Assembly (NCBI GenBank): GCA_022825705.1
Contig: JAJDWH010000001.1
Coordinates: 121,418 to 185,417, forward strand
Origin: Alphaproteobacteria bacterium
GTDB taxonomy: Bacteria > Pseudomonadota > Alphaproteobacteria > TMED109
Length of the DNA stretch: 64,000 bases
Direction: 5' to 3'
The translations under genes and the position numbers were made by a program. Each line of letters opens with the position of its first letter. The first letter of the stretch is position 1. This document shows positions 1 to 64,000 of this stretch, in pieces. The notes beneath the pieces are model-generated. The model made no database searches, was not told the origin of the DNA, and saw only the letters and a list, made by a program, of their open reading frames with translations.

Positions 1-84
1 GGCACCGGATACGACGCCGACCGCTATCGCCGGTACATGCGTCAAACGCGCGTGCGCGGCGTCTCGACGCTGGAAGAAGCATGA
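1..84 (+). CDS. C-terminal tail of an unidentified protein (partial)
   Basis: The window opens inside a reading frame that runs 27 codons to a TGA at 82-84 and ends in STLEEA. The tail is rich in Arg and Tyr. The start lies left of the window, so neither family nor function can be named. About 170 bases without a gene follow before parE. Confidence 0.35.
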   Translation, partial: GTGYDADRYRRYMRQTRVRGVSTLEEA

Positions 85-255
85 GCGCAACTGCAGATTT
101 ACCCGTGACACCAGCGGGCGTTTCCGGCTAGTGATACGCTTGAGCGCCGACTCTCGTTACACCTCAGCACCTCTGGCAGGACTGACCCGCCGCAGACAGG
201 CAAGGCCGGACCAGTTCACTCCCGGACGGCTCACGGAGGCGCCGGTAGAGCCGCC

Positions 256-2232
256 TTGCTCCGCCCCCACGACAACGCAGCGGAAACCCGCTCAGTGAAG
301 AATTCCGGTTACACCGCCTCCAACATCGAAATACTTAAGGGATTGGAGGCTGTCCGGAAGAACCCGGGGATGTACGTCGGCGGCACCGACGAGACCGCCG
401 TGCATCATCTCGCCGCCGAGATCCTCGACAATGCCATCGATGAAGCGCTCGCCGGCCACGCGAGCCAGATCAGTGTCGCGCTTGAGACCGGCAACATCCT
501 GACAATCAGCGACGACGGGCGGGGCATTCCGGTGGAACCCCACCCGGAAATGCCGGAGATGTCCGGGGTTGAAGTTGCGAGCACGCTCCTGCACGCCGGC
601 GGCAAGTTCGGTGAAACGGCGTACCGCACGTCCGGGGGGCTTCACGGGGTGGGACTCTCGGTTGTCAACGCCCTGTCCTCGGAACTGACCGTCGAGGTCG
701 CCCGCGATGACGCTCGCTGGAGTCAGTCCTACCGCCGCGGGATACCCGCGGGGCCGCTGGAGGCAGTGGGGAAAGCGGGCCGCCGCACGGGCACAAAGGT
801 CCGTTTCACTCCGGACGGGGAAATCTTCGAGGAAGGAACGGCGTTAAGGCCCTCCCTGCTCTTCGCCATGGCCCGCGACAAGGCGAGACTGGTGTCGACG
901 ATCACGATCATGTGGCGATGCGACCCGATTCTGATCGATGCCGAAACTGACGTTCCGGCATCCACGATGCTCCACTTCCCTGGCGGATTGCGCGACTTCG
1001 TCGAGGAAAGCATCCGCGACGTGCCGACCATCACCGCCGAACCCTTTGCCGGCAGCACGGAACTGCCGGAGGGCGGGCGCATCGAGTGGGCGGCCGTCTG
1101 GCCCGAGCGCGGCGACGGGGCTCTGCAGAGTTGGTGCAACACGATTCCGACTCCCCTGGGCGGCACCCACGAAGCGGGGCTGCGCGCGGCGCTCACGCGT
1201 GGCACTCGCTCGTACGGCGATCTGGTCAAGCACAAACGTGCCGGCGACATCACGGCTGAGGATGTCTGCGGCGCCTCCCGAATGGCTCTTTCCGTGTTCA
1301 TCAGTGCGCCCCAGTTTCAGGGGCAGACCAAGGAGAAACTGACCACCACCTCGACACGCCAGCACGTTGAAAGTGCCGTCAGGAATGCCTTCGAGCACTG
1401 GCTCGCGAATGACCCGAAGACCTCGAACGCACTCCTGGAGCACTGTGTCCAACGGCTGGAAGAGCGGTTGCGGCGAAAGCTGGACAAGCAAACCCCGCGC
1501 GCGACCCCGGCACGACGCCTGCGTCTCCCCGGGAAGCTGGCCGACTGCACCCGCACGTCCGCCGAAGGCACCGAGATCTTCATCGTGGAGGGCGATTCGG
1601 CCGGCGGTTCCGCCAAGCAGGCTCGCTCGCGGGAGACGCAGGCAGTACTGGCGTTGCGGGGCAAGATCCTCAATGTCGCGAGCGCCAGCGCCGACAAACT
1701 CCGCAACAACCAGGAACTCAACAATCTCGTCCAGGCCCTGGGATGCGGAACGGGCGACACCTGCGAACTTGGACAACTCCGTTACGACCGCGTTATCATC
1801 ATGACCGATGCGGACGTGGACGGCGCTCATATCGCCTCCCTTCTTCTCACGTTCTTTTTCTCCGAGATGCGCCCGCTAGTAGAAGACGGTCGCCTGTATC
1901 TGGCCCAGCCGCCGCTTTACCGAATCGCGCAGGCAGGCAATACGCGGTATGCACGTGACGACGACCACCGAGATGAATTGCTCAGGGATGTTTTTGATGG
2001 GTCGAAGAAAGTCGACATCAGCAGATTCAAAGGCCTTGGTGAAATGCCCGCTGCCCAGTTGCGCAGCACCACCATGGATCCGGAAATGCGCACACTGATA
2101 CGAGTAGATCTCCCCAGGGACCAGCACGAAACCGCTGGCGTCCTGGTCAAAGAAGTCATGGGACGAAACCCGGAAAAGCGACTCGCCTTTATCCGCGCCC
2201 GGGCTCCGGAAGCCGTGGGCCTCGACCTTTGA
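256..2232 (+). CDS. parE: DNA topoisomerase IV subunit B
   Basis: This is the ATPase subunit of topoisomerase IV, which with ParC decatenates replicated chromosomes. The 658 residues hold a GHKL ATPase domain (EILDNAIDEA near 55-64, DDGRGIP near 86-92, GLHGVG near 130), a transducer domain, and a TOPRIM domain with EGDSAGGSAKQAR near 445 and the metal-binding DADVDGAH near 515. The length matches ParE and lacks the extra insertion of most proteobacterial GyrB proteins. The start is uncertain: TTG at 256 gives a short extension, while GTG at 295 starts just before the conserved NSGYTASNIEIL block. The stop codon overlaps the rhlE start by 4 bases, suggesting translational coupling. Confidence 0.93.
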   Translation: MLRPHDNAAETRSVKNSGYTASNIEILKGLEAVRKNPGMYVGGTDETAVHHLAAEILDNAIDEALAGHASQISVALETGNILTISDDGRGIPVEPHPEMPEMSGVEVASTLLHAGGKFGETAYRTSGGLHGVGLSVVNALSSELTVEVARDDARWSQSYRRGIPAGPLEAVGKAGRRTGTKVRFTPDGEIFEEGTALRPSLLFAMARDKARLVSTITIMWRCDPILIDAETDVPASTMLHFPGGLRDFVEESIRDVPTITAEPFAGSTELPEGGRIEWAAVWPERGDGALQSWCNTIPTPLGGTHEAGLRAALTRGTRSYGDLVKHKRAGDITAEDVCGASRMALSVFISAPQFQGQTKEKLTTTSTRQHVESAVRNAFEHWLANDPKTSNALLEHCVQRLEERLRRKLDKQTPRATPARRLRLPGKLADCTRTSAEGTEIFIVEGDSAGGSAKQARSRETQAVLALRGKILNVASASADKLRNNQELNNLVQALGCGTGDTCELGQLRYDRVIIMTDADVDGAHIASLLLTFFFSEMRPLVEDGRLYLAQPPLYRIAQAGNTRYARDDDHRDELLRDVFDGSKKVDISRFKGLGEMPAAQLRSTTMDPEMRTLIRVDLPRDQHETAGVLVKEVMGRNPEKRLAFIRARAPEAVGLDL

Positions 2233-3824
2233 GTAACCATCCGAGCACGATCACCTCGTTCGATCAATTCCGGCTATCGGAGCCGGTCCAGCGGGCGATT
2301 CGGGATGCCCGGTTCGCGACACCGACGCCGGTCCAGCAGGCGGCAATCCCGTTGGCGATCGACCGACGCGACATTCTGGCTACCGCGCAGACGGGGACAG
2401 GAAAGACTGCCGCGTTCACGCTCCCGATGATTGACCGACTCGCCGGAGGACGGGCCCGGGCACGGATGCCCCGCGCGTTAATTCTCGAACCCGTCCGGGA
2501 ACTCGCACTCCAGGTTCAGGAACAGGTGAACCTGTTTTCCGCACATGTAAATCTGTCGTCCGAGCTCTTCATCGGCGGCGTCAACATCGGCCCTCAGATT
2601 CGCCGGGCGGCGCAACCGGTCGACGTCATGATCGCCACGCCGGGCCGCCTGCTCGACTTGTTCGACCGTGGCGCATTGCTGCTGATCGGCGTGGAGATTC
2701 TGGTGATCGACGAGGCGGATCGGATGCTCGATATGGGATTCATTCCCGACATCGAAAGCATCGTCGCCAAGCTGCCGGTACGCCGGCAGACCATGATGCT
2801 GTCCGCGACCATGCCGCCGGAGATCGGACGGATCGCCAAGCGTTTCCTGCAGCGGCCGGCGCGGGTCTCCGTGGCCCCCCCGGCCGCAACCACGGAGTTG
2901 GTGGACCAGTCCGTCATCCATTGCCGCGCCGGCGACAAGGACCGAATCCTGCGAACGTTATTGGGCAATCCGGCCATTGAGTCAGCGCTCGTGTTCTGCA
3001 ACCGCAAACGGACAGTCGACGAATTGGTACGGACGCTGCGACGTGACCGGGTCCAGGTCGAACCCCTGCACGGAGACATGGCCCAGCCGGTCCGCCTGAA
3101 GACCATGGAAGCGTTTCGCGGAGGCGAGATCCGCGTTCTGGTTGCCACCGACGTGGCGGGACGCGGACTGGACGTGCGCGGGATCAGCCACGTGCTCAAC
3201 TACGACGTGCCGACGCAGCCGGAGGACTACGTGCACCATATCGGTCGCACCGGGCGCGCCGGTACTCCCGGAACGTCCATCACCCTCGCAGCCTCTGCGG
3301 AACGTGAGCACCTCGAGGCCATCGAGAAGCTGATCAATCTGAAAATTCGCGTGCAACGCGCCGACGAGGGTGCCGCACCCGCCGTTTCGCCGACTGCTGA
3401 GCACAAGCCCGAGGCCAAACCCAGGAGAGCGAGTCGCACGGAGAAGAACACTTCTTCCGATCAGCCGCCTGGCTCGGACGGCTCCAGCCATCCGCTCGCC
3501 CACATTCTCGCTCCCGCCGCCCCTCGCCACAGAACCCCGCCCGCCCGGCAGCACCGCAACGGCATCGCCGCTGCTCCGAAACGACCACCCACATGGAGCG
3601 AGACTGTCGGGAAAGCGCGGCGTCGACACCAGGACGCCGACGCTGAACCGGTCAAGAGGGCTCCGTCGCGGAAGGGCTATCGCCGCAGCCAAACCACGTC
3701 GAACCTGAACACGAGTCCAGACAAGCGCCCCGCTGCCGGACGAACTTCACGGGGGTCGAAGTTCTTCAGGGACTCCGAGCACGTTCCGGCGTTCCTTCGA
3801 CCCCCTCCGGGCGCGACCGACTAG
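2229..3824 (+). CDS. rhlE: DEAD-box ATP-dependent RNA helicase, RhlE type
   Basis: This is an RNA helicase likely to act in ribosome assembly or mRNA turnover. The order of motifs is standard: Q motif (TPTPVQ near 32-37), motif I AQTGTGKT at 53-60, a variant motif Ia (PVRELALQ), TPGR, DEAD near 160, SAT near 193, ARGLDVRGI near 315 and HHIGRTGRAG near 335. Residues from about 370 to 531 form a basic, Pro/Arg/Ser-rich, low-complexity tail, typical of RhlE proteins and likely to bind RNA, though this one is long. The TTG start overlaps the parE stop. No separate promoter is visible, so parE and rhlE are probably co-transcribed. Confidence 0.92.
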   Translation: MSNHPSTITSFDQFRLSEPVQRAIRDARFATPTPVQQAAIPLAIDRRDILATAQTGTGKTAAFTLPMIDRLAGGRARARMPRALILEPVRELALQVQEQVNLFSAHVNLSSELFIGGVNIGPQIRRAAQPVDVMIATPGRLLDLFDRGALLLIGVEILVIDEADRMLDMGFIPDIESIVAKLPVRRQTMMLSATMPPEIGRIAKRFLQRPARVSVAPPAATTELVDQSVIHCRAGDKDRILRTLLGNPAIESALVFCNRKRTVDELVRTLRRDRVQVEPLHGDMAQPVRLKTMEAFRGGEIRVLVATDVAGRGLDVRGISHVLNYDVPTQPEDYVHHIGRTGRAGTPGTSITLAASAEREHLEAIEKLINLKIRVQRADEGAAPAVSPTAEHKPEAKPRRASRTEKNTSSDQPPGSDGSSHPLAHILAPAAPRHRTPPARQHRNGIAAAPKRPPTWSETVGKARRRHQDADAEPVKRAPSRKGYRRSQTTSNLNTSPDKRPAAGRTSRGSKFFRDSEHVPAFLRPPPGATD

Positions 3825-3830
3825 CCGGCC

Positions 3831-5165
3831 ATGCCAGGCGCTCCCGAGATGGTCCTTACCGGGGGGACGCTCGTCACCCGGGACGGCGTTCACCGCGCTG
3901 ACATCGCCATTCACGATGGGACGATCGTCGCCATCGGGCGAGAGGCTCGTGGCGGACACCAGCTCGACATTACCGGCCTCACGGTGCTGCCAGGCGTCAT
4001 CGATAGCCAGGTTCACTTCCGGGAACCCGGGCACGAACAGAAGGAAAATCTCGAATCGGGCACCCGGGCAGCCCTGCTCGGTGGCGTCTGCAGCGTATTC
4101 GAGATGCCGAACACCTCGCCGCCGACGACCACTGCGGAGGCGCTCGACGACAAGTTTCGGCGCGCTCGCGGACGGGCTTGGGTCGATCATGCATTTTTCA
4201 TCGGGGCCAGCCCCGACAACATCGAGGAACTTGCCGAACTCGAACGCCTGCCGGGTTGTACCGGCGTAAAGATCTTCATGGGTAGTTCAACCGGAACCCT
4301 GTTGGTGCCGGACGACAAGTCGCTTGCCCGCGTCATGGCATCAGGGACACGCCGGTGCGCCATCCACGCCGAAGACCAAGATCGCCTGAACGAGCGGAAG
4401 GCGCTCATCACGGACGGCGCAAGCGTCGAGATACACCCCGAAGTCCGCGATCCAATCTCCGCGCTCAGAGCAACCGACCGAATTCTGGGACTGGCGCGGG
4501 CTGCTGGCAGGCCCGTCCACGTCCTGCATATCTCGACAGCGGACGAACTCCCGCTGCTGGCCGCGGCCAAGGACATCGCGACGGCAGAAACCACACCCAA
4601 TCACCTGACCCTGACAGCTCCGCAGTGCTACCGGGAACTCGGCGCCCGAGCCCAGATGAATCCGCCCGTCCGAGATCAGGCCCACCAAGGTGCGCTATGG
4701 GAGCAAGGGATTCGCGGCGGTGTAATCGATGTGATCGGTTCCGACCACGCCCCTCACACGCTCGAGGAAAAGGCTCTGCCCTACCCCCAGAGTCCTTCGG
4801 GCATGCCGGGAACCCAGACGCTGCTGCCGGTCATGCTGGACCACGTGCATCACGGGCGGCTAAGCCTCGAGCGACTCGCCGAACTGGCTTCCTGGATGCC
4901 GGCTCGCATCTACGGGGCGAGCAAGAAGGGCGCGCTGGCCGTTGGCTACGACGCTGACCTCACCATCGTCGACCTCAACGCCACACGCACGATCCGCAAC
5001 GACTGGATCGCCTCGCCCGCGGGCTGGACCCCGTTCGACGGAAAGACCGTCCGCGGCTGGCCGATCATGACGATGATCCGGGGCCGCGTGGCGATGCGGG
5101 AGGATGAGGTGCTGGGAACCCCCATGGGCCAGCCGGTGACCTTCGTGACCGACACGGATGACTAG
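3831..5165 (+). CDS. pyrC: Dihydroorotase-family amidohydrolase
   Basis: This 444-residue protein belongs to the class I dihydroorotase/allantoinase amidohydrolases, which cyclise carbamoyl-aspartate in pyrimidine synthesis. The TIM-barrel metal site is mostly visible: candidate carboxylated Lys147 (GVKIFMGSS), His179 (AIHAED), His233 (VLHIST) and Asp305 (GSDHAPH). The N-terminal motif reads DSQVHFREPG, so Gln60 replaces the first His of the usual HxH pair, with only His62 left. I recall this Gln variant from other alphaproteobacterial dihydroorotase-like proteins but could not check. It may be an active subfamily, a non-catalytic paralogue or an enzyme for another cyclic amide. It follows rhlE by 6 bases and overlaps the next gene by 8. 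Confidence 0.8.
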   Translation: MPGAPEMVLTGGTLVTRDGVHRADIAIHDGTIVAIGREARGGHQLDITGLTVLPGVIDSQVHFREPGHEQKENLESGTRAALLGGVCSVFEMPNTSPPTTTAEALDDKFRRARGRAWVDHAFFIGASPDNIEELAELERLPGCTGVKIFMGSSTGTLLVPDDKSLARVMASGTRRCAIHAEDQDRLNERKALITDGASVEIHPEVRDPISALRATDRILGLARAAGRPVHVLHISTADELPLLAAAKDIATAETTPNHLTLTAPQCYRELGARAQMNPPVRDQAHQGALWEQGIRGGVIDVIGSDHAPHTLEEKALPYPQSPSGMPGTQTLLPVMLDHVHHGRLSLERLAELASWMPARIYGASKKGALAVGYDADLTIVDLNATRTIRNDWIASPAGWTPFDGKTVRGWPIMTMIRGRVAMREDEVLGTPMGQPVTFVTDTDD

Positions 5166-5760
5166 CTTCCGCTGGTTTCTCGTGGCCGCCGCAATAGCAC
5201 TGGTCCCGATTGCCGGCGGCGCGGACATGTCGGACCTGCCGAGCGACCTAGCCCAGCGATCCCTGATCCTGGACATGGACTCCGGAGAGCTTGGCCTTTA
5301 CCGAATCGAGCCTCGCAACCCTGGGCCGTTTCACGCCTTCACCCGCCTCGATGTGGCGATGCTCGAGAATTCGGTCTCTGATCCGCACCAGTGGGTACTT
5401 GACCGCGTCTCCGCCGAGACGGGGACGATCGCCGAAGCAGCCCTCCTCCTGTTCGATCCCGACAATCCGTATGCCGGCGCCCGGATCAACGACATCGACC
5501 CCACGCCCGAATCCGTGCACGCGACGCTGGAGCTGGTTGCCGAACGCCCCCACCACTTTTGCGAAGGCCCCACCGAGACGTACAATGATTCGGGATTGAC
5601 AGTCGAGGTTGACTGCGCATTTTGGCTGGGCGGAACGAGCAGTCATTTACTCGTCCGCCTGCAGCAGGCCGGTTCGACCTGGTACGTGGTCGTGGCCCGG
5701 GCACAAAATCCCCGTCGCTACCGGCAGCTCTTCGCGATCGCGGATTCGCTTCACTTCTAG
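5158..5760 (+). CDS. Exported protein of unknown function
   Basis: This is a 200-residue protein with a short positively charged start, a hydrophobic stretch (WFLVAAAIALVPIAGGA) and a likely signal-peptidase site near residue 22, so it is probably periplasmic. The mature part contains two Cys residues (HFCEGP and VDCAFW) that could form a disulfide. I do not recognise the family. The ATG overlaps the end of the dihydroorotase-like gene by 8 bases, so the two are likely translated together. Glutaryl-CoA dehydrogenase starts 14 bases downstream. Confidence 0.75.
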   Translation: MTSFRWFLVAAAIALVPIAGGADMSDLPSDLAQRSLILDMDSGELGLYRIEPRNPGPFHAFTRLDVAMLENSVSDPHQWVLDRVSAETGTIAEAALLLFDPDNPYAGARINDIDPTPESVHATLELVAERPHHFCEGPTETYNDSGLTVEVDCAFWLGGTSSHLLVRLQQAGSTWYVVVARAQNPRRYRQLFAIADSLHF

Positions 5761-5774
5761 GAGACTCTTGATCC

Positions 5775-6998
5775 ATGACCGCCACCGCTACCGCCGCTTC
5801 GGTGACCGTTCCGTCCGCCCCCAAGCCCGCGTTCGATTGGGCCGATCCCCTGCTGCTGGACGATCAGCTCACGCAGGAAGAACGGATGATGCGCGACTCG
5901 GTGCGCGAGTACGCCCAAGACAAGCTGATGGCACGGGTGCAGGACAGCTTTCGCAACGAAACGTTCGACCGCGAGATTTACCAGGAATACGCTCGCCTCG
6001 GGCTTCTGGGCGCGACGCTCGAAGGTTACGGCTGTGCCGGCGTCGGCTGGGTGACGTATGGACTGATCGCCCGCGAGATCGAGCGCGTCGACTCCGGGTA
6101 CCGCTCGACGCTCAGCGTGCAGTCAAGCCTGGTCATGCCGGCGATTCACCGTTTCGGGTCGGAAGAACTCAAACGCAAGTACCTGCCCAAGCTGCGGACA
6201 GCCGAGCTGATCGCATGTTTCGGGCTGACGGAGCCAGATCATGGATCCGACCCCGGAAGCATGCTGACCCGGGCCCGGAAGGTCGATGGCGGCTGGCTTC
6301 TCTCCGGGGCCAAGAACTGGATCACGAACGCCCCGATCGCGGACCTGTTCCTGATCTGGGCCAAGGACGATGACGACGTGATCGGGGGATTCGTCTTCGA
6401 GCGTGACGCCAGAGGTGACCTGGCCACGCCCAAGATCGAAGGCAAGGTCGCGTTCCGGACCTCGAGCACCGGGATGGTGCAGATGGACGACGTGTTCGTG
6501 CCAGACGGGAACCGCCTGCCCCACGCTAAGGGCCTGAAGGGGCCGTTCTCGTCCCTGAACAGCGCCCGCTACGGCATCGCCTGGGGATGCCTCGGCGCCG
6601 CGGAATCCTGCTGGCATGCCGCGAGAACCTACGCGCTCGAACGCAAGCAGTTCGGGCGGCCGATCGGGTCGTACCAGCTCGTCCAGAAGAAGCTGGCCGA
6701 CATGCAGAGCGAGATCGCCATCGGCCTGCAGGCGGCGCTGCGGGTGGGACGGCTGAAGGAAGCCGGGCGGTTTACGCCGGAAATGCTCTCGCTAATCAAG
6801 CGCAACAATGCCGGCAAGGCACTGGACATTGCCCGGCAGGCCCGCGACATCCACGGCGGAAACGGGATTGTCGACGAGTATCAGGTCATCCGGCACGTCG
6901 TGAACCTGGAAGCCGTCAATACCTACGAAGGCACCCATGACATCCACGCGCTGGTGCTGGGCCGTACACAGACCGGAATCCAGGCCTTCAGTCACTAG
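5775..6998 (+). CDS. gcdH: Glutaryl-CoA dehydrogenase
   Basis: This FAD enzyme oxidises and decarboxylates glutaryl-CoA to crotonyl-CoA in lysine, tryptophan and glutarate breakdown, passing electrons to ETF. All 407 residues fit the acyl-CoA dehydrogenase fold: N-terminal helical domain, FAD contact segment ([16 protein letters not shown]), the ERKQFGRPI helix, and the C-terminal catalytic Glu385 in [12 protein letters not shown], the arrangement specific to GcdH. Electron acceptor genes etfBA lie in the same window at 23.5-25.2 kb. The 3' end overlaps the convergent mmsB by 11 bases. Confidence 0.93.
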
Positions 6999-7899
6999 GC
7001 GTCATTCCAGAAGCGCTTCGCTCCTGGATGAGGCGGATCACGGCGGCGTAGTCGAGTTCGCCGCCGCCGCCCGCCACGAATTCCTGGTAGAGAGCCTGGG
7101 CGAGAGCCCCTAGCGGTGTCGCGGTTCCCGTCCCCGTCGCGGCTTCCTGCGCCAGGCTCAGATCCTTCAGCATCATGGCGGCCGCAAATCCCGGTCGAAA
7201 CTCCCGGTTGGCCGCGGACGTCTCGACGATCCCCGGGATCGGCAGGTGATGCAGCATCGCCCAGCTGCACCCTGATGCGGCCGAGGTGATCGCGAAGAGG
7301 GTTTCCGGCTTGATTCCCAGACGTTCACCCAGCGTGAACGCCTCAGACAGACCGATCATGGAAATGCCGAGCAACATGTTGTTGCACGCCTTCGCCGCTT
7401 GTCCGGCGCCGGGACCGCCCGCGAGGACCGACTTCTGTCCCATGGCCTCGAACAGGGGTTGGGCGGATTCGAATGCCTGTGGGCTCCCCCCGACCATGAA
7501 CGTCAGCGTCGCATTCTCAGCGCCGATCACACCACCCGACACCGGGGCGTCAAGCATGGCATGGGCGCCCTCCTCAACCCGGGCGGCCAGCCGACGGGCG
7601 GTCGCAACGTCGATCGTGGAGGCATCGATCAGCAGTGTTTCCCCAGACAGCGCGTCAAGTATTCCGTCACGACCGGTGTAAACGTCTTCGACATCCCGGC
7701 CGGCAGGCAGCATGGTGACGACGGCCTGCGCTTCACCGCACGCTCCGACCGGCGACGGCGCAACCTTCACGCCCCGCGCCACCGCCCGTTCCATCGCCGG
7801 CCCGGCGACGTCGTATCCATGTACCTCGTGGCCCGCCGCAACCAGATTGGCGGCCATCGGCTCACCCATGTTGCCAAGGCCGATAAACGCGATCCGCAT
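6988..7899 (-). CDS. mmsB: 3-hydroxyisobutyrate dehydrogenase
   Basis: This NAD-dependent enzyme oxidises 3-hydroxyisobutyrate to methylmalonate semialdehyde in valine catabolism. The 303 residues show an N-terminal Rossmann motif (FIGLGNMG), the substrate-binding [16 protein letters not shown] block and the catalytic Lys in [10 protein letters not shown]. The ATG at 7899 is chosen because a strong GGAGG lies 6 bases upstream and the conserved N-terminus begins at once. A longer frame reaching 8067 has no such support. The gene converges on gcdH with an 11-base overlap. Confidence 0.9.
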
Positions 7900-8084
7900 A
7901 CACATCCTCCACACGATCCCGGTCGGCCGCGTCCGAAATGCGGGCGCCGGCGTCGACCTGATTGTACGGCACGTGCCCTGTAGGCATTTCCCGCCACTTG
8001 GCATGAGCAAGGCGCCGTGCCCGCCGGGCCGCATGGCTCCCTCGGGGCGGCCGGTCGCCTGACGCACAGGCGAAATCCGTCCTG

Positions 8085-9116
8085 CTAGCGGCCCCCTCGG
8101 AACAGCCGCCGGACCGCTGCGGGCGGAGCGGTCAGGGTCTCACGGTAGAAGACGTAGAGCCCACTACCCGCGATCAATGCCATCCCGACCGCCGCCGTGA
8201 TGTCAGGCCAGTCGCCCCAAACCAGTAACCCCCACAGCAACGAAAGCGGCAGCGCCGTGTATTCGAACGGCGCCACTACGGCGGGCTGGGCGACGCGGTA
8301 GGCCTGTGACAGGAAGTACGTCCCGGCCCCTATCAGTACGCCGCACGCGAACAGCAGTGCCAATTCCACCCCGTCCGGCCAACTCCAGGCGCGCAGCAGG
8401 AACTGGAGGCTCGGGTGGTCGGAACTGGAGAAGCGGCCGTCGCCGATCACCAGACCGACGCCCAGGCTCGCGACGGCGAAAGCCAGGTGCACGTAGAGCG
8501 CCATCGATGAGGCCCGGTCGGTCGTCCCGAGCCGTCGCGTGATGATCTGCAGCAGCGCGTAACCGAGCGCGGCACCCACGGGAAACAGCGCGGCAAGCTC
8601 CAGCGTTTCCCGGCCGGGCCGCAGCATGATCACCATCCCCACCATCCCGATCAGAACAGCGGCCCAGCGTCGCGGTCCCACACGGTCCTTCAGCAGCACG
8701 ACGGAAAACACCGTGATGAACAACGGCGCCACGAAGAACACTGCCGTGGCCTCGGCCAAGGGCATGCTGGCGACACCCATGAAAAAGCACATGTTGGTCC
8801 AGATGAACAGGAGGCACCTGACGATGTGCAGTCCCGGACGGCGCGTCCTGAGCAAGCGCATTCCGCCTTCCAGGCGGACGATCGCGAGCGTGATGACGAT
8901 GGCGACCAGGGAGCGCGCGAACGTGACTTCATGGAGCGCGAAATCGGAACTCAGCCACTTGATTACCGCGTCCTGGAGGGTCAGCGCCACGACACCGCCA
9001 AAGATGCAGGCGACCCCGAGTCGTACTTGACGGGCAGAAGATGTCGTGGAGCGCGCTGGACCAGGCAAGTTGGGGCTCCAGTCGATAGTGGCGGGTTCCG
9101 CCGGGGGGCGGTGCAT
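8085..9116 (-). CDS. EamA/DMT-superfamily permease
   Basis: This is a 343-residue inner-membrane transporter with about ten hydrophobic segments arranged as two EamA repeats, typical of drug/metabolite exporters. Recognisable stretches include DAVIKWLSSDFALHEVTFARS near the N-terminus and PLAEATAVFFVAPLFITVFSVV in the first repeat. The substrate cannot be told from sequence. The first roughly 30 residues are polar and the start codon has a weak ribosome-binding site, so translation may begin slightly downstream. Confidence 0.85.
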   Translation of the reverse strand: MHRPPAEPATIDWSPNLPGPARSTTSSARQVRLGVACIFGGVVALTLQDAVIKWLSSDFALHEVTFARSLVAIVITLAIVRLEGGMRLLRTRRPGLHIVRCLLFIWTNMCFFMGVASMPLAEATAVFFVAPLFITVFSVVLLKDRVGPRRWAAVLIGMVGMVIMLRPGRETLELAALFPVGAALGYALLQIITRRLGTTDRASSMALYVHLAFAVASLGVGLVIGDGRFSSSDHPSLQFLLRAWSWPDGVELALLFACGVLIGAGTYFLSQAYRVAQPAVVAPFEYTALPLSLLWGLLVWGDWPDITAAVGMALIAGSGLYVFYRETLTAPPAAVRRLFRGGR

Positions 9117-9697
9117 ACGTCGGGGTGTCCCGGCGCAGCTTCCGCCGTCTACACGAACCGATCAGAGAATGCGACCGAAACGGTCTCAGTCTCGCGCACC
9201 TGTCGTCCTCACGGGCAGCGCACTCCACCTGCGCTCCCCTCCATCCACCGAACAGAACTGACCATTTCGCCTGCAGCGGCACGAGCCAGAGCGGGAACTA
9301 CCGCGCTCCATTCCTGTCCCGTCCCGGAGCGTGGCACGTCGGCAGCCCGGCCGACAGAAGAATCCTCCCGAAGACGTTACACCGGCCGCCGACAACCGGA
9401 CTGGGATGCACTATCTCGCAGTGGCATCCTGTGCGTCACGATCGGAGCGGGCTAAGGTACGGCGATCGATCAACGTATGCTGTCCGAATCCCACCTTCGA
9501 GTGCGCTCGTTCGCTCCAAGACCGCGCGGACCGTCCGGCATCAACCTGCAGGTTTTCCTCATGACGGCATCGACAGGCAGCACTGAATCCCGGCCGGTCC
9601 GCGTCGGGGAGCGGACGTCCCCGCAGGCGACCGATTGGTGTCCCGGAATCCCGGCCGCTCGCCGCAATGGCAAGCTCCATCCCGGAACACGAGGGGA
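9117..9697. other. Long intergenic region without a supported gene
   Basis: This 580-base stretch lies between the divergent EamA permease and ccmF genes and must hold the promoters of both. Short open frames exist but have no ribosome-binding sites or recognisable protein features. CcmE, which often precedes ccmF, is not encoded here. A GAGGGG Shine-Dalgarno at 9691-9696 serves ccmF. Confidence 0.5.
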
Positions 9698-11671
9698 ATG
9701 ACCGGCGAAATAGGGCTGTTCGCCCTCATTCTTGCGTTCGGCGTCGCCTTGTTCCAAGGCACCGTGCCGCTGGTTGGCGCCGCCCGCAACGACGCGAATC
9801 TGATGGCCGTAGGCGACGTCTCGTCGGTGGTGCTCTGCGGGCTGGTCACGATTGCGATCGTGATGCTCGGGCACGGCTACGTCACGTCGGACTTCTCGCT
9901 CCTTAACGTCTGGCAGAACTCACATACGCTCAAGCCCCTGATCTACAAGATCAGCGGGGTATGGGGAAACCACGAAGGCTCCCTGGTCCTGTGGGTGCTG
10001 ATTCTCGCGATCTACGGCGCGGCACTGGCCGTGTTCGGTCGCCAAGTCCCGCCGGCGCTCCGCGCGCGTGCCCTCGCCATACAGGGTCTCATCGCCGCCG
10101 GGTTCCTAGCGTTCTCGATCTTCACCTCCAACCCGTTTGCACGCCTGATCCCGGTTCCGGTCGAAGGCATGGGTCTCAACCCGATCCTCCAGGACCCCGG
10201 TCTGGCATTCCACCCGCCCTGCCTCTACATGGGTTACGTCGGCCTGTCCGTTGCGTTCTCGTTTGCCATTGCCGGCCTGCTGGGCAAGGAGATCGACTCC
10301 ACGTGGGCGAAGCTCGCCCGCCCCTGGGTGCTCCTCGCCTGGTGTTTCCTGACCGCCGGCATCGCGCTGGGAAGCTGGTGGGCCTACTACGAGCTCGGCT
10401 GGGGCGGCTGGTGGTTCTGGGATCCGGTGGAAAACGCCTCTTTCATTCCATGGCTGATCGCCACCGCACTCCTGCACTCGCTCAGGGTCGCGGAAAAGCG
10501 GGACACGCTGAAAGCCTGGACGCTGCTTCTTTGCATCACCGGCTTCTCCCTTTCCCTGCTGGGCACGTTCCTTGTCCGCTCCGGCGCCATTACATCCGTG
10601 CACACGTTCGCGAGCGACCCTGCCCGCGGCCTCTTCATCCTGGCCTTCCTTGCGGCGGTAACCGGTGGCGCGTTTGCGCTGTTTGCCGTCCGTGCCCCGC
10701 GCATCCGGGCCGAAGGTCTGTTCGAGCCCGTGAGTCGGGAGGGAGCCCTCCTGCTGAACAACGTGTTCTTCGGTGCAGCCGCGGCAACCGTACTCCTCGG
10801 GACGCTGTATCCGATCTTCATGGAGGTTGCCGGCAGTCCACCGGTCAGCGTGGGCCCGCCTTACTACAACGCCGTCTTTCTGCCAATCGCAATTCCGGCC
10901 ATCGTGCTCGCCGCGATGGGACCTGCCATCCCCTGGAAGCGAGCGGATCTCCCGGGCGTGTTGCACCGGATGCGGTTTGCCGCGATTTGCGCCGTCGGCG
11001 CGGCGGTGCTGACGGGCGTGCTGCAACGAGATCCCGTCCCCATGGCGCTGGCCGGGTACGGTCTCGCGGCGTTTCTCGCGGCGGGAACGGTGCGCCAGTG
11101 GCTGGCGCGTCTGCGTCCTGCGCGCAGCCCCCGACGCCTGCTGCGGCGCGTGCGAAGTCTGCCGGCCTCCGCCCACGGCATGGCGCTCGCCCATATGGGC
11201 GTCGCCGTACTGGTGGTTGGCGTCACCGCGTCCAGCACCGCCCGGGTCGATGTCGAGCAGGTCATGCATCCCGGGGAAGCGCTGTCCCTAGCGCGCCACA
11301 GGATCGAATTCGCCGGCGTGGAAGACGTTGAGGGGCCCAACTACACCGCACTTCAAGGCCGGTTTCTCGTCACCGGCCCGGGCGGGAGCGCCACGACATT
11401 ATTGCCGGAACGGCGCGCCTACTTGGCTAGCGGCACGGCCACCACCGAGGCAGCCATCCTGGAAACCTTCGTCGGCGACATCTACGTGGTACTGGGTGAT
11501 CCTGTAGCGGATGGCGGCTGGGGAACGCGCCTGACCTTCAATCCCCTTATCTGGTGGATCTGGGGGGGCGCTTTTCTCAGCGTCCTCGGCGGGGCAGTGT
11601 CCATCGCCGAGCGGGCTCGACCCCGGATGTACGCGGCCGGTGCCCAGTCCGCGTCGGTGCAACCAGCATGA
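9698..11671 (+). CDS. ccmF: Cytochrome c maturation heme lyase CcmF
   Basis: This large integral membrane protein (657 residues) is the core of the heme-ligation complex that attaches heme to apocytochromes c. Many membrane spans are visible. The WGNHEGS motif near residue 88 and the tryptophan-rich WGGWWFWDPVENASFIPWL loop near 233 are diagnostic. The ATG at 9698 is preceded by GAGGGG. The last codon overlaps ccmG by 4 bases (ATGA), as do all junctions in this operon. ccmABCDE are not in the window, so the system is split. Confidence 0.95.
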   Translation: MTGEIGLFALILAFGVALFQGTVPLVGAARNDANLMAVGDVSSVVLCGLVTIAIVMLGHGYVTSDFSLLNVWQNSHTLKPLIYKISGVWGNHEGSLVLWVLILAIYGAALAVFGRQVPPALRARALAIQGLIAAGFLAFSIFTSNPFARLIPVPVEGMGLNPILQDPGLAFHPPCLYMGYVGLSVAFSFAIAGLLGKEIDSTWAKLARPWVLLAWCFLTAGIALGSWWAYYELGWGGWWFWDPVENASFIPWLIATALLHSLRVAEKRDTLKAWTLLLCITGFSLSLLGTFLVRSGAITSVHTFASDPARGLFILAFLAAVTGGAFALFAVRAPRIRAEGLFEPVSREGALLLNNVFFGAAAATVLLGTLYPIFMEVAGSPPVSVGPPYYNAVFLPIAIPAIVLAAMGPAIPWKRADLPGVLHRMRFAAICAVGAAVLTGVLQRDPVPMALAGYGLAAFLAAGTVRQWLARLRPARSPRRLLRRVRSLPASAHGMALAHMGVAVLVVGVTASSTARVDVEQVMHPGEALSLARHRIEFAGVEDVEGPNYTALQGRFLVTGPGGSATTLLPERRAYLASGTATTEAAILETFVGDIYVVLGDPVADGGWGTRLTFNPLIWWIWGGAFLSVLGGAVSIAERARPRMYAAGAQSASVQPA

Positions 11672-12222
11672 CCTATCGTCGAATCTATCTGTACGCGTTG
11701 CCGGCGATCGCGGTGATTGCACTCGCAGCCGTCTTTGCCGGGCGGCTGGCGACGCTGGACAACGGCACCGACGTGCCGCCTTCCGCCCGTCTCGATCAAC
11801 CCATGCCCCCGATCCAACTCGATTCCCTGTATCCGGACGGGCCCGCCCTCGATACCGAGAAACTGCGCGGAGCCCCGTACATCCTCAACGTTTGGGCGGA
11901 ATGGTGCGGCCCCTGCAAGATCGAGCACCCGCAGCTACTCGCCATGTCGCAACAGGGGATTCCCGTCTACGGGGTCAACTACAAGGACCGACCGGAGCTG
12001 GCTCTGGCGTTTCTCGCCGAACGCGGCGATCCCTTCCGTGCAATTGGCGCCGACCAGGACGGCCGGACCGGGATTGAGCTGGGAATTTTCGGAGTTCCGG
12101 AAACCTTCCTCGTGGACCGGGAGGGGTTCATCCGTCACCGGCACGCCGGCCCATTGAGCGAGGACGATCTGGAGCGGGTGTTCCTTCCCTTCCTGGCCCA
12201 TCTTCAGGAACCGGAAAGTTGA
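11668..12222 (+). CDS. ccmG: Thiol:disulfide interchange protein CcmG/DsbE
   Basis: This 184-residue protein has one N-terminal membrane anchor (residues about 5-25) and a periplasmic thioredoxin domain with the reducing motif WCGPC near 79-83, followed by cis-Pro in FGVPETFLVD. It keeps the CXXCH cysteines of apocytochrome c reduced before heme attachment. It starts inside the ccmF stop and ends on the ccmH start, so translation is coupled. Confidence 0.94.
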   Translation: MTYRRIYLYALPAIAVIALAAVFAGRLATLDNGTDVPPSARLDQPMPPIQLDSLYPDGPALDTEKLRGAPYILNVWAEWCGPCKIEHPQLLAMSQQGIPVYGVNYKDRPELALAFLAERGDPFRAIGADQDGRTGIELGIFGVPETFLVDREGFIRHRHAGPLSEDDLERVFLPFLAHLQEPES

Positions 12223-12629
12223 CGACGGCCGCGCCGGTTATCGGACTCGTTGCCCTGCTGCCAATCCTGGCGAGTGTTCCCGCGACCGCCGAGACCGCCG
12301 ACGAACGGGTGCGGGCGCTGGCTGCCGAGCTCCGCTGCGTCGTCTGCCAGAACCAGTCCCTGCTCGATTCCGATGCCGACCTGGCGAAGGACATGCGGGC
12401 ACTCATCCGCGAGCGCGTCGCAGCCGGCGATCCCGACGAGGCGATCGTCGATTTCCTCGTCGAGCGTTACGGAGATTTCATCCTCCTGCAGCCCCCGTTC
12501 AAGCCTGCCACCTGGTTCCTGTGGCTTGGCCCGCTGGCGTTTCTCCTGCTGGCACTGGCCCTTGCCCGGACCCGGGTCAGGCGGGCCCGGAGTCGCCGCA
12601 GCGATCCTGACGATCCAGGAGCTTCATGA
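12219..12629 (+). CDS. ccmH: Cytochrome c maturation protein CcmH (CycL type)
   Basis: This 136-residue protein has a signal peptide, the redox motif LRCVVCQNQSLLDSDADLAKDMR characteristic family block (RCxxC with Cys near 39 and 42), and a C-terminal membrane anchor followed by a basic tail. It receives electrons from CcmG or apocytochrome c. It is the short form, with the TPR part encoded separately as ccmI. The TTG start overlaps the ccmG TGA. Confidence 0.93.
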   Translation: MTTAAPVIGLVALLPILASVPATAETADERVRALAAELRCVVCQNQSLLDSDADLAKDMRALIRERVAAGDPDEAIVDFLVERYGDFILLQPPFKPATWFLWLGPLAFLLLALALARTRVRRARSRRSDPDDPGAS

Positions 12630-13732
12630 CATTCCTCCTGGTCGTTACCGGCATCTCCGTTGCCGTCATCGCTGCGCTGCTGCTGGGTCTCCGCGCCAGA
12701 CCCGACAACCGCCTGCGGGGGCTGGCAGGCGTCGGCACGTTCGCCATCCCGCTCGGGGCGGTGGCCGTGTACCTGGCTATCGGCAGCCCTGGTTTCATTG
12801 ATCCCCAGGCGTCGCTGGATGACGGGGATACGCTGATTTCCCTGCTGGAGCGTCAGGTTGCGTCGCAGCCGGACTTGCCAGGTCCTCTGATGAACCTTGC
12901 ACAAGCTTTTGACGAAGCAGGCCGTCCCGTGGAAGCAGCCACCCTGTGGCGCCGCGCGGCCGCGCTGGGGGGTGACGAGCAGGCAGACGCCCTGGCGCAC
13001 GCCGCGCAATCGTTGATCATGGCGAACGAAGGCACCGTCACGGCCGAAGCCACCGCACTGATCGCCGAAGCGCTCGCCGTGGAGCCCGCCCACCTGCCGG
13101 CGCGATTTTACGCCGGCCTGGCGGAACTCCAGGCCGGACAGCCGGCGGATGCGCTCGCCACGTGGAGCTCACTGCTCACGGACCTGCCGCCCGACGCCGA
13201 ATTCCGGCCAATGGTCGAAAGCGGCATCCGAGAGGCCGCAGCTCGCGCGAACCTGCCCTCTCCCCTGCCCGACGCCACGCCGCAACTTCCGGACGATGCC
13301 CAGATCCGGGCCATGGTGGACGGGCTGGCTGCACGACTGGCCGAGAACCCGGACGACCTGGAAGGGTGGAAACGGCTGGGGCGGTCCCGCCGGGTCCTAA
13401 ACCAGTTCAATCTCAGCCACGAGGCCTACCTGCGGGCCGTCGCGCTCGCACCCGAGGATCCCGAGGCCCTTGCCGGGGCCGCGGAGGCACTTACCTTAGG
13501 ATCGGAGGATCCGGCCGAGCCCCCGGAAGAGGCGCTCATCCTGTTTCGCCGGGTGCTCGACGTTGACCCGGATCATGCCCTGGCCCTGTACGTCGTCGGA
13601 GAAGCGGCAGCACGGCAAGACGACAAGGACACCGCCCGGGCCATGCTCGGCCGACTGCTGCAGCGAATCCCGCCCGACGAACCGATGCGTCAGGCCATTG
13701 CCGACCGTCTTGAGCAACTTGACCTCAAGTAG
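12626..13732 (+). CDS. ccmI: Cytochrome c maturation TPR protein CcmI
   Basis: This 368-residue protein has two N-terminal membrane helices (about 3-22 and 33-50) and a large periplasmic part made of TPR-like helical repeats, for example LPGPLMNLAQAFDEAG near 85 and DDLEGWKRLGRS near 245. It acts as an apocytochrome c chaperone delivering substrate to CcmF/CcmH. It starts within the ccmH stop (ATGA) and is the last gene of the operon. No obvious terminator hairpin with a T-tract follows. Confidence 0.88.
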   Translation: MTFLLVVTGISVAVIAALLLGLRARPDNRLRGLAGVGTFAIPLGAVAVYLAIGSPGFIDPQASLDDGDTLISLLERQVASQPDLPGPLMNLAQAFDEAGRPVEAATLWRRAAALGGDEQADALAHAAQSLIMANEGTVTAEATALIAEALAVEPAHLPARFYAGLAELQAGQPADALATWSSLLTDLPPDAEFRPMVESGIREAAARANLPSPLPDATPQLPDDAQIRAMVDGLAARLAENPDDLEGWKRLGRSRRVLNQFNLSHEAYLRAVALAPEDPEALAGAAEALTLGSEDPAEPPEEALILFRRVLDVDPDHALALYVVGEAAARQDDKDTARAMLGRLLQRIPPDEPMRQAIADRLEQLDLK

Positions 13733-13836
13733 CCAGGACCTGAACGCGCCCGCCGCTCACTGACTCCGCACGCGGCCTATTGGCTCGACCCACCGGGCGG
13801 CAGTCTCCGTCGCGCGCCCGGCCGGTTCCGGGAAGT

Positions 13837-14703
13837 TCAGGCCGCCTGTCTGGCCCGCGGTTGTTCGTAGATGACCTCCTCCTGATCGTCCGGGACGTAA
13901 AAGTAATCGCCCGGTCGCGGGTCGTGCCCGAGATCACCCAGAAGTCGGCGCTGGCGCGGCGTACATGAATCCATGACCCCTGTCATGGTGGGAAAGTCAT
14001 ACGTCTTCAGGAACATCTGCGCATAGTTGTAGAGCAGTGTCTTGCGACCCTTGCCGGAGTGATTCGGCGCCGGCCCATGCCACAGCGCGTGGCTGAACAG
14101 GTAGCAGTCGCCGGCATCGCCGCCCAGCTGGACAGCTCCCGGCGTGTGGGGAGTGGGCGCGGCGTCACAGTCGAACGGGATCTGCCGAAGGTGACTTCCC
14201 GGGAAGACCGTGAAGTTGCCGCAGTCGGTTCCCTCGACATCGGTGAGCAGGTACAGGGCCTTCATCGCGAGCGGCTTGCTGGTTTCCGTCACGCGGATCC
14301 TTCGGAGCGCCTCGCCTCCATCCGTGTGCGTGAAGCCGGGAAATTCCGTGGTCGGGGCCCGAACGATGGCCTGCGTCATGCTGAGGACAATGTAGGGCCC
14401 CATCAACTCCAGGATTCGGTCGAACACGTTGGGCCGGTCGACCATGTCCAGGAAGGGCTGCGCGTACCCCATGATGTCCCGCCGGTCCATGAACGAGTTG
14501 GGGTCGTCCGCGGTCGGGTTGCGCTCCACCCAGGCGTAATGGCCGCGCGGCACGTCCGGCGTGGGCTCCCATCCCGGCTGATGCCGGATCGAGTCGATCA
14601 ATCCGCTGTACAGCGCAACTTCGCGGGGATCCAATGCTCCCTTCAAGTGGATGTAACCGTCTACCGCCCACTGGCGGCGCTGCTCATCGGTCAAGGTCGG
14701 CAT
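13837..14703 (-). CDS. Phytanoyl-CoA dioxygenase (PhyH) family protein
   Basis: This 288-residue protein is a non-heme Fe(II)/2-oxoglutarate-dependent oxygenase. The iron triad is visible as FTHTDGG (HxD) and a distal His in HALWHGPAPNHSG, followed by the 2-oxoglutarate Arg in GKGRKTLLYNY. Members hydroxylate very varied small molecules, so the substrate is unknown. It stands alone on the minus strand. A second, distinct PhyH protein is encoded at 41.4 kb. Confidence 0.85.
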   Translation of the reverse strand: MPTLTDEQRRQWAVDGYIHLKGALDPREVALYSGLIDSIRHQPGWEPTPDVPRGHYAWVERNPTADDPNSFMDRRDIMGYAQPFLDMVDRPNVFDRILELMGPYIVLSMTQAIVRAPTTEFPGFTHTDGGEALRRIRVTETSKPLAMKALYLLTDVEGTDCGNFTVFPGSHLRQIPFDCDAAPTPHTPGAVQLGGDAGDCYLFSHALWHGPAPNHSGKGRKTLLYNYAQMFLKTYDFPTMTGVMDSCTPRQRRLLGDLGHDPRPGDYFYVPDDQEEVIYEQPRARQAA

Positions 14704-14951
14704 AGCCGGGCCCTCCTTCGGATCAGAGCACGAGATCCAACGTCAGGTTATTCCATTCTGCTGGCGGTAGCACACCGTCTTTCGTGCATCGTCAGGTGCG
14801 GTCACCGGCCGGCGCGGGTCCGCGCGCCACGACCGCAGCAACGAGCAGTCCGCCGGTCAACACAGCGGACTCCCCGTGCGCGGCCCAAACCCGGCCCGCC
14901 TCGCCGCCACAAGGATGTTTCATCGCCTCACGGCGCCGAAACAGAACCCGG

Positions 14952-15497
14952 TCAGTCGGCTTCGAGCTCGGTATCCCAATACAGGTAGTCCCGCCAGCTC
15001 TCGTGCAGGTAGTTGGGGGGAAAGCCCGGCGCGCGCGCATGAAGCTCGCGCTCGGTCGGCGCCCTAGGCTCCCGGATCAGGCGCATGCCGATCTCGTCGA
15101 GAAGATGATTACCCTTCACGAAGTTGCAGGGAGCGCAAGCGGCGACCACGTTGTCCCAGGAGGTCCGCCCACCCCTGGATTTCGGCAGGATATGATCGAA
15201 CGTGAGGTCGGACACGGGTTCACGGGCCCCGCAGTACTGACACGTGAAACGGTCTCGAAGAAACAGGTTGAAGCGCGTGAAAGCGGGGGTCCGATTGCCC
15301 TTGATGTATCGCTTCAGGGCCACCACGCTCGGGAGCCGCATCGACAACGTGGCCGACCGGACGACCTGGTCGTACTCGGCGACGATGCTGACCCGCTCAA
15401 GAAACACGGCCCGCACCGTGTCCTGCCAAGGCAACAGCGACAGCGGAAAGTACCGGAGCGGCCGATAGTCGGCGTTAAGTACCAGCGCCGGATTCAT
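14952..15497 (-). CDS. HNH endonuclease domain protein
   Basis: This 181-residue protein carries a clear HNH nuclease module: zinc-binding CQYCG, DHILPKSRGG with the catalytic His, the Asn in SWDNVVAAC and the second CAPC pair. The N-terminal part (ALVLNADYRPL) and C-terminal SWRDYLYW match the widespread chromosomal family of single-domain HNH proteins of unknown role, not a homing endonuclease in an intron. The ATG at 15497 begins the conserved MNPALVLNADY block; a GTG 21 bases upstream is possible. Confidence 0.88.
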   Translation of the reverse strand: MNPALVLNADYRPLRYFPLSLLPWQDTVRAVFLERVSIVAEYDQVVRSATLSMRLPSVVALKRYIKGNRTPAFTRFNLFLRDRFTCQYCGAREPVSDLTFDHILPKSRGGRTSWDNVVAACAPCNFVKGNHLLDEIGMRLIREPRAPTERELHARAPGFPPNYLHESWRDYLYWDTELEAD

Positions 15498-15625
15498 GTG
15501 AAGCTCGAGCGCCACCACGTGTTTCCCGATCCGTTACCGGCAGTTCCGGCGGCAAGTGTATAGAAGAGCGTCGGAATTTGGGACACCATGCGCGCGGTCC
15601 GGAAATGTGTCGCAAGGAGAAGTTT

Positions 15626-16849
15626 GTGCCGGAAACGCTTGAAGGTATACGAGTGCTTGACCTCAGTCGGGTTCTCGCCGGGCCATGGTGCGCCCAGTGT
15701 CTCGGGGATCTCGGCGCAGAGGTCATCAAGGTCGAGCGGCCCGGCACCGGCGATGACACACGTCATTGGGGGCCGCCGTTCCTGCAGATGGAAACCGGTG
15801 AGGGACCGGGCGAAAGCGCCTACTTCCAGTCAGCGAACCGCGGCAAGCGGTCCATTACCGTCAACCTGGCCGACCTTGACGGACAGCAGATCATCAGGGA
15901 ACTGGCTGGCCAGTCCGACGTGCTGGTCGAGAATTACCGCGTGGGCGGATTGGCCCGCTTCGGCCTGGACTACGAGTCGCTATCCGCCGTCAACCCGCGA
16001 CTGATCTACTGCTCGATCACCGGCTTCGGCCAGACAGGGCCGGCACGGATGCGGCCCGGCTACGACTTCATGATCCAGGCCGAGGGCGGGCTCATGAGCC
16101 TCACCGGCGAAGCCGACGACCGGCCGGGAGGTGGCCCGACCAAGACGGGACTGGCGGTCAGCGACCTCTTTACCGGCATGTACGCCGTCCAGGCGGTGCT
16201 CGCTGCCATCCTGGAGCGCGAGCGCAGCGGGCAGGGCCAGCACATCGATCTGGCGTTGCTGGATTCCACGATAGCCGGTCTCTCGATGATGGCGATCTCC
16301 GGACTGATCACGGGCACGTCGCCACCCCGCCTCGGCAATGCACACCCGCATGTGGTCCCCTATCGGCTGTACCCGACCGCCGATCGCCCCATGGTGGTTG
16401 CCGTCGGCAATAACGCGCAATTCGCCCGCTTTGCCTCAGCGATCGGACTTTCCCACCTGGCCACAGATTCCCGTTTCGCGACCAACCGTGACCGGTTGCA
16501 GCACCGGGAGGTCCTGGACGGCCTCATCGAGAACCAAATGCGTGGTCAGCCGTTCAGCCACTGGGACGCCGCGCTCACAGCTGCGGACATTCCGTTTGCA
16601 CCGGTGAATACCGTGCTCGACGCCCTCAACCTTGAACAGACGAGAGCACGCGGAATGCGCATCGAGCTCCCGCATGCAAGTGGCGGCACCGTCCCGAGTC
16701 CCGGGAATCCCATCCGGCTGTCCCGAACGCCCGTGCGGTACCGGGGAGCCGCACCGGCACTGGGCGGTGATACTGATTCGATTCTCCGTGAAGTCCTGGG
16801 GAAAAGCTCCCGGGAAGTGAAGCGCCTGCGTGCAGGGGGCAGCATCTAG
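15626..16849 (+). CDS. CaiB/BaiF-type (class III) CoA transferase
   Basis: This 407-residue enzyme transfers CoA between carboxylic acids. The conserved GIRVLDLSRVLAGPWCAQCLGDLGAEVIKVE start, the YCSITGFGQTGP block and the catalytic Asp in GYDFMIQAEGGLMS are all present. The substrate is not readable from sequence; glutarate is an inviting possibility given gcdH at 5.8 kb, but that is conjecture. The GTG at 15626 is chosen because AAGGAG lies 6 bases upstream and the family N-terminus begins there. Confidence 0.9.
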   Translation: MPETLEGIRVLDLSRVLAGPWCAQCLGDLGAEVIKVERPGTGDDTRHWGPPFLQMETGEGPGESAYFQSANRGKRSITVNLADLDGQQIIRELAGQSDVLVENYRVGGLARFGLDYESLSAVNPRLIYCSITGFGQTGPARMRPGYDFMIQAEGGLMSLTGEADDRPGGGPTKTGLAVSDLFTGMYAVQAVLAAILERERSGQGQHIDLALLDSTIAGLSMMAISGLITGTSPPRLGNAHPHVVPYRLYPTADRPMVVAVGNNAQFARFASAIGLSHLATDSRFATNRDRLQHREVLDGLIENQMRGQPFSHWDAALTAADIPFAPVNTVLDALNLEQTRARGMRIELPHASGGTVPSPGNPIRLSRTPVRYRGAAPALGGDTDSILREVLGKSSREVKRLRAGGSI

Positions 16850-17059
16850 CCCGGTCGCCTCGTCCCGCTGTAGCGCCACGAGGGCGGGATCCCCGAGGAT
16901 GGTTATGTCAGGCTTAGCAGCACCCAAGAGGGAAGCCGAGTGACGTCCTGAGCTGTGTCGGAGCAATGACGAAGTGCGCTCGAAGCACCTCGATGCAATG
17001 GCGGAAACCGGTCAAATGGCCGCCTGAAACTGTCCAATCCCAGAGCCCCACCCTATCCG

Positions 17060-17466
17060 TCAATCGGAAGCCCGTAGATCAATGACCTCTAGTCTTGGGA
17101 TGCCAGCGAAATCCCGCGCTTTTCGCGTCATCAAGACGGCGCCATATGACGCTGCAGTGACCCCGATCGCGATGTCCGCAGATCGCCTGCGAGGAGAGCC
17201 AAGTTGCCGAAACACATCGGCAGCAGCGACTGCCAGCAATTCGGAAAAGGGGACGATTCCGTCCTCGGCAAACAGTGCGCGAGCCGTGGCGAGTTGTTCG
17301 GGAGTGCGCGGACCTCGCGAGAACTCGTACCAAGCGACCGCGCTGATACAGAGCGCTTGACCGAAGGCCGCGACCTGCAGCAGCCGCGACCTGCAGCAGC
17401 CGCTGCCGCTCCGGACCGGCTGCCGAGAGAGCACAGATCAGGAATTCCGTATGCGTGCAGGGCCGT
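17060..17466 (-). pseudogene. PIN-domain toxin (VapC type), frame-broken N-terminus
   Basis: The reading frame from 17434 down to 17060 encodes the C-terminal two thirds of a PIN ribonuclease: ISAVAWYEF with the conserved Glu, SADIAIGVTAASYGAVLMTRKARDFAGIP with the later acidic residues, and EVIDL at the end. The first 30 residues are Arg/Cys-rich nonsense and lack the DTS motif. A perfect 16-bp tandem duplication (cgacctgcagcagccg at 17371-17386 and 17387-17402) accounts for this: removing one copy joins the frame ICALSAAGPERQRLLQVAAFGQALCISAVAW smoothly, but a further lesion is still needed to reach a start codon. It lies directly after the antitoxin gene. Confidence 0.6.
17371..17402. repeat. 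Perfect 16-bp tandem duplication inside the vapC-like gene
   Basis: Two adjacent copies of cgacctgcagcagccg sit in the 5' part of the PIN-domain gene. Sixteen is not a multiple of three, so the duplication shifts the frame. Confidence 0.9.
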
Positions 17467-17720
17467 CAGAAGTCCTCGTCTTCCTCCCTTAAACGGCGTA
17501 CTTCTTCAACAGGGTCGTGGTCCTGAAATAGATCGAACAGCCGTTCAAGCGCCTGTACCCGTTCGGCGCGTCGAGCCGGAGAAACTCCGAGCTCCGTGTC
17601 TCGGTGATGGAGCACGGTCCGGCGAATCGCTTCGGAAATCGAGCATCCATATCGTTGCGCGAGAGCGCGCGCGGCGGAATGCACGTCTTCGTCAAGCATG
17701 AGAATCGTTCGAATCGCCAT
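17466..17720 (-). CDS. Ribbon-helix-helix antitoxin (VapB-like)
   Basis: This 84-residue protein starts with a short RHH-like segment (MAIRTILMLDEDVHSAARALAQRYGCSISEAI region, residues 1-35) and ends in an acidic helix that would wrap the toxin. It fits antitoxins paired with PIN toxins, and a PIN gene follows immediately on the same strand. Because the toxin frame is broken, the antitoxin may persist as a solitary regulator. Confidence 0.7.
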   Translation of the reverse strand: MAIRTILMLDEDVHSAARALAQRYGCSISEAIRRTVLHHRDTELGVSPARRAERVQALERLFDLFQDHDPVEEVRRLREEDEDF

Positions 17721-18184
17721 GACTTATGCCGTGATGCATGGGTCATTCATGCCACTTCTTCGTCGAACATAGGCAGTTCAATCCACTGAGTCTGCGACCC
17801 GAACTGCGAACAGCAACAACCTGATTCTTTGTTCGGACGGATTCCCGCACGCACCTGACGACACGACGGTCAGTGTGACCGTGGCGGGGGGGGGATATTG
17901 CGATGGGCCCAGCCTGAAAACGGGCGCCCAGATTGGCAACTGGCAGGCTCAATTGCTTCCTCCTTCGCGACTCGGCAGAAGGAAACGCGTGTCCAGCGCG
18001 GGGCCTGAAGAAAGTCCAGATCAACTCGCGAGTCCTGTTGCAGGCCTCAGTCCGGGTCAGCCAGCAGCGGGCAAAGCCGGCAAGACCGCAATAATGGAAC
18101 GGCGTGATGGACTGCGCACCCGTGTCTACGCGCCAGCCATCCTTCTGCTGGAGCCGCCACCGACCATTCACTACCATTGCGACC

Positions 18185-18233
18185 GGATCACGGGATGGGG
18201 CCTGACCACCGTCAAGTTCAGGCCCCGTGATCC
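18185..18233. repeat. Inverted repeat, 16-bp stem with a 5-base bulge
   Basis: The right arm tcaggccccgtgatcc (18218-18233) is the reverse complement of the left arm 18185-18205 once 5 extra bases (atggg) are looped out; the loop is 12 bases. No T-tract follows, so it is not a plain intrinsic terminator. It lies 38 bases before the start of the secreted protein gene. Confidence 0.6.
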
Positions 18234-18270
18234 CGCGTTGACCGCACAACTGTTTCCATGGCGAGGTCCA

Positions 18271-18939
18271 GTGTTGCCGCCCTCAACCACCACACGACGC
18301 CTGATCCCCTGCGCACTCTGGGCCATTGGGCTGCTCGCAATCATGGTCACTGCCGGACAGCCGGTTCAGGCAGCCAGTGATGACGAGACAAGATTCAAGC
18401 AGATTCGCCCGCAATTCATCGCCGCATTGGGTGACCCGGGTGCGAACTCGGGGAGTGGCGCACAACAGTGGGGGCTCTGGCGTCTGGACCCGGGCCCACG
18501 GGGAGTGTGGCTGAAGCACTACGAGCGATTGCAGGCCGCAGGCGGAGTCGCGCCGGCTCGGTGGAAATTCGACGAGGCGGACTGGTGGGTGGAAGAAAAC
18601 GGCCTCATCATGGAGAAGCCGCAATTTCCGCTTCCTCCTGGCCAGTACGTTGTCACTGGTGGACGCGAGGTCACGACCGTGCTGACGGTCCATCCCATGG
18701 ACCAGGACGGTGATCAGCGCTGGGAGTTACGGGGCAATGCCACGATCCATGACGTGACGCATCTGCGATGCCGTTCCGCACGCTACACGCCGGCGACCCC
18801 CGACCGCTCGTGCTCGCCAGCCAAGGCGCAAATGACCGAGTTCCCGGTGGCTCCGGGAGGCCTGATGCCGCCGGTCGAGGGCTGCAACAAGCAGGACTAT
18901 TCGGTTCTCTTCATCATCGGCGTGGCCGTGGAAGGCTGA
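18271..18939 (+). CDS. Secreted protein of unknown function
   Basis: From the GTG at 18271 the frame encodes 222 residues with a signal peptide (TTTRRLIPCALWAIGLLAIM, cleavage probably after VQAA) and a mature domain rich in Trp and Pro (GLWRLDPGPRGVWLKHY, ADWWVEENGL). Three or four Cys late in the protein (LRCRSA, DRSCSPA, EGCNKQ) suggest disulfides, hence a periplasmic or extracellular place. I do not recognise the family. GAGG lies 5 bases upstream of the GTG. The frame is open far upstream but without coding character. It is followed by a clear terminator. Confidence 0.65.
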   Translation: MLPPSTTTRRLIPCALWAIGLLAIMVTAGQPVQAASDDETRFKQIRPQFIAALGDPGANSGSGAQQWGLWRLDPGPRGVWLKHYERLQAAGGVAPARWKFDEADWWVEENGLIMEKPQFPLPPGQYVVTGGREVTTVLTVHPMDQDGDQRWELRGNATIHDVTHLRCRSARYTPATPDRSCSPAKAQMTEFPVAPGGLMPPVEGCNKQDYSVLFIIGVAVEG

Positions 18940-18994
18940 CTGCCGGCGACAAGCAGGAATCTTGGGGAGACGGGCGTGATGCTTCTCGACTCGA

Positions 18995-19017
18995 GGGGTG
19001 TCCGAACACCCCCTTTT
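18995..19017 (+). terminator. Rho-independent terminator after the secreted-protein gene
   Basis: A GC-rich hairpin ggggtgt/acacccc with a ccga tetraloop is followed by cTTTT. It lies 56 bases past the stop codon of the secreted protein gene and is the cleanest terminator seen in the window. Confidence 0.8.
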
Positions 19018-19066
19018 GCGCCATCAGCTGCCAGTCGATGAGCCACCCACCAGTCTTGGGGGGTGC

Positions 19067-19447
19067 CTAGAAGGGGATGTCGTCGTCCTGAATGTCGTCG
19101 CCGGGCGCCGCGTGCGTCATTGGATTCCCCTGGACCGGCTCACCAGCTGAATACGATTCCTGCGGTTTGGCGCCACCCTTGAAGCGGTCGAACCTGCCTT
19201 TCGTGGGTGGTGCTGCCCGCGGTCCATCATCGCGTGGCGGGGAATACAACAGCCGAAATGCCGGCGCGCGGGGATTGTCGCTGTCGTTCGGAAACACCAT
19301 CACGAACGATCCGGCCGGAATCGTGATGTCTTCGTCGTCCGATGTGCGCCCGCCGATGTACTCACGGCCATTCGCACTGGTGCGCTCCCAGAGACCGGCG
19401 ATCTCCTGCAGGTTGTCGTCGCCTCGGCGGTAACGTTCGTCGTTCAT
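19067..19447 (-). CDS. Small DUF736-like protein with an SSB-type acidic tail
   Basis: This 126-residue protein has an N-terminal segment LWERTSANGREYIGGRTSDDE followed by a beta-rich stretch (SFVMVFPNDS, AFRLLYSPP), resembling small phage and plasmid DUF736-like proteins. After a flexible Gly/Pro/Lys linker it ends in DDIQDDDIPF. That acidic tip, with the terminal Pro-Phe, is the classic C-terminus of single-stranded-DNA-binding proteins, which docks DNA repair and replication partners. No OB-fold SSB motif is visible. The function is unknown; a DNA-associated or SSB-mimicking role is inferred only from the tail. Confidence 0.7.
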   Translation of the reverse strand: MNDERYRRGDDNLQEIAGLWERTSANGREYIGGRTSDDEDITIPAGSFVMVFPNDSDNPRAPAFRLLYSPPRDDGPRAAPPTKGRFDRFKGGAKPQESYSAGEPVQGNPMTHAAPGDDIQDDDIPF

Positions 19448-19509
19448 GGTCCGATCCTCGCCCTACCTGCTGCAATTGTTAGCACACGAAACCGAGGAAC
19501 ACCGAACGC

Positions 19510-20172
19510 CTACTGCAGGAACTGTCGCCGGAGAAAGTCCGCCCCGAGTGCGATGCCCTCTTCGTCGATCGAGTGGCCCAGCCGGGGCCGAACGTGGTAC
19601 CGCACGCGGACGCCCAATGGCGCCAGTTCCGCAACCGCCGCGTGCATGCCTTCAACCGGCAGTACGTCGTCGGCAGCCCCGTGGACAAGGAAGACATCAG
19701 CTTTGCTCACCTTTCGCGCTGTTGGCAACAAAGCGCCTGAATACCCGAGAATCCCGGCGAACGAACGCTGCAGTCCCAGTTCAAGGGCCATCATCGTGCC
19801 CTGGCTGAAGCCCACCAGCGCTACCCGGTTCTCTGCCAGCCCCAGCCGTCGTTGTTCGGCCTCGAGAAAGGCATTGAGATCGATGACTGCTCGCGCGGCC
19901 GCAGCCGCCCGGTCCGGATTCGCACCCCCAAGGGTAAACCATTGAAAGCCGGCCGGGTTCTGATCGCATCGCTCCGGTCCGTGCGGCGACACGAACTCGG
20001 CGTCCGGTAATGCACCAGCAAACAGAGGGGCCAGCTGAATCAGGTCGTCACCACTCGACCCCCAACCGTGCAGGAACACCACCAGTTGACGAGCAGGCGC
20101 GTGCGATCGGGGCGTCACGCGAGGGCCCGACAAGGCGCGCGGTCGAACACCGCCGTCGGCAGAATCATCCAT
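19510..20172 (-). CDS. Phospholipase/carboxylesterase family alpha/beta hydrolase
   Basis: This 220-residue serine hydrolase shows the oxyanion HGWGSSGDDL start, nucleophile elbow GFSQG, an acidic residue in HGAADDVLPV and the catalytic His in RLGHSIDEEG, all in the order of the carboxylesterase/lysophospholipase family (AB hydrolase 2). It is probably cytoplasmic and acts on small or acyl-ester substrates. The ATG at 20172 is chosen because GGAG lies 9 bases upstream; an ATG at 20187 is also possible. Confidence 0.88.
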   Translation of the reverse strand: MDDSADGGVRPRALSGPRVTPRSHAPARQLVVFLHGWGSSGDDLIQLAPLFAGALPDAEFVSPHGPERCDQNPAGFQWFTLGGANPDRAAAAARAVIDLNAFLEAEQRRLGLAENRVALVGFSQGTMMALELGLQRSFAGILGYSGALLPTARKVSKADVFLVHGAADDVLPVEGMHAAVAELAPLGVRVRYHVRPRLGHSIDEEGIALGADFLRRQFLQ

Positions 20173-20232
20173 GGGCACACACTCCATTTGAGCAGATTGG
20201 GAGTGACTACCCGCTAGGCAACTTTCAGGCAA

Positions 20233-20542
20233 TGACTACGCGGGTTGCCTGCATCTCGGACGCAAGCGAACGTCGCGAATCCGACGCTCGCGTTTGCCAA
20301 GCAACGCCGCAGACGACGGACTTCGTGCCGCCGCACTCAGTTCCGATGCGCGATGGACACCTTCGGTCAGTGCTGCTCTGCGGGTGCAGGTGGTCATGAC
20401 CAGTCGCTATTGGCCACTTGGGGGGGGCGGGACACTCCACCACCCGTCTCCCGCACAGACGCCTGTTCCGTGCAGTCGATCGGTCATCCATCACCATGAC
20501 TATCATCCCCCCGTGCGAATTTCTCGGCGTTGGGGACAGGAT
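20233..20542. other. Intergenic region without a supported gene
   Basis: This stretch of about 310 bases separates the divergent esterase and SDR genes. I see no coding region, RNA gene or strong repeat in it. It presumably holds both promoters. Confidence 0.4.
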
Positions 20543-21421
20543 GTGCGAGACAAGGTCGCCATCGTAACCGGTGCAACCGACGGCATCGGACGGGCCACCG
20601 CGAAGGCCTTGGCCGCCCGTGGTGCCCGCGTCACCATCGTCGGACGGAACCCCTTGAAGGGTAATGCCGCCGTCGCCGGGATTCGCGCGGACACCGGCAA
20701 CGATGCCGTGTGCTTCCACCAAGCGGATCTCTCCTCCCAGAGCGATGTCCGGCGATTGGCCCGAACAATCATGACCCAAGACGATCGACTTGACGTGCTC
20801 GTGAACAATGCGGGAGGGCTGTTCGCCAACCGCTTGGTCAGTGTCGACGGGATCGAGATGACCTTCGCGCTCAATCATCTCGCTTACTTCCTTCTCACGA
20901 ACTTGGTGCTGGACCAACTCCGAGCGACGCCCGGGGCCCGCATTGTCAACGTGGCCTCACACGCGCATGTGGGGACCGATCTGAACTTCGACGACCTGCA
21001 GTTCTCTCATCGCTACAACGGCTGGACCGCATACAAGCGCTCGAAACTCTGCAACCTTCTGTTCACCTACGAACTGGCACGCAAGCTCGGCGACGAGGGA
21101 CCCACAGTCAACGCGCTCCATCCGGGATTTGTGCGCTCCCATCTCGGTCAGGGTCCCGCTGACAACTCCGCATTCTGGCGGAGCATCGCCACCCTAGTGT
21201 TTCGATTCGCTGCCGCCATCACACCCGAGAAAGGCGCAGAAACCTCGATCCACCTCGCCACCTCGCCGGATCTCGCCGGCGTTACGGGCAAGTACTTCAC
21301 GCCGGGCGTGAGCGGCAAGTTTCGCTCCCCTGGACGCGCCGCTACGTCGTCGGCTGTTTCCCGAAATCCGGACAATGCCAAACGCCTGTGGGAGATCTCA
21401 GAGGAACTCACGTCGCGCTGA
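20543..21421 (+). CDS. Short-chain dehydrogenase/reductase, retinol dehydrogenase-like
   Basis: This 292-residue oxidoreductase shows the cofactor motif TGATDGIG, NNAGG, the catalytic Ser in VNVASHAH and the YKRSK (YxxxK) pair. The Arg in VGRNP after the second strand suggests NADP preference. The closest type by layout is the retinol dehydrogenase-like or WWOX-like SDRs, with an added variable C-terminus. The GTG at 20543 starts directly at RDKVAIVTG and has GGGGA about 7 bases upstream; an in-frame GTG at 20513 is an alternative. Confidence 0.88.
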   Translation: MRDKVAIVTGATDGIGRATAKALAARGARVTIVGRNPLKGNAAVAGIRADTGNDAVCFHQADLSSQSDVRRLARTIMTQDDRLDVLVNNAGGLFANRLVSVDGIEMTFALNHLAYFLLTNLVLDQLRATPGARIVNVASHAHVGTDLNFDDLQFSHRYNGWTAYKRSKLCNLLFTYELARKLGDEGPTVNALHPGFVRSHLGQGPADNSAFWRSIATLVFRFAAAITPEKGAETSIHLATSPDLAGVTGKYFTPGVSGKFRSPGRAATSSAVSRNPDNAKRLWEISEELTSR

Positions 21422-21525
21422 ATCGATCTTGTCTTTCGCGTGCGCCCGCACTCGGGCGGACGAGAGGATCGAGAACGCATGGGAGACTGATGCAGCCGCA
21501 AGCCGTGTGCCGTCGTCCAACATTC

Positions 21526-21573
21526 GGTGGCCAACCACTCGCCTGCGTCGGTGGCCAACCACTCGCCTGCGTC
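21526..21573. repeat. 24-bp tandem duplication upstream of the P450 gene
   Basis: Two perfect adjacent copies of a 24-bp unit beginning ggtggccaaccactcgcctg are followed by the first 6 bases of a third. It lies in the noncoding region between the SDR and P450 genes. Confidence 0.9.
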
Positions 21574-21739
21574 GGTGGCGTCCAGCGTTGGTGCCCTAAG
21601 TCACACCCGGTTATGGCAAATTAGCCAGCCACAGCAGGCTTGACGTTGTCCGCCGCTTCGGCACGGTGTCGACAAGCCCGGCGCGCCAAATTTTGCGATC
21701 CGGCATCAGCCGTTCCTGCTGCATCAATGCGAGGTGCCT

Positions 21740-22978
21740 ATGGCTTCCCTATCCCGCCTTGCCAACCGGCTCATTACCCCGGCGGCCAAACAGGTGTTGC
21801 TGGCGTGGGAACGGCTGGAATCCGGTGTCGCCTACGATCCGACCTCCATCGCCACGCGACACGAACCGTACGGGCTGTACGACGAGCTCCGTCGCAAGGA
21901 TCCGGTGCACCGGATGCGACTGATGAAAGCCTGGGCACTGACCCGGTACGAGGATGTCGATCAACTCCTCAGGGATCACAAGCGATTCACGTCGGAGGGC
22001 CGGAACTACGGCTACACCTCGTATCTGACGATGCTCGACTTCGATCCTCCCAAGCACACCCGCTTGCGGGGGCTCGTGTCCAAGGCCTTTACGCCGCGTG
22101 CCATCGAGAAGCTGGAACCCCGGATCGACGCCGTGGTGAACGAGCTCCTTGACGCCGTCGGCAACCAGGATCGCTTTGACCTCATCGAAGCGGTGGCGTT
22201 CCCGCTGCCCGTCATCGTGATCGCCGAGATGCTTGGTGTGCCGCCGGAGGATCGGGACCGGTTCCGCGGTTGGTCCGACGACATCGCCATGACAGTCGAG
22301 CCGTTGCTTGACGAGCCCAACGTACACAAGGTCCGCAAGGCGACCGGCGAGCTCTTCGAGTACTTCGAAGGACAGATCGAGAAACGCCGCGCGAACCCCC
22401 AGGATGACCTGCTGAGCGGGCTCATGGCCGCCGAGGAAGCTGGGGATCGCCTCACGCGGGAGGAACTTCTATCCACCTTGATGCTCCTGCTCGTCGCCGG
22501 CAACGAGACCACGCGCAACCTGATCGGAAACGGGATGCTGGCGCTTCTGCGTCACCCCGATCAGCTCGAGCGCCTGCGTCAGCATCCCGACATGCTCACG
22601 GGAGCCATCGGCGAACTGCTTCGGTACGACCCTCCGGTCCAGTTCGACGGCCGGATTGCCCGCGAGAACCTCGAAATCGGCGGCAAGAAGATTCGCTCCG
22701 GTGACCGCGTGATCTCCCTGTTGGGGGCGGCCAACCGTGACCCCGAAGTGTTCACCGACCCCAACCGTCTTGACCTCGGACGATCCGAGAAAAGCCACAT
22801 ATCCTTCGGTCGTGGTATTCATTATTGCCTGGGTGCATCACTTGCGGTGCTGGAAGGGAAGGTCACTTTCAAGGCCCTGATCGAACGCTTTCCGAGGATA
22901 CGCCTGGCGCAGGACCCGGTCCGTCGAAACCAGATGGTCCTTCGGGGCCTCTCGGAATTGTGGGTCGACGTGACCTGA
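21740..22978 (+). CDS. Cytochrome P450
   Basis: This soluble bacterial P450 has 412 residues. The I-helix oxygen-activation motif (LLLVAGNETTRN), the K-helix ExxR (GELLRYDPP) and the heme-binding FGRGIHYCLG with Cys363 are intact. The pattern resembles CYP families with hydroxylation of hydrophobic small molecules or steroids, but the substrate is unknown. No ferredoxin or reductase gene is nearby. The ATG at 21740 has GAGG 5 bases upstream; a GTG at 21734 is in frame. The gene is flanked by a noncoding tandem repeat on its 5' side. Confidence 0.93.
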   Translation: MASLSRLANRLITPAAKQVLLAWERLESGVAYDPTSIATRHEPYGLYDELRRKDPVHRMRLMKAWALTRYEDVDQLLRDHKRFTSEGRNYGYTSYLTMLDFDPPKHTRLRGLVSKAFTPRAIEKLEPRIDAVVNELLDAVGNQDRFDLIEAVAFPLPVIVIAEMLGVPPEDRDRFRGWSDDIAMTVEPLLDEPNVHKVRKATGELFEYFEGQIEKRRANPQDDLLSGLMAAEEAGDRLTREELLSTLMLLLVAGNETTRNLIGNGMLALLRHPDQLERLRQHPDMLTGAIGELLRYDPPVQFDGRIARENLEIGGKKIRSGDRVISLLGAANRDPEVFTDPNRLDLGRSEKSHISFGRGIHYCLGASLAVLEGKVTFKALIERFPRIRLAQDPVRRNQMVLRGLSELWVDVT

Positions 22979-23221
22979 TCAGCGAGGTTCTTCTCCATTG
23001 GCCGAAGTCCCGGACTTCTGCTGGAGTCCCGTCGGCAACCAGGCTTCTGGCGTCACGGTGACGCTCGTAACGGATTGCGCGGGGAAATCCGGGTTGCAGG
23101 CTCGTTCCGCCTGCCGGCCTCGACAGCGGGGATGCCCCGAGCATGAGGCGACGGGGCCTGCCCGTTTCCGGCGCGCCGCATTCAACTATCCTCCTGCTTT
23201 CCCGCCTTGCCGGAGCCGCAC

Positions 23222-23434
23222 GTGAGCCTGCTGCAAGACATCTTTCCCTACATTCTGGGAATCAGCCTCGCCGCGGTTGTCATCGTGCTGGCGGTCGGCG
23301 TCATCTCGATGTTTCGCGGTGGCGAATTCAATGCCCGCTGGGGAAACCGCCTGATGCGCGCCCGCGTCGTGTTGCAGGCGCTAGCCGTTCTGCTAATCCT
23401 TGCGTTCGCCGCATTGATGCAGAACGCGTCCTGA
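23222..23434 (+). CDS. HIG1-domain twin-transmembrane protein
   Basis: This 70-residue protein has two membrane helices (about 8-27 and 48-66) linked by a loop FRGGEFNARWGNRLMRARV, the signature of HIG1/twin-transmembrane proteins that associate with respiratory complexes. The GTG at 23222 has GGAG 6 bases upstream. It sits 97 bases before etfB, a neighbourhood I recall as common in Alphaproteobacteria, which supports a respiratory role. Confidence 0.82.
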   Translation: MSLLQDIFPYILGISLAAVVIVLAVGVISMFRGGEFNARWGNRLMRARVVLQALAVLLILAFAALMQNAS

Positions 23435-23531
23435 GCGAATTCCCGGAGCATTCGTTTAGGATGCATGAAGGCCGCGCTGGTCGACGCGCGCCCCTCCCTC
23501 ACCGCTACTGTCCCCTCGGAGCCGGTCGCTC

Positions 23532-24281
23532 ATGAAAATCCTTGTCGCAGTCAAACGTGTCATCGACTACAACGTACGCATTCGGGTGTTGCCGGATGGC
23601 TCCGGTGTCGAGACCGACAACGTCAAGATGTCCATGAACCCGTTTGATGAAATTGCTGTCGAAGAAGCGATTCGGTTGAAAGAGGCAGGCACGGCCTCCG
23701 AGGTGGTCGCCGTCTCGATCGGGCCGGCCCGCAGCCAGGAAACCATCCGAACCGCTCTCGCCTTCGGCTGCGACCGCGGCATTCACGTGCAGACCGAGCA
23801 ACCTCCCGAACCGCTCGCGGTGGCCAAGCTGCTCGCCGGCGTCGTCGCGGCAGAAGAGCCGGGGCTCGTGATCCTGGGCAAGCAAGCCATCGACGATGAC
23901 AGCAATCAGACCGGGCAGATGCTGGCGGCGCTGCTCGGCTGGCCGCAGGGCACGTTCGCGTCTGAACTCGTGATCGGTGATGGCGTGTTCGACGTTACAC
24001 GCGAGATCGACGGCGGCCTCGAGACCATCTCGATCAATGCGCCAGCGATCGTCACCACCGATCTTCGGCTGAACGAACCTCGCTATCCGTCACTGCCAGG
24101 AATCATGAAAGCGAAGAGCAAACCCATCGAGGCGAAGACTCCGGCGGACTACAGCGTCGATGTCGCGCCGCGCCTGGAAACGGTCACGGTGGCCGAACCG
24201 CCGCCACGGCCGCCGGGGCGCATGCTCGAATCGGCCACTGAACTCGTGCAGATCCTCCGCGAAGAAAAGGGCGTTCTCTGA
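23532..24281 (+). CDS. etfB: Electron transfer flavoprotein subunit beta
   Basis: This 249-residue subunit binds AMP and pairs with EtfA to carry electrons from acyl-CoA dehydrogenases (such as GcdH in this window) to ETF:quinone oxidoreductase. The starting [13 protein letters not shown], the recognition-loop region near 190 ([15 protein letters not shown]) and [15 protein letters not shown] are typical. Its stop overlaps the etfA start by one base (TGATG), so the two are translated together. Confidence 0.96.
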
Positions 24282-25210
24282 TGGCTGTTCTGGTCGTTGC
24301 CGAAACCGACGGCGCCAATCTTCCCCGCGGCACGCTCGCCACCATTACCGCCGCACTTGCCATCGACCCGGAGGTCGACGTGCTGGTGCTGGACGAGCAA
24401 GGCGACGAGGCGTCCGGAGCCGCCAGCGGAATTGTCGGGGTCCGCTCGGTCATCAAGGCCGGCGGGCCCGGCCTCGCCGGCAACCTTGCCGAGAACCTGG
24501 CCCCCGCCGTGGTAGAGGCCGCCAGGAACTACGGCTACGTGCTCGCGCCGGCGGGGACCTGGGGCAAGAACCTGATGCCCCGCGTGGCCGCCATGTTGGA
24601 TGTCCAGCAGATCTCCGACATCACGGAGATCGTGGACGGGGACACGTTCATCAGGCCCATCTACGCGGGCAATGCGTTGGCCACCGTGCGCTCCCGTGAC
24701 CCCGTAAAGGTCATCACGGTACGCGGCACCGCGTTTGCCGTGGCCGAGGCGCCCGGCGGCTCGGCCGCCATCACCGCCGGGCCCGAGGTCGCGGCCCATG
24801 ACATCGCACGGTTCGTCAAGCGCGAACTGAGCCAGTCTGACCGACCGGAGCTTGCCGCTGCGCGCATCGTCATCTCCGGCGGCAGAGGCATGGGCAGCGG
24901 CGAGAACTTCCAGCTGCTCGACCAGCTGGCGGACAAGCTGGGTGCCGCCGTGGGCGCCAGCCGCGCCGCCGTGGACGCCGGCTACGTCCCGAACGATTTC
25001 CAGGTCGGCCAAACCGGCAAGGTGGTCGCGCCCGAGCTGTACATCGCCGTGGGTATTTCAGGGGCCATTCAGCACCTCGCGGGCATGAAGGACAGCAAGG
25101 TGATTGTCGCCATCAACAAGGACCAGGAAGCCCCCATCTTCCAGGTTGCCGACTACGGCCTGGTCGGCGACCTGTTCAAGATCGTGCCGGAGATCGCCGA
25201 CGCACTCTGA
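24281..25210 (+). CDS. etfA: Electron transfer flavoprotein subunit alpha
   Basis: This 309-residue subunit carries the FAD. The C-terminal FAD domain is clear: SGGRGMGSGENF, VGASRAAVDAGY, QVGQTGKVVAPELYIA, GISGAIQHLAGM and AINKDQEAPIFQVADYG. It forms the ETF heterodimer with EtfB, encoded directly upstream. Confidence 0.96.
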   Translation: MAVLVVAETDGANLPRGTLATITAALAIDPEVDVLVLDEQGDEASGAASGIVGVRSVIKAGGPGLAGNLAENLAPAVVEAARNYGYVLAPAGTWGKNLMPRVAAMLDVQQISDITEIVDGDTFIRPIYAGNALATVRSRDPVKVITVRGTAFAVAEAPGGSAAITAGPEVAAHDIARFVKRELSQSDRPELAAARIVISGGRGMGSGENFQLLDQLADKLGAAVGASRAAVDAGYVPNDFQVGQTGKVVAPELYIAVGISGAIQHLAGMKDSKVIVAINKDQEAPIFQVADYGLVGDLFKIVPEIADAL

Positions 25211-25239
25211 TCCTGGTCAGACGCGTTCGCAAACCGCCC

Positions 25240-25848
25240 ATGCAAATGGTCTGCCTGGATTTGGAAGGGGTGCTGGTGCCGGAGATCTGGCACGCAGTCG
25301 CCACGGAGACCGGAATCCAGGAGCTGCGCAAGACCACGCGTGACGTCGCGGACTACGACGCCCTCATGCGCCACCGGATCGAGGTCATGGCCGACCACGC
25401 CATTGACCTGCCGCGGCTTCGCTCGGTTGCCGCGTCGCTGCAGCCGTATCCCGGCGCGCGCGCGTTTCTCGACCGTCTCCGCAAGGCCCACCAGGTGACC
25501 ATCCTGTCGGACACGTTCTACGAACTCTCGGACCCGCTGTTCGCCGCGCTCGGTCGTCCGGCGGTGTTTTGCCACCACCTGGAAACATCGGCCGACCTGC
25601 GCGTGGTCGGCTGGAGAAAGCGGATCGACGACCACAAGCGACGCGCCGTCGAGGGCTTCACCGCGCTGGGTTTCGAAGTGGTCGCAGTGGGCGACTCGTA
25701 CAACGACATTCCGATGCTCGACGCCGCTGCGCGCGCCTTCCTGTTCCGGGCCCCCCGGCAAATTCAGGAGGAACGTTCTGACCTCGTCGCTCTATCGGAG
25801 TACTCTGAACTCCTCGAGCTGACCTGTACCGGACGGACGACAGCCTGA
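25240..25848 (+). CDS. thrH: Phosphoserine phosphatase / homoserine phosphotransferase ThrH
   Basis: This 202-residue HAD-family protein starts with DLEGVLVPEIW, the ThrH form of the DxD motif, followed by the Ser/Thr motif in TILSDTFYEL, a Lys in DDHKRRAV and the acidic motif VGDSYNDIPML. ThrH dephosphorylates phosphoserine and can move the phosphate to homoserine, linking serine and threonine synthesis. It follows etfA by 29 bases and overlaps pncA. Confidence 0.9.
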   Translation: MQMVCLDLEGVLVPEIWHAVATETGIQELRKTTRDVADYDALMRHRIEVMADHAIDLPRLRSVAASLQPYPGARAFLDRLRKAHQVTILSDTFYELSDPLFAALGRPAVFCHHLETSADLRVVGWRKRIDDHKRRAVEGFTALGFEVVAVGDSYNDIPMLDAAARAFLFRAPRQIQEERSDLVALSEYSELLELTCTGRTTA

Positions 25849-26507
25849 TGATGGGGCCGCACGATCTCCTGCTCGTCGTCGATGTCCAGAACGACTTCTG
25901 TCCGGGCGGCAACCTGCCGGTCGCCGACGGCGATCAGGTGGTGCCCGTCATCAATCGCCTGCTGCCGCAATTCCGGAACGTCGTTCTCACCCAGGACTGG
26001 CATCCTCTGGACCATGCATCGTTTGCGAGCATGCATCCCGGCAAGTCGCCGTACGACACGATCGGCATGCCGTACGGCGAGCAGACGCTGTGGCCGGACC
26101 ACTGCATCCAGGGCAGCGACGGCGCGGCCTTCCACCCCGACCTGGAAACGGACGGCGCGCTGGCCGTCATTCGCAAGGGCATGAACGCCAGCGTCGATTC
26201 GTATTCTGCCTTCACCGAGAATGACCGCAGCACGCCCACCGGCCTCGGCGGCCTGCTCGGCGCCCTGCACATCCAGCGCGTGTTTCTGGTCGGGCTCGCC
26301 TTCGACTTCTGCGTCGGCTGGTCGGCGACGGACGCGCGCGCCCACGGGTACGAGGCAATCGTCATCGAGGACGCAACCCGACCGGTCGACCTGCCCGGAA
26401 CGGTAGACGCCGCCAGGGAGGCCTTTCGCGATGCCGGTGTCGCCGTGACCGTGAGCCGGGAGGTCCGAGGCGGCGGAGCGGTCGGCAAGGGGCGGCCTTC
26501 CGGATAG
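25848..26507 (+). CDS. pncA: Nicotinamidase
   Basis: This 219-residue isochorismatase-fold enzyme converts nicotinamide to nicotinate for NAD salvage. The Asp-Lys-Cys triad is visible as VVDVQNDF, AVIRKGMN and FDFCVGWSA. The metal ligands Asp and His appear in QDWHPLDHASF and in WPDHC. The start ATG overlaps the thrH TGA; a second ATG at 25851 is possible. The C-terminus is Gly/Arg-rich and variable. Confidence 0.93.
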   Translation: MMGPHDLLLVVDVQNDFCPGGNLPVADGDQVVPVINRLLPQFRNVVLTQDWHPLDHASFASMHPGKSPYDTIGMPYGEQTLWPDHCIQGSDGAAFHPDLETDGALAVIRKGMNASVDSYSAFTENDRSTPTGLGGLLGALHIQRVFLVGLAFDFCVGWSATDARAHGYEAIVIEDATRPVDLPGTVDAAREAFRDAGVAVTVSREVRGGGAVGKGRPSG

Positions 26508-26614
26508 CCGGCCGACCGGCGCACCTTGTGCGCGGAGCGCCGCGATCACTCACTCCCGTCGCGGCTGCGCGGCATGCCCGAGGGCACACGACAATGCCAC
26601 GGAGGAATTGGACC

Positions 26615-27910
26615 ATGAACGGACTGCTGAAGCTGTCAATCGCAATGGCGCTGGCCCTCTACGCAGAGGCCGCCGCCGCCGACAAGCCCGACACCCTGAC
26701 GATCGGCATTACGGGCTTCCTGTCGGGCCCGGCTTCGGTGTTCGGCGAGCCGGCCAAGGCCGCCTCCGAGATCCTGCTGGACGATCTCAACCGTGAAGGC
26801 GGCATCGGCGGGGTGCCGGTCACTGCCGTCTGGGTCGATGAGGGAGCCGGCGGCGAACACGTGCTGTCCGAGTACCGCCGGCTGGTGCAGGACGTCGGCG
26901 TCGATGCGATGTTCGCCTCGATCTCCAGCGGCAACTGCAAGAAGGTTGCGCCGCTGGCAGAGGATCTCCAGGTCCTCAACATCATGTGGGACTGCGGTAC
27001 CCAGAAGATCTTCGAGGAGAATTCGTACCGGTATGTCTTTCGGACCCAGGCGAACGCGACGCCGGAAATGCTGTCGACCCTCCTGTACCTCCTGAAGACC
27101 AAGCCCGAGTTCGAATCGATCGCCGTGGTCAACCAGGACTACGCGTGGGGACGGGACAGCTGGCATATCTTCTCGACGGCGCTGAAACAGCTGAAGCCGG
27201 GCGTCAGGGTCGTGGCCGAGCTGTTCCCGAAGTTCGGGGCTCCGGATTTCTCGACCGAGATCAGCCGGCTGCTTGCGTTGCGGCCCGACGTCATCCTGTC
27301 GACCGCCTGGGGCGGCGACCTCGACAACTTCGTCAGGCAATCGGTGCAACGGGGCCTGACGGAACGCAGCACATTCGTACTCCCGCTGATGGAAAGCTCG
27401 CTGCAACGCATCGGCCCCGACATGCCAGAGGGCGTGATCGTCGGCGGCCGGGGAGACCATTATTTCCTGCATCCCGAGTTCCGCCAGGACCCCGATTTCC
27501 AAGCGTTCATCGAGCGGTACAAGGCCGAAACGGGCGAATACCCGATCTACCCGGTGTTCCACATTGCGCAGGCGCTGTCGGCGCTGAAGGGGGCCTACGA
27601 GAAGGCCATCGCCGCCAACGACGGCGCCTGGCCGGGCAAGGAGCAGGTCGTCGAAGCCATGGAGGGCCTCGAGTTTCGCGGGCTTGGCCGGACGGTGCAC
27701 ATCCGCGAAGACCACCAGGGCGTGGAGGACCAGATGATCGGCGTGACCAGGCACGATCCGGCATACGATTTCGCCGTCATGGACCACATGATGATCTTCC
27801 CGGGCTCAGCGATTACGACGCCTGCGGGCATGGAATCGACTGCTTGGCTGAAGACACTGTCGGACAGCATCCTGGACCTTCCCGTCCAGACCTACCGGCA
27901 CGCCGAATGA
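26615..27910 (+). CDS. Branched-chain amino acid-type ABC transporter substrate-binding protein
   Basis: This 431-residue periplasmic protein has a signal peptide (LLKLSIAMALALYAEAAAA) and a type I binding-protein fold of the LivK/Leu-Ile-Val family (TIGITGFLSGPASVFGE, LNREGGIGG, PAFVWVDEG-like core). It captures the substrate and hands it to the permease encoded downstream. The ligand may be branched-chain amino acids, but also amides, urea or aromatic acids. The ATG at 26615 is preceded by GGAGGAA about 8 bases upstream. The whole importer, five genes, runs in order with almost no gaps. Confidence 0.88.
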   Translation: MNGLLKLSIAMALALYAEAAAADKPDTLTIGITGFLSGPASVFGEPAKAASEILLDDLNREGGIGGVPVTAVWVDEGAGGEHVLSEYRRLVQDVGVDAMFASISSGNCKKVAPLAEDLQVLNIMWDCGTQKIFEENSYRYVFRTQANATPEMLSTLLYLLKTKPEFESIAVVNQDYAWGRDSWHIFSTALKQLKPGVRVVAELFPKFGAPDFSTEISRLLALRPDVILSTAWGGDLDNFVRQSVQRGLTERSTFVLPLMESSLQRIGPDMPEGVIVGGRGDHYFLHPEFRQDPDFQAFIERYKAETGEYPIYPVFHIAQALSALKGAYEKAIAANDGAWPGKEQVVEAMEGLEFRGLGRTVHIREDHQGVEDQMIGVTRHDPAYDFAVMDHMMIFPGSAITTPAGMESTAWLKTLSDSILDLPVQTYRHAE

Positions 27911-27950
27911 TCGCACTGCGCAGCTGACGATCCGCGGGGGCCATAACTGC

Positions 27951-28856
27951 ATGGACCCGATCCTGCTTCTGCTGGCCACGCTCGACGGCATCGCCTACGC
28001 GGCCCTGGTGTTCCTGGTGGCCGTCGGACTGACGCTGATCTTCGGCGTGATGCGGATACTGAACGTTGCCCACGGGGCCTTCTACGCGATCGGTGGATAC
28101 GCCGCCGCCAGCCTGGTGCTCGCCATCAGCGATGCGGACTTCAGCCCCTGGCTGAGCTTTCCGGCGCTGCTGGTCGCGGCGGCGGGGGTCGGGGCGGCGC
28201 TCGGGCTGGTGATCGAGCGCTTCCTGCTGCGCCACATTTACGCGAAGGAAGAGGTCCTGCAGCTCCTCGTGACGTTTGCCGCCTTCATGATTCTCGAAGA
28301 CGTACAGCGTCTGGTCTGGGGGGTGCAGCCATATTCGGCGACCGATCCCGTTCGGCTCCTTGGCACCGTCGACGTGATGGGCATTCCCTACAACGCGTAC
28401 CAGATCATCCTGCTGCCCGTGATCGCCGTCATGGTGCTGCTCGGCCTGCGCTGGTTCCTGCGTCGGACGCTCAGCGGCAAGGTTATTACTGCCGTCACCG
28501 AAGACCGGGAAACAGCAATCGCCATGGGGATCGACGCTCGCAAGGTGTTCACGGTCACGTTTGTCATCGGCGCCGTCCTCGCCGCACTTGGCGGGGCCCT
28601 GGCCTCGCCTACCACGGCCATTCAGCTGGGTCTCGGTGCGGAGATGATCGTCCTCTCGTTTGCGGTCGTCGCCACGGCGGGGCTCGGCCAGGTCGAGGGG
28701 GCGGCCCTCACCGCGTTGCTGATCGGACTGGGTCGCTCCTTCGCCGTGTACCTGGTGCCGGAACTCGACGTCCTGATTCCCTACATGATCATGGTCCTGG
28801 TGCTGCTCTTCCGCCCGCAGGGACTGTTCGCGGTCGCGGAAAAACGAAGGATCTGA
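27951..28856 (+). CDS. livH: Branched-chain amino acid-type ABC permease, LivH family
   Basis: This 301-residue inner-membrane permease has about eight hydrophobic segments and the LivH-type features MRILNVAHGAFYAIGGYAA near 35-50 and VTEDRETAIAMGIDARKV, the cytoplasmic loop that contacts the ATPases. It forms the channel with the LivM-type protein encoded 1 base after its stop. Confidence 0.9.
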   Translation: MDPILLLLATLDGIAYAALVFLVAVGLTLIFGVMRILNVAHGAFYAIGGYAAASLVLAISDADFSPWLSFPALLVAAAGVGAALGLVIERFLLRHIYAKEEVLQLLVTFAAFMILEDVQRLVWGVQPYSATDPVRLLGTVDVMGIPYNAYQIILLPVIAVMVLLGLRWFLRRTLSGKVITAVTEDRETAIAMGIDARKVFTVTFVIGAVLAALGGALASPTTAIQLGLGAEMIVLSFAVVATAGLGQVEGAALTALLIGLGRSFAVYLVPELDVLIPYMIMVLVLLFRPQGLFAVAEKRRI

Positions 28857-28857
28857 C

Positions 28858-29823
28858 GTGCGGCTCGTGCGCTACTTGCCGGCCGTCCTGGTCCTGGTGG
28901 TGGCGGTGCTGCCGCTGGCGGTCCCGTGGTTGAAGATCGTGTTGACGGTGGCGCTCGCCAAGGGCCTCGCAGTCCTTGGCGTCGTAGTTCTGCTGCGGGC
29001 CGGTCAGGTCTCATTCGGCCACGCGATGTTTTTCGCCGCAAGCGCCTACAGCGCCGCGTTCCTGATGCAAGGCTTCGCCGGCGCCGATCTTGCCGTGCTG
29101 CTGCTGGCCGGAATGGTCTGCTCGGGGACGATGGGCGCCGTTATCGGCCTGTTCGTGGTGCGGTACCGCTACATCTTCTTCGGGATGCTCAACCTGGCGT
29201 TCTCGATGGTGCTCTATGCCCTTCTCGAGAAGATGTTCCACATTACGGGTGGCAGCGACGGGATGGCGGTTGGACGGCCAACATACCTTGGCCTGGAACT
29301 CGCACGAACGTCCTTCGAGACTGCCCTCTTCTACACATCACTGGGTCTTGCCGGCGCGGCCTGCTGGTTCGTGCACCGTTTCCTGCGTTCACCTCTCGGC
29401 GAGGCGCTGAGCGCCATCCGGACCAACGAGACGCGCCTCGAATACCTGGGCATCTCGGCCCGATGGATCCTGCTGATCGCATACGTGCTGTCCGCGGTGC
29501 TGGCGGGGCTCGGAGGGTCCATCATCGCCGTTAATCAGGGCGTGGTCACCCCTGACCTCGGGTACTGGATCCGTTCCGGCGAGTTCGTCTTCATCGCCAT
29601 TCTCGGGGGCGCGGGCCACGTACTCGGCGCGTTTGCCGGCGCGCTGGTGTACGAGCTCGTGCGGTTCTATGCCGCCGCAATGGCGGCCGACGTCTGGCAA
29701 ATGATCCTCGGTTTCGTACTGCTCGGGATCATCCTGTTCGCCTCCCGGGGCATCGTCGGCCTCTACCGCGACCTCGCCGCCATCGCCCCGGGGCCGCGCG
29801 GTCATCGGGAGCCATTGCGGTGA
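28858..29823 (+). CDS. livM: Branched-chain amino acid-type ABC permease, LivM family
   Basis: This 321-residue permease has about nine membrane segments. Typical LivM stretches include RAGQVSFGHAMFFAASAY and the coupling loop LSAIRTNETRLEYLGI. It starts at GTG one base after livH and its last codons overlap livG by 4 bases. Confidence 0.9.
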   Translation: MRLVRYLPAVLVLVVAVLPLAVPWLKIVLTVALAKGLAVLGVVVLLRAGQVSFGHAMFFAASAYSAAFLMQGFAGADLAVLLLAGMVCSGTMGAVIGLFVVRYRYIFFGMLNLAFSMVLYALLEKMFHITGGSDGMAVGRPTYLGLELARTSFETALFYTSLGLAGAACWFVHRFLRSPLGEALSAIRTNETRLEYLGISARWILLIAYVLSAVLAGLGGSIIAVNQGVVTPDLGYWIRSGEFVFIAILGGAGHVLGAFAGALVYELVRFYAAAMAADVWQMILGFVLLGIILFASRGIVGLYRDLAAIAPGPRGHREPLR

Positions 29824-30563
29824 GCGGCACCCTGCTGGAAGCCAGCAACCTCCACATCAGCTTCGGCGGCGTGACGGCGGCCGACGGCATCGATCTCGAG
29901 GTGTTCAACGGAGAACGGCTCGCGATCATCGGCCCCAACGGCGCCGGCAAGACGACGTTCCTCAACATCTGCACGGGGTATCTCACGCCGTCCGCCGGGA
30001 GCGTCCGGTTCGGGCGGCGCGACATCACGGCGATGGCGCCGCGCGCGATCACGCGGATGGGAATTGCCAGGGCCTTCCAGACTCCGCAGCTGTTCCACGA
30101 CCAGCGCGTCATCGACAACCTGTTGCTGGCGGCCGCCGCTCGTGAGCGGACATGGAACCCGTTCCGGCCGCTCCAGGACCTCCCCGAACGCGACGAGATG
30201 TTGGAGTTGCTGGAGCTCTTCGGCCTTGCAGAAGTGTCTACGCAGATGATCAACGAGCTTCCGGAAGGTAATCGGAAGCTCGTCGACATTGCCGTGGCGC
30301 TGGCCCTGCGCCCCCAGTTGCTGCTGATGGACGAGCCCACCAGCGGCGTCAGCACGCTGGAGAAGTTCCGGATCATGGACCTGCTGGTGGAGGCGCTCGC
30401 CGTCCAGGGCGTGACCTCGGTCTTCGTCGAGCACGACATGGAAGTGGTGAAGCGCTATGCCGATCGCGTGGCTGTCTGGAGTGCCGGCCATATCCAGTCG
30501 GTCGGACCGCCGGACCAGGTGCTGGCCGATCCGTCCGTGATGCGCGACGTAATCGGGATCTGA
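29820..30563 (+). CDS. livG: ABC importer ATPase, LivG family
   Basis: This 247-residue ATPase shows Walker A GPNGAGKT near 40, a Q-loop in ARAFQTPQLF, Walker B LLLMDEP and the switch His in FVEHDMEVV. The ABC signature is unusual: LPEGNRKLVDIA stands where LSGGQ-like sequence is normal. I recall this EGxRK form in a subset of Liv-type importers, so it may mark a subfamily with another substrate. The GTG start overlaps livM. Confidence 0.9.
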   Translation: MSGTLLEASNLHISFGGVTAADGIDLEVFNGERLAIIGPNGAGKTTFLNICTGYLTPSAGSVRFGRRDITAMAPRAITRMGIARAFQTPQLFHDQRVIDNLLLAAAARERTWNPFRPLQDLPERDEMLELLELFGLAEVSTQMINELPEGNRKLVDIAVALALRPQLLLMDEPTSGVSTLEKFRIMDLLVEALAVQGVTSVFVEHDMEVVKRYADRVAVWSAGHIQSVGPPDQVLADPSVMRDVIGI

Positions 30564-30566
30564 TCG

Positions 30567-31247
30567 ATGCTCTCGCTCGAACGCGTGAACGTCCATGTCG
30601 ACGCGATGCACGTCCTGCGCGACGTGACGTTTGGCGTGGAACCGGGCTCCACCGTCGCGCTGATTGGCCGGAACGGTGCGGGCAAGACCACGACGCTCCG
30701 TAGCGTCATGGGCCTCGTCGCCAAGTCGAGTGGCACCATCTCGTTCGCAGGGACCGACCTGGACGATGTGCCGCCGCACCGCCGGCCCGCCATGGGCATT
30801 GGCTTCGCGCCCGAGGACCGGCGCCTGTTCTCCTCCTTCAACGTGGAAGAGAACATCCTGCTCCCGGCCCGGGTTGCGCGTGCCGACGGCGGCGAGATGG
30901 CCGCAAACCTCGAGCGCGTGTACGAGACGGTTCCAGAGCTCAAGGAGCTGCGGCACCGACCGGCGGGTTCGGTGAGCGGCGGCCAGGGCAAGATGGTAGC
31001 CCTTGGCCGGGCCTTGATGATCGGGACCCGGTTGGTGCTCCTCGATGAGCCGTTCCAGGGGCTGGCCCCCGCCCTTGCGCGTCGCTACGGAGATGCCCTC
31101 CGAAGACTTCGGGAGCGCGAACGTGAACTCTCGCTCGTGGTCACCGAATCCAATCCGGCCCTGCTCGCTGGATTGGCGGACACGACCTTTCTGATCGAAC
31201 GCGGCGAGGTCGCGCCCGCCGAGACCGTCTCGGATCACGCCGGCTAG
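30567..31247 (+). CDS. livF: ABC importer ATPase, LivF family
   Basis: This 226-residue ATPase has Walker A GRNGAGKTTT, a signature VSGGQGKMVALGRAL (close to the standard form) and Walker B LVLLDEPFQGLAP. The usual switch His is not in its typical context: the segment after Walker B reads LSLVVTESNPALLAGLAD, where VEQN-like sequence would be expected. It follows livG by 3 bases and ends the importer operon. Confidence 0.88.
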   Translation: MLSLERVNVHVDAMHVLRDVTFGVEPGSTVALIGRNGAGKTTTLRSVMGLVAKSSGTISFAGTDLDDVPPHRRPAMGIGFAPEDRRLFSSFNVEENILLPARVARADGGEMAANLERVYETVPELKELRHRPAGSVSGGQGKMVALGRALMIGTRLVLLDEPFQGLAPALARRYGDALRRLRERERELSLVVTESNPALLAGLADTTFLIERGEVAPAETVSDHAG

Positions 31248-31440
31248 GCCCGGGCAATCGGTTCAGGGTGCCGATCTGCTTCCGGACAGCCGGCCGCAGG
31301 ACTCGATCCCGTTGTCGCACTGCACGAATGATCTTGGCGAAGCGAAGAAGGTACCCGAATGCCCGCGGGTGCAGAGGTTCTGCTGCCCGCCGCTTCGGAT
31401 GCACATTACCAGGCCGGTTTAAGGCTGTTTTTGGGCCGGC

Positions 31441-31474
31441 CCCCACATGCGCCGCCGCACGAAGGCGTGTGGGG
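31441..31474. other. Hairpin downstream of the liv operon
   Basis: A 10-base stem ccccacatgc/gcgtgtgggg with one wobble pair and a 14-base loop lies about 190 bases after livF. No T-tract follows on either strand, so a role as transcription terminator is only possible. The remaining 280 bases between livF and the nucleotidyltransferase gene show no gene. Confidence 0.35.
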
Positions 31475-31528
31475 ACAGCCTTCAGGGCGGGCGTAGAAGG
31501 CGTACCCGTACTTCCCTGCTCCCGGACG

Positions 31529-32053
31529 TCAATCCTGCGGTTCGAGCAGTTCCTCCAGCGCGTAGAGCGTCTTTTGCGGGAACCGTTCCCGCGGGTAGTA
31601 GCGGGTGATGACCGCGAGCACCTTCCGATAGTCCGTGAGGTCTAGGAGGCGCAGGAGGAAGCGCACGTCATCCTCGTCGTGAAATCCCTCGCCAAGGCGC
31701 ATGGCAAGGCACTTCATCGCGAGCAGATACTCCGGACTTGCGGTCAACACACGCAGGTTGGTCAGTTCGAGGTACGGTTGAAAGTCTTCGTGGTCGCTCA
31801 AGTACGCCTTGACCGCGTCGTTGAGCCAGTCGCCTGGGATCCCAGCGGCTGTGGCGACCGCCTGTGCGGCTGCGCGTACCTCTCCCTCAGGGCGGAAGAA
31901 TGCGTCGATGTTCCGGGTCGAGGCGCGCGCGTCGAACACAAGGCACATGACGGCACCGCCGACCACATACACTTCTCCGGTGATCGACCGGCTCGCAAGT
32001 TCCTCGTTTAAGCGATTGAATAAGACTTCAATATCTCGCTTGGAGTATTCCAC
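31529..32053 (-). CDS. Nucleotidyltransferase-like protein, DUF6036 type (toxin-like partner)
   Basis: This 174-residue protein resembles minimal nucleotidyltransferases found in toxin-antitoxin pairs. The YVVGGAVMCLVFDARASTRNIDAFF segment (residues about 28-52) corresponds to the GG...DxD active site. However, the first Asp of DxD is Asn (RNID), so the usual two-metal site looks incomplete. The rest is helical, with TNLRVLTASPEYLLAMKCLAMR following the DUF6036 pattern. The GTG start overlaps the stop of the upstream ribbon-helix-helix gene by one base, so the two form an operon. Confidence 0.78.
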   Translation of the reverse strand: MEYSKRDIEVLFNRLNEELASRSITGEVYVVGGAVMCLVFDARASTRNIDAFFRPEGEVRAAAQAVATAAGIPGDWLNDAVKAYLSDHEDFQPYLELTNLRVLTASPEYLLAMKCLAMRLGEGFHDEDDVRFLLRLLDLTDYRKVLAVITRYYPRERFPQKTLYALEELLEPQD

Positions 32054-32544
32054 TACACCCTCTGCCCGACGCTGCTGTCAATGAACAGATTCCGGCGCCG
32101 GAACGGAGGCGGGGAACGAGTCAAGAGATGTAACCGCAGGCTCTTCAGGGACGAGGCGAACCAAGGCGTATCGAGGCCCTTGACCGCTCCTGTCCAGCGC
32201 GGCGGGTTGACCCCCTGGAGCGCCGCCGCCTGCTCGACCATCGCCGCCAGATAGCTTGCCTCGAACGGAGCGAGCCGAGCTTCCGGCGCGTGGCGGACCG
32301 CTCGCTTGTACTCGCTTGCCGTCAGCCCGGTGAACCAGTCCTGAAATTCCGCAATCGTGAAGGACCGCGCATCCGGACGTGCCGCCAAATCCCGGCACAG
32401 TGCTTGGAATTTCTGTTCGGCAGATGGAAGCACCTGCTGCAGGACCCACTTGGATACGTCCATCCCCGCACTTGCTGCACGCGCGCCGATGCGCGCCTTG
32501 TCCTCCGCGCTGATCCGGATCTGAAGTTGTTGAGTCTTGCTCAC
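32053..32544 (-). CDS. Ribbon-helix-helix-like protein, antitoxin-like partner
   Basis: This 163-residue protein begins with a segment typical of plasmid RHH/CopG-like antitoxins (QLQIRISAEDKARIGARAAS, residues about 6-25, then MDVSKWVLQQVLP). It continues into a helical domain ending in SPPPFRRRNLFIDSSVGQRV, which I recall as a partner of DUF6036 nucleotidyltransferases. The GTG at 32544 is chosen since AGGTG lies 6 bases upstream and the RHH part begins at once. A perfect inverted repeat lies 32 bases before the start, consistent with self-repression. Confidence 0.75.
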   Translation of the reverse strand: MSKTQQLQIRISAEDKARIGARAASAGMDVSKWVLQQVLPSAEQKFQALCRDLAARPDARSFTIAEFQDWFTGLTASEYKRAVRHAPEARLAPFEASYLAAMVEQAAALQGVNPPRWTGAVKGLDTPWFASSLKSLRLHLLTRSPPPFRRRNLFIDSSVGQRV

Positions 32545-32575
32545 GTGAATCACCTGGACTTCGTCCCGCCGCGTA

Positions 32576-32592
32576 TCAATACGGTGTATTGA
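32576..32592. promoter_or_regulatory. Candidate operator: perfect 7-3-7 inverted repeat
   Basis: TCAATAC-GGT-GTATTGA is a perfect palindrome with a 3-base centre. It is AT-rich within GC-rich DNA and sits 32 bases upstream of the RHH-type gene, the place for an autoregulatory site. Confidence 0.6.
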
Positions 32593-32704
32593 CAATTTTC
32601 CGTTTGGGCGAGTGCCGTCCCTTGCCCCTACCGGAAACTCAGATCTCGCATCGCTGGACGTCACAGGCGCGGAGGAAGCCCGGCCGTGAACTCACGCTAG
32701 TCGC

Positions 32705-32974
32705 TCATCCCGGTAGACGCGCCTTCGCGAGCAGTCGCCGACGCTCGTTTACCCGCTCCGTCGCGTTGGCCTCGGCTCGCGTTCTCCGCCCGAAGATGTG
32801 CATCCATCCACCCGACACCTCGGGTCGAACTTCCCCGTCTGCGGCCCAAAGCTGGCGAAAGTACTGGTCGAATCCCTCAAGTTTCGTTTCGTGGAACCAA
32901 ATCCCTCCCTCTGGCCCCTCGATAGCTGTCGGGCCTTGGCCCCGTACCCGTATTGCCTGTAGGTACCTATCGCC
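32705..32974 (-). pseudogene. Decayed open frame of unknown origin
   Basis: On the minus strand an 89-codon frame reads GQGPTAIEGPEGGIWFHETK, then LEGFDQYFRQLWAADGEVRP and SGGWMHIFGRRTRAE before a TGA at 32705-32707. Its composition is protein-like, unlike the two other frames. There is no usable start codon near its 5' end: the frame begins after a TGA at 32975-32977, beyond which the same frame continues as VETTFQLGDHP. A nonsense mutation or frameshift in a former gene is the simplest reading. I do not recognise the protein. No other gene is seen between 32.6 and 33.1 kb. Confidence 0.45.
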
Positions 32975-33121
32975 TCATGGGTGATCCCCCAATTGGAAGG
33001 TCGTCTCCACATCGGTCGATATCTCCTGACATCTCGCTCGGTCCCATCGCTCGCTTCGGGCTCCCTCCCTGTCGTTTTCGCCTCAGGCGCGCGTGGCCTG
33101 CGGGCCGACGCAACACATCGT

Positions 33122-33523
33122 TCACGTACCTTCGATCTCACGCCGGGCGGCGGACGCCAGAAAGGCTGAACGGGTCATGCGGCGCTGCTTGGCCTCGTCG
33201 TCGATGGCGTCGAGCAGGCCGCGGTCGAGGGAGATGTTGACCCGTCGTGAGGAACCGCGGTCCAAAAGGAGCGGAATCAGCACCAGGTCGGCTCCTTCAC
33301 GCCAATCGGAGAGGTCGGGATCGGCCTTGATGGCATCGATGGAGCGGGGCGGCGGAATCGGGTCGCCGTCGTCGCAAAGACCCTCCACGTGGAACGCAAG
33401 GACCTCGCAGCCTCGGCGGACGGCGTCGTCGAGTGAGTCGCCTACGGACACGCAGCCCGGGAAATCAGGGAAGCTAACCCCGTAGCCGGCGTCGTCCCGG
33501 TGGATGAAGGACACATAGCGCAT
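33122..33523 (-). CDS. hicB: HicB-type antitoxin
   Basis: This 133-residue protein starts with the partial RNase H-like HicB fold (FIHRDDAGYGVSFPDFPGC, residues about 6-24, then SLDDAVRRGCEVL) and ends with a ribbon-helix-helix DNA-binding segment (RRVNISLDRGLLDAIDDEAK). It neutralises the HicA toxin encoded just upstream and probably represses the operon. The start lies 12 bases after the hicA stop. Confidence 0.92.
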   Translation of the reverse strand: MRYVSFIHRDDAGYGVSFPDFPGCVSVGDSLDDAVRRGCEVLAFHVEGLCDDGDPIPPPRSIDAIKADPDLSDWREGADLVLIPLLLDRGSSRRVNISLDRGLLDAIDDEAKQRRMTRSAFLASAARREIEGT

Positions 33524-33535
33524 CGTTTCTTCCTC

Positions 33536-33739
33536 CTATGCGTTCCAGCCCGCCTGCCGGTAGATCGATGCCACCGTTCCGCGCGGGATGTCCTTGTTCG
33601 GATGCGGCACCGTAACCCGTCCCGGTTTCGTGGGGTGGGTGAACTGCCGGTGGCTCCCTCTGGTGGCAATGTGCACCCATCCGTCCTTCCGGAGCATGCG
33701 GATGAGCTTGCCGCTGTTACGTTCTACGGCCTTGAGCAT
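33536..33739 (-). CDS. hicA: HicA-type mRNA interferase toxin
   Basis: This 67-residue protein has the double-stranded RNA-binding-like HicA fold with the catalytic His in RGSHRQFTHP and the closing VTVPHPNKDIPRGTVASIYRQAG. HicA cleaves mRNA when freed from HicB. Gene order toxin-antitoxin is standard for hicAB. The ATG at 33739 has no clear Shine-Dalgarno and is directly preceded by a palindrome. Confidence 0.92.
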   Translation of the reverse strand: MLKAVERNSGKLIRMLRKDGWVHIATRGSHRQFTHPTKPGRVTVPHPNKDIPRGTVASIYRQAGWNA

Positions 33740-33740
33740 T

Positions 33741-33756
33741 GTGTATCATCATACAC
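33741..33756. promoter_or_regulatory. Candidate HicB operator: GTGTAT-CATC-ATACAC
   Basis: A perfect 6-4-6 inverted repeat ends one base before the hicA ATG on the minus strand. Its position over the expected ribosome-binding and promoter region fits autorepression by the RHH domain of HicB. The AT-rich centre could also contain the -10 element of a near-leaderless transcript. Confidence 0.65.
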
Positions 33757-33935
33757 AAACTTTCGATCGGATCAAGACGGTGACGGTACTGGACCGGCGC
33801 TGAGCTATGTGGCACCACGTCAGCACAACCCGATACAACCAATGCCATCGGACGCCCTCTTTCAGCGCTATAGCGAGCGCCCGAGCCACCCGCGACCCGA
33901 AGCAAAGGCCCTACTCATGCCCTTGAGAAGTCCGG

Positions 33936-35672
33936 TCAATCGCCGGCCGCGAAGCCGACCACCGTGGCCTCGACATCTCTCGCCAACTCCCGCTCCATCA
34001 TCTGCCGCATGGCCACTTTCCGCGCCTTCCCTGTAACGGTCAGCGGAAACGAATCCACCAACCGCCAGATCCGGGGGATCTTGTACCGCGCGATCGCGCC
34101 GTCGCAGAACGCCCGCAGCTGCGCCTCATCGAGCGCGACCCCCTCATGCGGGATGATCCAGGCGCAGAGCTCTTCACCGTACCTGGGGTCCGGGACCCCG
34201 AAGACCTGCACATCGCGAACACCGGGGTGGCGGTGCAGGAAATCCTCGATCTCACGCGGATAGATGTTCTCGCCGCCCCGAATCACCATGTCGCTGGCGC
34301 GGCCCACGATCCGCCCGTAGCCCGCTCGATCGACGACGCCGAGGTCCCCGGTGTGCATCCACCCCTCCGCATCGATCGCGGCCGTCGTCGCCACCGGATC
34401 ATCCCAGTAGCCCTTCATGACCACGTATCCCCGTATCAGGACCTCGCCCACGGTGCCGCATGCAACCGTTCGGCCCTCGCCATCGACGACCTTGGCCTCA
34501 ACGTGCGGGTGCACCCGCCCGATCGTTCCCACCCGGCGGTCCGGCGGATCGTCCCTTGCCGTCTGGAAGGTCACCGGGCTGGTCTCGGTCATGCCGAAGC
34601 AGATCGTGACCTCGGGCATGTGCAGTTCTTCGAGGAGACGCCGCATCAGTTCCGCCGGACACGGCGCCCCCGCCATGATCCCCGTCCGCAGATGATCAAG
34701 GTTGCGGCCGGGTCGCGACGGGTCCTCGAGCATGGCCACATACATGGTGGGAACGCCGTACAGCGCCGTGCAGCGCTCGCCTTCCACGGCATCGAGCACG
34801 GCGTCCGCGTCGAAACGCTCGCCCGGGAACACCAGGCAGGATCCGGCCGTGGCGGCGGCGAGGCTTCCCATCACCATGCCGAAGCAGTGATAGAGCGGCA
34901 CCGGCACGCAGATCCGGTCATCCGGTCCGAGATCGAGCACCGCGGCCGTCTGCCGGGCGTTGTTGACGATGTTGTGATGGCTGAGCGTGGCCCCCTTCGG
35001 CCGGCCGGTCGTGCCGCTTGTGAACTGGATGTTGATCGGGTCGGAGGGCTTCTGGGCGGCCGCCAGCCGCTCGAGATGCGCGCCATCCGCATGCGCTGCG
35101 GCCAGGTCGTCGAAACGGAGCATCCCCGCTTCGTCCTGCTCCCCCAGGTGGATCACGAACTCGAGGTCGGGCAGCGCCGGCGGGTGCGACCGGGCGCCGG
35201 CGGGATCGCCCAATCCCGGTACGAGCGACCGCACGATTCCCGTGAAATCAGTGCCGCGATACTGGCGTGCCAGCACCAGCGCGCGCATGCCGACCAGGTT
35301 GAGGGCATGCCGCAGCTCGTCGGCCTGATACGCGGGATTGACCGTCACCAGGATCAGCCCGGCGCGGGCGCTTGCAAACTGAACGAGCAGCCATTCAGGG
35401 TGGTTCGGCGACCAGATGCCGATCCGGTCCCCGGGGTTCAGCCCCAGCTCCAGCAGGCCCGTCGCCAACCGGTCGACCGCAACAGCGAACGCCCGGTAGG
35501 TCCATCGCCGGCCAGCCTCCGGAAAGACCGCGAACTCGCGATCCGGCCACCGATTGGCCGCCCTGGCCAACGTCTCGGTCACGGTCTGATCGAGCAGCGG
35601 GGGCTGCAGCCACCCCTGCACGGCTGCGCGGTCCGCCACCGGAATCCGCGGGTCCGATGGAGCGTCCGTCAC
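33936..35672 (-). CDS. Acyl-CoA synthetase (AMP-binding, FadD-like)
   Basis: This 578-residue adenylate-forming enzyme activates a carboxylic acid to its CoA thioester. Motifs in order: QFTSGTTGRPKGATLSHHN (P-loop), YGVPTMYVAML, CFGMTETSPVTF, GWMHTGDLGVVD, GRASDMVIRGGENIYPREIE and the C-terminal catalytic Lys in LTVTGKARK. The architecture matches medium- or long-chain fatty acyl-CoA ligases of the FadD3/AcsF type. Its ATG overlaps the upstream mlrC-type gene by 4 bases; together with the M48 gene the three form one minus-strand operon. Confidence 0.9.
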   Translation of the reverse strand: MTDAPSDPRIPVADRAAVQGWLQPPLLDQTVTETLARAANRWPDREFAVFPEAGRRWTYRAFAVAVDRLATGLLELGLNPGDRIGIWSPNHPEWLLVQFASARAGLILVTVNPAYQADELRHALNLVGMRALVLARQYRGTDFTGIVRSLVPGLGDPAGARSHPPALPDLEFVIHLGEQDEAGMLRFDDLAAAHADGAHLERLAAAQKPSDPINIQFTSGTTGRPKGATLSHHNIVNNARQTAAVLDLGPDDRICVPVPLYHCFGMVMGSLAAATAGSCLVFPGERFDADAVLDAVEGERCTALYGVPTMYVAMLEDPSRPGRNLDHLRTGIMAGAPCPAELMRRLLEELHMPEVTICFGMTETSPVTFQTARDDPPDRRVGTIGRVHPHVEAKVVDGEGRTVACGTVGEVLIRGYVVMKGYWDDPVATTAAIDAEGWMHTGDLGVVDRAGYGRIVGRASDMVIRGGENIYPREIEDFLHRHPGVRDVQVFGVPDPRYGEELCAWIIPHEGVALDEAQLRAFCDGAIARYKIPRIWRLVDSFPLTVTGKARKVAMRQMMERELARDVEATVVGFAAGD

Positions 35673-37168
35673 CCGGGCGCTCCAGATGCGTGCACCACGG
35701 GCATCCGCCGCACGGACGATCGGAGGTGCTGGTAATCAAGCGTGTCATGATTCACCGGATTGAGACCGGGTGCGTCCGCGACCACCACCGCCTTGGCATG
35801 GGCGAAGTCGGCGCGGAAGTGGACCGAGCTCTTCACGATGACGACCCGCTGCGCGTCGGGTTCGATCCCCACGTGGCGGAACATCGATCGGTCGGCCGCC
35901 TGCATCCGCCTTGATGCGACCGCCACGGCCACGCGGCCGCAGCGCAGGGCGGCCATCGGCCCGAGGTCCATGTGCGACCCGCCGAACATCGGCCCGGTCG
36001 CGGTGAAGCGGCCGTCCCCCAGCGCGGTCACGCGGGCCGGGCCGACATAGGGGCGCCCGTCGCTTCGCCCGCCGACGGACACGGTGATCTCGGCTCCCAC
36101 CCCCGCCTGCGTGGCCCGTGCCGCCGTGTCCGGATCCGCCAGCACGCCGATCGCCACGCCTTCCGCATCGCGCTTGACCGCCGCCGTTAGCAAGCCCGTG
36201 GTATCCCCCGCCCCTCCGGCTCCGGGATTATCGCGCGTGTCGGCGACCACGACGAGGCCACCCGATGCGTCAGCGATGCGGAGTGCTTCCGCAATTGCAG
36301 ATTCAGGCGCGTGCAGTGGAACGGCGAATTCTGCTTCAGCCGCCTCCAGCTGCGCCAGAACCGCCGCCACCGCCTGGCGCGCCGCCGGCTCGGTCTCGGC
36401 GTAGCTGACGACGCTGGGTCCCGTTTCCCAGGTGTCCGCCGGCGGAAATCCCATCGCCAGCGAGGTCGCATACACGGAAGGTCCCTCGCGGTCGCCCAGT
36501 CCGGCATACAACCGCCGGCCAGGCTCGGCGTCGGTGGACTGGCAAACCAGCGGAACGAGGAACGGGCTCCGTCCCAGCGCCCTGGCCGGTCGGCGACCGT
36601 CGCGGATCCCGGGGAGAACGGCCTTGAGCGCCGCATATGTCCGTCGGCCGGTCGCCGCCATGTCGACGTGCGGATAGGTGCGGAACGCCACGAGCGCATC
36701 GCTCGCGTCCACCATCGCGCCGCTGACGTTGGCGTGGAAATCCAGACTGGCAACCACTGCCGTCGATGCCTCCACCTCGGCACGCACCGCCGCCAGGACT
36801 GCACCATCACCGTCCCGTTCGTGCTCCGCCACCATCGCCCCGTGCAGGTCTAGGTACACGGCATCGACCGGCCCGGCGGCCTGCAGACGTTCCAGCATCC
36901 ACGCCAGGATGGCGTCGTAGGCTTCCCGCGTCACCGGTCCGGACGGGACTGCCGAGCACCACAGCAGCGGCAGCACCTCGGCGCCGTCGAGGCGCGCGGC
37001 TTCCAGGAAGCCGGTGGCAGGGAGATTGCTGCCAGCAAGCGCCGGCGGCAGCTCACTGCCGGTGACCAGCGGCGGCCATCCGTCAGCCTCGGCAAATCGG
37101 TCCATCGTCGCGGGGTGCGGCGAGAACGTATTGGTCTCGTGGACGAAACCGGCGACGGCTACGCGCAT
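35669..37168 (-). CDS. MlrC-type (M81 family) metallopeptidase-like protein
   Basis: This 499-residue protein starts AVAGFVHETNTFSPHPATMD, the hallmark of the M81/microcystinase C family. Probable zinc ligands are found in LDLHGAM and LDFHANVSG, with the later DTRDNPGAGGAGDTT loop also conserved. Family members hydrolyse linear peptides or amide compounds; the true substrate here is unknown and need not be a cyanotoxin. It overlaps both neighbours by 1-4 bases. Confidence 0.88.
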   Translation of the reverse strand: MRVAVAGFVHETNTFSPHPATMDRFAEADGWPPLVTGSELPPALAGSNLPATGFLEAARLDGAEVLPLLWCSAVPSGPVTREAYDAILAWMLERLQAAGPVDAVYLDLHGAMVAEHERDGDGAVLAAVRAEVEASTAVVASLDFHANVSGAMVDASDALVAFRTYPHVDMAATGRRTYAALKAVLPGIRDGRRPARALGRSPFLVPLVCQSTDAEPGRRLYAGLGDREGPSVYATSLAMGFPPADTWETGPSVVSYAETEPAARQAVAAVLAQLEAAEAEFAVPLHAPESAIAEALRIADASGGLVVVADTRDNPGAGGAGDTTGLLTAAVKRDAEGVAIGVLADPDTAARATQAGVGAEITVSVGGRSDGRPYVGPARVTALGDGRFTATGPMFGGSHMDLGPMAALRCGRVAVAVASRRMQAADRSMFRHVGIEPDAQRVVIVKSSVHFRADFAHAKAVVVADAPGLNPVNHDTLDYQHLRSSVRRMPVVHASGAPG

Positions 37169-38595
37169 TACCGGTCTTCGTGCACGACCAGCTTCACCCG
37201 CCTGCCCACCGCCGGCAGCTCGCCCGGCCGCAGGCCGTTCAGGAGTTCGAACCAGCGTTGAGGGTTCCGATCGGTATCCATGCGCGCGACGAGTGATGCC
37301 AGCGTGTCCGAGGCCGATACCGTTGCAACACGAACGACCCGCGGTCGCGCCGCCTGCCGGTCTCGCTCGTCGAACCGCCGGAAACTGAGGGCAGTCTCTC
37401 GAAGGTCAGCCAGCCGGGCCAGGCTTACGGCCAGCGGAACGATGTAGCGGAAGCGACACACGAGTACTTCCCCGCACTGGATGACCAACGTCCGATATTC
37501 GAAGCGATGACCGCCGCGTTCCGGGTTGCGGACTGCAGTCGCGGCATGCATCCCGTCAATTCTGAGCAGCTCGATGTCCCGACTGCCTCTCGGCAGGTAG
37601 CTCACGATACCCATCCCCCACTGGTTCACCATCTCGTCATAGACGATGAGTGTCCCGTCCATGGCCCGCGCGGTCACCCGCCCGGGTTCCCGTCGAATGT
37701 GAAAGCCATCGGGCATCCGGAAACGGATTTCCGTGCCACCCAGGAAGACCTCCTGACCGCGCACGAGACCCATCTGCGGCCGGCTGCCGAAGTGAAGTCC
37801 GTCGATACGGTCGAGGAACCCGTCTCCCGCAGTCCGGTCCGGCCCGGCGCCCAACCGGCGCGAGAGAATCATGGCCCGGCTCATGCGCTCTGGCGTACTG
37901 GGGTGTGAGGACAGCATGCCGCGGTGGCGCTCGGTGTCGGTGCCCACGAGCACGGCATGCGCTTCGTTCGCCTCGAGCATCCTGATAACGGCTGCGGGAT
38001 CCAGCCCGGCCTCATGCAGGTAACCGATGGCCAGCGCGTCCGCCTCGAACTCGTCCTGATGGCTGTACCGCGCCAGGATCACGTCTCGACCGGATGGCGG
38101 TGCGGATCTCCTGGAGCCATCCGGGGCTGGATCGTCGCCGGAAACCGGCGGCCTGTCGCTGACCGAGGCAATGCGCGCGTGGCGCGCTTGCCCGTGATGA
38201 GCGACCACGTGAGCGATCTCGTGGGCCAGCACGGCGGCCAGTTCCGACTCGTTTCGGGCGAGCGCGACCAGGCCCCGCGTCAGATAGACGTAGCCTCCGG
38301 GCAGTGCGAACGCGTTGACTGCCGGCGTGTCCAGTACGGTAAAGGTCCATCGCTGGTCGCCGTACTTCGACTGGCGGGCGAGCAGCATCCCGAGTTCGTC
38401 GATGTAGGCGTGGAGTTCCGGATCGCCGCGGTACATCCTGCCGAAGGCAGCCACCAGCTTGGGATGCTCCCGTTCCCCGATGATCCGGTCCTCCCGCGGA
38501 AACCCATGGGCTGTCCCGGCGGACACGACCAGACACCCGGCCACCAGGAGGCTCGCCCATATGCGCGCGACAACCGTTGTTTCGTCGGGCATCAT
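37168..38595 (-). CDS. Exported M48-family metalloprotease with C-terminal LysM-like region
   Basis: This 475-residue protein has an N-terminal signal or anchor (IWASLLVAGCLVVSAGTAHG), a peptidase M48 domain with zinc motif AHEIAH near 140 and a third ligand in FEADALAIGY, and a C-terminal region (VSASDTLASLVARMDTD, residues about 425-475) resembling a LysM-like cell-wall-binding fold. It resembles periplasmic BepA/YfgC-type proteases used in envelope quality control. The start of two Met residues is ambiguous by one codon. It is the first gene of a three-gene minus-strand operon. Confidence 0.87.
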   Translation of the reverse strand: MMPDETTVVARIWASLLVAGCLVVSAGTAHGFPREDRIIGEREHPKLVAAFGRMYRGDPELHAYIDELGMLLARQSKYGDQRWTFTVLDTPAVNAFALPGGYVYLTRGLVALARNESELAAVLAHEIAHVVAHHGQARHARIASVSDRPPVSGDDPAPDGSRRSAPPSGRDVILARYSHQDEFEADALAIGYLHEAGLDPAAVIRMLEANEAHAVLVGTDTERHRGMLSSHPSTPERMSRAMILSRRLGAGPDRTAGDGFLDRIDGLHFGSRPQMGLVRGQEVFLGGTEIRFRMPDGFHIRREPGRVTARAMDGTLIVYDEMVNQWGMGIVSYLPRGSRDIELLRIDGMHAATAVRNPERGGHRFEYRTLVIQCGEVLVCRFRYIVPLAVSLARLADLRETALSFRRFDERDRQAARPRVVRVATVSASDTLASLVARMDTDRNPQRWFELLNGLRPGELPAVGRRVKLVVHEDR

Positions 38596-38860
38596 CCTCT
38601 GAAGTCGAGAGGCACTGAGAAAATCCGGTGAGGTTACCCTACCGAGCGGCGGCTAAGCTGTCGTCAGACATCGGTGGCGCCGCTCGGGTTCCGACGGGCA
38701 ACGCACCTGAAGCCACTTGACCCGGCGTGGCTATCCGGGCATTGCGTGGTGGTGCCGCTGGCCGGACCCGCCAACACTGACCGTGCGTACGAACTCGGGT
38801 GCCCTCGCGGGAAACGCCGTGCCGGGCCTTGCGTGTGAACATCATCCAGGAACGCTCTAC

Positions 38861-39280
38861 ATGGACGCCGACGACTTGATCCAAGCGTATGGACTCATCC
38901 CTCATCCCGAGGGGGGCCATTATCGCGAGACCTACCGCGACCACACCAAGGCTGGAACGCGAGGCGCCTTGACCGTGATCTACTACCTTCTCAAGGCTGG
39001 CGAGACATCCGCCTGGCACCGCATCGACGCCACGGAAATCTGGCACTTCTACGCGGGCGATCCGCTGCAGCTCGAGCTCTCATCCGACGGGAAGCAGATC
39101 TTGCGGCAGCGCCTCGGCTTTGGCGACGGCGCAGAGCCTCACATCCCGGTTCCGGCGGGCACCTGGCAGAGTGCTCGATCAGAAGGCGCATGGACGCTGG
39201 CGGGATGTACCGTGGCGCCGGCGTTCGAGTTCACTGGTTTGGAACTGGCACCAGCAAGCTGGCGCCCGGGAGATCCGTAG
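38861..39280 (+). CDS. Cupin-fold DUF985 protein
   Basis: This 139-residue protein is a DUF985-type cupin: LIPHPEGGHYRETYRD near the start, SAWHRIDATEIWHFYAGDPL (metal-binding His pair) and TLAGCTVAPAFEFTGLEL at the end. Cupins of this type may act as small-molecule isomerases or binders; no function is established. The ATG at 38861 begins the conserved block, with AGGA about 10 bases upstream. Confidence 0.88.
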   Translation: MDADDLIQAYGLIPHPEGGHYRETYRDHTKAGTRGALTVIYYLLKAGETSAWHRIDATEIWHFYAGDPLQLELSSDGKQILRQRLGFGDGAEPHIPVPAGTWQSARSEGAWTLAGCTVAPAFEFTGLELAPASWRPGDP

Positions 39281-39542
39281 TCGGCACACGTCGCCGGAGG
39301 CAGGCAGTCGCGCGGCGCGGGGCTGCCTGGGGCAGGCGGCGGGACGTCCGACGGCGTTGACCGGCCGCCGATTCAGCAGGGTGCGGATACGTACGCGCGG
39401 AGCCCTGACTTCGTGCTGACTGGGCAGCCCCCTGCGCCTGCAGGCGAACGCGTGCAGTGCCGCGCCGTGCTTGCAAACGCCGGCGGCAGCAACGCGCCCG
39501 GACGAGACAGCGACGGCTACCCCTGAGTGGAGGTTCGAAGTG

Positions 39543-39872
39543 ATGAGTGCATGGATGTACCTGACGGCTGCCATTGTGCTGGAGGTGGTCGGCACGATCT
39601 TGCTGAAGCTGTCGGACGGCTTCGAGAAGTGGCAATGGGGCGTTCTCTCGATCGTCTGCTACAGCTGCTGCTTCCTGGTATTCGCCCCCGCGCTCAAGGT
39701 CATCCCGGTGGGCGTTGCGTACGCCCTGTGGGCCGGCATCGGCATCCTGGCGGTGACCATGATCGGGTTCGTGGTTTTCCGGGAGCAGCTCGGGTTCGTC
39801 CAGCTGGCCTGCATTGCATTGATCGCCGTCGGTGCCGTCGGACTGCGTCTGACAACGACGGCAGCCGCCTGA
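39543..39872 (+). CDS. Small multidrug resistance (SMR/EmrE-type) exporter
   Basis: This 109-residue protein has four membrane helices, with the essential membrane-embedded Glu in AAIVLEVVGTILLKLSDGF (helix 1) and the conserved VAYALWAGIGIL segment. It functions as a dimer exporting cationic compounds in exchange for protons. The ATG at 39543 follows GGAGG. I looked for a guanidine riboswitch upstream and did not find a convincing one. Confidence 0.92.
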   Translation: MSAWMYLTAAIVLEVVGTILLKLSDGFEKWQWGVLSIVCYSCCFLVFAPALKVIPVGVAYALWAGIGILAVTMIGFVVFREQLGFVQLACIALIAVGAVGLRLTTTAAA

Positions 39873-40100
39873 CCGGCGGGCAACCGGCACATGCCGCGCT
39901 GCGTCCAGCAGCCGGAAAGCCGGCGCGGAGGAATACGCGATTTGGCAACGACCCGGGGGCGGTCTACAGGAACACCACCCGCACCCGGGCTTGCCGGCCT
40001 GCCACGGGCCGGGCGTGCGCGCCGGTCGAGGCAAGCAACGATCACATAATTGAAGCAAACTGGAGACGTTGGCCCCTTCCGGAATTGCTCGAGCTGCACC

Positions 40101-41156
40101 ATGGCTACAGACACGCGCAACGAAGTGAACGCTGTGCGCATCAATCTCTACAGCGACACCCAGACGCTCCCGACTCCCGAGATGCGCCAGGCGATGGCGG
40201 CGGCACCAGTCGGCGATGAGCAGACATTCGACGATCCGAGCGTGAACGCGCTCTGCGAGCGCGTGGCGGCGTTGCTGGGCAAGGAGGCCGCGGTCTTCCT
40301 CCCGTCGGGCACGATGTGCAACGAGATAGCGATTCGGGTCCACTGCCGGCCGGGCGACGAGGTCATCGCCGAAGCGTCCTGCCACATCCTCAACTTCGAG
40401 GGCGGGGGTCCCGCGGCTCTTTCGGGCGTCCAGATCGCTCCTCTCCCGGGTCGACGGGGCGTCTTTTCCGCCGACCAAGCCCGGGCCGCGATCCGCGACA
40501 CGCACCGCTACGCCCCGCGCTCCGCTCTGCTCGAGGTCGAGAACACCGCCAACATGGGTGGCGGCACCGTGTGGCCGCTGGCAGACGTCAGGGCGGTCGC
40601 CGAGGTCGCCCGGACACACGGGCTCGCCACCCACCTGGACGGCGCTCGCCTGCCGAACGCCGTGGTCGCGTCGGGCGTGTCCGCCGCCGCGTACGCGGAC
40701 GGCTTCGACAGCGCCTGGATCGACTTGAGCAAGGGGCTCGGCTGCCCGGTGGGGGCCGTTCTCGCCGGGTCCTCCTCATTCATCGATGAAGCGTGGCGCT
40801 GGAAGCAGCGCATGGGGGGCGCAATGAGGCAAGCCGGCATCCTTGCAGCGGCCGGTCTCCATGCGCTGGACCAGCACTGGGACCGCCTCTCGGAGGACCA
40901 TGCCCACGCTGCGCTGCTGGCCGACGGACTGGCCGAACTGAAGGGCTTCGCGGTCGAACCGTGTGAAACCAACATCCTGTTTTTCGACGTGGGGAACACC
41001 GGGCACAGTGCCGCCGACGTTGCCGCTCGTGCCGGCGCGGCCGGCCTGCGGATCGGCGCGATGGGAGCGACGCGCATGCGCGCCGTGACTCACCTGGATG
41101 TAAGCCGGGCCGACTGCCAGGAGGCCATCAGGATCCTTGCCGAGGTGACGGCATGA
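40101..41156 (+). CDS. ltaE: Low-specificity L-threonine aldolase
   Basis: This 351-residue PLP enzyme splits threonine or allo-threonine to glycine and acetaldehyde. NLYSDTQTLPTPEMRQAM, FLPSGTMCNEIA, HLDGARLPNA and the PLP Lys in WIDLSKGLGCPVGAVLAG are all in place. The ATG at 40101 is preferred; an in-frame GTG at 40134 begins nearer the conserved part. Confidence 0.9.
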   Translation: MATDTRNEVNAVRINLYSDTQTLPTPEMRQAMAAAPVGDEQTFDDPSVNALCERVAALLGKEAAVFLPSGTMCNEIAIRVHCRPGDEVIAEASCHILNFEGGGPAALSGVQIAPLPGRRGVFSADQARAAIRDTHRYAPRSALLEVENTANMGGGTVWPLADVRAVAEVARTHGLATHLDGARLPNAVVASGVSAAAYADGFDSAWIDLSKGLGCPVGAVLAGSSSFIDEAWRWKQRMGGAMRQAGILAAAGLHALDQHWDRLSEDHAHAALLADGLAELKGFAVEPCETNILFFDVGNTGHSAADVAARAGAAGLRIGAMGATRMRAVTHLDVSRADCQEAIRILAEVTA

Positions 41157-41352
41157 CCGCTCGCCAGCGCTAGCCGCGCGCCTTCAGGGCTGACCGGAGG
41201 CGGCCGGGACCTGCGGCAACGCGGTCCGGCATCCTCCCACCCGCGTCGAGCGATCGGGTGTGGCATCGGGCGCCGCGGCATAGCCAGCCGTGTTGATTGC
41301 GACGCCAAGAGTGCGGATGATGGGTGATGGACGACGATAGCGGGGCTTGACG

Positions 41353-42189
41353 ATGGGCAAGGTTCTGGACGCTGCAGCAATCGCGCAGTTCCGGCGAGAC
41401 GGGCTCTATGCGCCGGTGCAGGTTGCCTCCGGAGAGGAGGCACGGCGGCTGCGGGCGCAGCTTGAAGCAGGCGAGACCGATCATGGCGGGCCGTTCAAGG
41501 GGGCAGTGCGTTACAAGAGCCACCTCCTGTTCAAGTGGCTCTCCGACTTCATCCGGAAGAAGAGCGTGCTGGATCCGGTGGAAGACATCCTCGGTCCCAA
41601 CATCATGGTCTGGTCCACGGATTGGTGGGTCAAGGAAGCGAACTCCCCGAGCTACGTCTCCTGGCACCAGGACAGCCAGTACTGGGGTCTGGACAGCAGC
41701 AAGCTGATCACCCTCTGGGTGGCGCTCTCACCCTCCAACGTGGCCAGCGGCTGCATGCGCTACCTGCTGGGCTCGCACCTGGGGCCGGACCTCCCCCACC
41801 GCGAGACGTACCACGACGACAACATGCTCACGCGTGGCCAGGAAATCACGGAAGGCATCGATGAAGCCAAGGCCGTGAACGTGGAGCTTGACCCTGGGGA
41901 AGGCTCGATCTTCGCCTTCCGCATTGCGCACGCATCACACCCCAACCGCTCCGCCGACCGCCGCATCGGACTGGCGATCCGCTTCATTCCGCCGGACGCC
42001 CGACAGATCCGGTCCGACCACGACAGCGCCGCCCTCGTGCGGGGCGTCGACACGCACGGTCATTTCGAACTGGAACCGGAGCCCGAATACGACTTCGACC
42101 CCCTTGCCGTGGAATTCCACCGGTGGTCGGAGGAAGAACGACGGAAGATCCTCTACCACGGCACCGATTGGGAAATGCACCGGACCTGA
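41353..42189 (+). CDS. Phytanoyl-CoA dioxygenase (PhyH) family protein
   Basis: This 278-residue Fe(II)/2-oxoglutarate oxygenase has the HxD iron motif in SWHQDSQYWG and the distal His and 2-oxoglutarate Arg in AHASHPNRSADRRIGLAIRF. It is only distantly like the PhyH protein at 13.8 kb. The pattern resembles oxygenases acting on natural products and halogenated or amino-acid side chains, but the substrate is unknown. The ATG at 41353 follows GGGG 8 bases upstream; TTG at 41347 is in frame. Confidence 0.87.
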   Translation: MGKVLDAAAIAQFRRDGLYAPVQVASGEEARRLRAQLEAGETDHGGPFKGAVRYKSHLLFKWLSDFIRKKSVLDPVEDILGPNIMVWSTDWWVKEANSPSYVSWHQDSQYWGLDSSKLITLWVALSPSNVASGCMRYLLGSHLGPDLPHRETYHDDNMLTRGQEITEGIDEAKAVNVELDPGEGSIFAFRIAHASHPNRSADRRIGLAIRFIPPDARQIRSDHDSAALVRGVDTHGHFELEPEPEYDFDPLAVEFHRWSEEERRKILYHGTDWEMHRT

Positions 42190-42357
42190 CGAACGGCAAA
42201 GGGCTAAACCGGCAGGCGGGGCCGACCGAAGCGGTCCACCCGCTGCCGCCATCTCAGTGCGGGGCAGGCGCTGACCCGCGGTGTCCCGGCGACCGGCAGC
42301 TTCGGCAACCGATGGTCTAAGAGGATTGATCGTCCCCACCGGGCAAGGGCAGGCAGA

Positions 42358-43581
42358 ATGAGCCGATCAGCGCGCGCTGGCGCCCTTCGCACGGCCGAGT
42401 TCGTCCCGCTCGCCGCGCTCCTGATGTCGCTGGTCGCGCTCGCGATCGACGCGATGCTGCCGGCCCTGCCGATGATCGGCCGCGATCTCGGCGTGCAGCG
42501 CCCGAACGATGTCCAGTACGTGATCACGTCCCTGTTCTTCGGCCTCGGGCTCGGACAGGTGCTGTTCGGTCCGCTCTCGGACCGCATCGGGCGAAAGCCC
42601 GCGATCTATGCCGGCCTCACCCTCTTCATGACGGGCTGCCTCGTGAGCATCTTCGCGTCCTCCTTCGAAGCGATGATCGCCGGGCGCGTCCTTCAGGGCG
42701 TCGGGGCTGCGGGGCCCCGGATCGTGACCATGGCCCTGGTCCGCGATCAGTTCAGCGGCCGGCGGATGGCCCGGCTCATGTCCTTTGTGATGGCCGTCTT
42801 CATCCTGGTCCCCGCCCTCGCCCCGCTGCTCGGGCAGGGGATCCTCTGGCTGGGAAGCTGGCGCACGATCTTCACGACGTTCTTCGCGGTTGCCGCAGTG
42901 GCCTTCGCATGGCTCACGCTGCGCCAGCCGGAAACCCTCCCCGTCGATCGCCGACGGCCCTTTTCCGTCCGCGCCATCGGCCAGGCGGTCGGCGAGATCG
43001 TGAGAATTCGGACCTCGCTCGGGTACACCCTCGCAACGGGGTTCGTGTTCGCGCCGTTCGTCGCCTACCTGAGCTCCGCCCAGCAGATCTTTCAGGAGGC
43101 GTACCGGACCGGCGCGATGTTCCCGGTGTATTTCGGAGTCCTGGCACTCGGCATCGGCTTCGGCGGGATGGTCAATGGCCGCCTCGTCCTCCGGCATGGC
43201 ATGCGACGCCTCTCGAAGATCGGCGCGACGACCGTCGCGCTGACGTCCATGGTCGCCTGGATCGGCCTGTTCCAGTTCGACGGACTTCCGCCGCTCTGGC
43301 TCTTCATGGCGTACCTGCTCGTCGTGTTCCTCTTTATCGGTCTCGTCTTCGGGAACCTCAACGCCCTCGCGATGGAACCGCTCGGGCACATTGCCGGCGT
43401 GGGCGCGGCGGTGGTGACGTCACTCTCCACCCTGATTTCCGTACCGCTCGGGAGCCTGATCGGCCAGACCTTCGATGGAACCCTCTACACGCAGGTAGGC
43501 GCCCTCGCGCTCTTCGGGAGCCTCACGCTTGGCGCCATGTTGTGGGCTGAACCCCCAAGCAGCCGCCGGCACGATTCATGA
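42358..43581 (+). CDS. MFS drug-resistance transporter, Bcr/CflA family
   Basis: This 407-residue inner-membrane exporter has about twelve membrane helices. The early LAIDAMLPALPMIGRDLG and FGPLSDRIGRKPAIYAG loop motif (MFS motif A) and the LQGVGAAGPRIVTMALVRDQF motif C region are typical of Bcr/CflA drug:H+ antiporters. It is probably transcribed alone. Confidence 0.92.
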   Translation: MSRSARAGALRTAEFVPLAALLMSLVALAIDAMLPALPMIGRDLGVQRPNDVQYVITSLFFGLGLGQVLFGPLSDRIGRKPAIYAGLTLFMTGCLVSIFASSFEAMIAGRVLQGVGAAGPRIVTMALVRDQFSGRRMARLMSFVMAVFILVPALAPLLGQGILWLGSWRTIFTTFFAVAAVAFAWLTLRQPETLPVDRRRPFSVRAIGQAVGEIVRIRTSLGYTLATGFVFAPFVAYLSSAQQIFQEAYRTGAMFPVYFGVLALGIGFGGMVNGRLVLRHGMRRLSKIGATTVALTSMVAWIGLFQFDGLPPLWLFMAYLLVVFLFIGLVFGNLNALAMEPLGHIAGVGAAVVTSLSTLISVPLGSLIGQTFDGTLYTQVGALALFGSLTLGAMLWAEPPSSRRHDS

Positions 43582-43654
43582 TCCAGGGCGGCTCCAAGCC
43601 TGCCCGCAGCCGCAGCACCCGCGTTCGCGAATTCGTACTGATCGGTTGAACAGC

Positions 43655-44398
43655 CTAAACGTGCTGACCGCCGTTGACGTGGATTTCCGTACCGCTGACG
43701 TAACTCGCCTGGGGCGAGCAGAGGTAGTAGATGGCAGATGCAACTTCCTCGGCGGACCCAAGCCGGCGCATCGGGATATCGTTTGCAAGCTGCTCCGTAC
43801 CCGGCGACAGGATCGCAGTATCGATCTCCCCGGGCGCGATGGCGTTGACGCGGATCCCAAGGGGCCCAAAGTCCGCAGCCATCTCTCTCGTCAGGCATGC
43901 GAGTGCCGCCTTGGAGGTGGCGTAGGCGGTGCCCGCAAAGGGGTGCACGCGCCCTCCGGCGATCGAAGTCACGTTCAGGATGCAACCCCTGCCGACCCGT
44001 AATTCCTCGGCAAGTGCCCGTGCGAGCATAAGGGGGGCGAAGAAATTCACTTCGAAGACCTGGCGCCACACGGAGAGCTGCGTGTCTATGGCGCCGAGGC
44101 GTCCACCGTCGTCAGTCTTGGGAGAGATGCCGGCGTTATTGACGAGGGCGTGCAGGGGCTCCCCGCCGAGGCGCCTGCGCATCTCCGCTGCGCCTGCGTC
44201 GACGCTTGCCGGGTCCCGGAGGTCAACCACTACGTGATCTTCCGGTCCGGCCTCCCATGGGCAGTCCTCCGAAAAGGGCTGTCGGGAACACGTGATGACC
44301 CGCCAGCCAGCGCTTGAGAAGCGCTTCACGGTGGCGTGCCCAATGCCACGGCTGGCACCCGTGAGTATGAGGGTTCGACGCTCACCGTGCTGCACCAC
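43655..44398 (-). CDS. Short-chain dehydrogenase/reductase
   Basis: This 247-residue classical SDR has cofactor motif TGASRGIG, NNAG, catalytic Ser in NVTSIAG and YATSK. The Arg in TCSRQP after the second strand suggests NADP use. FabG-like proteins and many catabolic dehydrogenases share this layout, so the substrate is unknown. The GTG at 44398 is chosen since the Rossmann strand follows within ten residues; longer starts add a Cys-rich, unlikely leader. Confidence 0.88.
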   Translation of the reverse strand: MVQHGERRTLILTGASRGIGHATVKRFSSAGWRVITCSRQPFSEDCPWEAGPEDHVVVDLRDPASVDAGAAEMRRRLGGEPLHALVNNAGISPKTDDGGRLGAIDTQLSVWRQVFEVNFFAPLMLARALAEELRVGRGCILNVTSIAGGRVHPFAGTAYATSKAALACLTREMAADFGPLGIRVNAIAPGEIDTAILSPGTEQLANDIPMRRLGSAEEVASAIYYLCSPQASYVSGTEIHVNGGQHV

Positions 44399-44624
44399 GA
44401 TGTCACGCTCTGTGAACGATGTCGTACATGCTGCGCAATTATCCACGCACGCGTCATCGCCGTGCAAGTGGAGCCCGCGGTCAATCGGCAGCAAGGAAAA
44501 ACGAGATCAGCCGCCGTACCGGTCTTGCCCGCAGTGCAGTACTGCCCTGTTCCCGTCCATGAGCCAATACCAGACACGAACCATTGGCACCCGCGTCGTT
44601 TCATGCCGTGCCGATGGCCGCCCA

Positions 44625-44840
44625 TCAGGCGCCGACGGCGCGGGCAGCGGCCTTATGCAGCAGCACCCAAAGCTCGCCGAACGGCGGCTCGATCGGGCCC
44701 ACGTCGGGGGAATACGGCGGCAGATAGACGAGCCCGGCATGGACACGCGGGCTCCTGATCCGTAAAGGAGATCGTTGTCCAAGCCTCCCGCCCTGATCGC
44801 TACTATCGAGGGACACAAAGCAGGCGGAGGCGATCAGCAA
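44625..44840 (-). pseudogene. IS630-family transposase remnant (C-terminal end)
   Basis: The minus-strand frame reads VYLPPYSPDVGPIEPPFGEL and KAAARAVGA, the C-terminal DDE block of IS630-type transposases (PYSPxLNPIE). The catalytic Glu is present but everything upstream of the block is missing or out of frame, and no inverted repeats were identified. It is an old fragment between the SDR and HIBADH-type genes. Confidence 0.75.
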
Positions 44841-44842
44841 CT

Positions 44843-45715
44843 ATGCCGCAGAATGCGATCGGATTCGTCGGCCTCGGTAACATGGGCAGGCCGATGGCGG
44901 AGAACCTCGTGCAATCGGGGCAGGACATCATCGTGTACGACGCTGCCGGCACGGAAACGCGAGCACCCCAGGGCGCGCGAATCGCCGATTCCACTGCAGC
45001 GCTCGCAAGCATGGTTGACGTGATTCACCTCTGCGTGCCTGACGGACGCGCCTCGGAAGCGATCGCCCGCGACCTGCGCAGTGCTACCGACCGCCAAACC
45101 CGGCTTGTCGTGGATCACTCGACCATTGGTACCGAGGCGGCCCAACGCGTGCACGGTTTCCTCGCCGACGCCGGAATCGAGTACGTGGATGCGCCGGTCT
45201 CAGGCGGTGTGAGTGGCGCGGTGAACGCCACCCTGGCCATCATGTACTCGGGTTCGGAACATACGTTTGATCAGCTGCGGCCGACCTTCGAAGCCATGGC
45301 CGGCAACGTGTTTCGCGTGGGCGGCGAGCCCGGTCACGGCCAGGCCATGAAAGTGCTCAACAATTTCCTTTCGGGCACCGCAATGGCGGCCACCGCCGAG
45401 GCCGTTGCGTTCGGGGTGAGGCAGGGTCTGGACATGAAGATGATCCTCGACGTCGTGAACGTGTCGAGTGGCCGCAACACCGCGACCGCCGACAAGTTCC
45501 CCAACCGGGTCGTGACCGGGACCTATGACGCAGGCTTCTCCAGTGCGCAGTTCGTCAAGGATCTTCGGCTCTATCACGACGCTGCCAGAGCGATCGGCGC
45601 ATCGTGCCCGATCAGTCCCGCGGTATCGGACATCTGGCGGAGCCTCGACGCCAACGAGCCGGACGCGGACATCGCCCGCATCTACACGTTCGTGCATTCC
45701 GAGGACGGCGATTAG
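44843..45715 (+). CDS. NAD(P)-dependent beta-hydroxyacid dehydrogenase (HIBADH family)
   Basis: This 290-residue oxidoreductase shows GFVGLGNMGRPMAENL, the substrate block [16 protein letters not shown] and the catalytic Lys in GQAMKVLNNFL. It is a paralogue of mmsB at 7 kb, about as long but clearly diverged. Its substrate could be 3-hydroxyisobutyrate, tartronate semialdehyde or another beta-hydroxyacid. It starts right after the IS630 remnant. Confidence 0.88.
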   Translation: MPQNAIGFVGLGNMGRPMAENLVQSGQDIIVYDAAGTETRAPQGARIADSTAALASMVDVIHLCVPDGRASEAIARDLRSATDRQTRLVVDHSTIGTEAAQRVHGFLADAGIEYVDAPVSGGVSGAVNATLAIMYSGSEHTFDQLRPTFEAMAGNVFRVGGEPGHGQAMKVLNNFLSGTAMAATAEAVAFGVRQGLDMKMILDVVNVSSGRNTATADKFPNRVVTGTYDAGFSSAQFVKDLRLYHDAARAIGASCPISPAVSDIWRSLDANEPDADIARIYTFVHSEDGD

Positions 45716-45987
45716 CCGTGCTGCGCATTGCCGAATCCGTGCTCGAATCCCGGCGGCCGGCTTGGGCGCACGACTCCCCTTGCACTAACATCTGCAACGA
45801 CCCACGCGAGCGGAGCGGACCGACGATTGGCGCATCGGACGGCCATTCCGGTACGCAATGCGCCGGAAGCTGACCATCAGCGGTCCGGCGTTTGCCTGAA
45901 TGTGCGACGACACGCGCCAAGGGAACGTGCGTCGTACGGGTTCGACGGAAGCCAGGCTAAGGCTGGGCAAACTTGGCGGAGCAGGAC

Positions 45988-48264
45988 ATGTCGCGACACG
46001 CCGAAGGAGATCGGGGAACTGGCCGGAGAACCAGGGTCACTACCAGTCACTGGGGTGCGATCGAAGTAACGACCGAGAACAACCGCGTAATCGCCGCGGG
46101 CCCCTTTTCGGAAGACCCGAATCCGCCGTCCATTTCCGACATTCTTCCCGCTGCCATCCATCACCGCACGCGGGTCGCTCGCCCGTCGGTCCGCAAGGGA
46201 TGGCTGGAAGGCGGCCCGGACCGAGCCCGTGCGCGTCGGGGGAAAAACACGTTCGTCGAGCTTCCATGGGACGAGGCGCTGGATATCGCCGCCGCGGAAC
46301 TTCAGCGGGTGCGGGATGAGCACGGCAACGGCGCGATCTTCGGCGGGTCCTACGGCTGGGCAAGTGCCGGCCGGTTCCACCATGCCCTGAGCCAGGTCCA
46401 CCGCTTCCTGAGCTCGATCGGCGGCTACGTCGCCTCGGTCGCGAGCTACAGCACGGCAGGCGCGCAGGCGATCGTCCCGCACGTGTTTGGCATGCCGTTC
46501 CTCAAGTTGCTGTGGGGCCATCAGAATTCGTGGCCGATGATCGAAGCGCACACCGAGACCCTCGTGATGTTTGGCGGCATCAACCCGAAGAACTCGCAGG
46601 TCAGCATGGGCGGGGTCACGCGGCATCAGGCCCTGGGGTGGCTGGAACGCTATCGGGCGAAGGGCGTTCACCTCGTCAACGTCGGCCCGCAACGCACGGA
46701 CACGATCGCGGGTTCCGAGTGGCTGCCGGTCGTTCCCGGCACTGATACCGCGCTGATGATGGGAATCGCCCACGTCCTGGAGACCGAGGGGCTCGTCGAC
46801 CGGGCATTTCTCAGCCGGTGCACGGTCGGCTACGACCGGTTCCGCCCGTACCTTCTCGGCGACGCGGACGGCCAGCCCAAGTCCCCGGAATGGGCGGCCG
46901 AGATCTGCGGTATCGAATCCGAAACCATCCACACCCTCGCTCGCAGAATGGCGGGAACCCGCACGTTGATCACCGTCGCATGGGCGCTGCAGCGGGGACA
47001 GCACGGCGAGCAGCCTTACTGGATGGCGGCGGTCCTGGCGGCGATGCTGGGACAGATCGGCCTGCCCGGCGGTGGCATCGGCTACGGCTACGGCGCCATC
47101 GGCGGTGTCGGAGTTCCGCTCAAGCGCCTGTCCGGTCTCAGGCTGCCCCAGGGTGACAATCCCGTCGACGATGCGATCCCCGTGGCCCGGATCGCCGACA
47201 TGCTGCTCAATCCGGGCGGTCAATATGACTTCAACGGGCAGAGCAGGACCTACCCGGATATCCGGCTGATCTACTGGTGCGGCGGCAACCCCTTCCATCA
47301 CCACCAGGACCTCCACCGGCTGAACCAGGCCTGGGAGCGGCCCGACACGATCATCGTCCACGAACCCTGGTGGACCGCCACAGCTAAGCGGGCTGACATC
47401 GTCTTTCCGGCCACGACGCCGTTCGAACGCGAAGATATCGGGCGCTCGCCGAACGATGCCTACCTGTTTCACATGGACCGGCTGATCGAACCGGTGGGCG
47501 AAGCCCGTGACGACTACGAGATCTTCGTGGAGCTGGCGCATCGCCTGGGCCATGGCGAGTCGTTCTCGGAGGGCCGGACCGCCGCCGACTGGCAACGCCA
47601 TCTCTACGACCGCTTCCGCCAGGACGCCGCCCGCCACGGGGTCGAAACGCCGGGCCTCGACGAGCTGCGCCAGCGGAACTGGGTCGAGCTTCCCATCGAG
47701 GGCGCCGAGTTCGCGCCGGTTCCCCTAGCCGACTTCCGTGAGAACCCGGCGGGCAATCCGCTCGACACGCCGTCCGGCCGAATCGAGATCTTCTCGGAGA
47801 CGATCGCAGATTTCGGATACGACGAGTGCCCTGGCCACCCCGTCTGGAATGCTCCCGACGAATGGCTGGGCGCAGCGTCCGCCGCAACCCACCCGCTCCA
47901 TCTCGTATCGCCGCAACCGGGTGACAAGCTGCACAGCCAGATGGAGAGCGCCCTCGCCGACATCGAGGACGCGCGCCCGATGCCGGTCATCATGAATCCC
48001 GAGGACGCCCGGGCTCGTGCGATCAGCGATGGCGACATGGTGATCGTCTTCAATGACCGGGGCCGGTGCCGCGCCCGAGCCAGGCTCTCGGACGACATTC
48101 GGGAACGCGTGGTCGCCATATCCACAGGCGCTTGGTTCGATCCCGACGACGATGACACCGATCGTCAGGGCAACCCGAACGTGCTCACGCGTGATATCGG
48201 CACGTCACGCATCGGCCAAGGTTGCACCGCGCACACGACCCTGGTCGACGTAGCCAGAGCTTGA
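45988..48264 (+). CDS. Molybdopterin-dependent oxidoreductase, BisC/TorA type
   Basis: This 758-residue protein belongs to the DMSO-reductase family. It starts TTSHWGAIEVTTENNRV as cytoplasmic biotin/methionine sulfoxide reductases do, without a Tat signal or an iron-sulfur cysteine motif, and has the Mo-ligand Ser in VASYSTAGAQ. A C-terminal guanine-dinucleotide-binding domain (MNPEDARARAISDGD onwards) is present. It probably reduces an S- or N-oxide. The ATG at 45988 has GGAG 6 bases upstream. Its stop codon TGA overlaps by two bases the 8-bp direct repeat that borders the TnpB element, so the element was inserted exactly at the end of this gene without disrupting it. Confidence 0.88.
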   Translation: MSRHAEGDRGTGRRTRVTTSHWGAIEVTTENNRVIAAGPFSEDPNPPSISDILPAAIHHRTRVARPSVRKGWLEGGPDRARARRGKNTFVELPWDEALDIAAAELQRVRDEHGNGAIFGGSYGWASAGRFHHALSQVHRFLSSIGGYVASVASYSTAGAQAIVPHVFGMPFLKLLWGHQNSWPMIEAHTETLVMFGGINPKNSQVSMGGVTRHQALGWLERYRAKGVHLVNVGPQRTDTIAGSEWLPVVPGTDTALMMGIAHVLETEGLVDRAFLSRCTVGYDRFRPYLLGDADGQPKSPEWAAEICGIESETIHTLARRMAGTRTLITVAWALQRGQHGEQPYWMAAVLAAMLGQIGLPGGGIGYGYGAIGGVGVPLKRLSGLRLPQGDNPVDDAIPVARIADMLLNPGGQYDFNGQSRTYPDIRLIYWCGGNPFHHHQDLHRLNQAWERPDTIIVHEPWWTATAKRADIVFPATTPFEREDIGRSPNDAYLFHMDRLIEPVGEARDDYEIFVELAHRLGHGESFSEGRTAADWQRHLYDRFRQDAARHGVETPGLDELRQRNWVELPIEGAEFAPVPLADFRENPAGNPLDTPSGRIEIFSETIADFGYDECPGHPVWNAPDEWLGAASAATHPLHLVSPQPGDKLHSQMESALADIEDARPMPVIMNPEDARARAISDGDMVIVFNDRGRCRARARLSDDIRERVVAISTGAWFDPDDDDTDRQGNPNVLTRDIGTSRIGQGCTAHTTLVDVARA

Positions 48265-48270
48265 AACATT
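48263..48270. repeat. 8-bp direct repeat (left target duplication)
   Basis: GAAACATT lies directly outside the left inverted repeat. The identical 8 bases lie directly outside the right inverted repeat, as expected for a target-site duplication made on insertion. Confidence 0.88.
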
Positions 48271-48294
48271 GGGACTTATATCGATTACTTGACA
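48271..48294 (+). repeat. Left terminal inverted repeat of the TnpB element
   Basis: It begins ggga and continues with the core CTTATATCGATTACTTGACA. The single difference from the right copy is base 4 (a against g). It is AT-rich within a GC-rich genome. The inner end TTGACA equals a consensus -35 box reading inward. Confidence 0.9.
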
Positions 48295-48296
48295 AC

Positions 48297-49565
48297 TTAC
48301 GCTGCCAGCCTTCGATCCGTTTCACGGGTCGCCGGAGTCGCTGGATGCGAACGCCCCTCGCCGTGCAGCTGCGCCAGTCCCCGACGCCGGATGTTGCGGG
48401 CCGCGTTCAGGTCCGCATGATCCGCGTGGCCGCAGGCCACGCACTCAAAACTCGCCTGGCTGCGGCGTGAGGCGGCGTCTGCATGGCCGCACGCGGCGCA
48501 GGTCCGGCTGGTATGGGCCGGGTCCACCGCGATCAGCCGTGGCGCCTTGTAGGCCAGCATCGCGCGGAGACCGCTCCAGCCTGTCGCCAGGATCTCGCGG
48601 TTCAGGCCGGCCTTCTGCCGGACGTTCTGGCCAGGCGCCGCCAACGTGCCCCTCGCCGATGCCGTCATCGCGCGCGTCCGCAACGCCTCGACCGCCACCG
48701 TGCCCCCGGCCAGCGACCGGCTCACGTGGTGCTGCCAGTCGCGGCGCCGCTGCGCGATCCGCCGCTGCGTGCGCGCCAGCCGCCGCCGCGTGCGCTCGCG
48801 CCGTCTCGAGCCGCGGCGCTGCCGAGCAAGGCGGCGCTGATACCGGCGGACCCTCGCCTCGAGCCGCCGGCTATCGGGCGCGTGCACGATGCGGGCGCGG
48901 CGGCCGTCGCTGACCGCCACCTGGCCGACGTTCATGTCGACGCCGGTCACGGTTCCGTCGTCGGGACGGGCAGTCGCCGCGACCGCGTAGCACACGACGG
49001 CCATCCACTTGCCGTTGACGCGCCTGAGGACGGCCTGCACGGGCTCGGCGTCCGGGTACGGGTTGCCGCCCCGGCGGCGCAGCGCGAGCCAGCCGATCTT
49101 CGGAAACCACAGCTTGCCGTCCCGGATGCGCACATCTTGCGGGATCGTCACGCTGTCGCGGCCGCGGCGTTTGAACCGCGGTCGCCCGGCCTCGCCCCGG
49201 AAGAACCGCCGCCAGGCGTCGGCCTGGTACTTGAGCGTGTACCGCACGGGAGCGTACGGCATGGCCTGCAGCCAGGGCGTCACCCGCCGCAGCTGCGTGA
49301 ACGCCTTCCCCAGCGTGAAGAACGTCGGCGCCGGCGGCTTCGCGCCGCACATGCGCGCCATGTCGTAGAGCTGCGCCTGCTGGTCGAGCATCTCGTTCCA
49401 GACGAACCGGCAGGCGCCGGCGACGGCGGCCAGCCGCTGGGCGGTGGCCGGCCGGTCGAACAGCACCCGGTAGACGATCTGCCGATGTTCCACGCCTTCG
49501 GGCGCATCGGGCGCCCGTTCACCGGCGCTCTGGTCGGGCAGGCTGGACTGTGACGGATGTTTCAC
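48297..49565 (-). CDS. tnpB: TnpB-family RNA-guided endonuclease
   Basis: From the GTG at 49565 the protein has 422 residues. The RuvC catalytic triad is complete: Asp210 in TGVDMNVG, Glu293 in VAVEALRTRAM and Asp385 in HADLNAARNI. The zinc ribbon has Cys356, Cys359, Cys375 and Cys378. An N-terminal wedge-like part (YRVLFDRPATAQRLAAVAGACRFVWNEML) and a long Arg-rich bridge (residues about 235-280) are present. The start is uncertain (GTG 49565, GTG 49493 or a TTG inside the right repeat). The stop codon lies 2 bases from the left inverted repeat, so any guide-RNA scaffold must overlap the 3' coding end and the repeat. Confidence 0.93.
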   Translation of the reverse strand: MKHPSQSSLPDQSAGERAPDAPEGVEHRQIVYRVLFDRPATAQRLAAVAGACRFVWNEMLDQQAQLYDMARMCGAKPPAPTFFTLGKAFTQLRRVTPWLQAMPYAPVRYTLKYQADAWRRFFRGEAGRPRFKRRGRDSVTIPQDVRIRDGKLWFPKIGWLALRRRGGNPYPDAEPVQAVLRRVNGKWMAVVCYAVAATARPDDGTVTGVDMNVGQVAVSDGRRARIVHAPDSRRLEARVRRYQRRLARQRRGSRRRERTRRRLARTQRRIAQRRRDWQHHVSRSLAGGTVAVEALRTRAMTASARGTLAAPGQNVRQKAGLNREILATGWSGLRAMLAYKAPRLIAVDPAHTSRTCAACGHADAASRRSQASFECVACGHADHADLNAARNIRRRGLAQLHGEGRSHPATPATRETDRRLAA

Positions 49566-49619
49566 GCATGTTCTTTTAGCACAAGAACACCAACGCAACA
49601 ATTCGGGACGTACCCAATC

Positions 49620-49643
49620 TGTCAAGTAATCGATATAAGCCCC
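49620..49643 (-). repeat. Right terminal inverted repeat of the TnpB element
   Basis: Read on the minus strand it begins gggg and then matches the left repeat for the core CTTATATCGATTACTTGACA. TTGACA at its inner edge points toward tnpB, 55 bases before the GTG start, and could be a -35 box. The -10 region (ATTGTT at 17 bases spacing) is poor. Confidence 0.9.
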
Positions 49644-49651
49644 GAAACATT
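49644..49651. repeat. 8-bp direct repeat (right target duplication)
   Basis: GAAACATT is identical to the left copy at 48263-48270. Confidence 0.88.
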
Positions 49652-49776
49652 CGCATCGAACGGTGCCAGGGCACCGCGGCCGCCGTGTGCGCCCTACGTG
49701 GGGCAGTCAGGCCACGTGCGCGCAATAGCTCGGAGCGGCCGAGCAGAGCGGACTCCGGTCAGCAGCCGGTGCGGGG

Positions 49777-51069
49777 TCACCCGCCGCCGGCTGCGGCTTC
49801 AGCGGGCCGAGTAGCCGGGCGGTCCAGGGTCGAGTCTGGGACGGGTGTCAGGTAGTCCAGCACGTTCCGCTGAAACAACTCCAGTGGTGCCTCGGCGCCG
49901 GCGCCGGCGGCGAGGCGTCCGCACCGGTACGCCGGTGAGTGCAATGAGCGCTGCAGTTTTTCGCAAATCCAGATGTCTTCCCAGTGGAAGTCCCCGATCT
50001 CGAGCGGATGCTGCTTGAGGCACGAGAGTCGAAACAAGCCGCTGACAGGGTCGTAACCGGGCATGTCCTCGACGTTCTCCCCGCTGAGCCACCTCGTCCA
50101 CGCCCCGCCCTTTCGCCCCCACACGCGCGTGTGCAATCGGGTGAGGTCGGCCGTCACAGCGTCCAGTCTCGACACGATCAGTTCGGTCGGCGTGGCCGTC
50201 ACGATCGTGTTGGGAAACAGTACGAACACACCACCGTATTCGCCTGTTTCAGCGCCATCTATGGGAAGCTGACCGCTATCGCGCCCGGCCCGCGCGACCG
50301 CTTCGGGCAGGCATGTCCTTCGACCGGTTTCCGTCGAGTACCACACCACATGGCGGCCGTGCACCTCCCAGACATTGCGGTCGGCACGCGGACCCCCGAG
50401 CGTCTCGCTGTGCAGGTACGCCAGGTGGTACCCGTCGATGGCGTTTTCCAGGAACACCTTCCAGTTACAGTGAATCTCGTAGGTCAACTCGAGCCCGGCG
50501 CTCATGCACTCGAACCGGTGCGGCCAGAGAACTGCTTCCAGGTCGGCCCGCCAGGCCACAAAATCCGCACGGGGAGCCGGGTTCACGAAGATCAGCCCCC
50601 CAAGCTCGCCGATCGCCGCCGGGAGCAGGGAGTACGCATCGGTATCCAGGTCGGCGAAACATCGCGCCCGCATCGGCACGGCGCGCAACGACCCATCAAG
50701 ACCGTAAGTCCAGCGGTGGTACGGGCACGAGATGCGCGCCCGTTCCAACCGTCCGGAGCCTTCGACGAGTTCCGTCCCCCGATGTCGACACAGGTTATGA
50801 AAGGCGCGGAGCGTTCCGCTCTCGTCACGAAGGACCATCAGGGGATAGTCGCCCGCCGATACCGTCACGTAGTCGCCGGATAGCGCGAGATCCTGTGCCA
50901 CACCCGCGTAGGTCCAGCAGTACCCAAACAAGTCGCGACGTTCACGCTCAAACCACGCCCGACTCACGTAGGCGCGGCGCGGCAACTGCTGCGCGGGTTG
51001 GTCCGGCATCGTGTGGCCGGTCCGGCCTCGCCCGCCCGCTGCGTTCTTCATCGCATGTTCCGTGCCCAT
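49777..51069 (-). CDS. Rieske non-heme iron ring-hydroxylating oxygenase, alpha subunit
   Basis: This 430-residue protein has the Rieske 2Fe-2S motif (NLCRHRG ... ISCPYHRWTYG, CxH-CxxH near residues 93-120) and the mononuclear iron site in FLENAIDGYHLAYLH. It would use reductant from an electron-transfer partner to oxygenate an aromatic or quaternary-amine substrate; none is identified. The start is ambiguous: ATG at 51069, 51051 or 51009. The small membrane protein and TetR genes lie just upstream on the same strand, so these three probably form an operon controlled by the regulator. Confidence 0.88.
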   Translation of the reverse strand: MGTEHAMKNAAGGRGRTGHTMPDQPAQQLPRRAYVSRAWFERERRDLFGYCWTYAGVAQDLALSGDYVTVSAGDYPLMVLRDESGTLRAFHNLCRHRGTELVEGSGRLERARISCPYHRWTYGLDGSLRAVPMRARCFADLDTDAYSLLPAAIGELGGLIFVNPAPRADFVAWRADLEAVLWPHRFECMSAGLELTYEIHCNWKVFLENAIDGYHLAYLHSETLGGPRADRNVWEVHGRHVVWYSTETGRRTCLPEAVARAGRDSGQLPIDGAETGEYGGVFVLFPNTIVTATPTELIVSRLDAVTADLTRLHTRVWGRKGGAWTRWLSGENVEDMPGYDPVSGLFRLSCLKQHPLEIGDFHWEDIWICEKLQRSLHSPAYRCGRLAAGAGAEAPLELFQRNVLDYLTPVPDSTLDRPATRPAEAAAGGG

Positions 51070-51105
51070 CGCTTCGTGAACGCTGCTCCGTCGCCCGACC
51101 CGCGC

Positions 51106-51390
51106 TCAGGCCAGCCGCCAGGCCAGGTCTGCGTAGAGCGTCCAGAGGCCAAACCAAGTCCACATCCCGTTGATGCACCAGTACAGGATGGGGTTGCGTC
51201 CCTTCGCAATGCGCTCGATCAGGAACGCCTCCCTCTGCCGGAGACCAACGACCACCCAGTAGAGGAAGAGCAGCCCCCACGGCCAATACCAGTCCAGGAG
51301 CGTTGCGGTCAGCAGCGCCACAAGCACGATGACGGTGAGCGGCTTGAAGCCAGACTGGGCGGCTCGCCGGCGCACTTCGGAGAAGGCCAT
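51106..51390 (-). CDS. Small two-helix membrane protein
   Basis: This 94-residue protein has two hydrophobic helices (VIVLVALLTATLLDWYWPWGLLFLYWVVVG near 19-50, possibly two spans, and NPILYWCINGMWTWFGLW near 65-85). The ATG at 51390 is 6 bases after GAGGGG. I do not recognise the family. It sits between the TetR and Rieske genes and overlaps the TetR stop by one base. Confidence 0.7.
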   Translation of the reverse strand: MAFSEVRRRAAQSGFKPLTVIVLVALLTATLLDWYWPWGLLFLYWVVVGLRQREAFLIERIAKGRNPILYWCINGMWTWFGLWTLYADLAWRLA

Positions 51391-52010
51391 CATCCGCCCC
51401 TCGACAGGCCGGACAGGAATGTGCGGCAGGCGAGCGCGGCCGCGTGCCGCGGGGCAACCGAGCCGTCGCGTACCGCCGTCCAGGCCGCGTAGATCAGGGA
51501 ATCGACGATCAGCACTGCCCAGTCGATCGGCACGTCCGGCGCCAACGTGCCGTCCCGCCTCATCCAGTGCATCATTTCTTCGACTTCGCGGAGCTGGCGC
51601 GCGTAGGCCTCTCCCGCCTCGCCGTCGACGGCAGCAGGCGCCATCACCATGAGAAAGTGGTAACGGTCGCCAAGGGGAACCATCGCTTCGAAGACGGCGA
51701 GGAGGAACTCGCTGCTGGTCGTGTTTTCCCAACGGATCTTGCGCACGGCTGCATCGGTTTCCTCGATTGCCTGCCGGCTGATCGCGTCGATCAGGTCGTT
51801 TCGGCCCGGAAAATGCCGATAGAGGGTGGCGCGGCCGACCCCTGCTGCCTCGGCAATCGTCGCCAGGGACGCGTCCGGGTTTCCCGCCAGCACCCCAATG
51901 GCTGCATCGATAATGGCTGCGCGGCTTGGCCGTCGCCTTGGCGGTGACAGGGTCTGCAGATTTCTTGGTTGCACAGGAGACACTTTCGACGTGATGCCGT
52001 AATGATACAT
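51390..52010 (-). CDS. TetR/AcrR-family transcriptional regulator
   Basis: This 206-residue repressor has an N-terminal helix-turn-helix (AAIIDAAIGVLAGNPDASLA, TIAEAAGVGRATLYRHFPGR, residues about 31-75) and a helical ligand-binding C-terminus. It is the first gene before the small membrane protein and the Rieske oxygenase and likely controls them. The ATG at 52010 is four bases from a palindromic site. A GTG at 51983 would shorten it to the helix-turn-helix border. Confidence 0.88.
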   Translation of the reverse strand: MYHYGITSKVSPVQPRNLQTLSPPRRRPSRAAIIDAAIGVLAGNPDASLATIAEAAGVGRATLYRHFPGRNDLIDAISRQAIEETDAAVRKIRWENTTSSEFLLAVFEAMVPLGDRYHFLMVMAPAAVDGEAGEAYARQLREVEEMMHWMRRDGTLAPDVPIDWAVLIVDSLIYAAWTAVRDGSVAPRHAAALACRTFLSGLSRGG

Positions 52011-52013
52011 AAC

Positions 52014-52029
52014 TGTCTCATATGAGGCA
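52014..52029. promoter_or_regulatory. Candidate TetR operator, CTCATATGAG palindrome
   Basis: TGTCTCATATGAGGCA contains a perfect 10-base palindrome with outer TG..CA symmetry broken at one pair. It lies just upstream of the TetR gene start, where a self-repressing operator is expected. Confidence 0.55.
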
Positions 52030-52496
52030 ATAATGTCTTTTGAACCGAAAAACTGCGAGTACCCGCGACGCCCGCTGGTCGTGTTGGTCGATTGCGTTGA
52101 CCGGAAGTGCAGCTTCGGGGCTTCGAGAAGTACGGCTGCGTTGGCGCGCCCCACACCCTCGCCGACCGACAGGCGTAGCCGAACCAAGACACCAACCCTC
52201 AGGTGGACGCTCCCCGGCACGCCGCCCCCGCCCCAGCAGCAGGGGGTGCCGGTTGCGCCGGCTGGGAACGAAGCGTCGCACCGATCGGCGGGTACTCGGT
52301 GCATGCCCGGTTCGGGCGGGCGTCCGCCGCGCCATCCCCTGCTGGAGTCCGTCCAGTCCGCCGCACCGCGAATCACTGGAACCATCGCCGCTTGCGCGGG
52401 ATCAATTCAGGACGAGCAACCCTGAAGCAGGTCCGCCGTGACGCTGCGATTGGCCGACCGTGAACGTCGAGCAAGCCGGCCGGGCTGTCTGACGCC
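52030..52496. other. Intergenic region without a supported gene
   Basis: This stretch of about 470 bases lies between the TetR gene start and the 3' end of the cystathionine beta-synthase gene, both on the minus strand. The TetR reading frame stays open upstream to 52385, but with low-complexity content and no good start. No RNA gene or repeat was identified. Confidence 0.4.
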
Positions 52497-53879
52497 TCAG
52501 CTCCGGGCGGCGAGGAACTCCACCATGTCGATCTTCGAGATCACTCCGACGACGTCGCTGCCTTCGACCACCATGGCCACGTTCTCTTCGTCGAAGACGT
52601 CCTGCACCTTTGCCAGCGAGTCATCGAGCCCCACCATCCCGTGCATCGGCTTCGCGGCCCGGAGGACATCGCCCTCGGGCGTGCACTCGCCCCGCACCAT
52701 GCTCTGGAGCAGGTCCACCTCGTGGATGATCATCAAGGGATCACGCGCGTCGCTTGCGTGGATCGGCATTTGCGAGATGCCAAGGTCTGCCATGCGCTTG
52801 GCGACGTCGGCGATGGTCTCGCTGCCGCGCGCGAACTCAACCTGCCCGGGCTTGAACTCGAGCAGCTCCCGCACCGTGCCCAGACGCTGCTCGGGGCCGA
52901 GATAGCCCATATCGCGCATCCACTCGTCGTCGAAGCACTTGCTGAGGTAGCGATCACCCGAATCGGGAATGATCACGACGACGATCTTGCCGGGGCCCAG
53001 GCGGCGGGCGACATCAAGGGCGCCGTGCACCGCGGTTCCGGCGGAGCCGCCCGCAAAGATGCCCTCGCGACGGGCCAGCTCGCGCGCGGCGACGAACGAG
53101 TCCTTGTCCGATACCTCGATCACCTCGTCGATGACCGAGAAGTCCAGGGTCCCGACCATGAAGTCATGGCCGATCCCCTCGACCCGGTAGATCCCGGGCT
53201 CGCGAATGTCGCGCTCATTGAACGCGTCGTAGTACATGCTGCCGATCGGATCGGGGCACGAGACGAACAGCGAGCGACCCGCCTCGGCGGCCTTCTCCCG
53301 CAGGTACTTCGCCGCACCCGAGATGGTGCCCCCAGTGCCGATCCCGCCCACAAAGGCGTCGATCTGGCCGTCGGTCTGCTCCCAAATCTCGGGACCGGTG
53401 GTCAGGTAGTGGGCCTCGGGGTTGTCCATGTTGTAGTACTGGTCGGTGTAGAAGCCGCCCGGTGTTTCCGATGCGACGCGCTTGGCGACCTCCACGTAGC
53501 TTTCTGGGTGATCGTGCGGCAGGTCGGTACGGGTGATGATGACCTCGGTGCCGTACGCCTTGAGCATGTCGACCTTCTCCTTGCTCATCTTGTCCGGCAT
53601 CGTGCAGATGCACCGGTACCCGCGCACCGCTGCCGCCATCGCGAGCCCGAGGCCGGTGTTGCCCGAAGTGCTCTCCACCAGCGTCGATCCCGGCCCGAGC
53701 AGGTCTGCCTCCTCTGCCCGGCGAATCATGTTCCAGGCCATTCGGTCCTTGACCGATCCCGCGGGGTTGTATTGCTCAAGCTTGGCCAGCACCGTCGCCA
53801 TGCGCGAATCGACCATGCGATTCAGCTTGACCAGCGGTGTGTTGCCGATGAGATCGAGAATGGTCTCGGCGTACTGCAT
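52497..53879 (-). CDS. cbs: Cystathionine beta-synthase
   Basis: This 460-residue PLP enzyme joins serine (or activated serine) and homocysteine. The catalytic domain shows the PLP Lys in NPAGSVKDR, STSGNTG and GGIGTGGTISG, and TMPDKMSKEKVDML, which is CBS-like rather than CysK-like. Two C-terminal CBS modules (residues about 345-455, EFARGSETIADVAKRM and MVGLDDSLAKVQDVF) may sense adenosyl ligands. The ATG at 53879 begins the conserved QYAETILDLIGNTPL. It is divergently transcribed from the FAD oxidoreductase gene. Confidence 0.9.
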   Translation of the reverse strand: MQYAETILDLIGNTPLVKLNRMVDSRMATVLAKLEQYNPAGSVKDRMAWNMIRRAEEADLLGPGSTLVESTSGNTGLGLAMAAAVRGYRCICTMPDKMSKEKVDMLKAYGTEVIITRTDLPHDHPESYVEVAKRVASETPGGFYTDQYYNMDNPEAHYLTTGPEIWEQTDGQIDAFVGGIGTGGTISGAAKYLREKAAEAGRSLFVSCPDPIGSMYYDAFNERDIREPGIYRVEGIGHDFMVGTLDFSVIDEVIEVSDKDSFVAARELARREGIFAGGSAGTAVHGALDVARRLGPGKIVVVIIPDSGDRYLSKCFDDEWMRDMGYLGPEQRLGTVRELLEFKPGQVEFARGSETIADVAKRMADLGISQMPIHASDARDPLMIIHEVDLLQSMVRGECTPEGDVLRAAKPMHGMVGLDDSLAKVQDVFDEENVAMVVEGSDVVGVISKIDMVEFLAARS

Positions 53880-53987
53880 GCCTGGAACTCTCCCCCGGCG
53901 CCCGTCCCGGACAATTGCGGCGCCCAAATCTTACCGGATGCGGCTCCGACGTGACCGGCAGCCCATGGCGGTTGCCGGGTCCCCGGC

Positions 53988-55370
53988 ATGAACGGGCGGA
54001 CGGCCGAAGTCGTCATCGTCGGCGCGGGGATCGCCGGCGTCTCCGTGGCGTTCCATCTAGCAGTGCGGCAGGGCACAAGGAGAGTGGTCATCGTCGAAGC
54101 CGGCGACCCGCTGGCGCTCACCAGCGACAAGTCGACCGAGTGCTATCGCAACTGGTGGCCGGGTCCGGGCGACGCGATGGTCGCATTCATGAACCGCAGC
54201 ATCGACCTGCTCGAGCGGTACGAGCGAGAGAGCCATGGAAGACTGCGGCTGAACCGTCGCGGCTATCTGTTTGCCACGGCCGAGCCCTCGCGCATCACCA
54301 CGTTGCATGCTCTCGGGAGCGAAGCGCAGGCGCTGGGCGCCGGACCGCTTCGCGTCCACGACCGCCCCGTGTCGGACGGTTCCTATGTCCGATCGCCGGC
54401 CCACGGTTTCGAGGGCGTCCCGTCCGGGGCAGACCTGGTCACTGACCCCGCCCTCATCCGAACCGAGTTTCCGTACCTGGATTCCTCGGTGGTCGCGGTG
54501 CTGCATGCCCGGCGGTGCGGTTGGCTGAGCGCGCAGCAGCTGGGCATGTGGATGCTCGAGCAGGCGCGGGCGCGCGGCGTGGAGCTCATTCGGGGACGCG
54601 TGACCGGCGTCGACACGCGTGGCGGTCGCGTGCGCTCGGTGGCGGTGGCGGGGCCAGGCAAGGCAATGACGATCGACACCCCGACACTGGTGCTGTCGCC
54701 CGGTCCGCACCTCGCCGAGGTCGCCGGCCAGCTCGACGTCAAGCTGCCGGTTGCCTGCGAGTGCCACGTGAAGGTGTCGTTCCGCGACAGCGAGCAGGCG
54801 GTTCCCGGCGATGCGCCCCTCCTGATATGGGCCGATCCCGTCCAGTTGCCCTGGTCGGACGAAGAGCGGGCCGATCTCGCTGCCGATGCAAGGACACGCC
54901 GGCTCATCGAGATTCTGCCGCCCGGCGTGCACGGCCGACCCGAAGGAACGCCCGGCAGCCACTGGCTCCTGATGCTGTGGTCCTACGACACCGACGGCGT
55001 CCCCCCGGTGTTCCCGATTCCGATCGACGAGCATCTGCCGGAGGTCGCGTTGCGCGGCTGGTCGCGCATGCTGCCTTCGCTGAAGCGCTACTTCTCCCGG
55101 CTGCCGCGCATGACGCTCGACGGCGGCTACTACACGAAGACGCCGGAGAATCGTCCCCTGGTGGGCCCGCTCTCTGTCACCGGCGCGTTCGTGAACGCTG
55201 CCTACTCGGGTTTCGGAATCATGGGTGCCTGCGCGGGGGGCGAGTTGATCGCGGCGCATGTCCGCGAAACGCCCCTGCCCCGCTACGCCCCGGCCTTCCT
55301 TCCGAGCCGGTTCGATGACCCCGCCTATCTCGATTCCTTCACCGATGCAGGTGCCGCCGGCCAGCTCTAG
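53988..55370 (+). CDS. FAD-dependent oxidoreductase, DAO family
   Basis: This 460-residue flavoprotein begins with the dinucleotide-binding VIVGAGIAGVSVAFHLA and ends with the conserved GGYYTKTPENRPLVGPL and YSGFGIMGACAGGELIAAHV. The family covers D-amino-acid, glycine, sarcosine and 2-hydroxyglutarate oxidases or dehydrogenases. The substrate cannot be chosen by eye. Malate synthase G, which would use glyoxylate, is encoded 200 bases downstream, so a glycine- or glycolate-like substrate producing glyoxylate is an attractive guess only. Confidence 0.87.
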   Translation: MNGRTAEVVIVGAGIAGVSVAFHLAVRQGTRRVVIVEAGDPLALTSDKSTECYRNWWPGPGDAMVAFMNRSIDLLERYERESHGRLRLNRRGYLFATAEPSRITTLHALGSEAQALGAGPLRVHDRPVSDGSYVRSPAHGFEGVPSGADLVTDPALIRTEFPYLDSSVVAVLHARRCGWLSAQQLGMWMLEQARARGVELIRGRVTGVDTRGGRVRSVAVAGPGKAMTIDTPTLVLSPGPHLAEVAGQLDVKLPVACECHVKVSFRDSEQAVPGDAPLLIWADPVQLPWSDEERADLAADARTRRLIEILPPGVHGRPEGTPGSHWLLMLWSYDTDGVPPVFPIPIDEHLPEVALRGWSRMLPSLKRYFSRLPRMTLDGGYYTKTPENRPLVGPLSVTGAFVNAAYSGFGIMGACAGGELIAAHVRETPLPRYAPAFLPSRFDDPAYLDSFTDAGAAGQL

Positions 55371-55569
55371 CTGCTATCGCTGTCGATCCTCGTATCGGGA
55401 CGCGGGTCAGCGGTACTCCGGCAACCGGCGCGCATCCGAACGCGCTGCTCGCAGCTCTACGAAAACACCGTGCTCGTCAGTCCGCGCCTGCTTATCGGTC
55501 CCCCTCGCGATTGCCGTGCGCAGTCAGTCTTGTTAGACCTGCAACCCCTCAGTTCGGAGCGTCGATACC

Positions 55570-57741
55570 ATGGTCGAAAGAGTGCGAGTCGGACAAAGCC
55601 AGATCGCGGTTGAGCTGCACGCCTTTGTCGAGAATGAGGTTCTGCCGGGACTCGATCTTGCGAGCGACGCCTTCTGGCAAGACTTCGACGCTCTCCTCCA
55701 CGACCTCGCGCCCGTGAACCGCGACCTCCTTGCCCGTCGCGGGGCGCTGCAGGCCGAGATCAACGCGTGGCACCGCGCCCGCCGCGGCCAGCCCGTCGAT
55801 CCCGATGAATACCGCGGCTTTCTCACCGACATCGGCTATCTCGTGCCCGAGGGGCCGGATTTCAGCATCGAGACATCGCATGTCGACGACGAGATCGCGC
55901 AAACGGCGGGACCGCAGCTCGTCGTGCCGGTGACCAACGCGCGCTACGCCCTCAATGCCGCCAACGCGCGCTGGGGCAGCCTCTACGACGCCCTCTACGG
56001 CACCAACGCCATTCCGGAGGAGGAAGGCGCGACCCGGGTCGGTGGATACAACCCGGCCCGCGGCGAGAAGGTGATCGCCTGGACGCGGAATTTCCTGGAC
56101 GAGGCTGTGCCGCTGGCCAGCGGCTCGCACGGCGACGTCCTCGCCTACCGGGTCGAGGGTGGGGCCCTCGCTGCGGACATGCCGAGCGGCGCGACCCGCC
56201 TGGCCGGACCCGGCGTCCTCGCCGGCTACCGGGGCGACCCCGCCGCTCCCGAGGCCGTACTGCTTCGCCACAACGGGCTGCACATCGAAATCGCGATTGA
56301 CCGATCCCATCCGGTCGGCCGGACCGACAAGGCGGGCGTCTCGGACGTCGTGCTCGAATCGGCCGTGACGACGATCGTCGACTGCGAGGATTCCATCGCC
56401 GCCGTCGATGCCGAAGACAAGGTCCTCGCATATCGCAACTGGCTTGGCCTGATCAAGGGCGACCTCACCGCGAGCTTCGACAAGGGCGGGCAGACGGTCG
56501 AGCGCCGCCTCAACCCCGACCGCCGCTACATCGGTGCCGACGGCGGCGAGATCACGCTGCCGGGCCGCTCGCTGATGCTCGTCCGCAATGTCGGTCACCT
56601 GATGGACTGTCCAGCCGTGCTGGACGGAGAAGGCCGAGAGGCGCCTGAGGGCATTCTCGATGCGGTGTTCACGTGCCTGATCGCGCTCCACGACCTCAAG
56701 GGCAATGCAGCCCACGGCAACAGCCGGGCCGGCTCCATCTACATCGTGAAACCCAAGATGCACGGTCCGGAGGAAGTCGCGTTCGCGAACACCCTGTTCG
56801 ACCGGGTCGAGGACCTGCTGGGCCTCGAGCGTTACCGGATCAAGATCGGAATCATGGATGAGGAGCGGCGCACCACCGTCAATCTCAAGGAGTGCATCCG
56901 CGCGGCGCACCGGCGGGTGGCGTTCATCAATACCGGCTTCCTGGATCGCACCGGCGACGAGATCCACACGTCGATGGAAGCCGGTCCGATGATCCGCAAG
57001 GCGGACATGAAGGCCGCTTCATGGCTGCACACCTACGAGGACTGGAACGTCGACATCGGCATCGCTTGCGGCCTGCGCGGCCGCGCCCAGATCGGCAAGG
57101 GCATGTGGGCCATGCCGGACCTCATGGCCGAGATGCTAGAGCAGAAGATCGGGCACCCGATGGGCGGCGCCGACACGGCGTGGGTGCCCTCTCCCACCGC
57201 CGCCACCCTGCATGCGACCCACTATCACCGTGTCAGCGTCGCCGAGCGCCAGGAGGAGCTTGCCGGCCGGACGCGGGCCGAACTGCGCAGCATCCTGTCG
57301 ATCCCGGTGGCGCCCCGCCCCAACTGGACGCCGGAGGACATTCGCGCCGAACTGGAGAACAACGCCCAAGGCATCCTCGGCTATGTCGTCCGCTGGGTGG
57401 ACCAAGGCATCGGCTGCTCGAAGGTTCCGGACATCAACGACATCGGCCTCATGGAGGACCGGGCCACCTGCCGGATTTCCAGCCAACACATGGCCAACTG
57501 GCTGCGCCACGGGGTCTGCTCCGAGGACGAGGTACAGGCGACGATGCGCAAGATGGCCCAGATGGTGGACCGCCAGAACGCCGACGACCCGGCTTACACG
57601 CCGATGGCACCGGGTTTCGACGGCCCTGCATTCAATGCCGCCTGCGAGCTCGTCTTCCAGGGCCGGGAACAGCCCTCCGGCTACACCGAACCCGTGCTCC
57701 ACCGCCGCCGGGCCGAGCGAAAGGCCGGCGAAGCGGCCTGA
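55570..57741 (+). CDS. glcB: Malate synthase G
   Basis: This 723-residue monomeric enzyme condenses glyoxylate with acetyl-CoA to malate. The catalytic beta-barrel region ([17 protein letters not shown], residues about 272-288), [44 protein letters not shown] and [11 protein letters not shown] are all conserved. The length is typical of form G rather than AceB. The ATG at 55570 follows weak ribosome-binding sequence. Confidence 0.95.
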
Positions 57742-57907
57742 CGAGGACGGACGGACGCGTGCCGCGACGCGACCGGATATCACCGTTGGCGCTGTTCGCC
57801 GGTTGCAGGCGCGTGGCCGCTCGCCCAGTGCGCGAGACCAGCCACAGCCTCGCCGATGCCGCGACCATGGGGCCGGCCATCGCACTGCAGGCGCGAAGGA
57901 CGTTGCC

Positions 57908-58525
57908 GTGAGCTACACCCTGTACAACCGCCCGGGTTCCGGCGGGTTCGTGGTCGAGGCGGCGCTCATCCTGGCGGACGTGCCGTTCCAGCTGATCGAG
58001 CTGGATTCGAAACCAGGCACACCGCTGCCCGCGAGCTTTCGCGAAACCAATCCCTGGTGCCAGCTGCCGACACTGATCCTCCCGGACGGGACGACCATGA
58101 CCGAGACGTCGGCAATCCTGGTTCACCTTGCGCTTTGCTTCCCGGACAAGCGCCTCGCCCCCGAGGCAGGCACGCCGGCACACGCGTCGTTCCTGCGCTG
58201 GACGACCTTCGCAAACGTCAACCTTTACGAAGCTGTACTGCGGCGGGGCTACCCTTTCCGCTTCACGCATGACTCCGACGGCCACGATGCGCTGCGGAGC
58301 GCCGCCATCCAGCGCCTGGACGAGGCGCTCGCCCTGGTCGAAGCGCATGTCGAGGGACCCTTCCTGCTCGGCGAAGAGCTGACCGTCGCGGACATCTATC
58401 TGGCCATGTTCCTCGTCTGGCATCACGGCGGGATCGAGGTGCCGCGCCTCACCGCAATCAAGCATCGGGTTCGCGAGCACCCCGTCGTGGGACCCATCTG
58501 GAAGCGGCATTTCGGCGACCGCTAG
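57908..58525 (+). CDS. Glutathione S-transferase family protein
   Basis: This 205-residue protein has a thioredoxin-like N-terminus (YTLYNRPGSGGFVVEAALIL, cis-Pro in NPWCQLPTL and the Glu-Ser glutathione pair in MTETSAIL) and an all-helical C-terminus (LTVADIYLAMFLVW). The GTG at 57908 has GAAGGA 7 bases upstream. It follows glcB by 166 bases. Confidence 0.87.
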   Translation: MSYTLYNRPGSGGFVVEAALILADVPFQLIELDSKPGTPLPASFRETNPWCQLPTLILPDGTTMTETSAILVHLALCFPDKRLAPEAGTPAHASFLRWTTFANVNLYEAVLRRGYPFRFTHDSDGHDALRSAAIQRLDEALALVEAHVEGPFLLGEELTVADIYLAMFLVWHHGGIEVPRLTAIKHRVREHPVVGPIWKRHFGDR

Positions 58526-58646
58526 GAACCGGCGGCGCGGCTTGACAGGCCGCTCTTCCCACCTGCCTACAAGCTCCGCGATCCATGGCGGCCGAGCCCT
58601 GAATACTCTCTGAGACTCTCCGGATAAGGATCGAAGGAGACAGAGC

Positions 58647-59975
58647 ATGTCGGATTCGTGCAAGATCAACGCAACGGAGGCGGCGGTCCGGATGGCGAGC
58701 GGCGAACTCACCTCGGTGCAGCTCGTCGAATCCTGCCTTGAACGGATCCAGGCCCGGGAAGGAGAAGTCGGCGCCTGGGCACATCTCGATGAGGACATGG
58801 CGTTGAACGCCGCCCACGTCGCCGATGCGACCGAACCCAAGAGCCCGTTTCACGGCATTCCGTTTGGCGTCAAGGACATCATCGACACCGCGGACCTGCC
58901 GACCGAATGCGGCACGCCGATTCGCGCCGGACGCCGGCCAACCGAGGACGCGGCCTGCGTCGCCAGGATGAAGGCGGCCGGGGCAGTCATGATGGGCAAG
59001 ACCGTCACCACCGAGTACGCGCTCTACCATCCGGGCAAGACCCGGAACCCGCTCAACCTCGCCCACACCCCCGGTGGCTCTTCGAGCGGATCCGCGGCCG
59101 CGGTCGCCGATTCCATGGTGCCGATCGCGTTCGGCAGCCAGACCTCGGGCTCCCTCATTCGGCCGGCCGCGTTCTGTGGCATCTGCGCATTCAAGCCGAC
59201 GCGGGGCATCACGGACATCTCCGGGATGCTGCAGCTGGAACCCGACTTCGACACGCTCGGCTACATGGGACGGAATTTCGACGATCTCGCGACCTTCTTC
59301 GCCATCGTCCACGATCACACGCCGCGATCGCTTCCCGACGGCATCGGCCGCAAACCGAGATTCGGGCTCTGCCGCACGCCGATGTGGCCCCATGCCGAGC
59401 AGGCGAGCATCGATGCCGTCGAGGAGGCGGCGGAGCAGCTGAGGTCGATCGGTGCCGACGTCCAGGAGGTTCGCCTACCGCCTTCCTTCGATGGTCTGTT
59501 GGAGACCCATGCCTCCATCCTCAAGGCCGCGCTCACCCGGAGCCTGCGCGAGGACTACCGGCACCATCAGGACCGAATGAGCCCGGTGCTTCGCGAAATG
59601 ATCGAGGCCGGTTTCGCCGTGCCCAAGGACCAGGAGAAGGCCCTGCGCAGCCACGCTGGGAAGTGCCGGGCTGCAATTAACCATGCTTTCGGCGACCGGG
59701 ACGCCTTTCTCTGTCCGAGTGTCGTGGGCGAAGCGCCCAAGGGCATCTCGGCGACGGGAAGTCCTGTCTTCCAGGCGATGTGGACACTTCTCAACGTCCC
59801 GATCGCCGGTATTCCTGGTGCGGTAGGGCCGGCCGGCCTACCGGTGGGGATCCAATTCGTCGGCCGTCGGGGAGATGACGAGACAATTCTCCGCCTTGGA
59901 AAGTGGTTCCACACCCGGCGCATCGCCGATTCACTTTCCGCCAACGGCCGCCGTCACGCGAGCCGGAGGAATTAA
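58647..59975 (+). CDS. Amidase signature family hydrolase
   Basis: This 442-residue enzyme hydrolyses carboxamides. The Ser-cisSer-Lys triad is visible as GVKDIIDTADLPT (Lys), PGGSSSGSAAAVAD (Ser) and GSQTSGSLIRPAAFCG (nucleophile). It resembles GatA-like solitary amidases; GatB and GatC are not nearby, so a role in tRNA amidation is unlikely. The ATG at 58647 has GAAGGAGA about 8 bases upstream. Confidence 0.9.
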   Translation: MSDSCKINATEAAVRMASGELTSVQLVESCLERIQAREGEVGAWAHLDEDMALNAAHVADATEPKSPFHGIPFGVKDIIDTADLPTECGTPIRAGRRPTEDAACVARMKAAGAVMMGKTVTTEYALYHPGKTRNPLNLAHTPGGSSSGSAAAVADSMVPIAFGSQTSGSLIRPAAFCGICAFKPTRGITDISGMLQLEPDFDTLGYMGRNFDDLATFFAIVHDHTPRSLPDGIGRKPRFGLCRTPMWPHAEQASIDAVEEAAEQLRSIGADVQEVRLPPSFDGLLETHASILKAALTRSLREDYRHHQDRMSPVLREMIEAGFAVPKDQEKALRSHAGKCRAAINHAFGDRDAFLCPSVVGEAPKGISATGSPVFQAMWTLLNVPIAGIPGAVGPAGLPVGIQFVGRRGDDETILRLGKWFHTRRIADSLSANGRRHASRRN

Positions 59976-60056
59976 GCGTCGTTACTGGCCGTAACGCCTC
60001 TCCCCCGCCCAACTCAGAAACTGTTACAAGAGGCCCATCTGATCTGGTCGGACGCA

Positions 60057-61856
60057 TCAATCCGCGGTGGCTTCGATTCTCTGCCTCCAGATCTCCAGCG
60101 CCCGACCCACGCGTCCGGAAGCAGGTTCAAGGCCACCGAGATGCGCACGCAAACGCCCACACAGTGATTTGACGCAATCGCGGGCCAGATGCGCATCGAT
60201 GCCCATCGTCAAGCCGGCCCGGACAAAGTCCCTGGACGACAACCGGCTCCTCTTGCCCGCCAGCGACAGCGCCAGATCATCCCGTTCAAGGCCCGGGAAG
60301 ACCCGGGTTGTCACGGCATCGTAGGTCGGTGCGAACCGCACGGACGAGAAATTCTGCGCGCCATCCGGCGCCACCCTGAGGACGGCCATGTTCTTCAAGT
60401 GAAAATCGCCGTCGGCGATGAGCCACGCGAATACGGCCCTGCAAAGCAACACCGCCACATCCGCCTCGGGATCGCTGGAGACGCCGCGCAGTCCCCGGGC
60501 AACCTGCTCGATGGAACCCTCGTACTTCTCCGAGGGCGCGACCCCCCGAACGGACGCCATGTCTTCCATTGCGATCCTGCGGCGGTCGTTGCGGTCCCGC
60601 CGGATATCGAAGCGCTCGACCACCAGCGCATCGGGCAAATCGTCCGGCATCGAGACGATCGCATGAGCGGGCGTCTCGAGCCCGCAGGCCCGCGCGGCCG
60701 ACAGGCAGGCTGATTCGACCAAAGGAAGCTCTTCGAAACCGGCGCCTGGCGATGGTTTCAGGATATGGGTGAACGCGCGTTGATCCTGGGCCGGCCGCAG
60801 CATGCCGTCATGCGAGAGGTTCATCGGCGCCTTGATCTGAACGCCCGACAGGCGCGGTGTTGCTGCCGCCGCGAACAATCCGGCCACGCGGTCTTCCAGC
60901 GTCTCATCGAATGTAGGCGCTGGCCCGGCGTAGCCTCCGGCAAATGCGCCCGCATGCGCGAACCTCTCGAGGCGTCCCTCCAGCACGTCCGCCGGAAGAC
61001 CCGGAAGATCTTCCTTGTCCTCGGAGACGGTGATGTTCGACATGTAGCGCCTGCCGCTAAACCGTTCCGGCTCCGACGTCGGCTTCAATACGCGCGCCAG
61101 CCAGCCTTCGGGCAGCAGGCTCTCGATGAAAGGCGGCAAGCGGCCCGGCGGACCGCTCTGAACCGGTGTTAGGCCGCCGGCGTTCGCCGGCTCCCACCGC
61201 CAAGCCGATCTGTCATGAGACAGAAGGCCGATCTCTTCGCCATGCCATCCGACATGAAGCGCTGCCCTCGGCGGTGGCTCCTTTCGTAGCGGCATGGCAA
61301 TGAACCGTTCTGCGCGCCCCGCCTCCGCCCGCCATCCATTGCCTTCTGCCAGGCGCCAGCATCCGGCGATCGCCTCCCGCTGGCTACCGGCGGCTTCGAC
61401 CAAGCGCGCGGCAAGATCGGCTTGCATTTCGACCGGCATCGCGGCGCCGGTTTCGCTGCGCCGCCGGAACGATTCCAGGTAGCGAAAACGGAGCGTCGAG
61501 CGCCGAACGCTGAAGTCACCCATTGGGTCAGCGGTTTGGACGGTCTCGGTCTCAGGAGCGGCAGGAGCCCGCGTCTGTACGATTTCCAGACCGCGCAGCC
61601 GGGTGCGTGCGTTGCGTCTGCCGCTCAGGAAGAGGCGGCGGTCCGGCGTCGGCGCGAGTTGTTCGGCGCTGAACCCGCAAACATATGTGTTCGGGTAGAG
61701 ATAGCCGGCGACCCGGAGAGCATGTTCGAACAGGACGGCGTCGGCGTCGTCCTCCGCGGCAACGTAGATTCCCCGCATGATTTGGACGAGCCTGCCGGTC
61801 TCCACACCGTATTGAACCCGGTGTTTGTCGATGGTTTCGCCAACAAGATGCAGCAT
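60057..61856 (-). CDS. HipA-like kinase fused to an AbiEi-like N-terminal domain
   Basis: This 599-residue protein is much longer than HipA (about 440). Residues 1-190 resemble the AbiEi antitoxin fold (VQIMRGIYVAAEDDADAVLF, LYPNTYVCGFSAEQLAPTPD, RRLFLSGRRNARTRLRGLEIV). From about 195 comes a HipA N-subdomain (FIESLLPEGWLARVL) and a kinase domain with SGVQIKAPM (P-loop type), catalytic WLIADGDFHLKNMAVL and the metal site FAPTYDAVTT. HipA kinases phosphorylate aminoacyl-tRNA synthetases. No HipB gene is next to it, so the AbiEi-like part may act in cis as antitoxin and DNA binder. This last point is an inference. Confidence 0.82.
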   Translation of the reverse strand: MLHLVGETIDKHRVQYGVETGRLVQIMRGIYVAAEDDADAVLFEHALRVAGYLYPNTYVCGFSAEQLAPTPDRRLFLSGRRNARTRLRGLEIVQTRAPAAPETETVQTADPMGDFSVRRSTLRFRYLESFRRRSETGAAMPVEMQADLAARLVEAAGSQREAIAGCWRLAEGNGWRAEAGRAERFIAMPLRKEPPPRAALHVGWHGEEIGLLSHDRSAWRWEPANAGGLTPVQSGPPGRLPPFIESLLPEGWLARVLKPTSEPERFSGRRYMSNITVSEDKEDLPGLPADVLEGRLERFAHAGAFAGGYAGPAPTFDETLEDRVAGLFAAAATPRLSGVQIKAPMNLSHDGMLRPAQDQRAFTHILKPSPGAGFEELPLVESACLSAARACGLETPAHAIVSMPDDLPDALVVERFDIRRDRNDRRRIAMEDMASVRGVAPSEKYEGSIEQVARGLRGVSSDPEADVAVLLCRAVFAWLIADGDFHLKNMAVLRVAPDGAQNFSSVRFAPTYDAVTTRVFPGLERDDLALSLAGKRSRLSSRDFVRAGLTMGIDAHLARDCVKSLCGRLRAHLGGLEPASGRVGRALEIWRQRIEATAD

Positions 61857-61885
61857 GTCCTACTATCGCAGCTTTCATATGCCAG

Positions 61886-61928
61886 AAAGTAGGAATATTA
61901 CCGCTGCATGTCAAGTTATTGCTACTTT
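61886..61928. promoter_or_regulatory. Candidate promoter and operator of the HipA-like gene
   Basis: An inverted repeat AAAGTAG...CTACTTT flanks a minus-strand TTGACA (about 61913-61908) followed at 17 bases by TACTTT as a weak -10. The start codon lies 29 bases downstream of the repeat. The AT-rich DNA here contrasts with the gene body. Confidence 0.45.
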
Positions 61929-61972
61929 ACAGTACTTATAATCGGTAAAGATAGAGGGCAGCGCGGGTCATG

Positions 61973-62185
61973 TCATCGCTCCTGTCGGGTTTGCGGTTCC
62001 CCAGCCCCGCCAGCCGGACGGTTGTCGTTGGCGGCGTGCAGTTGCCTGAACTGCTCGCGGGCGATCTGGCGCCCGAGCAGCCGGGCGATGGTCAAGACGG
62101 CGGACTGTACTCGGGCCTCTGCCGCACCGTTGTCGTTGGCGGCGACTCCGACCGCCGGTCGTTCTGGCTTGCTTCCGTCGTGCAT
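61973..62185 (-). CDS. Small conserved protein of unknown function
   Basis: This 70-residue protein reads ANDNGAAEARVQSAVLTIAR followed by LLGRQIAREQFRQLHAANDN. The ATG at 62185 has AAGGAG 4 bases upstream, which decides the start. I recall similar short proteins next to site-specific recombinase and DUF2924/DUF3489 cassettes in Alphaproteobacteria, but none of those is in this window. Confidence 0.6.
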   Translation of the reverse strand: MHDGSKPERPAVGVAANDNGAAEARVQSAVLTIARLLGRQIAREQFRQLHAANDNRPAGGAGEPQTRQER

Positions 62186-62362
62186 CCTGCTCCTTCCCAC
62201 GAAATGCTCCATCACGGGATACGGTGTGCGCTAGGAAATCCGGTATGTCAAGTCGGTTCATTTGCATTATCAGATGGTTAGTCATGCTTGGTCAGTGTTG
62301 GTCGATCTCTGTCGACGTAATGAGGCGTCAAGGCTGCGAATGACGAATTTCAAGAAAATTCC

Positions 62363-62770
62363 CTACACCCGCCCTTTGATGGTGATCGCCAGCGGATGAT
62401 CGGCCAGCAGGCGGTCCGCCGTGAGCAGCTGGAGGCCCTCTTCCTGGGCCTGCACTAGCAGCAGTTCGTCGAACGGGTCCCGGTGGCTGAGCGGGACGTC
62501 GAGTGCCCGCGCTGCATGCTGCATGGTCATCGGCACGAACACCGCCTCCTGACCCTCCAGAACTTCGAGCACAGCGCTCGGGTCGAAAGGGCTCTTACGC
62601 GTACCAGACCGGTTACGCGCGCCATGCTTCAGGCGCATCTCCCAGATCGACACGGCGCTGACATGCAGGCGTACTGCCGGGCCGCCCAAGAACCGCCGCT
62701 CCACGTCCAGGAGTTTCCTCGGCGCCATCATGAGGTCGTAGAGGTAGGACGTGTCGAGCAGAACCTTCAA
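62363..62770 (-). CDS. vapC: PIN-domain toxin (VapC type)
   Basis: This 135-residue ribonuclease has its acidic residues: Asp in VLLDTSYLYDL, Glu in SIWEM, Asp in HRDPFDELLLVQA and Asp in LLTADRLLADHP. It would cleave RNA when free of antitoxin. The TTG start at 62770 is 7 bases after the antitoxin stop and begins directly before KVLLDTS. Unlike the pair at 17 kb, this toxin is intact. Confidence 0.88.
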   Translation of the reverse strand: MKVLLDTSYLYDLMMAPRKLLDVERRFLGGPAVRLHVSAVSIWEMRLKHGARNRSGTRKSPFDPSAVLEVLEGQEAVFVPMTMQHAARALDVPLSHRDPFDELLLVQAQEEGLQLLTADRLLADHPLAITIKGRV

Positions 62771-62777
62771 TGGCAGG

Positions 62778-63038
62778 CTACTCGCCGTCCAGGCCGAGCA
62801 CCTGCTGGCTGTAAGCCGGATCGTCGAATTCCGGCGGCCAACGCTCCCCGTCCGCATCCAGACCGATGCGGCGGCGCGCCGCATCCAGCATGTCGAAATC
62901 GATTCCGCCCCGGCGTTCGCATCGCACCAGTTCGACCGCAGGGTGGCCGTGCCGTGTGATGATGACGCGCTCGCCGTTGCAGGCGGCCGCGACCAATTCT
63001 GAAAGACGGGCCTTCGCCTCGCGCAACGCCATTTCCAT
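62778..63038 (-). CDS. Phd/YefM-type antitoxin
   Basis: This 86-residue protein has a Phd-like N-terminus (ALREAKARLSELVAAACNGE, VIITRHGHPAVELV), which folds as DNA-binding antitoxin, and an acidic tail ending near WPPEFDDPAYSQQVLGLDGE that would block the PIN toxin. It is the first gene of the pair. Two Met starts, at 63038 and 63032, are possible. Confidence 0.85.
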   Translation of the reverse strand: MEMALREAKARLSELVAAACNGERVIITRHGHPAVELVRCERRGGIDFDMLDAARRRIGLDADGERWPPEFDDPAYSQQVLGLDGE

Positions 63039-63404
63039 CTTGGCATGGCTCCGTTCGTGATTGCCTTGACCACTACCATGCCAGACCTTAGCCAAAATAC
63101 AAGACCACATTGTGACTATATTCGAGATCTGAACACGCATTGCGAAGCGGTTCTCAGGTGCAGAATGTTCGCCCCGCTATTCCCCACAGTGCAGCCCCGT
63201 GACGGCCATTCGGCGGCAAGACAGCCGTTTTCCTAGCTACATGGCCGGCCCAATTGTCACATGGGTGTCTTCAGAAAATGGCCCCACGACGTGTGAAGTT
63301 GGAAACGACGTGCAAGCTTGGCCGAGATGCGGCTTCCCAATATGCTCCCGTGGGCACTATGCCCGATGAATCAGCGATTAATGGCGAGCCGTGGCTATTG
63401 GAAC
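63039..63404. other. Intergenic region without a supported gene
   Basis: This region of about 365 bases separates the minus-strand antitoxin gene from the plus-strand nuclease gene. Its sequence is less GC-rich than the rest. I see no coding region or strong repeat. It presumably carries both promoters. Confidence 0.4.
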
Positions 63405-64000
63405 ATGAATTTGGAACAAACCATACAAGTCGCGACTTCTCGCCTTCACTCTGGCGCATTGGACAATGAGGCGCAGGTCAAGCAGGCGGTCATTCTGCCA
63501 ATTCTGCGCGCACTGGATTGGGACGATACTGACCCTGAGTCCTTTCGGCCGGAATACTCAGTGCATCGTGGCTCGGTGGACTATGCGTTACTCGACCGCG
63601 GCAAACCTATGGTGTTCATCGAGGCAAAGCGGATTGGTGGCTTGGACGCCGGTGGTGAGGAACAACTGTTTGGATATGCGTCCAACAGAGGCGTCCCGCT
63701 CTTGGTATTGACTGATGGAAACCGGTGGGACTTTTATCTCAGCATGGCGGAGGGCGTCCCATCTGAGCGACGCTTCTACAGGCTGGAACTGCAACTGGAA
63801 CACAAACTCTCCGAGTACATGGATTTCTTCAAGCAGCATCTTCGGAGAGGTCGTGTCATTTCCGGGGAAGCGAGACAAGCCGCAGAGCAACGTCATGCGA
63901 GTAATCGGGAGCGGGAGAGGGCAAGACAAGCGATCCCGAGTGCTTGGCTGGCGCTGCTTACTGAACCGGAAGAAATGCTTCGTGATCTGCTTGCCGAGAG
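63405..64000 (+). CDS. Restriction-type PD-(D/E)XK protein, HsdR N-terminus-like (partial)
   Basis: The frame from the ATG at 63405 runs open past the right edge (198 codons shown). It begins NLEQTIQVATSRLHSG and has a helical lead (NEAQVKQAVILPILRALDWD) followed by the nuclease core YSVHRGSVDYALLDRGKPMVFIEAKRIG. That gives Asp in VDYAL and Glu-x-Lys in IEAKR, the layout of type I restriction HsdR N-terminal and related single-chain nucleases. A charged coiled coil follows (AAEQRHASNRERERARQ). Whether a helicase or other domain follows lies outside the window. Confidence 0.82.
   Translation, partial: MNLEQTIQVATSRLHSGALDNEAQVKQAVILPILRALDWDDTDPESFRPEYSVHRGSVDYALLDRGKPMVFIEAKRIGGLDAGGEEQLFGYASNRGVPLLVLTDGNRWDFYLSMAEGVPSERRFYRLELQLEHKLSEYMDFFKQHLRRGRVISGEARQAAEQRHASNRERERARQAIPSAWLALLTEPEEMLRDLLAE

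Follow-up and report, generated by a model that had tools for sequence, protein, structure and literature searches.

The window, by which is meant the whole 64,000-nucleotide stretch of alphaproteobacterial DNA analysed here, contains a tnpB gene enclosed by terminal inverted repeats and an 8-bp target duplication. This element is probably a non-autonomous, mobile-insertion-cassette-like element of IS1595 type, in which TnpB is the sole cargo and would use a guide RNA and a TAM to cut empty sites. Sequence evidence underlies the insertion, the flank motif and the RNA pairing, and the steps of cutting, repair and mobilisation in trans are proposed.

Structure of the element

The two 24-bp arms of the element match at 23 of 24 positions in inverted order, with a perfect 8-bp duplication outside them and one intact tnpB between (Table 1). 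They are the longest and best among the 14 inverted-repeat pairs listed for a 2.6-kb stretch. A second full copy is found in the same genome (G000:C34:6658-8030). It is 1373 bp long like the window element, differs from it by 103 substitutions and no indels, and has two ends identical to the 5′ end of the window element, while its flanks no longer match each other (3/8). As a control, the end pattern read backwards has no match in this genome. Because the second copy carries exact copies of the end, the window repeats are not due to chance.

Table 1. Features of the tnpB element in window coordinates.
Feature	Position	Strand	Description
Target duplication copy, tnpB 3′ side	48263..48270	.	8 bp, GAAACATT; present once in each of three empty orthologous sites
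Terminal inverted repeat, tnpB 3′ side	48271..48294	+	24 bp, GGGACTTATATCGATTACTTGACA; also part of the predicted reRNA scaffold
Terminal inverted repeat, tnpB 5′ side	49620..49643	-	24 bp, reverse complement GGGGCTTATATCGATTACTTGACA
Target duplication copy, tnpB 5′ side	49644..49651	.	8 bp, GAAACATT
tnpB	48297..49625	-	Up to 442 aa; RuvC D230, E313, D405 and both CxxC pairs present
TAM-like G|AA	49650..49652	-	First two bases of the duplication with the adjoining outer G; family-wide motif
Predicted reRNA scaffold segment	48271..48374	-	tnpB 3′ end and 3′ inverted repeat; RNAalifold consensus
Predicted guide	48249..48268	-	Duplication bases 3-8 and 3′ flank; TAM model, 20 nt by analogy

In three genomes of the same genus the orthologous site is empty and holds one 8-mer: GAACGATT (L162), GAACCATT (L163) and GAGACATT (L164). 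Arms, 8-mers and empty sites together confirm the first-pass annotation, which had placed a TnpB gene between inverted repeats and an 8-bp duplication. Its suggestion of searching the genome and its relatives with the repeat yielded the second copy and a multi-copy family, and its suggestion of looking for empty sites yielded the three relatives. Differing ends and two 8-mers in an uninterrupted site, which would speak against these boundaries, and an adjacent Y1 transposase, which would return the element to the IS605 type, were not seen. The annotation also suggested that the insertion is recent. Only the perfect duplication and the relatives with an empty site argue for this; the AT-rich repeat, which it cited as well, is a family trait and no sign of recency.

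Relationship to IS1595 transposons

The terminal inverted repeats of the window element start with GG, as do the ends of the IS1595 family in the available text of PMC8101967. The 8-bp duplication is also shared with this family (relatives of Merlin), and it is AT-rich in the published ISEc69 case, as far as the accessible parts of PMC8101967 and PMC7835479 go. IS1595 transposases occur in six of the seven genomes of the genus (drafts, 92-97% complete), and the end sequence of the window element resembles IS1595 elements of the same genus; unlike these, it has no transposase, and TnpB is its cargo. Among the 12 IS1595 loci searched, 7 have perfect 8-bp duplications with GGGG-type ends. The left end of one IS1595 element (L134), GGGGCTTATATCTAATGGTTGACA, agrees with the window 5′ end at 20/24 positions and with a Chloroflexota tnpB 5′ end, GGGGCTTATATCGAATAGTTGACA, at 22/24, counted by eye from the sequence letters. 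In addition, the ends of tnpB elements L075 and L059 lie within 2/24 and 4/24 of IS1595 end types A and B, and the 3′ end of L105 lies within 2/24 of type F. No transposase element with ends identical to those of tnpB elements was seen, the closest differing at 2-4 of 24 positions. One genome, G023, has the family ends yet no IS1595 match.

Y1 transposases are found in none of the seven draft genomes of the genus, while 5 of 14 control genomes are positive. ISL3 transposases are likewise found in none of the seven drafts, and ISL3 was rejected as the source of the ends. IS1595-like ends, 8-bp duplications and the lack of Y1 in these genomes therefore indicate a non-autonomous IS1595-type element carrying TnpB. 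Since there is no transposase inside, the element is of IS1595 type by its ends only and is not counted among the IS1595 insertion sequences. The earlier proposal that a non-autonomous DDE-type element carries TnpB is thus supported, and among the families with 8-bp duplications that it named, IS1595 is resembled by the ends. The search that it proposed for a full-length DDE relative turned up similar IS1595 ends and no element with exactly the same ends.

It is hardly credible that this is an ordinary IS200/IS605 (IS1341-type) or IS607 TnpB element whose repeats and duplication are coincidental or come from an older element. The inner repeat end, TTGACA/TGTCAA, does resemble GGATGTCAA, a stretch found downstream of 6 of the 7 outgroup TnpBs inspected (not L170/L185), which we take to be an IS605-type right end. 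Against this reading, the repeats are absent from the empty sites, where the 8-mer occurs once, the family shows 22 perfect duplications, Y1 is found in none of the seven genus drafts, and tnpB also lies between end types lacking TTGACA (L074/L075, L184). An IS605 insertion into a palindrome was rejected because of the empty sites and the duplications across the family.

The TnpB protein

The window ORF matches the NF040570 guided_TnpB model at 3.8e-58, above the curated cut-off, and has the RuvC D-E-D residues (D230, E313 and D405, presumably catalytic as in TnpB) and the zinc cysteines. Its true start is uncertain, because the listed TTG falls within the 5′ repeat and other TnpBs resemble the protein only from around residue 45-60 onward. 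The protein is predicted to be an RNA-guided nuclease. Across these elements, the D-E-D triad is present in 27 of 29 aligned TnpBs, the window protein counted, and the third aspartate is absent in two (L059, L272). A decaying or domesticated TnpB (a TldR-like regulator), carried by chance, would fit the several broken tnpB copies, for example L049, L064, L234, L274 and L279; it is very unlikely in view of the conserved triad and of dN/dS values of 0.17-0.50 in 15 tnpB pairs.

A TAM-like motif at the landing site

The window G|AA is already there in the three empty relatives. Among insertions with perfect duplications, the base that borders the duplication externally on the tnpB 5′ side is G in 22/22, and G|AA is formed in 13. 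Over all counted flanks, G occurs at −9 in 54/61 on the 5′ side and in 20/73 on the 3′ side (Fisher, 4.5e-13), and GAA in 37/61 and 1/73. These counts leave out the second L066 end (5 mismatches), L275 (TnpB match 26%), ends that enclose no tnpB match, flanks of fewer than 20 bases and flanks with identical last 14 bases. The controls are 24 ends from 12 IS1595 transposase elements whose two ends carry matching 8-mers; 11 of these elements lie on a single contig and one is split as L292/L194, and IS1595 loci without an 8-mer pair were left out. These control ends show GAA once and G seven times. The single IS1595 ends L195 and L196, outside this set, have C and A at −9. Five of seven exceptions keep GAA, shifted by 1-3 bases; two of these five, L276 and L282, have the same flank. 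The type-B end of L059 has the G and not the AA. As the motif is found on the tnpB 5′ side, with no such motif on the 3′ side, G|AA looks like a TAM lying across the outer boundary of the duplication.

TnpB may instead be a passive cargo with no role in retention, the IS1595 transposase picking site and orientation through the unequal ends of the element. The two ends do differ, position 4 being G in 54/61 5′ ends and A in 39/73 3′ ends, so an orientation preference of the transposase is possible. Moreover, G stands at −9 in 5/6 ends of three Chloroflexota IS1595 control elements and may therefore be partly a transposase preference there, and IS1595 transposase elements are 2.2-4.6 kb long, so that other DNA travels aboard too. 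However, GAA is nearly confined to tnpB 5′ sides, and a tnpB element with type-A ends (L074/L075) has G|AA, while IS1595 elements of the same type (L140, L120) do not. The shifted GAA in most exceptions also speaks against passive cargo, as do dN/dS values under 1 and the position of the tnpB stop, inside the repeat or within a few bases of it. Passive cargo is a rather unlikely explanation.

The 3′ repeat as predicted guide-RNA scaffold

In RNAalifold predictions for three clades, the 3′ repeat forms a stem with the 3′ end of tnpB (distinct 3′ regions aligned: A1 8/8, A2 23/30, A3 21/25). In clade A1, 64/64 cells pair, and the covariation score is reached by 0/500 shuffles; for two of five covariation measures, many shuffles attain the observed value (384 and 123 of 500). 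Strong covariation is seen only in A1, a clade related to that of the window element, and the 8 rows of A1 represent two genomes, 7 of them from G411. Pairing energy is below that of shuffles at 0.05 for 10/56 3′ ends, 4/58 5′ ends and 3/22 IS1595 ends, and as a stand-alone test for the stem it was set aside as weak. Given its pairing with the 3′ end of tnpB, with covariation in one clade, the 3′ inverted repeat is probably part of the guide-RNA scaffold. A guide lying wholly inside the inverted repeat was discarded, as it could not target an empty site.

Proposed mechanism

Under the preferred reading of an IS1595-type element with TnpB as cargo, an IS1595 transposase encoded elsewhere in the genome would recognise the repeats and move the element in trans. 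The guide-RNA scaffold would run from the 3′ end of tnpB through the 3′ inverted repeat into the duplication, taking in its first bases, and would be followed by a guide made of the remainder of the duplication and the flank. The empty site would be cleavable by TnpB because it holds both target and TAM-like G|AA, the latter straddling the outer duplication edge on the tnpB 5′ side. Repair of the cut site from a filled copy would then restore or keep the element. The filled 3′ copy would be spared, because the base before it is the terminal C of the repeat and not G. The TAM-like flank and the pairing of the repeat with the tnpB 3′ end lend support to the earlier suggestion that TnpB could favour retention or homing.

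An extended version has about an even chance of being right. Here, a bacterial DDE transposon lineage would have rebuilt TnpB biology so that the repeat serves as transposase site, tnpB stop region and scaffold, with a TAM across the duplication edge. Empty sites would be cut and filled ones spared by the C, TnpB would set the orientation in which the element persists, and TnpB clades would differ in their motif (G|AA versus G|TT).

Comparison with known systems

Mobile insertion cassettes lack a transposase and have ends like those of a transposase-bearing element. The window element likewise has no transposase inside and has ends similar, not identical, to those of transposase elements. It differs from these cassettes and from MITEs, which share both traits (PMC3119063, in part), in that its cargo is a predicted RNA-guided nuclease whose RNA seemingly includes the element's own end.

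With IS200/IS605 and IS1341-type elements it shares the TnpB family, a tnpB that reads to the element end and a flank that could be the guide. IS200/IS605 elements have no inverted repeats and create no target duplication, whereas both are present here and Y1 is found in none of the seven genus genomes. IS607 elements, too, are defined without the target duplication seen here.

The closest likeness is to eukaryotic TIR/TSD transposons with Fanzor2*/Fanzor1, a TnpB relative, as cargo, one published case of which is non-autonomous (PMC10711439, PMC3627910, as far as their available text goes). In the accessible part of PMC10711439, Fanzor repeats and duplications are predicted to belong to the reRNA scaffold. 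Here, in contrast, the TnpB is bacterial, the ends are of IS1595 type, and the 8-bp duplication is variable and apparently fixed only in part. While RNA-guided nucleases on DDE transposons are thus known in eukaryotes, the literature searched, mostly papers outside subscription, contains no case of a bacterial TnpB carried by IS1595 or by any other DDE element with inverted repeats. As both the ends and the insertion sites seem adapted to the guide RNA, these elements would be a bacterial counterpart of Fanzor-carrying transposons. A many-copy case in two phyla with predicted guides and TAMs would allow tests of how a nuclease adapts to a target-duplicating transposase, and of whether TnpB maintains an element without its own transposase.

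Distribution of the family

The family extends over the window's genus, another alphaproteobacterial family, in which one further tnpB element sits, and the Caldilineaceae (Chloroflexota). For 39 tnpB elements both ends lie on a single contig; in these, the duplication is 8/8 in 14 and at least 7/8 in 19, and it is just 1-4 of 8 in 16, which counts against the preferred reading. Another seven pairs, split between contigs, have identical 8-mers, and L184 has TATCGTAT flanks on both sides. The second ends of L008 and L053 were not found. The TnpBs sharing this association are only about 40% identical and come from two phyla, so TnpB is no one-off cargo, which corrects the first-pass annotation. 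No viral contig carries the end pattern. Seven family genomes have an end match, but in G015 the sole match has 3 mismatches and looks like chance. IS1595-type ends are found at 0/4 plasmid TnpB relatives (35-40% identity); L308 shows a stray 12-letter match, and one of these four adjoins an IS200/IS605 transposase.

The inserted element

The window element is an insertion, and its exact coordinates (table) bear out the structure proposed by the first-pass annotation, namely 24-bp ends, 8-bp repeats and a lone tnpB. The encoded TnpB matches NF040570 guided_TnpB (3.8e-58) as well as Pfam OrfB_IS605 and Cas12f1-like_TNB. It retains both CxxC pairs along with D230, E313 and D405, which we take to be the catalytic RuvC residues, and the gene stops two bases short of the 3′ repeat (sides are named by tnpB direction). 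Named from translation alone, one neighbour is a molybdopterin-type oxidoreductase-like ORF that ends inside the duplication, and the other is a convergent ring-hydroxylase-like ORF.

Features of the window element (plain numbers, window positions) and of related loci (L-numbers)
Feature	Location	Strand	Size	Remarks
Window element	48271-49643		1373 bp	24-bp inverted ends, 23/24 matching
Target duplication	directly outside both element ends			GAAACATT each side
tnpB	48297-49625	minus	up to 442 aa	only gene recognised within the element
Palindrome TGTTCT...AGAACA	49569-49589			upstream of tnpB; also in L009
PIN-domain VapC-like ORF	L007:6234-6650			read from translation; ends 7 bases before own genome's second tnpB element
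Short element	L046:3355-3551		197 bp	family ends; tnpB 3′ end kept, gene absent
Short element	L072:3391-3584		194 bp	as L046
Short element	L071:3513-3811		299 bp	as L046
Family-type ends GGGACGTATATCGATTAGTTGACA, GGGGCTTATATCGAACAGTTGACA	L008:~8860-9215, L053:~3170-3524			adjoin Phd-like antitoxin ORF (read from translation) in place of tnpB

The left flank of the element is found in six of the seven genus genomes, its own included. The first-pass annotation had suggested looking for empty sites, and three relatives have them: the orthologous sites L162, L163 and L164, where the right flank can also be aligned, each hold a single 8-mer (GAACGATT, GAACCATT and GAGACATT). Two further loci, L165 and L166, give no empty or filled call because the sequence downstream differs. 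At the three empty sites the motif G|AA (a G outside the duplication, then the duplication's first two bases) is already in place, and thus precedes insertion.

Copies and distribution

The window element is a member of a family. Another complete copy is present in its own genome; it differs from the window element by 103 substitutions over 1373 bp, without indels, and its flanks agree at only 3/8 positions. A third copy is spread over two contigs and has ends of a different type, a common 8-mer (AATCAGAG) and a TnpB 58–61% identical. The end pattern occurs in 7/28 genomes of the window's family (6/7 within the genus) and, under a stricter limit, in 4/385 genomes of the class, all four from the genus. 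Caldilineaceae also carry it (7/46 genomes of that family), with 14 to 55 ends apiece in four of the seven; the genome with 55 ends, G411, has at least two TnpB clades differing in their ends. A 1193-bp relative in another alphaproteobacterial family (L184; TnpB 39% identical) has TATCGTAT on both sides, and its ends agree only with one gap allowed. For 39 tnpB elements, some of them with internal deletions, the two ends lie on a single contig, and the flanking 8-mers agree at 8/8 positions in 14, 7/8 in 5, 6/8 in 4 and 1–4/8 in 16; 7 more end pairs, split between contigs, have identical 8-mers.

All three acidic residues are found in 27 of the 29 aligned TnpBs of these elements, the third being absent in L059 and L272, and dN/dS is 0.17–0.50 for 15 pairs. 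In a tree of 25 TnpBs, flagged for long branches, the 18 from the main families cluster with weak support (86/66), and these 18 cluster with L169, the TnpB of L184, at 99/97. Downstream of tnpB, GGATGTCAA is found at 6/7 of the outgroup 3′ ends inspected and is absent from L170 (in L185).

The pairing of the palindrome upstream of tnpB is kept in a diverged copy (TGTTCTCG...CGAGAACA). The three short elements are possibly guide-RNA-only derivatives. The Phd-like ORF is a possible second cargo of such elements; second ends at L008 and L053 were looked for and not found.

IS1595 as the probable source of the ends

Among the seven genus genomes, all drafts, IS1595 transposases are found in six, and ISL3 and Y1 transposases in none. 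Perfect 8-bp duplications flank nine of the genus's IS1595 elements, whose ends read GGGGATTATATA or near it. The left end of L134 (GGGGCTTATATCTAATGGTTGACA), an element with an IS1595 transposase inside and the duplication CATGTTTC, agrees with the 5′ end of the window element at 20/24 positions and with the Chloroflexota tnpB 5′ end at 22/24. Further IS1595 end types also occur on tnpB elements: an end of L075 is within 2 of 24 of type A, as carried by the IS1595 element L140 of its own genome, and one of L059 is within 4 of 24 of type B. The IS1595 transposase element L286, from Caldilineaceae, measures 4562 bp, and its ends match at 24/24 positions and start GGGGCTTATATCG. A transposase element with exactly the window element's ends was not found among the genomes examined, and one genome, G023, has family ends yet no IS1595 match. 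Published work describes conserved GG ends for Merlin and 8-bp duplications for IS1595 (PMC8101967), and AT-rich 8-bp duplications for ISEc69 of the IS1595 family (PMC7835479).

The IS1595 transposase elements L134, L140–L145, L285 and L286 (2.2–4.6 kb) exceed the length needed for the transposase gene. In L134 additional ORFs lie next to it, and passenger genes are possible.

Flank asymmetry

Taking the direction of tnpB as reference, G is the first base beyond the duplication in 54/61 distinct flanks on the 5′ side versus 20/73 on the 3′ side (Fisher 4.5e-13), and GAA occurs in 37/61 versus 1/73. The perfect-duplication insertions (14 one-contig, 7 split-contig and L184) have G in 22/22 and G|AA in 13/22. 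Five of the seven exceptions lacking G have GAA shifted by 1–3 bases, as read by eye, two of the five having a common flank. At 24 control ends, from 12 transposase-bearing IS1595 elements, GAA occurs once and G seven times (p 1.3e-6 and 1.8e-7). From the few cases available, the motif appears to vary with the TnpB clade: in a deeper Chloroflexota clade (TnpB 44–46% identical) the base after G is T oftener than A (5/7). However, three Chloroflexota IS1595 control elements have G at 5/6 ends, which counts against a purely TnpB-based reading.

Predicted guide RNA

RNAalifold was applied to the aligned 3′ ends of each of three clades, with 8, 23 and 21 sequences. In every prediction the 3′ repeat pairs with the tnpB 3′ end, and the stem is placed alike despite differing sequences. 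For the eight-sequence clade, to which one genome contributes 7/8 sequences, pairing holds in 64/64 cells of the stem, 7 of them changed on both sides; slid versions pair in 19–42%. Its covariation score is reached by 0/500 shuffles; on two other measures, pairs changed on both sides and further pair types, its values are reached by 384/500 and 123/500. Covariation in this stem is slight in the remaining two clades. Pairing energy differs between 3′ and 5′ ends (Mann-Whitney 1.3e-6), is weak for single ends and sets tnpB 3′ ends poorly apart from IS1595 ends. The tnpB reading frame of most intact copies from Chloroflexota extends into the repeat and ends there.

Proposed mechanism and known systems

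The element is probably moved by an IS1595 transposase acting in trans, and predicted RNA-guided cutting would help to keep it, with restoration from a filled copy. The predicted TnpB RNA would end ...AAG(U/C)CCC-AA-guide, and TnpB with this RNA would recognise G|AA, the duplication and the flank at the empty site. Both filled copies would be spared because the 3′ copy has C instead of G and the 5′ copy matches at only six bases. A cut at the empty site would favour restoring the element from a filled copy. This scheme follows a principle described for IS607 TnpBs and Fanzors, which incorporate transposase-imposed bases in the scaffold (PMC10711439).

By the features tested, the window element is neither an IS200/IS605 nor an IS607 element, and it is not an IS1595 insertion sequence because it has no transposase. 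A bacterial precedent was not found in the literature searched, which had limited coverage. In its proposed working, the element resembles a mobile insertion cassette and is like a Fanzor-carrying DNA transposon.
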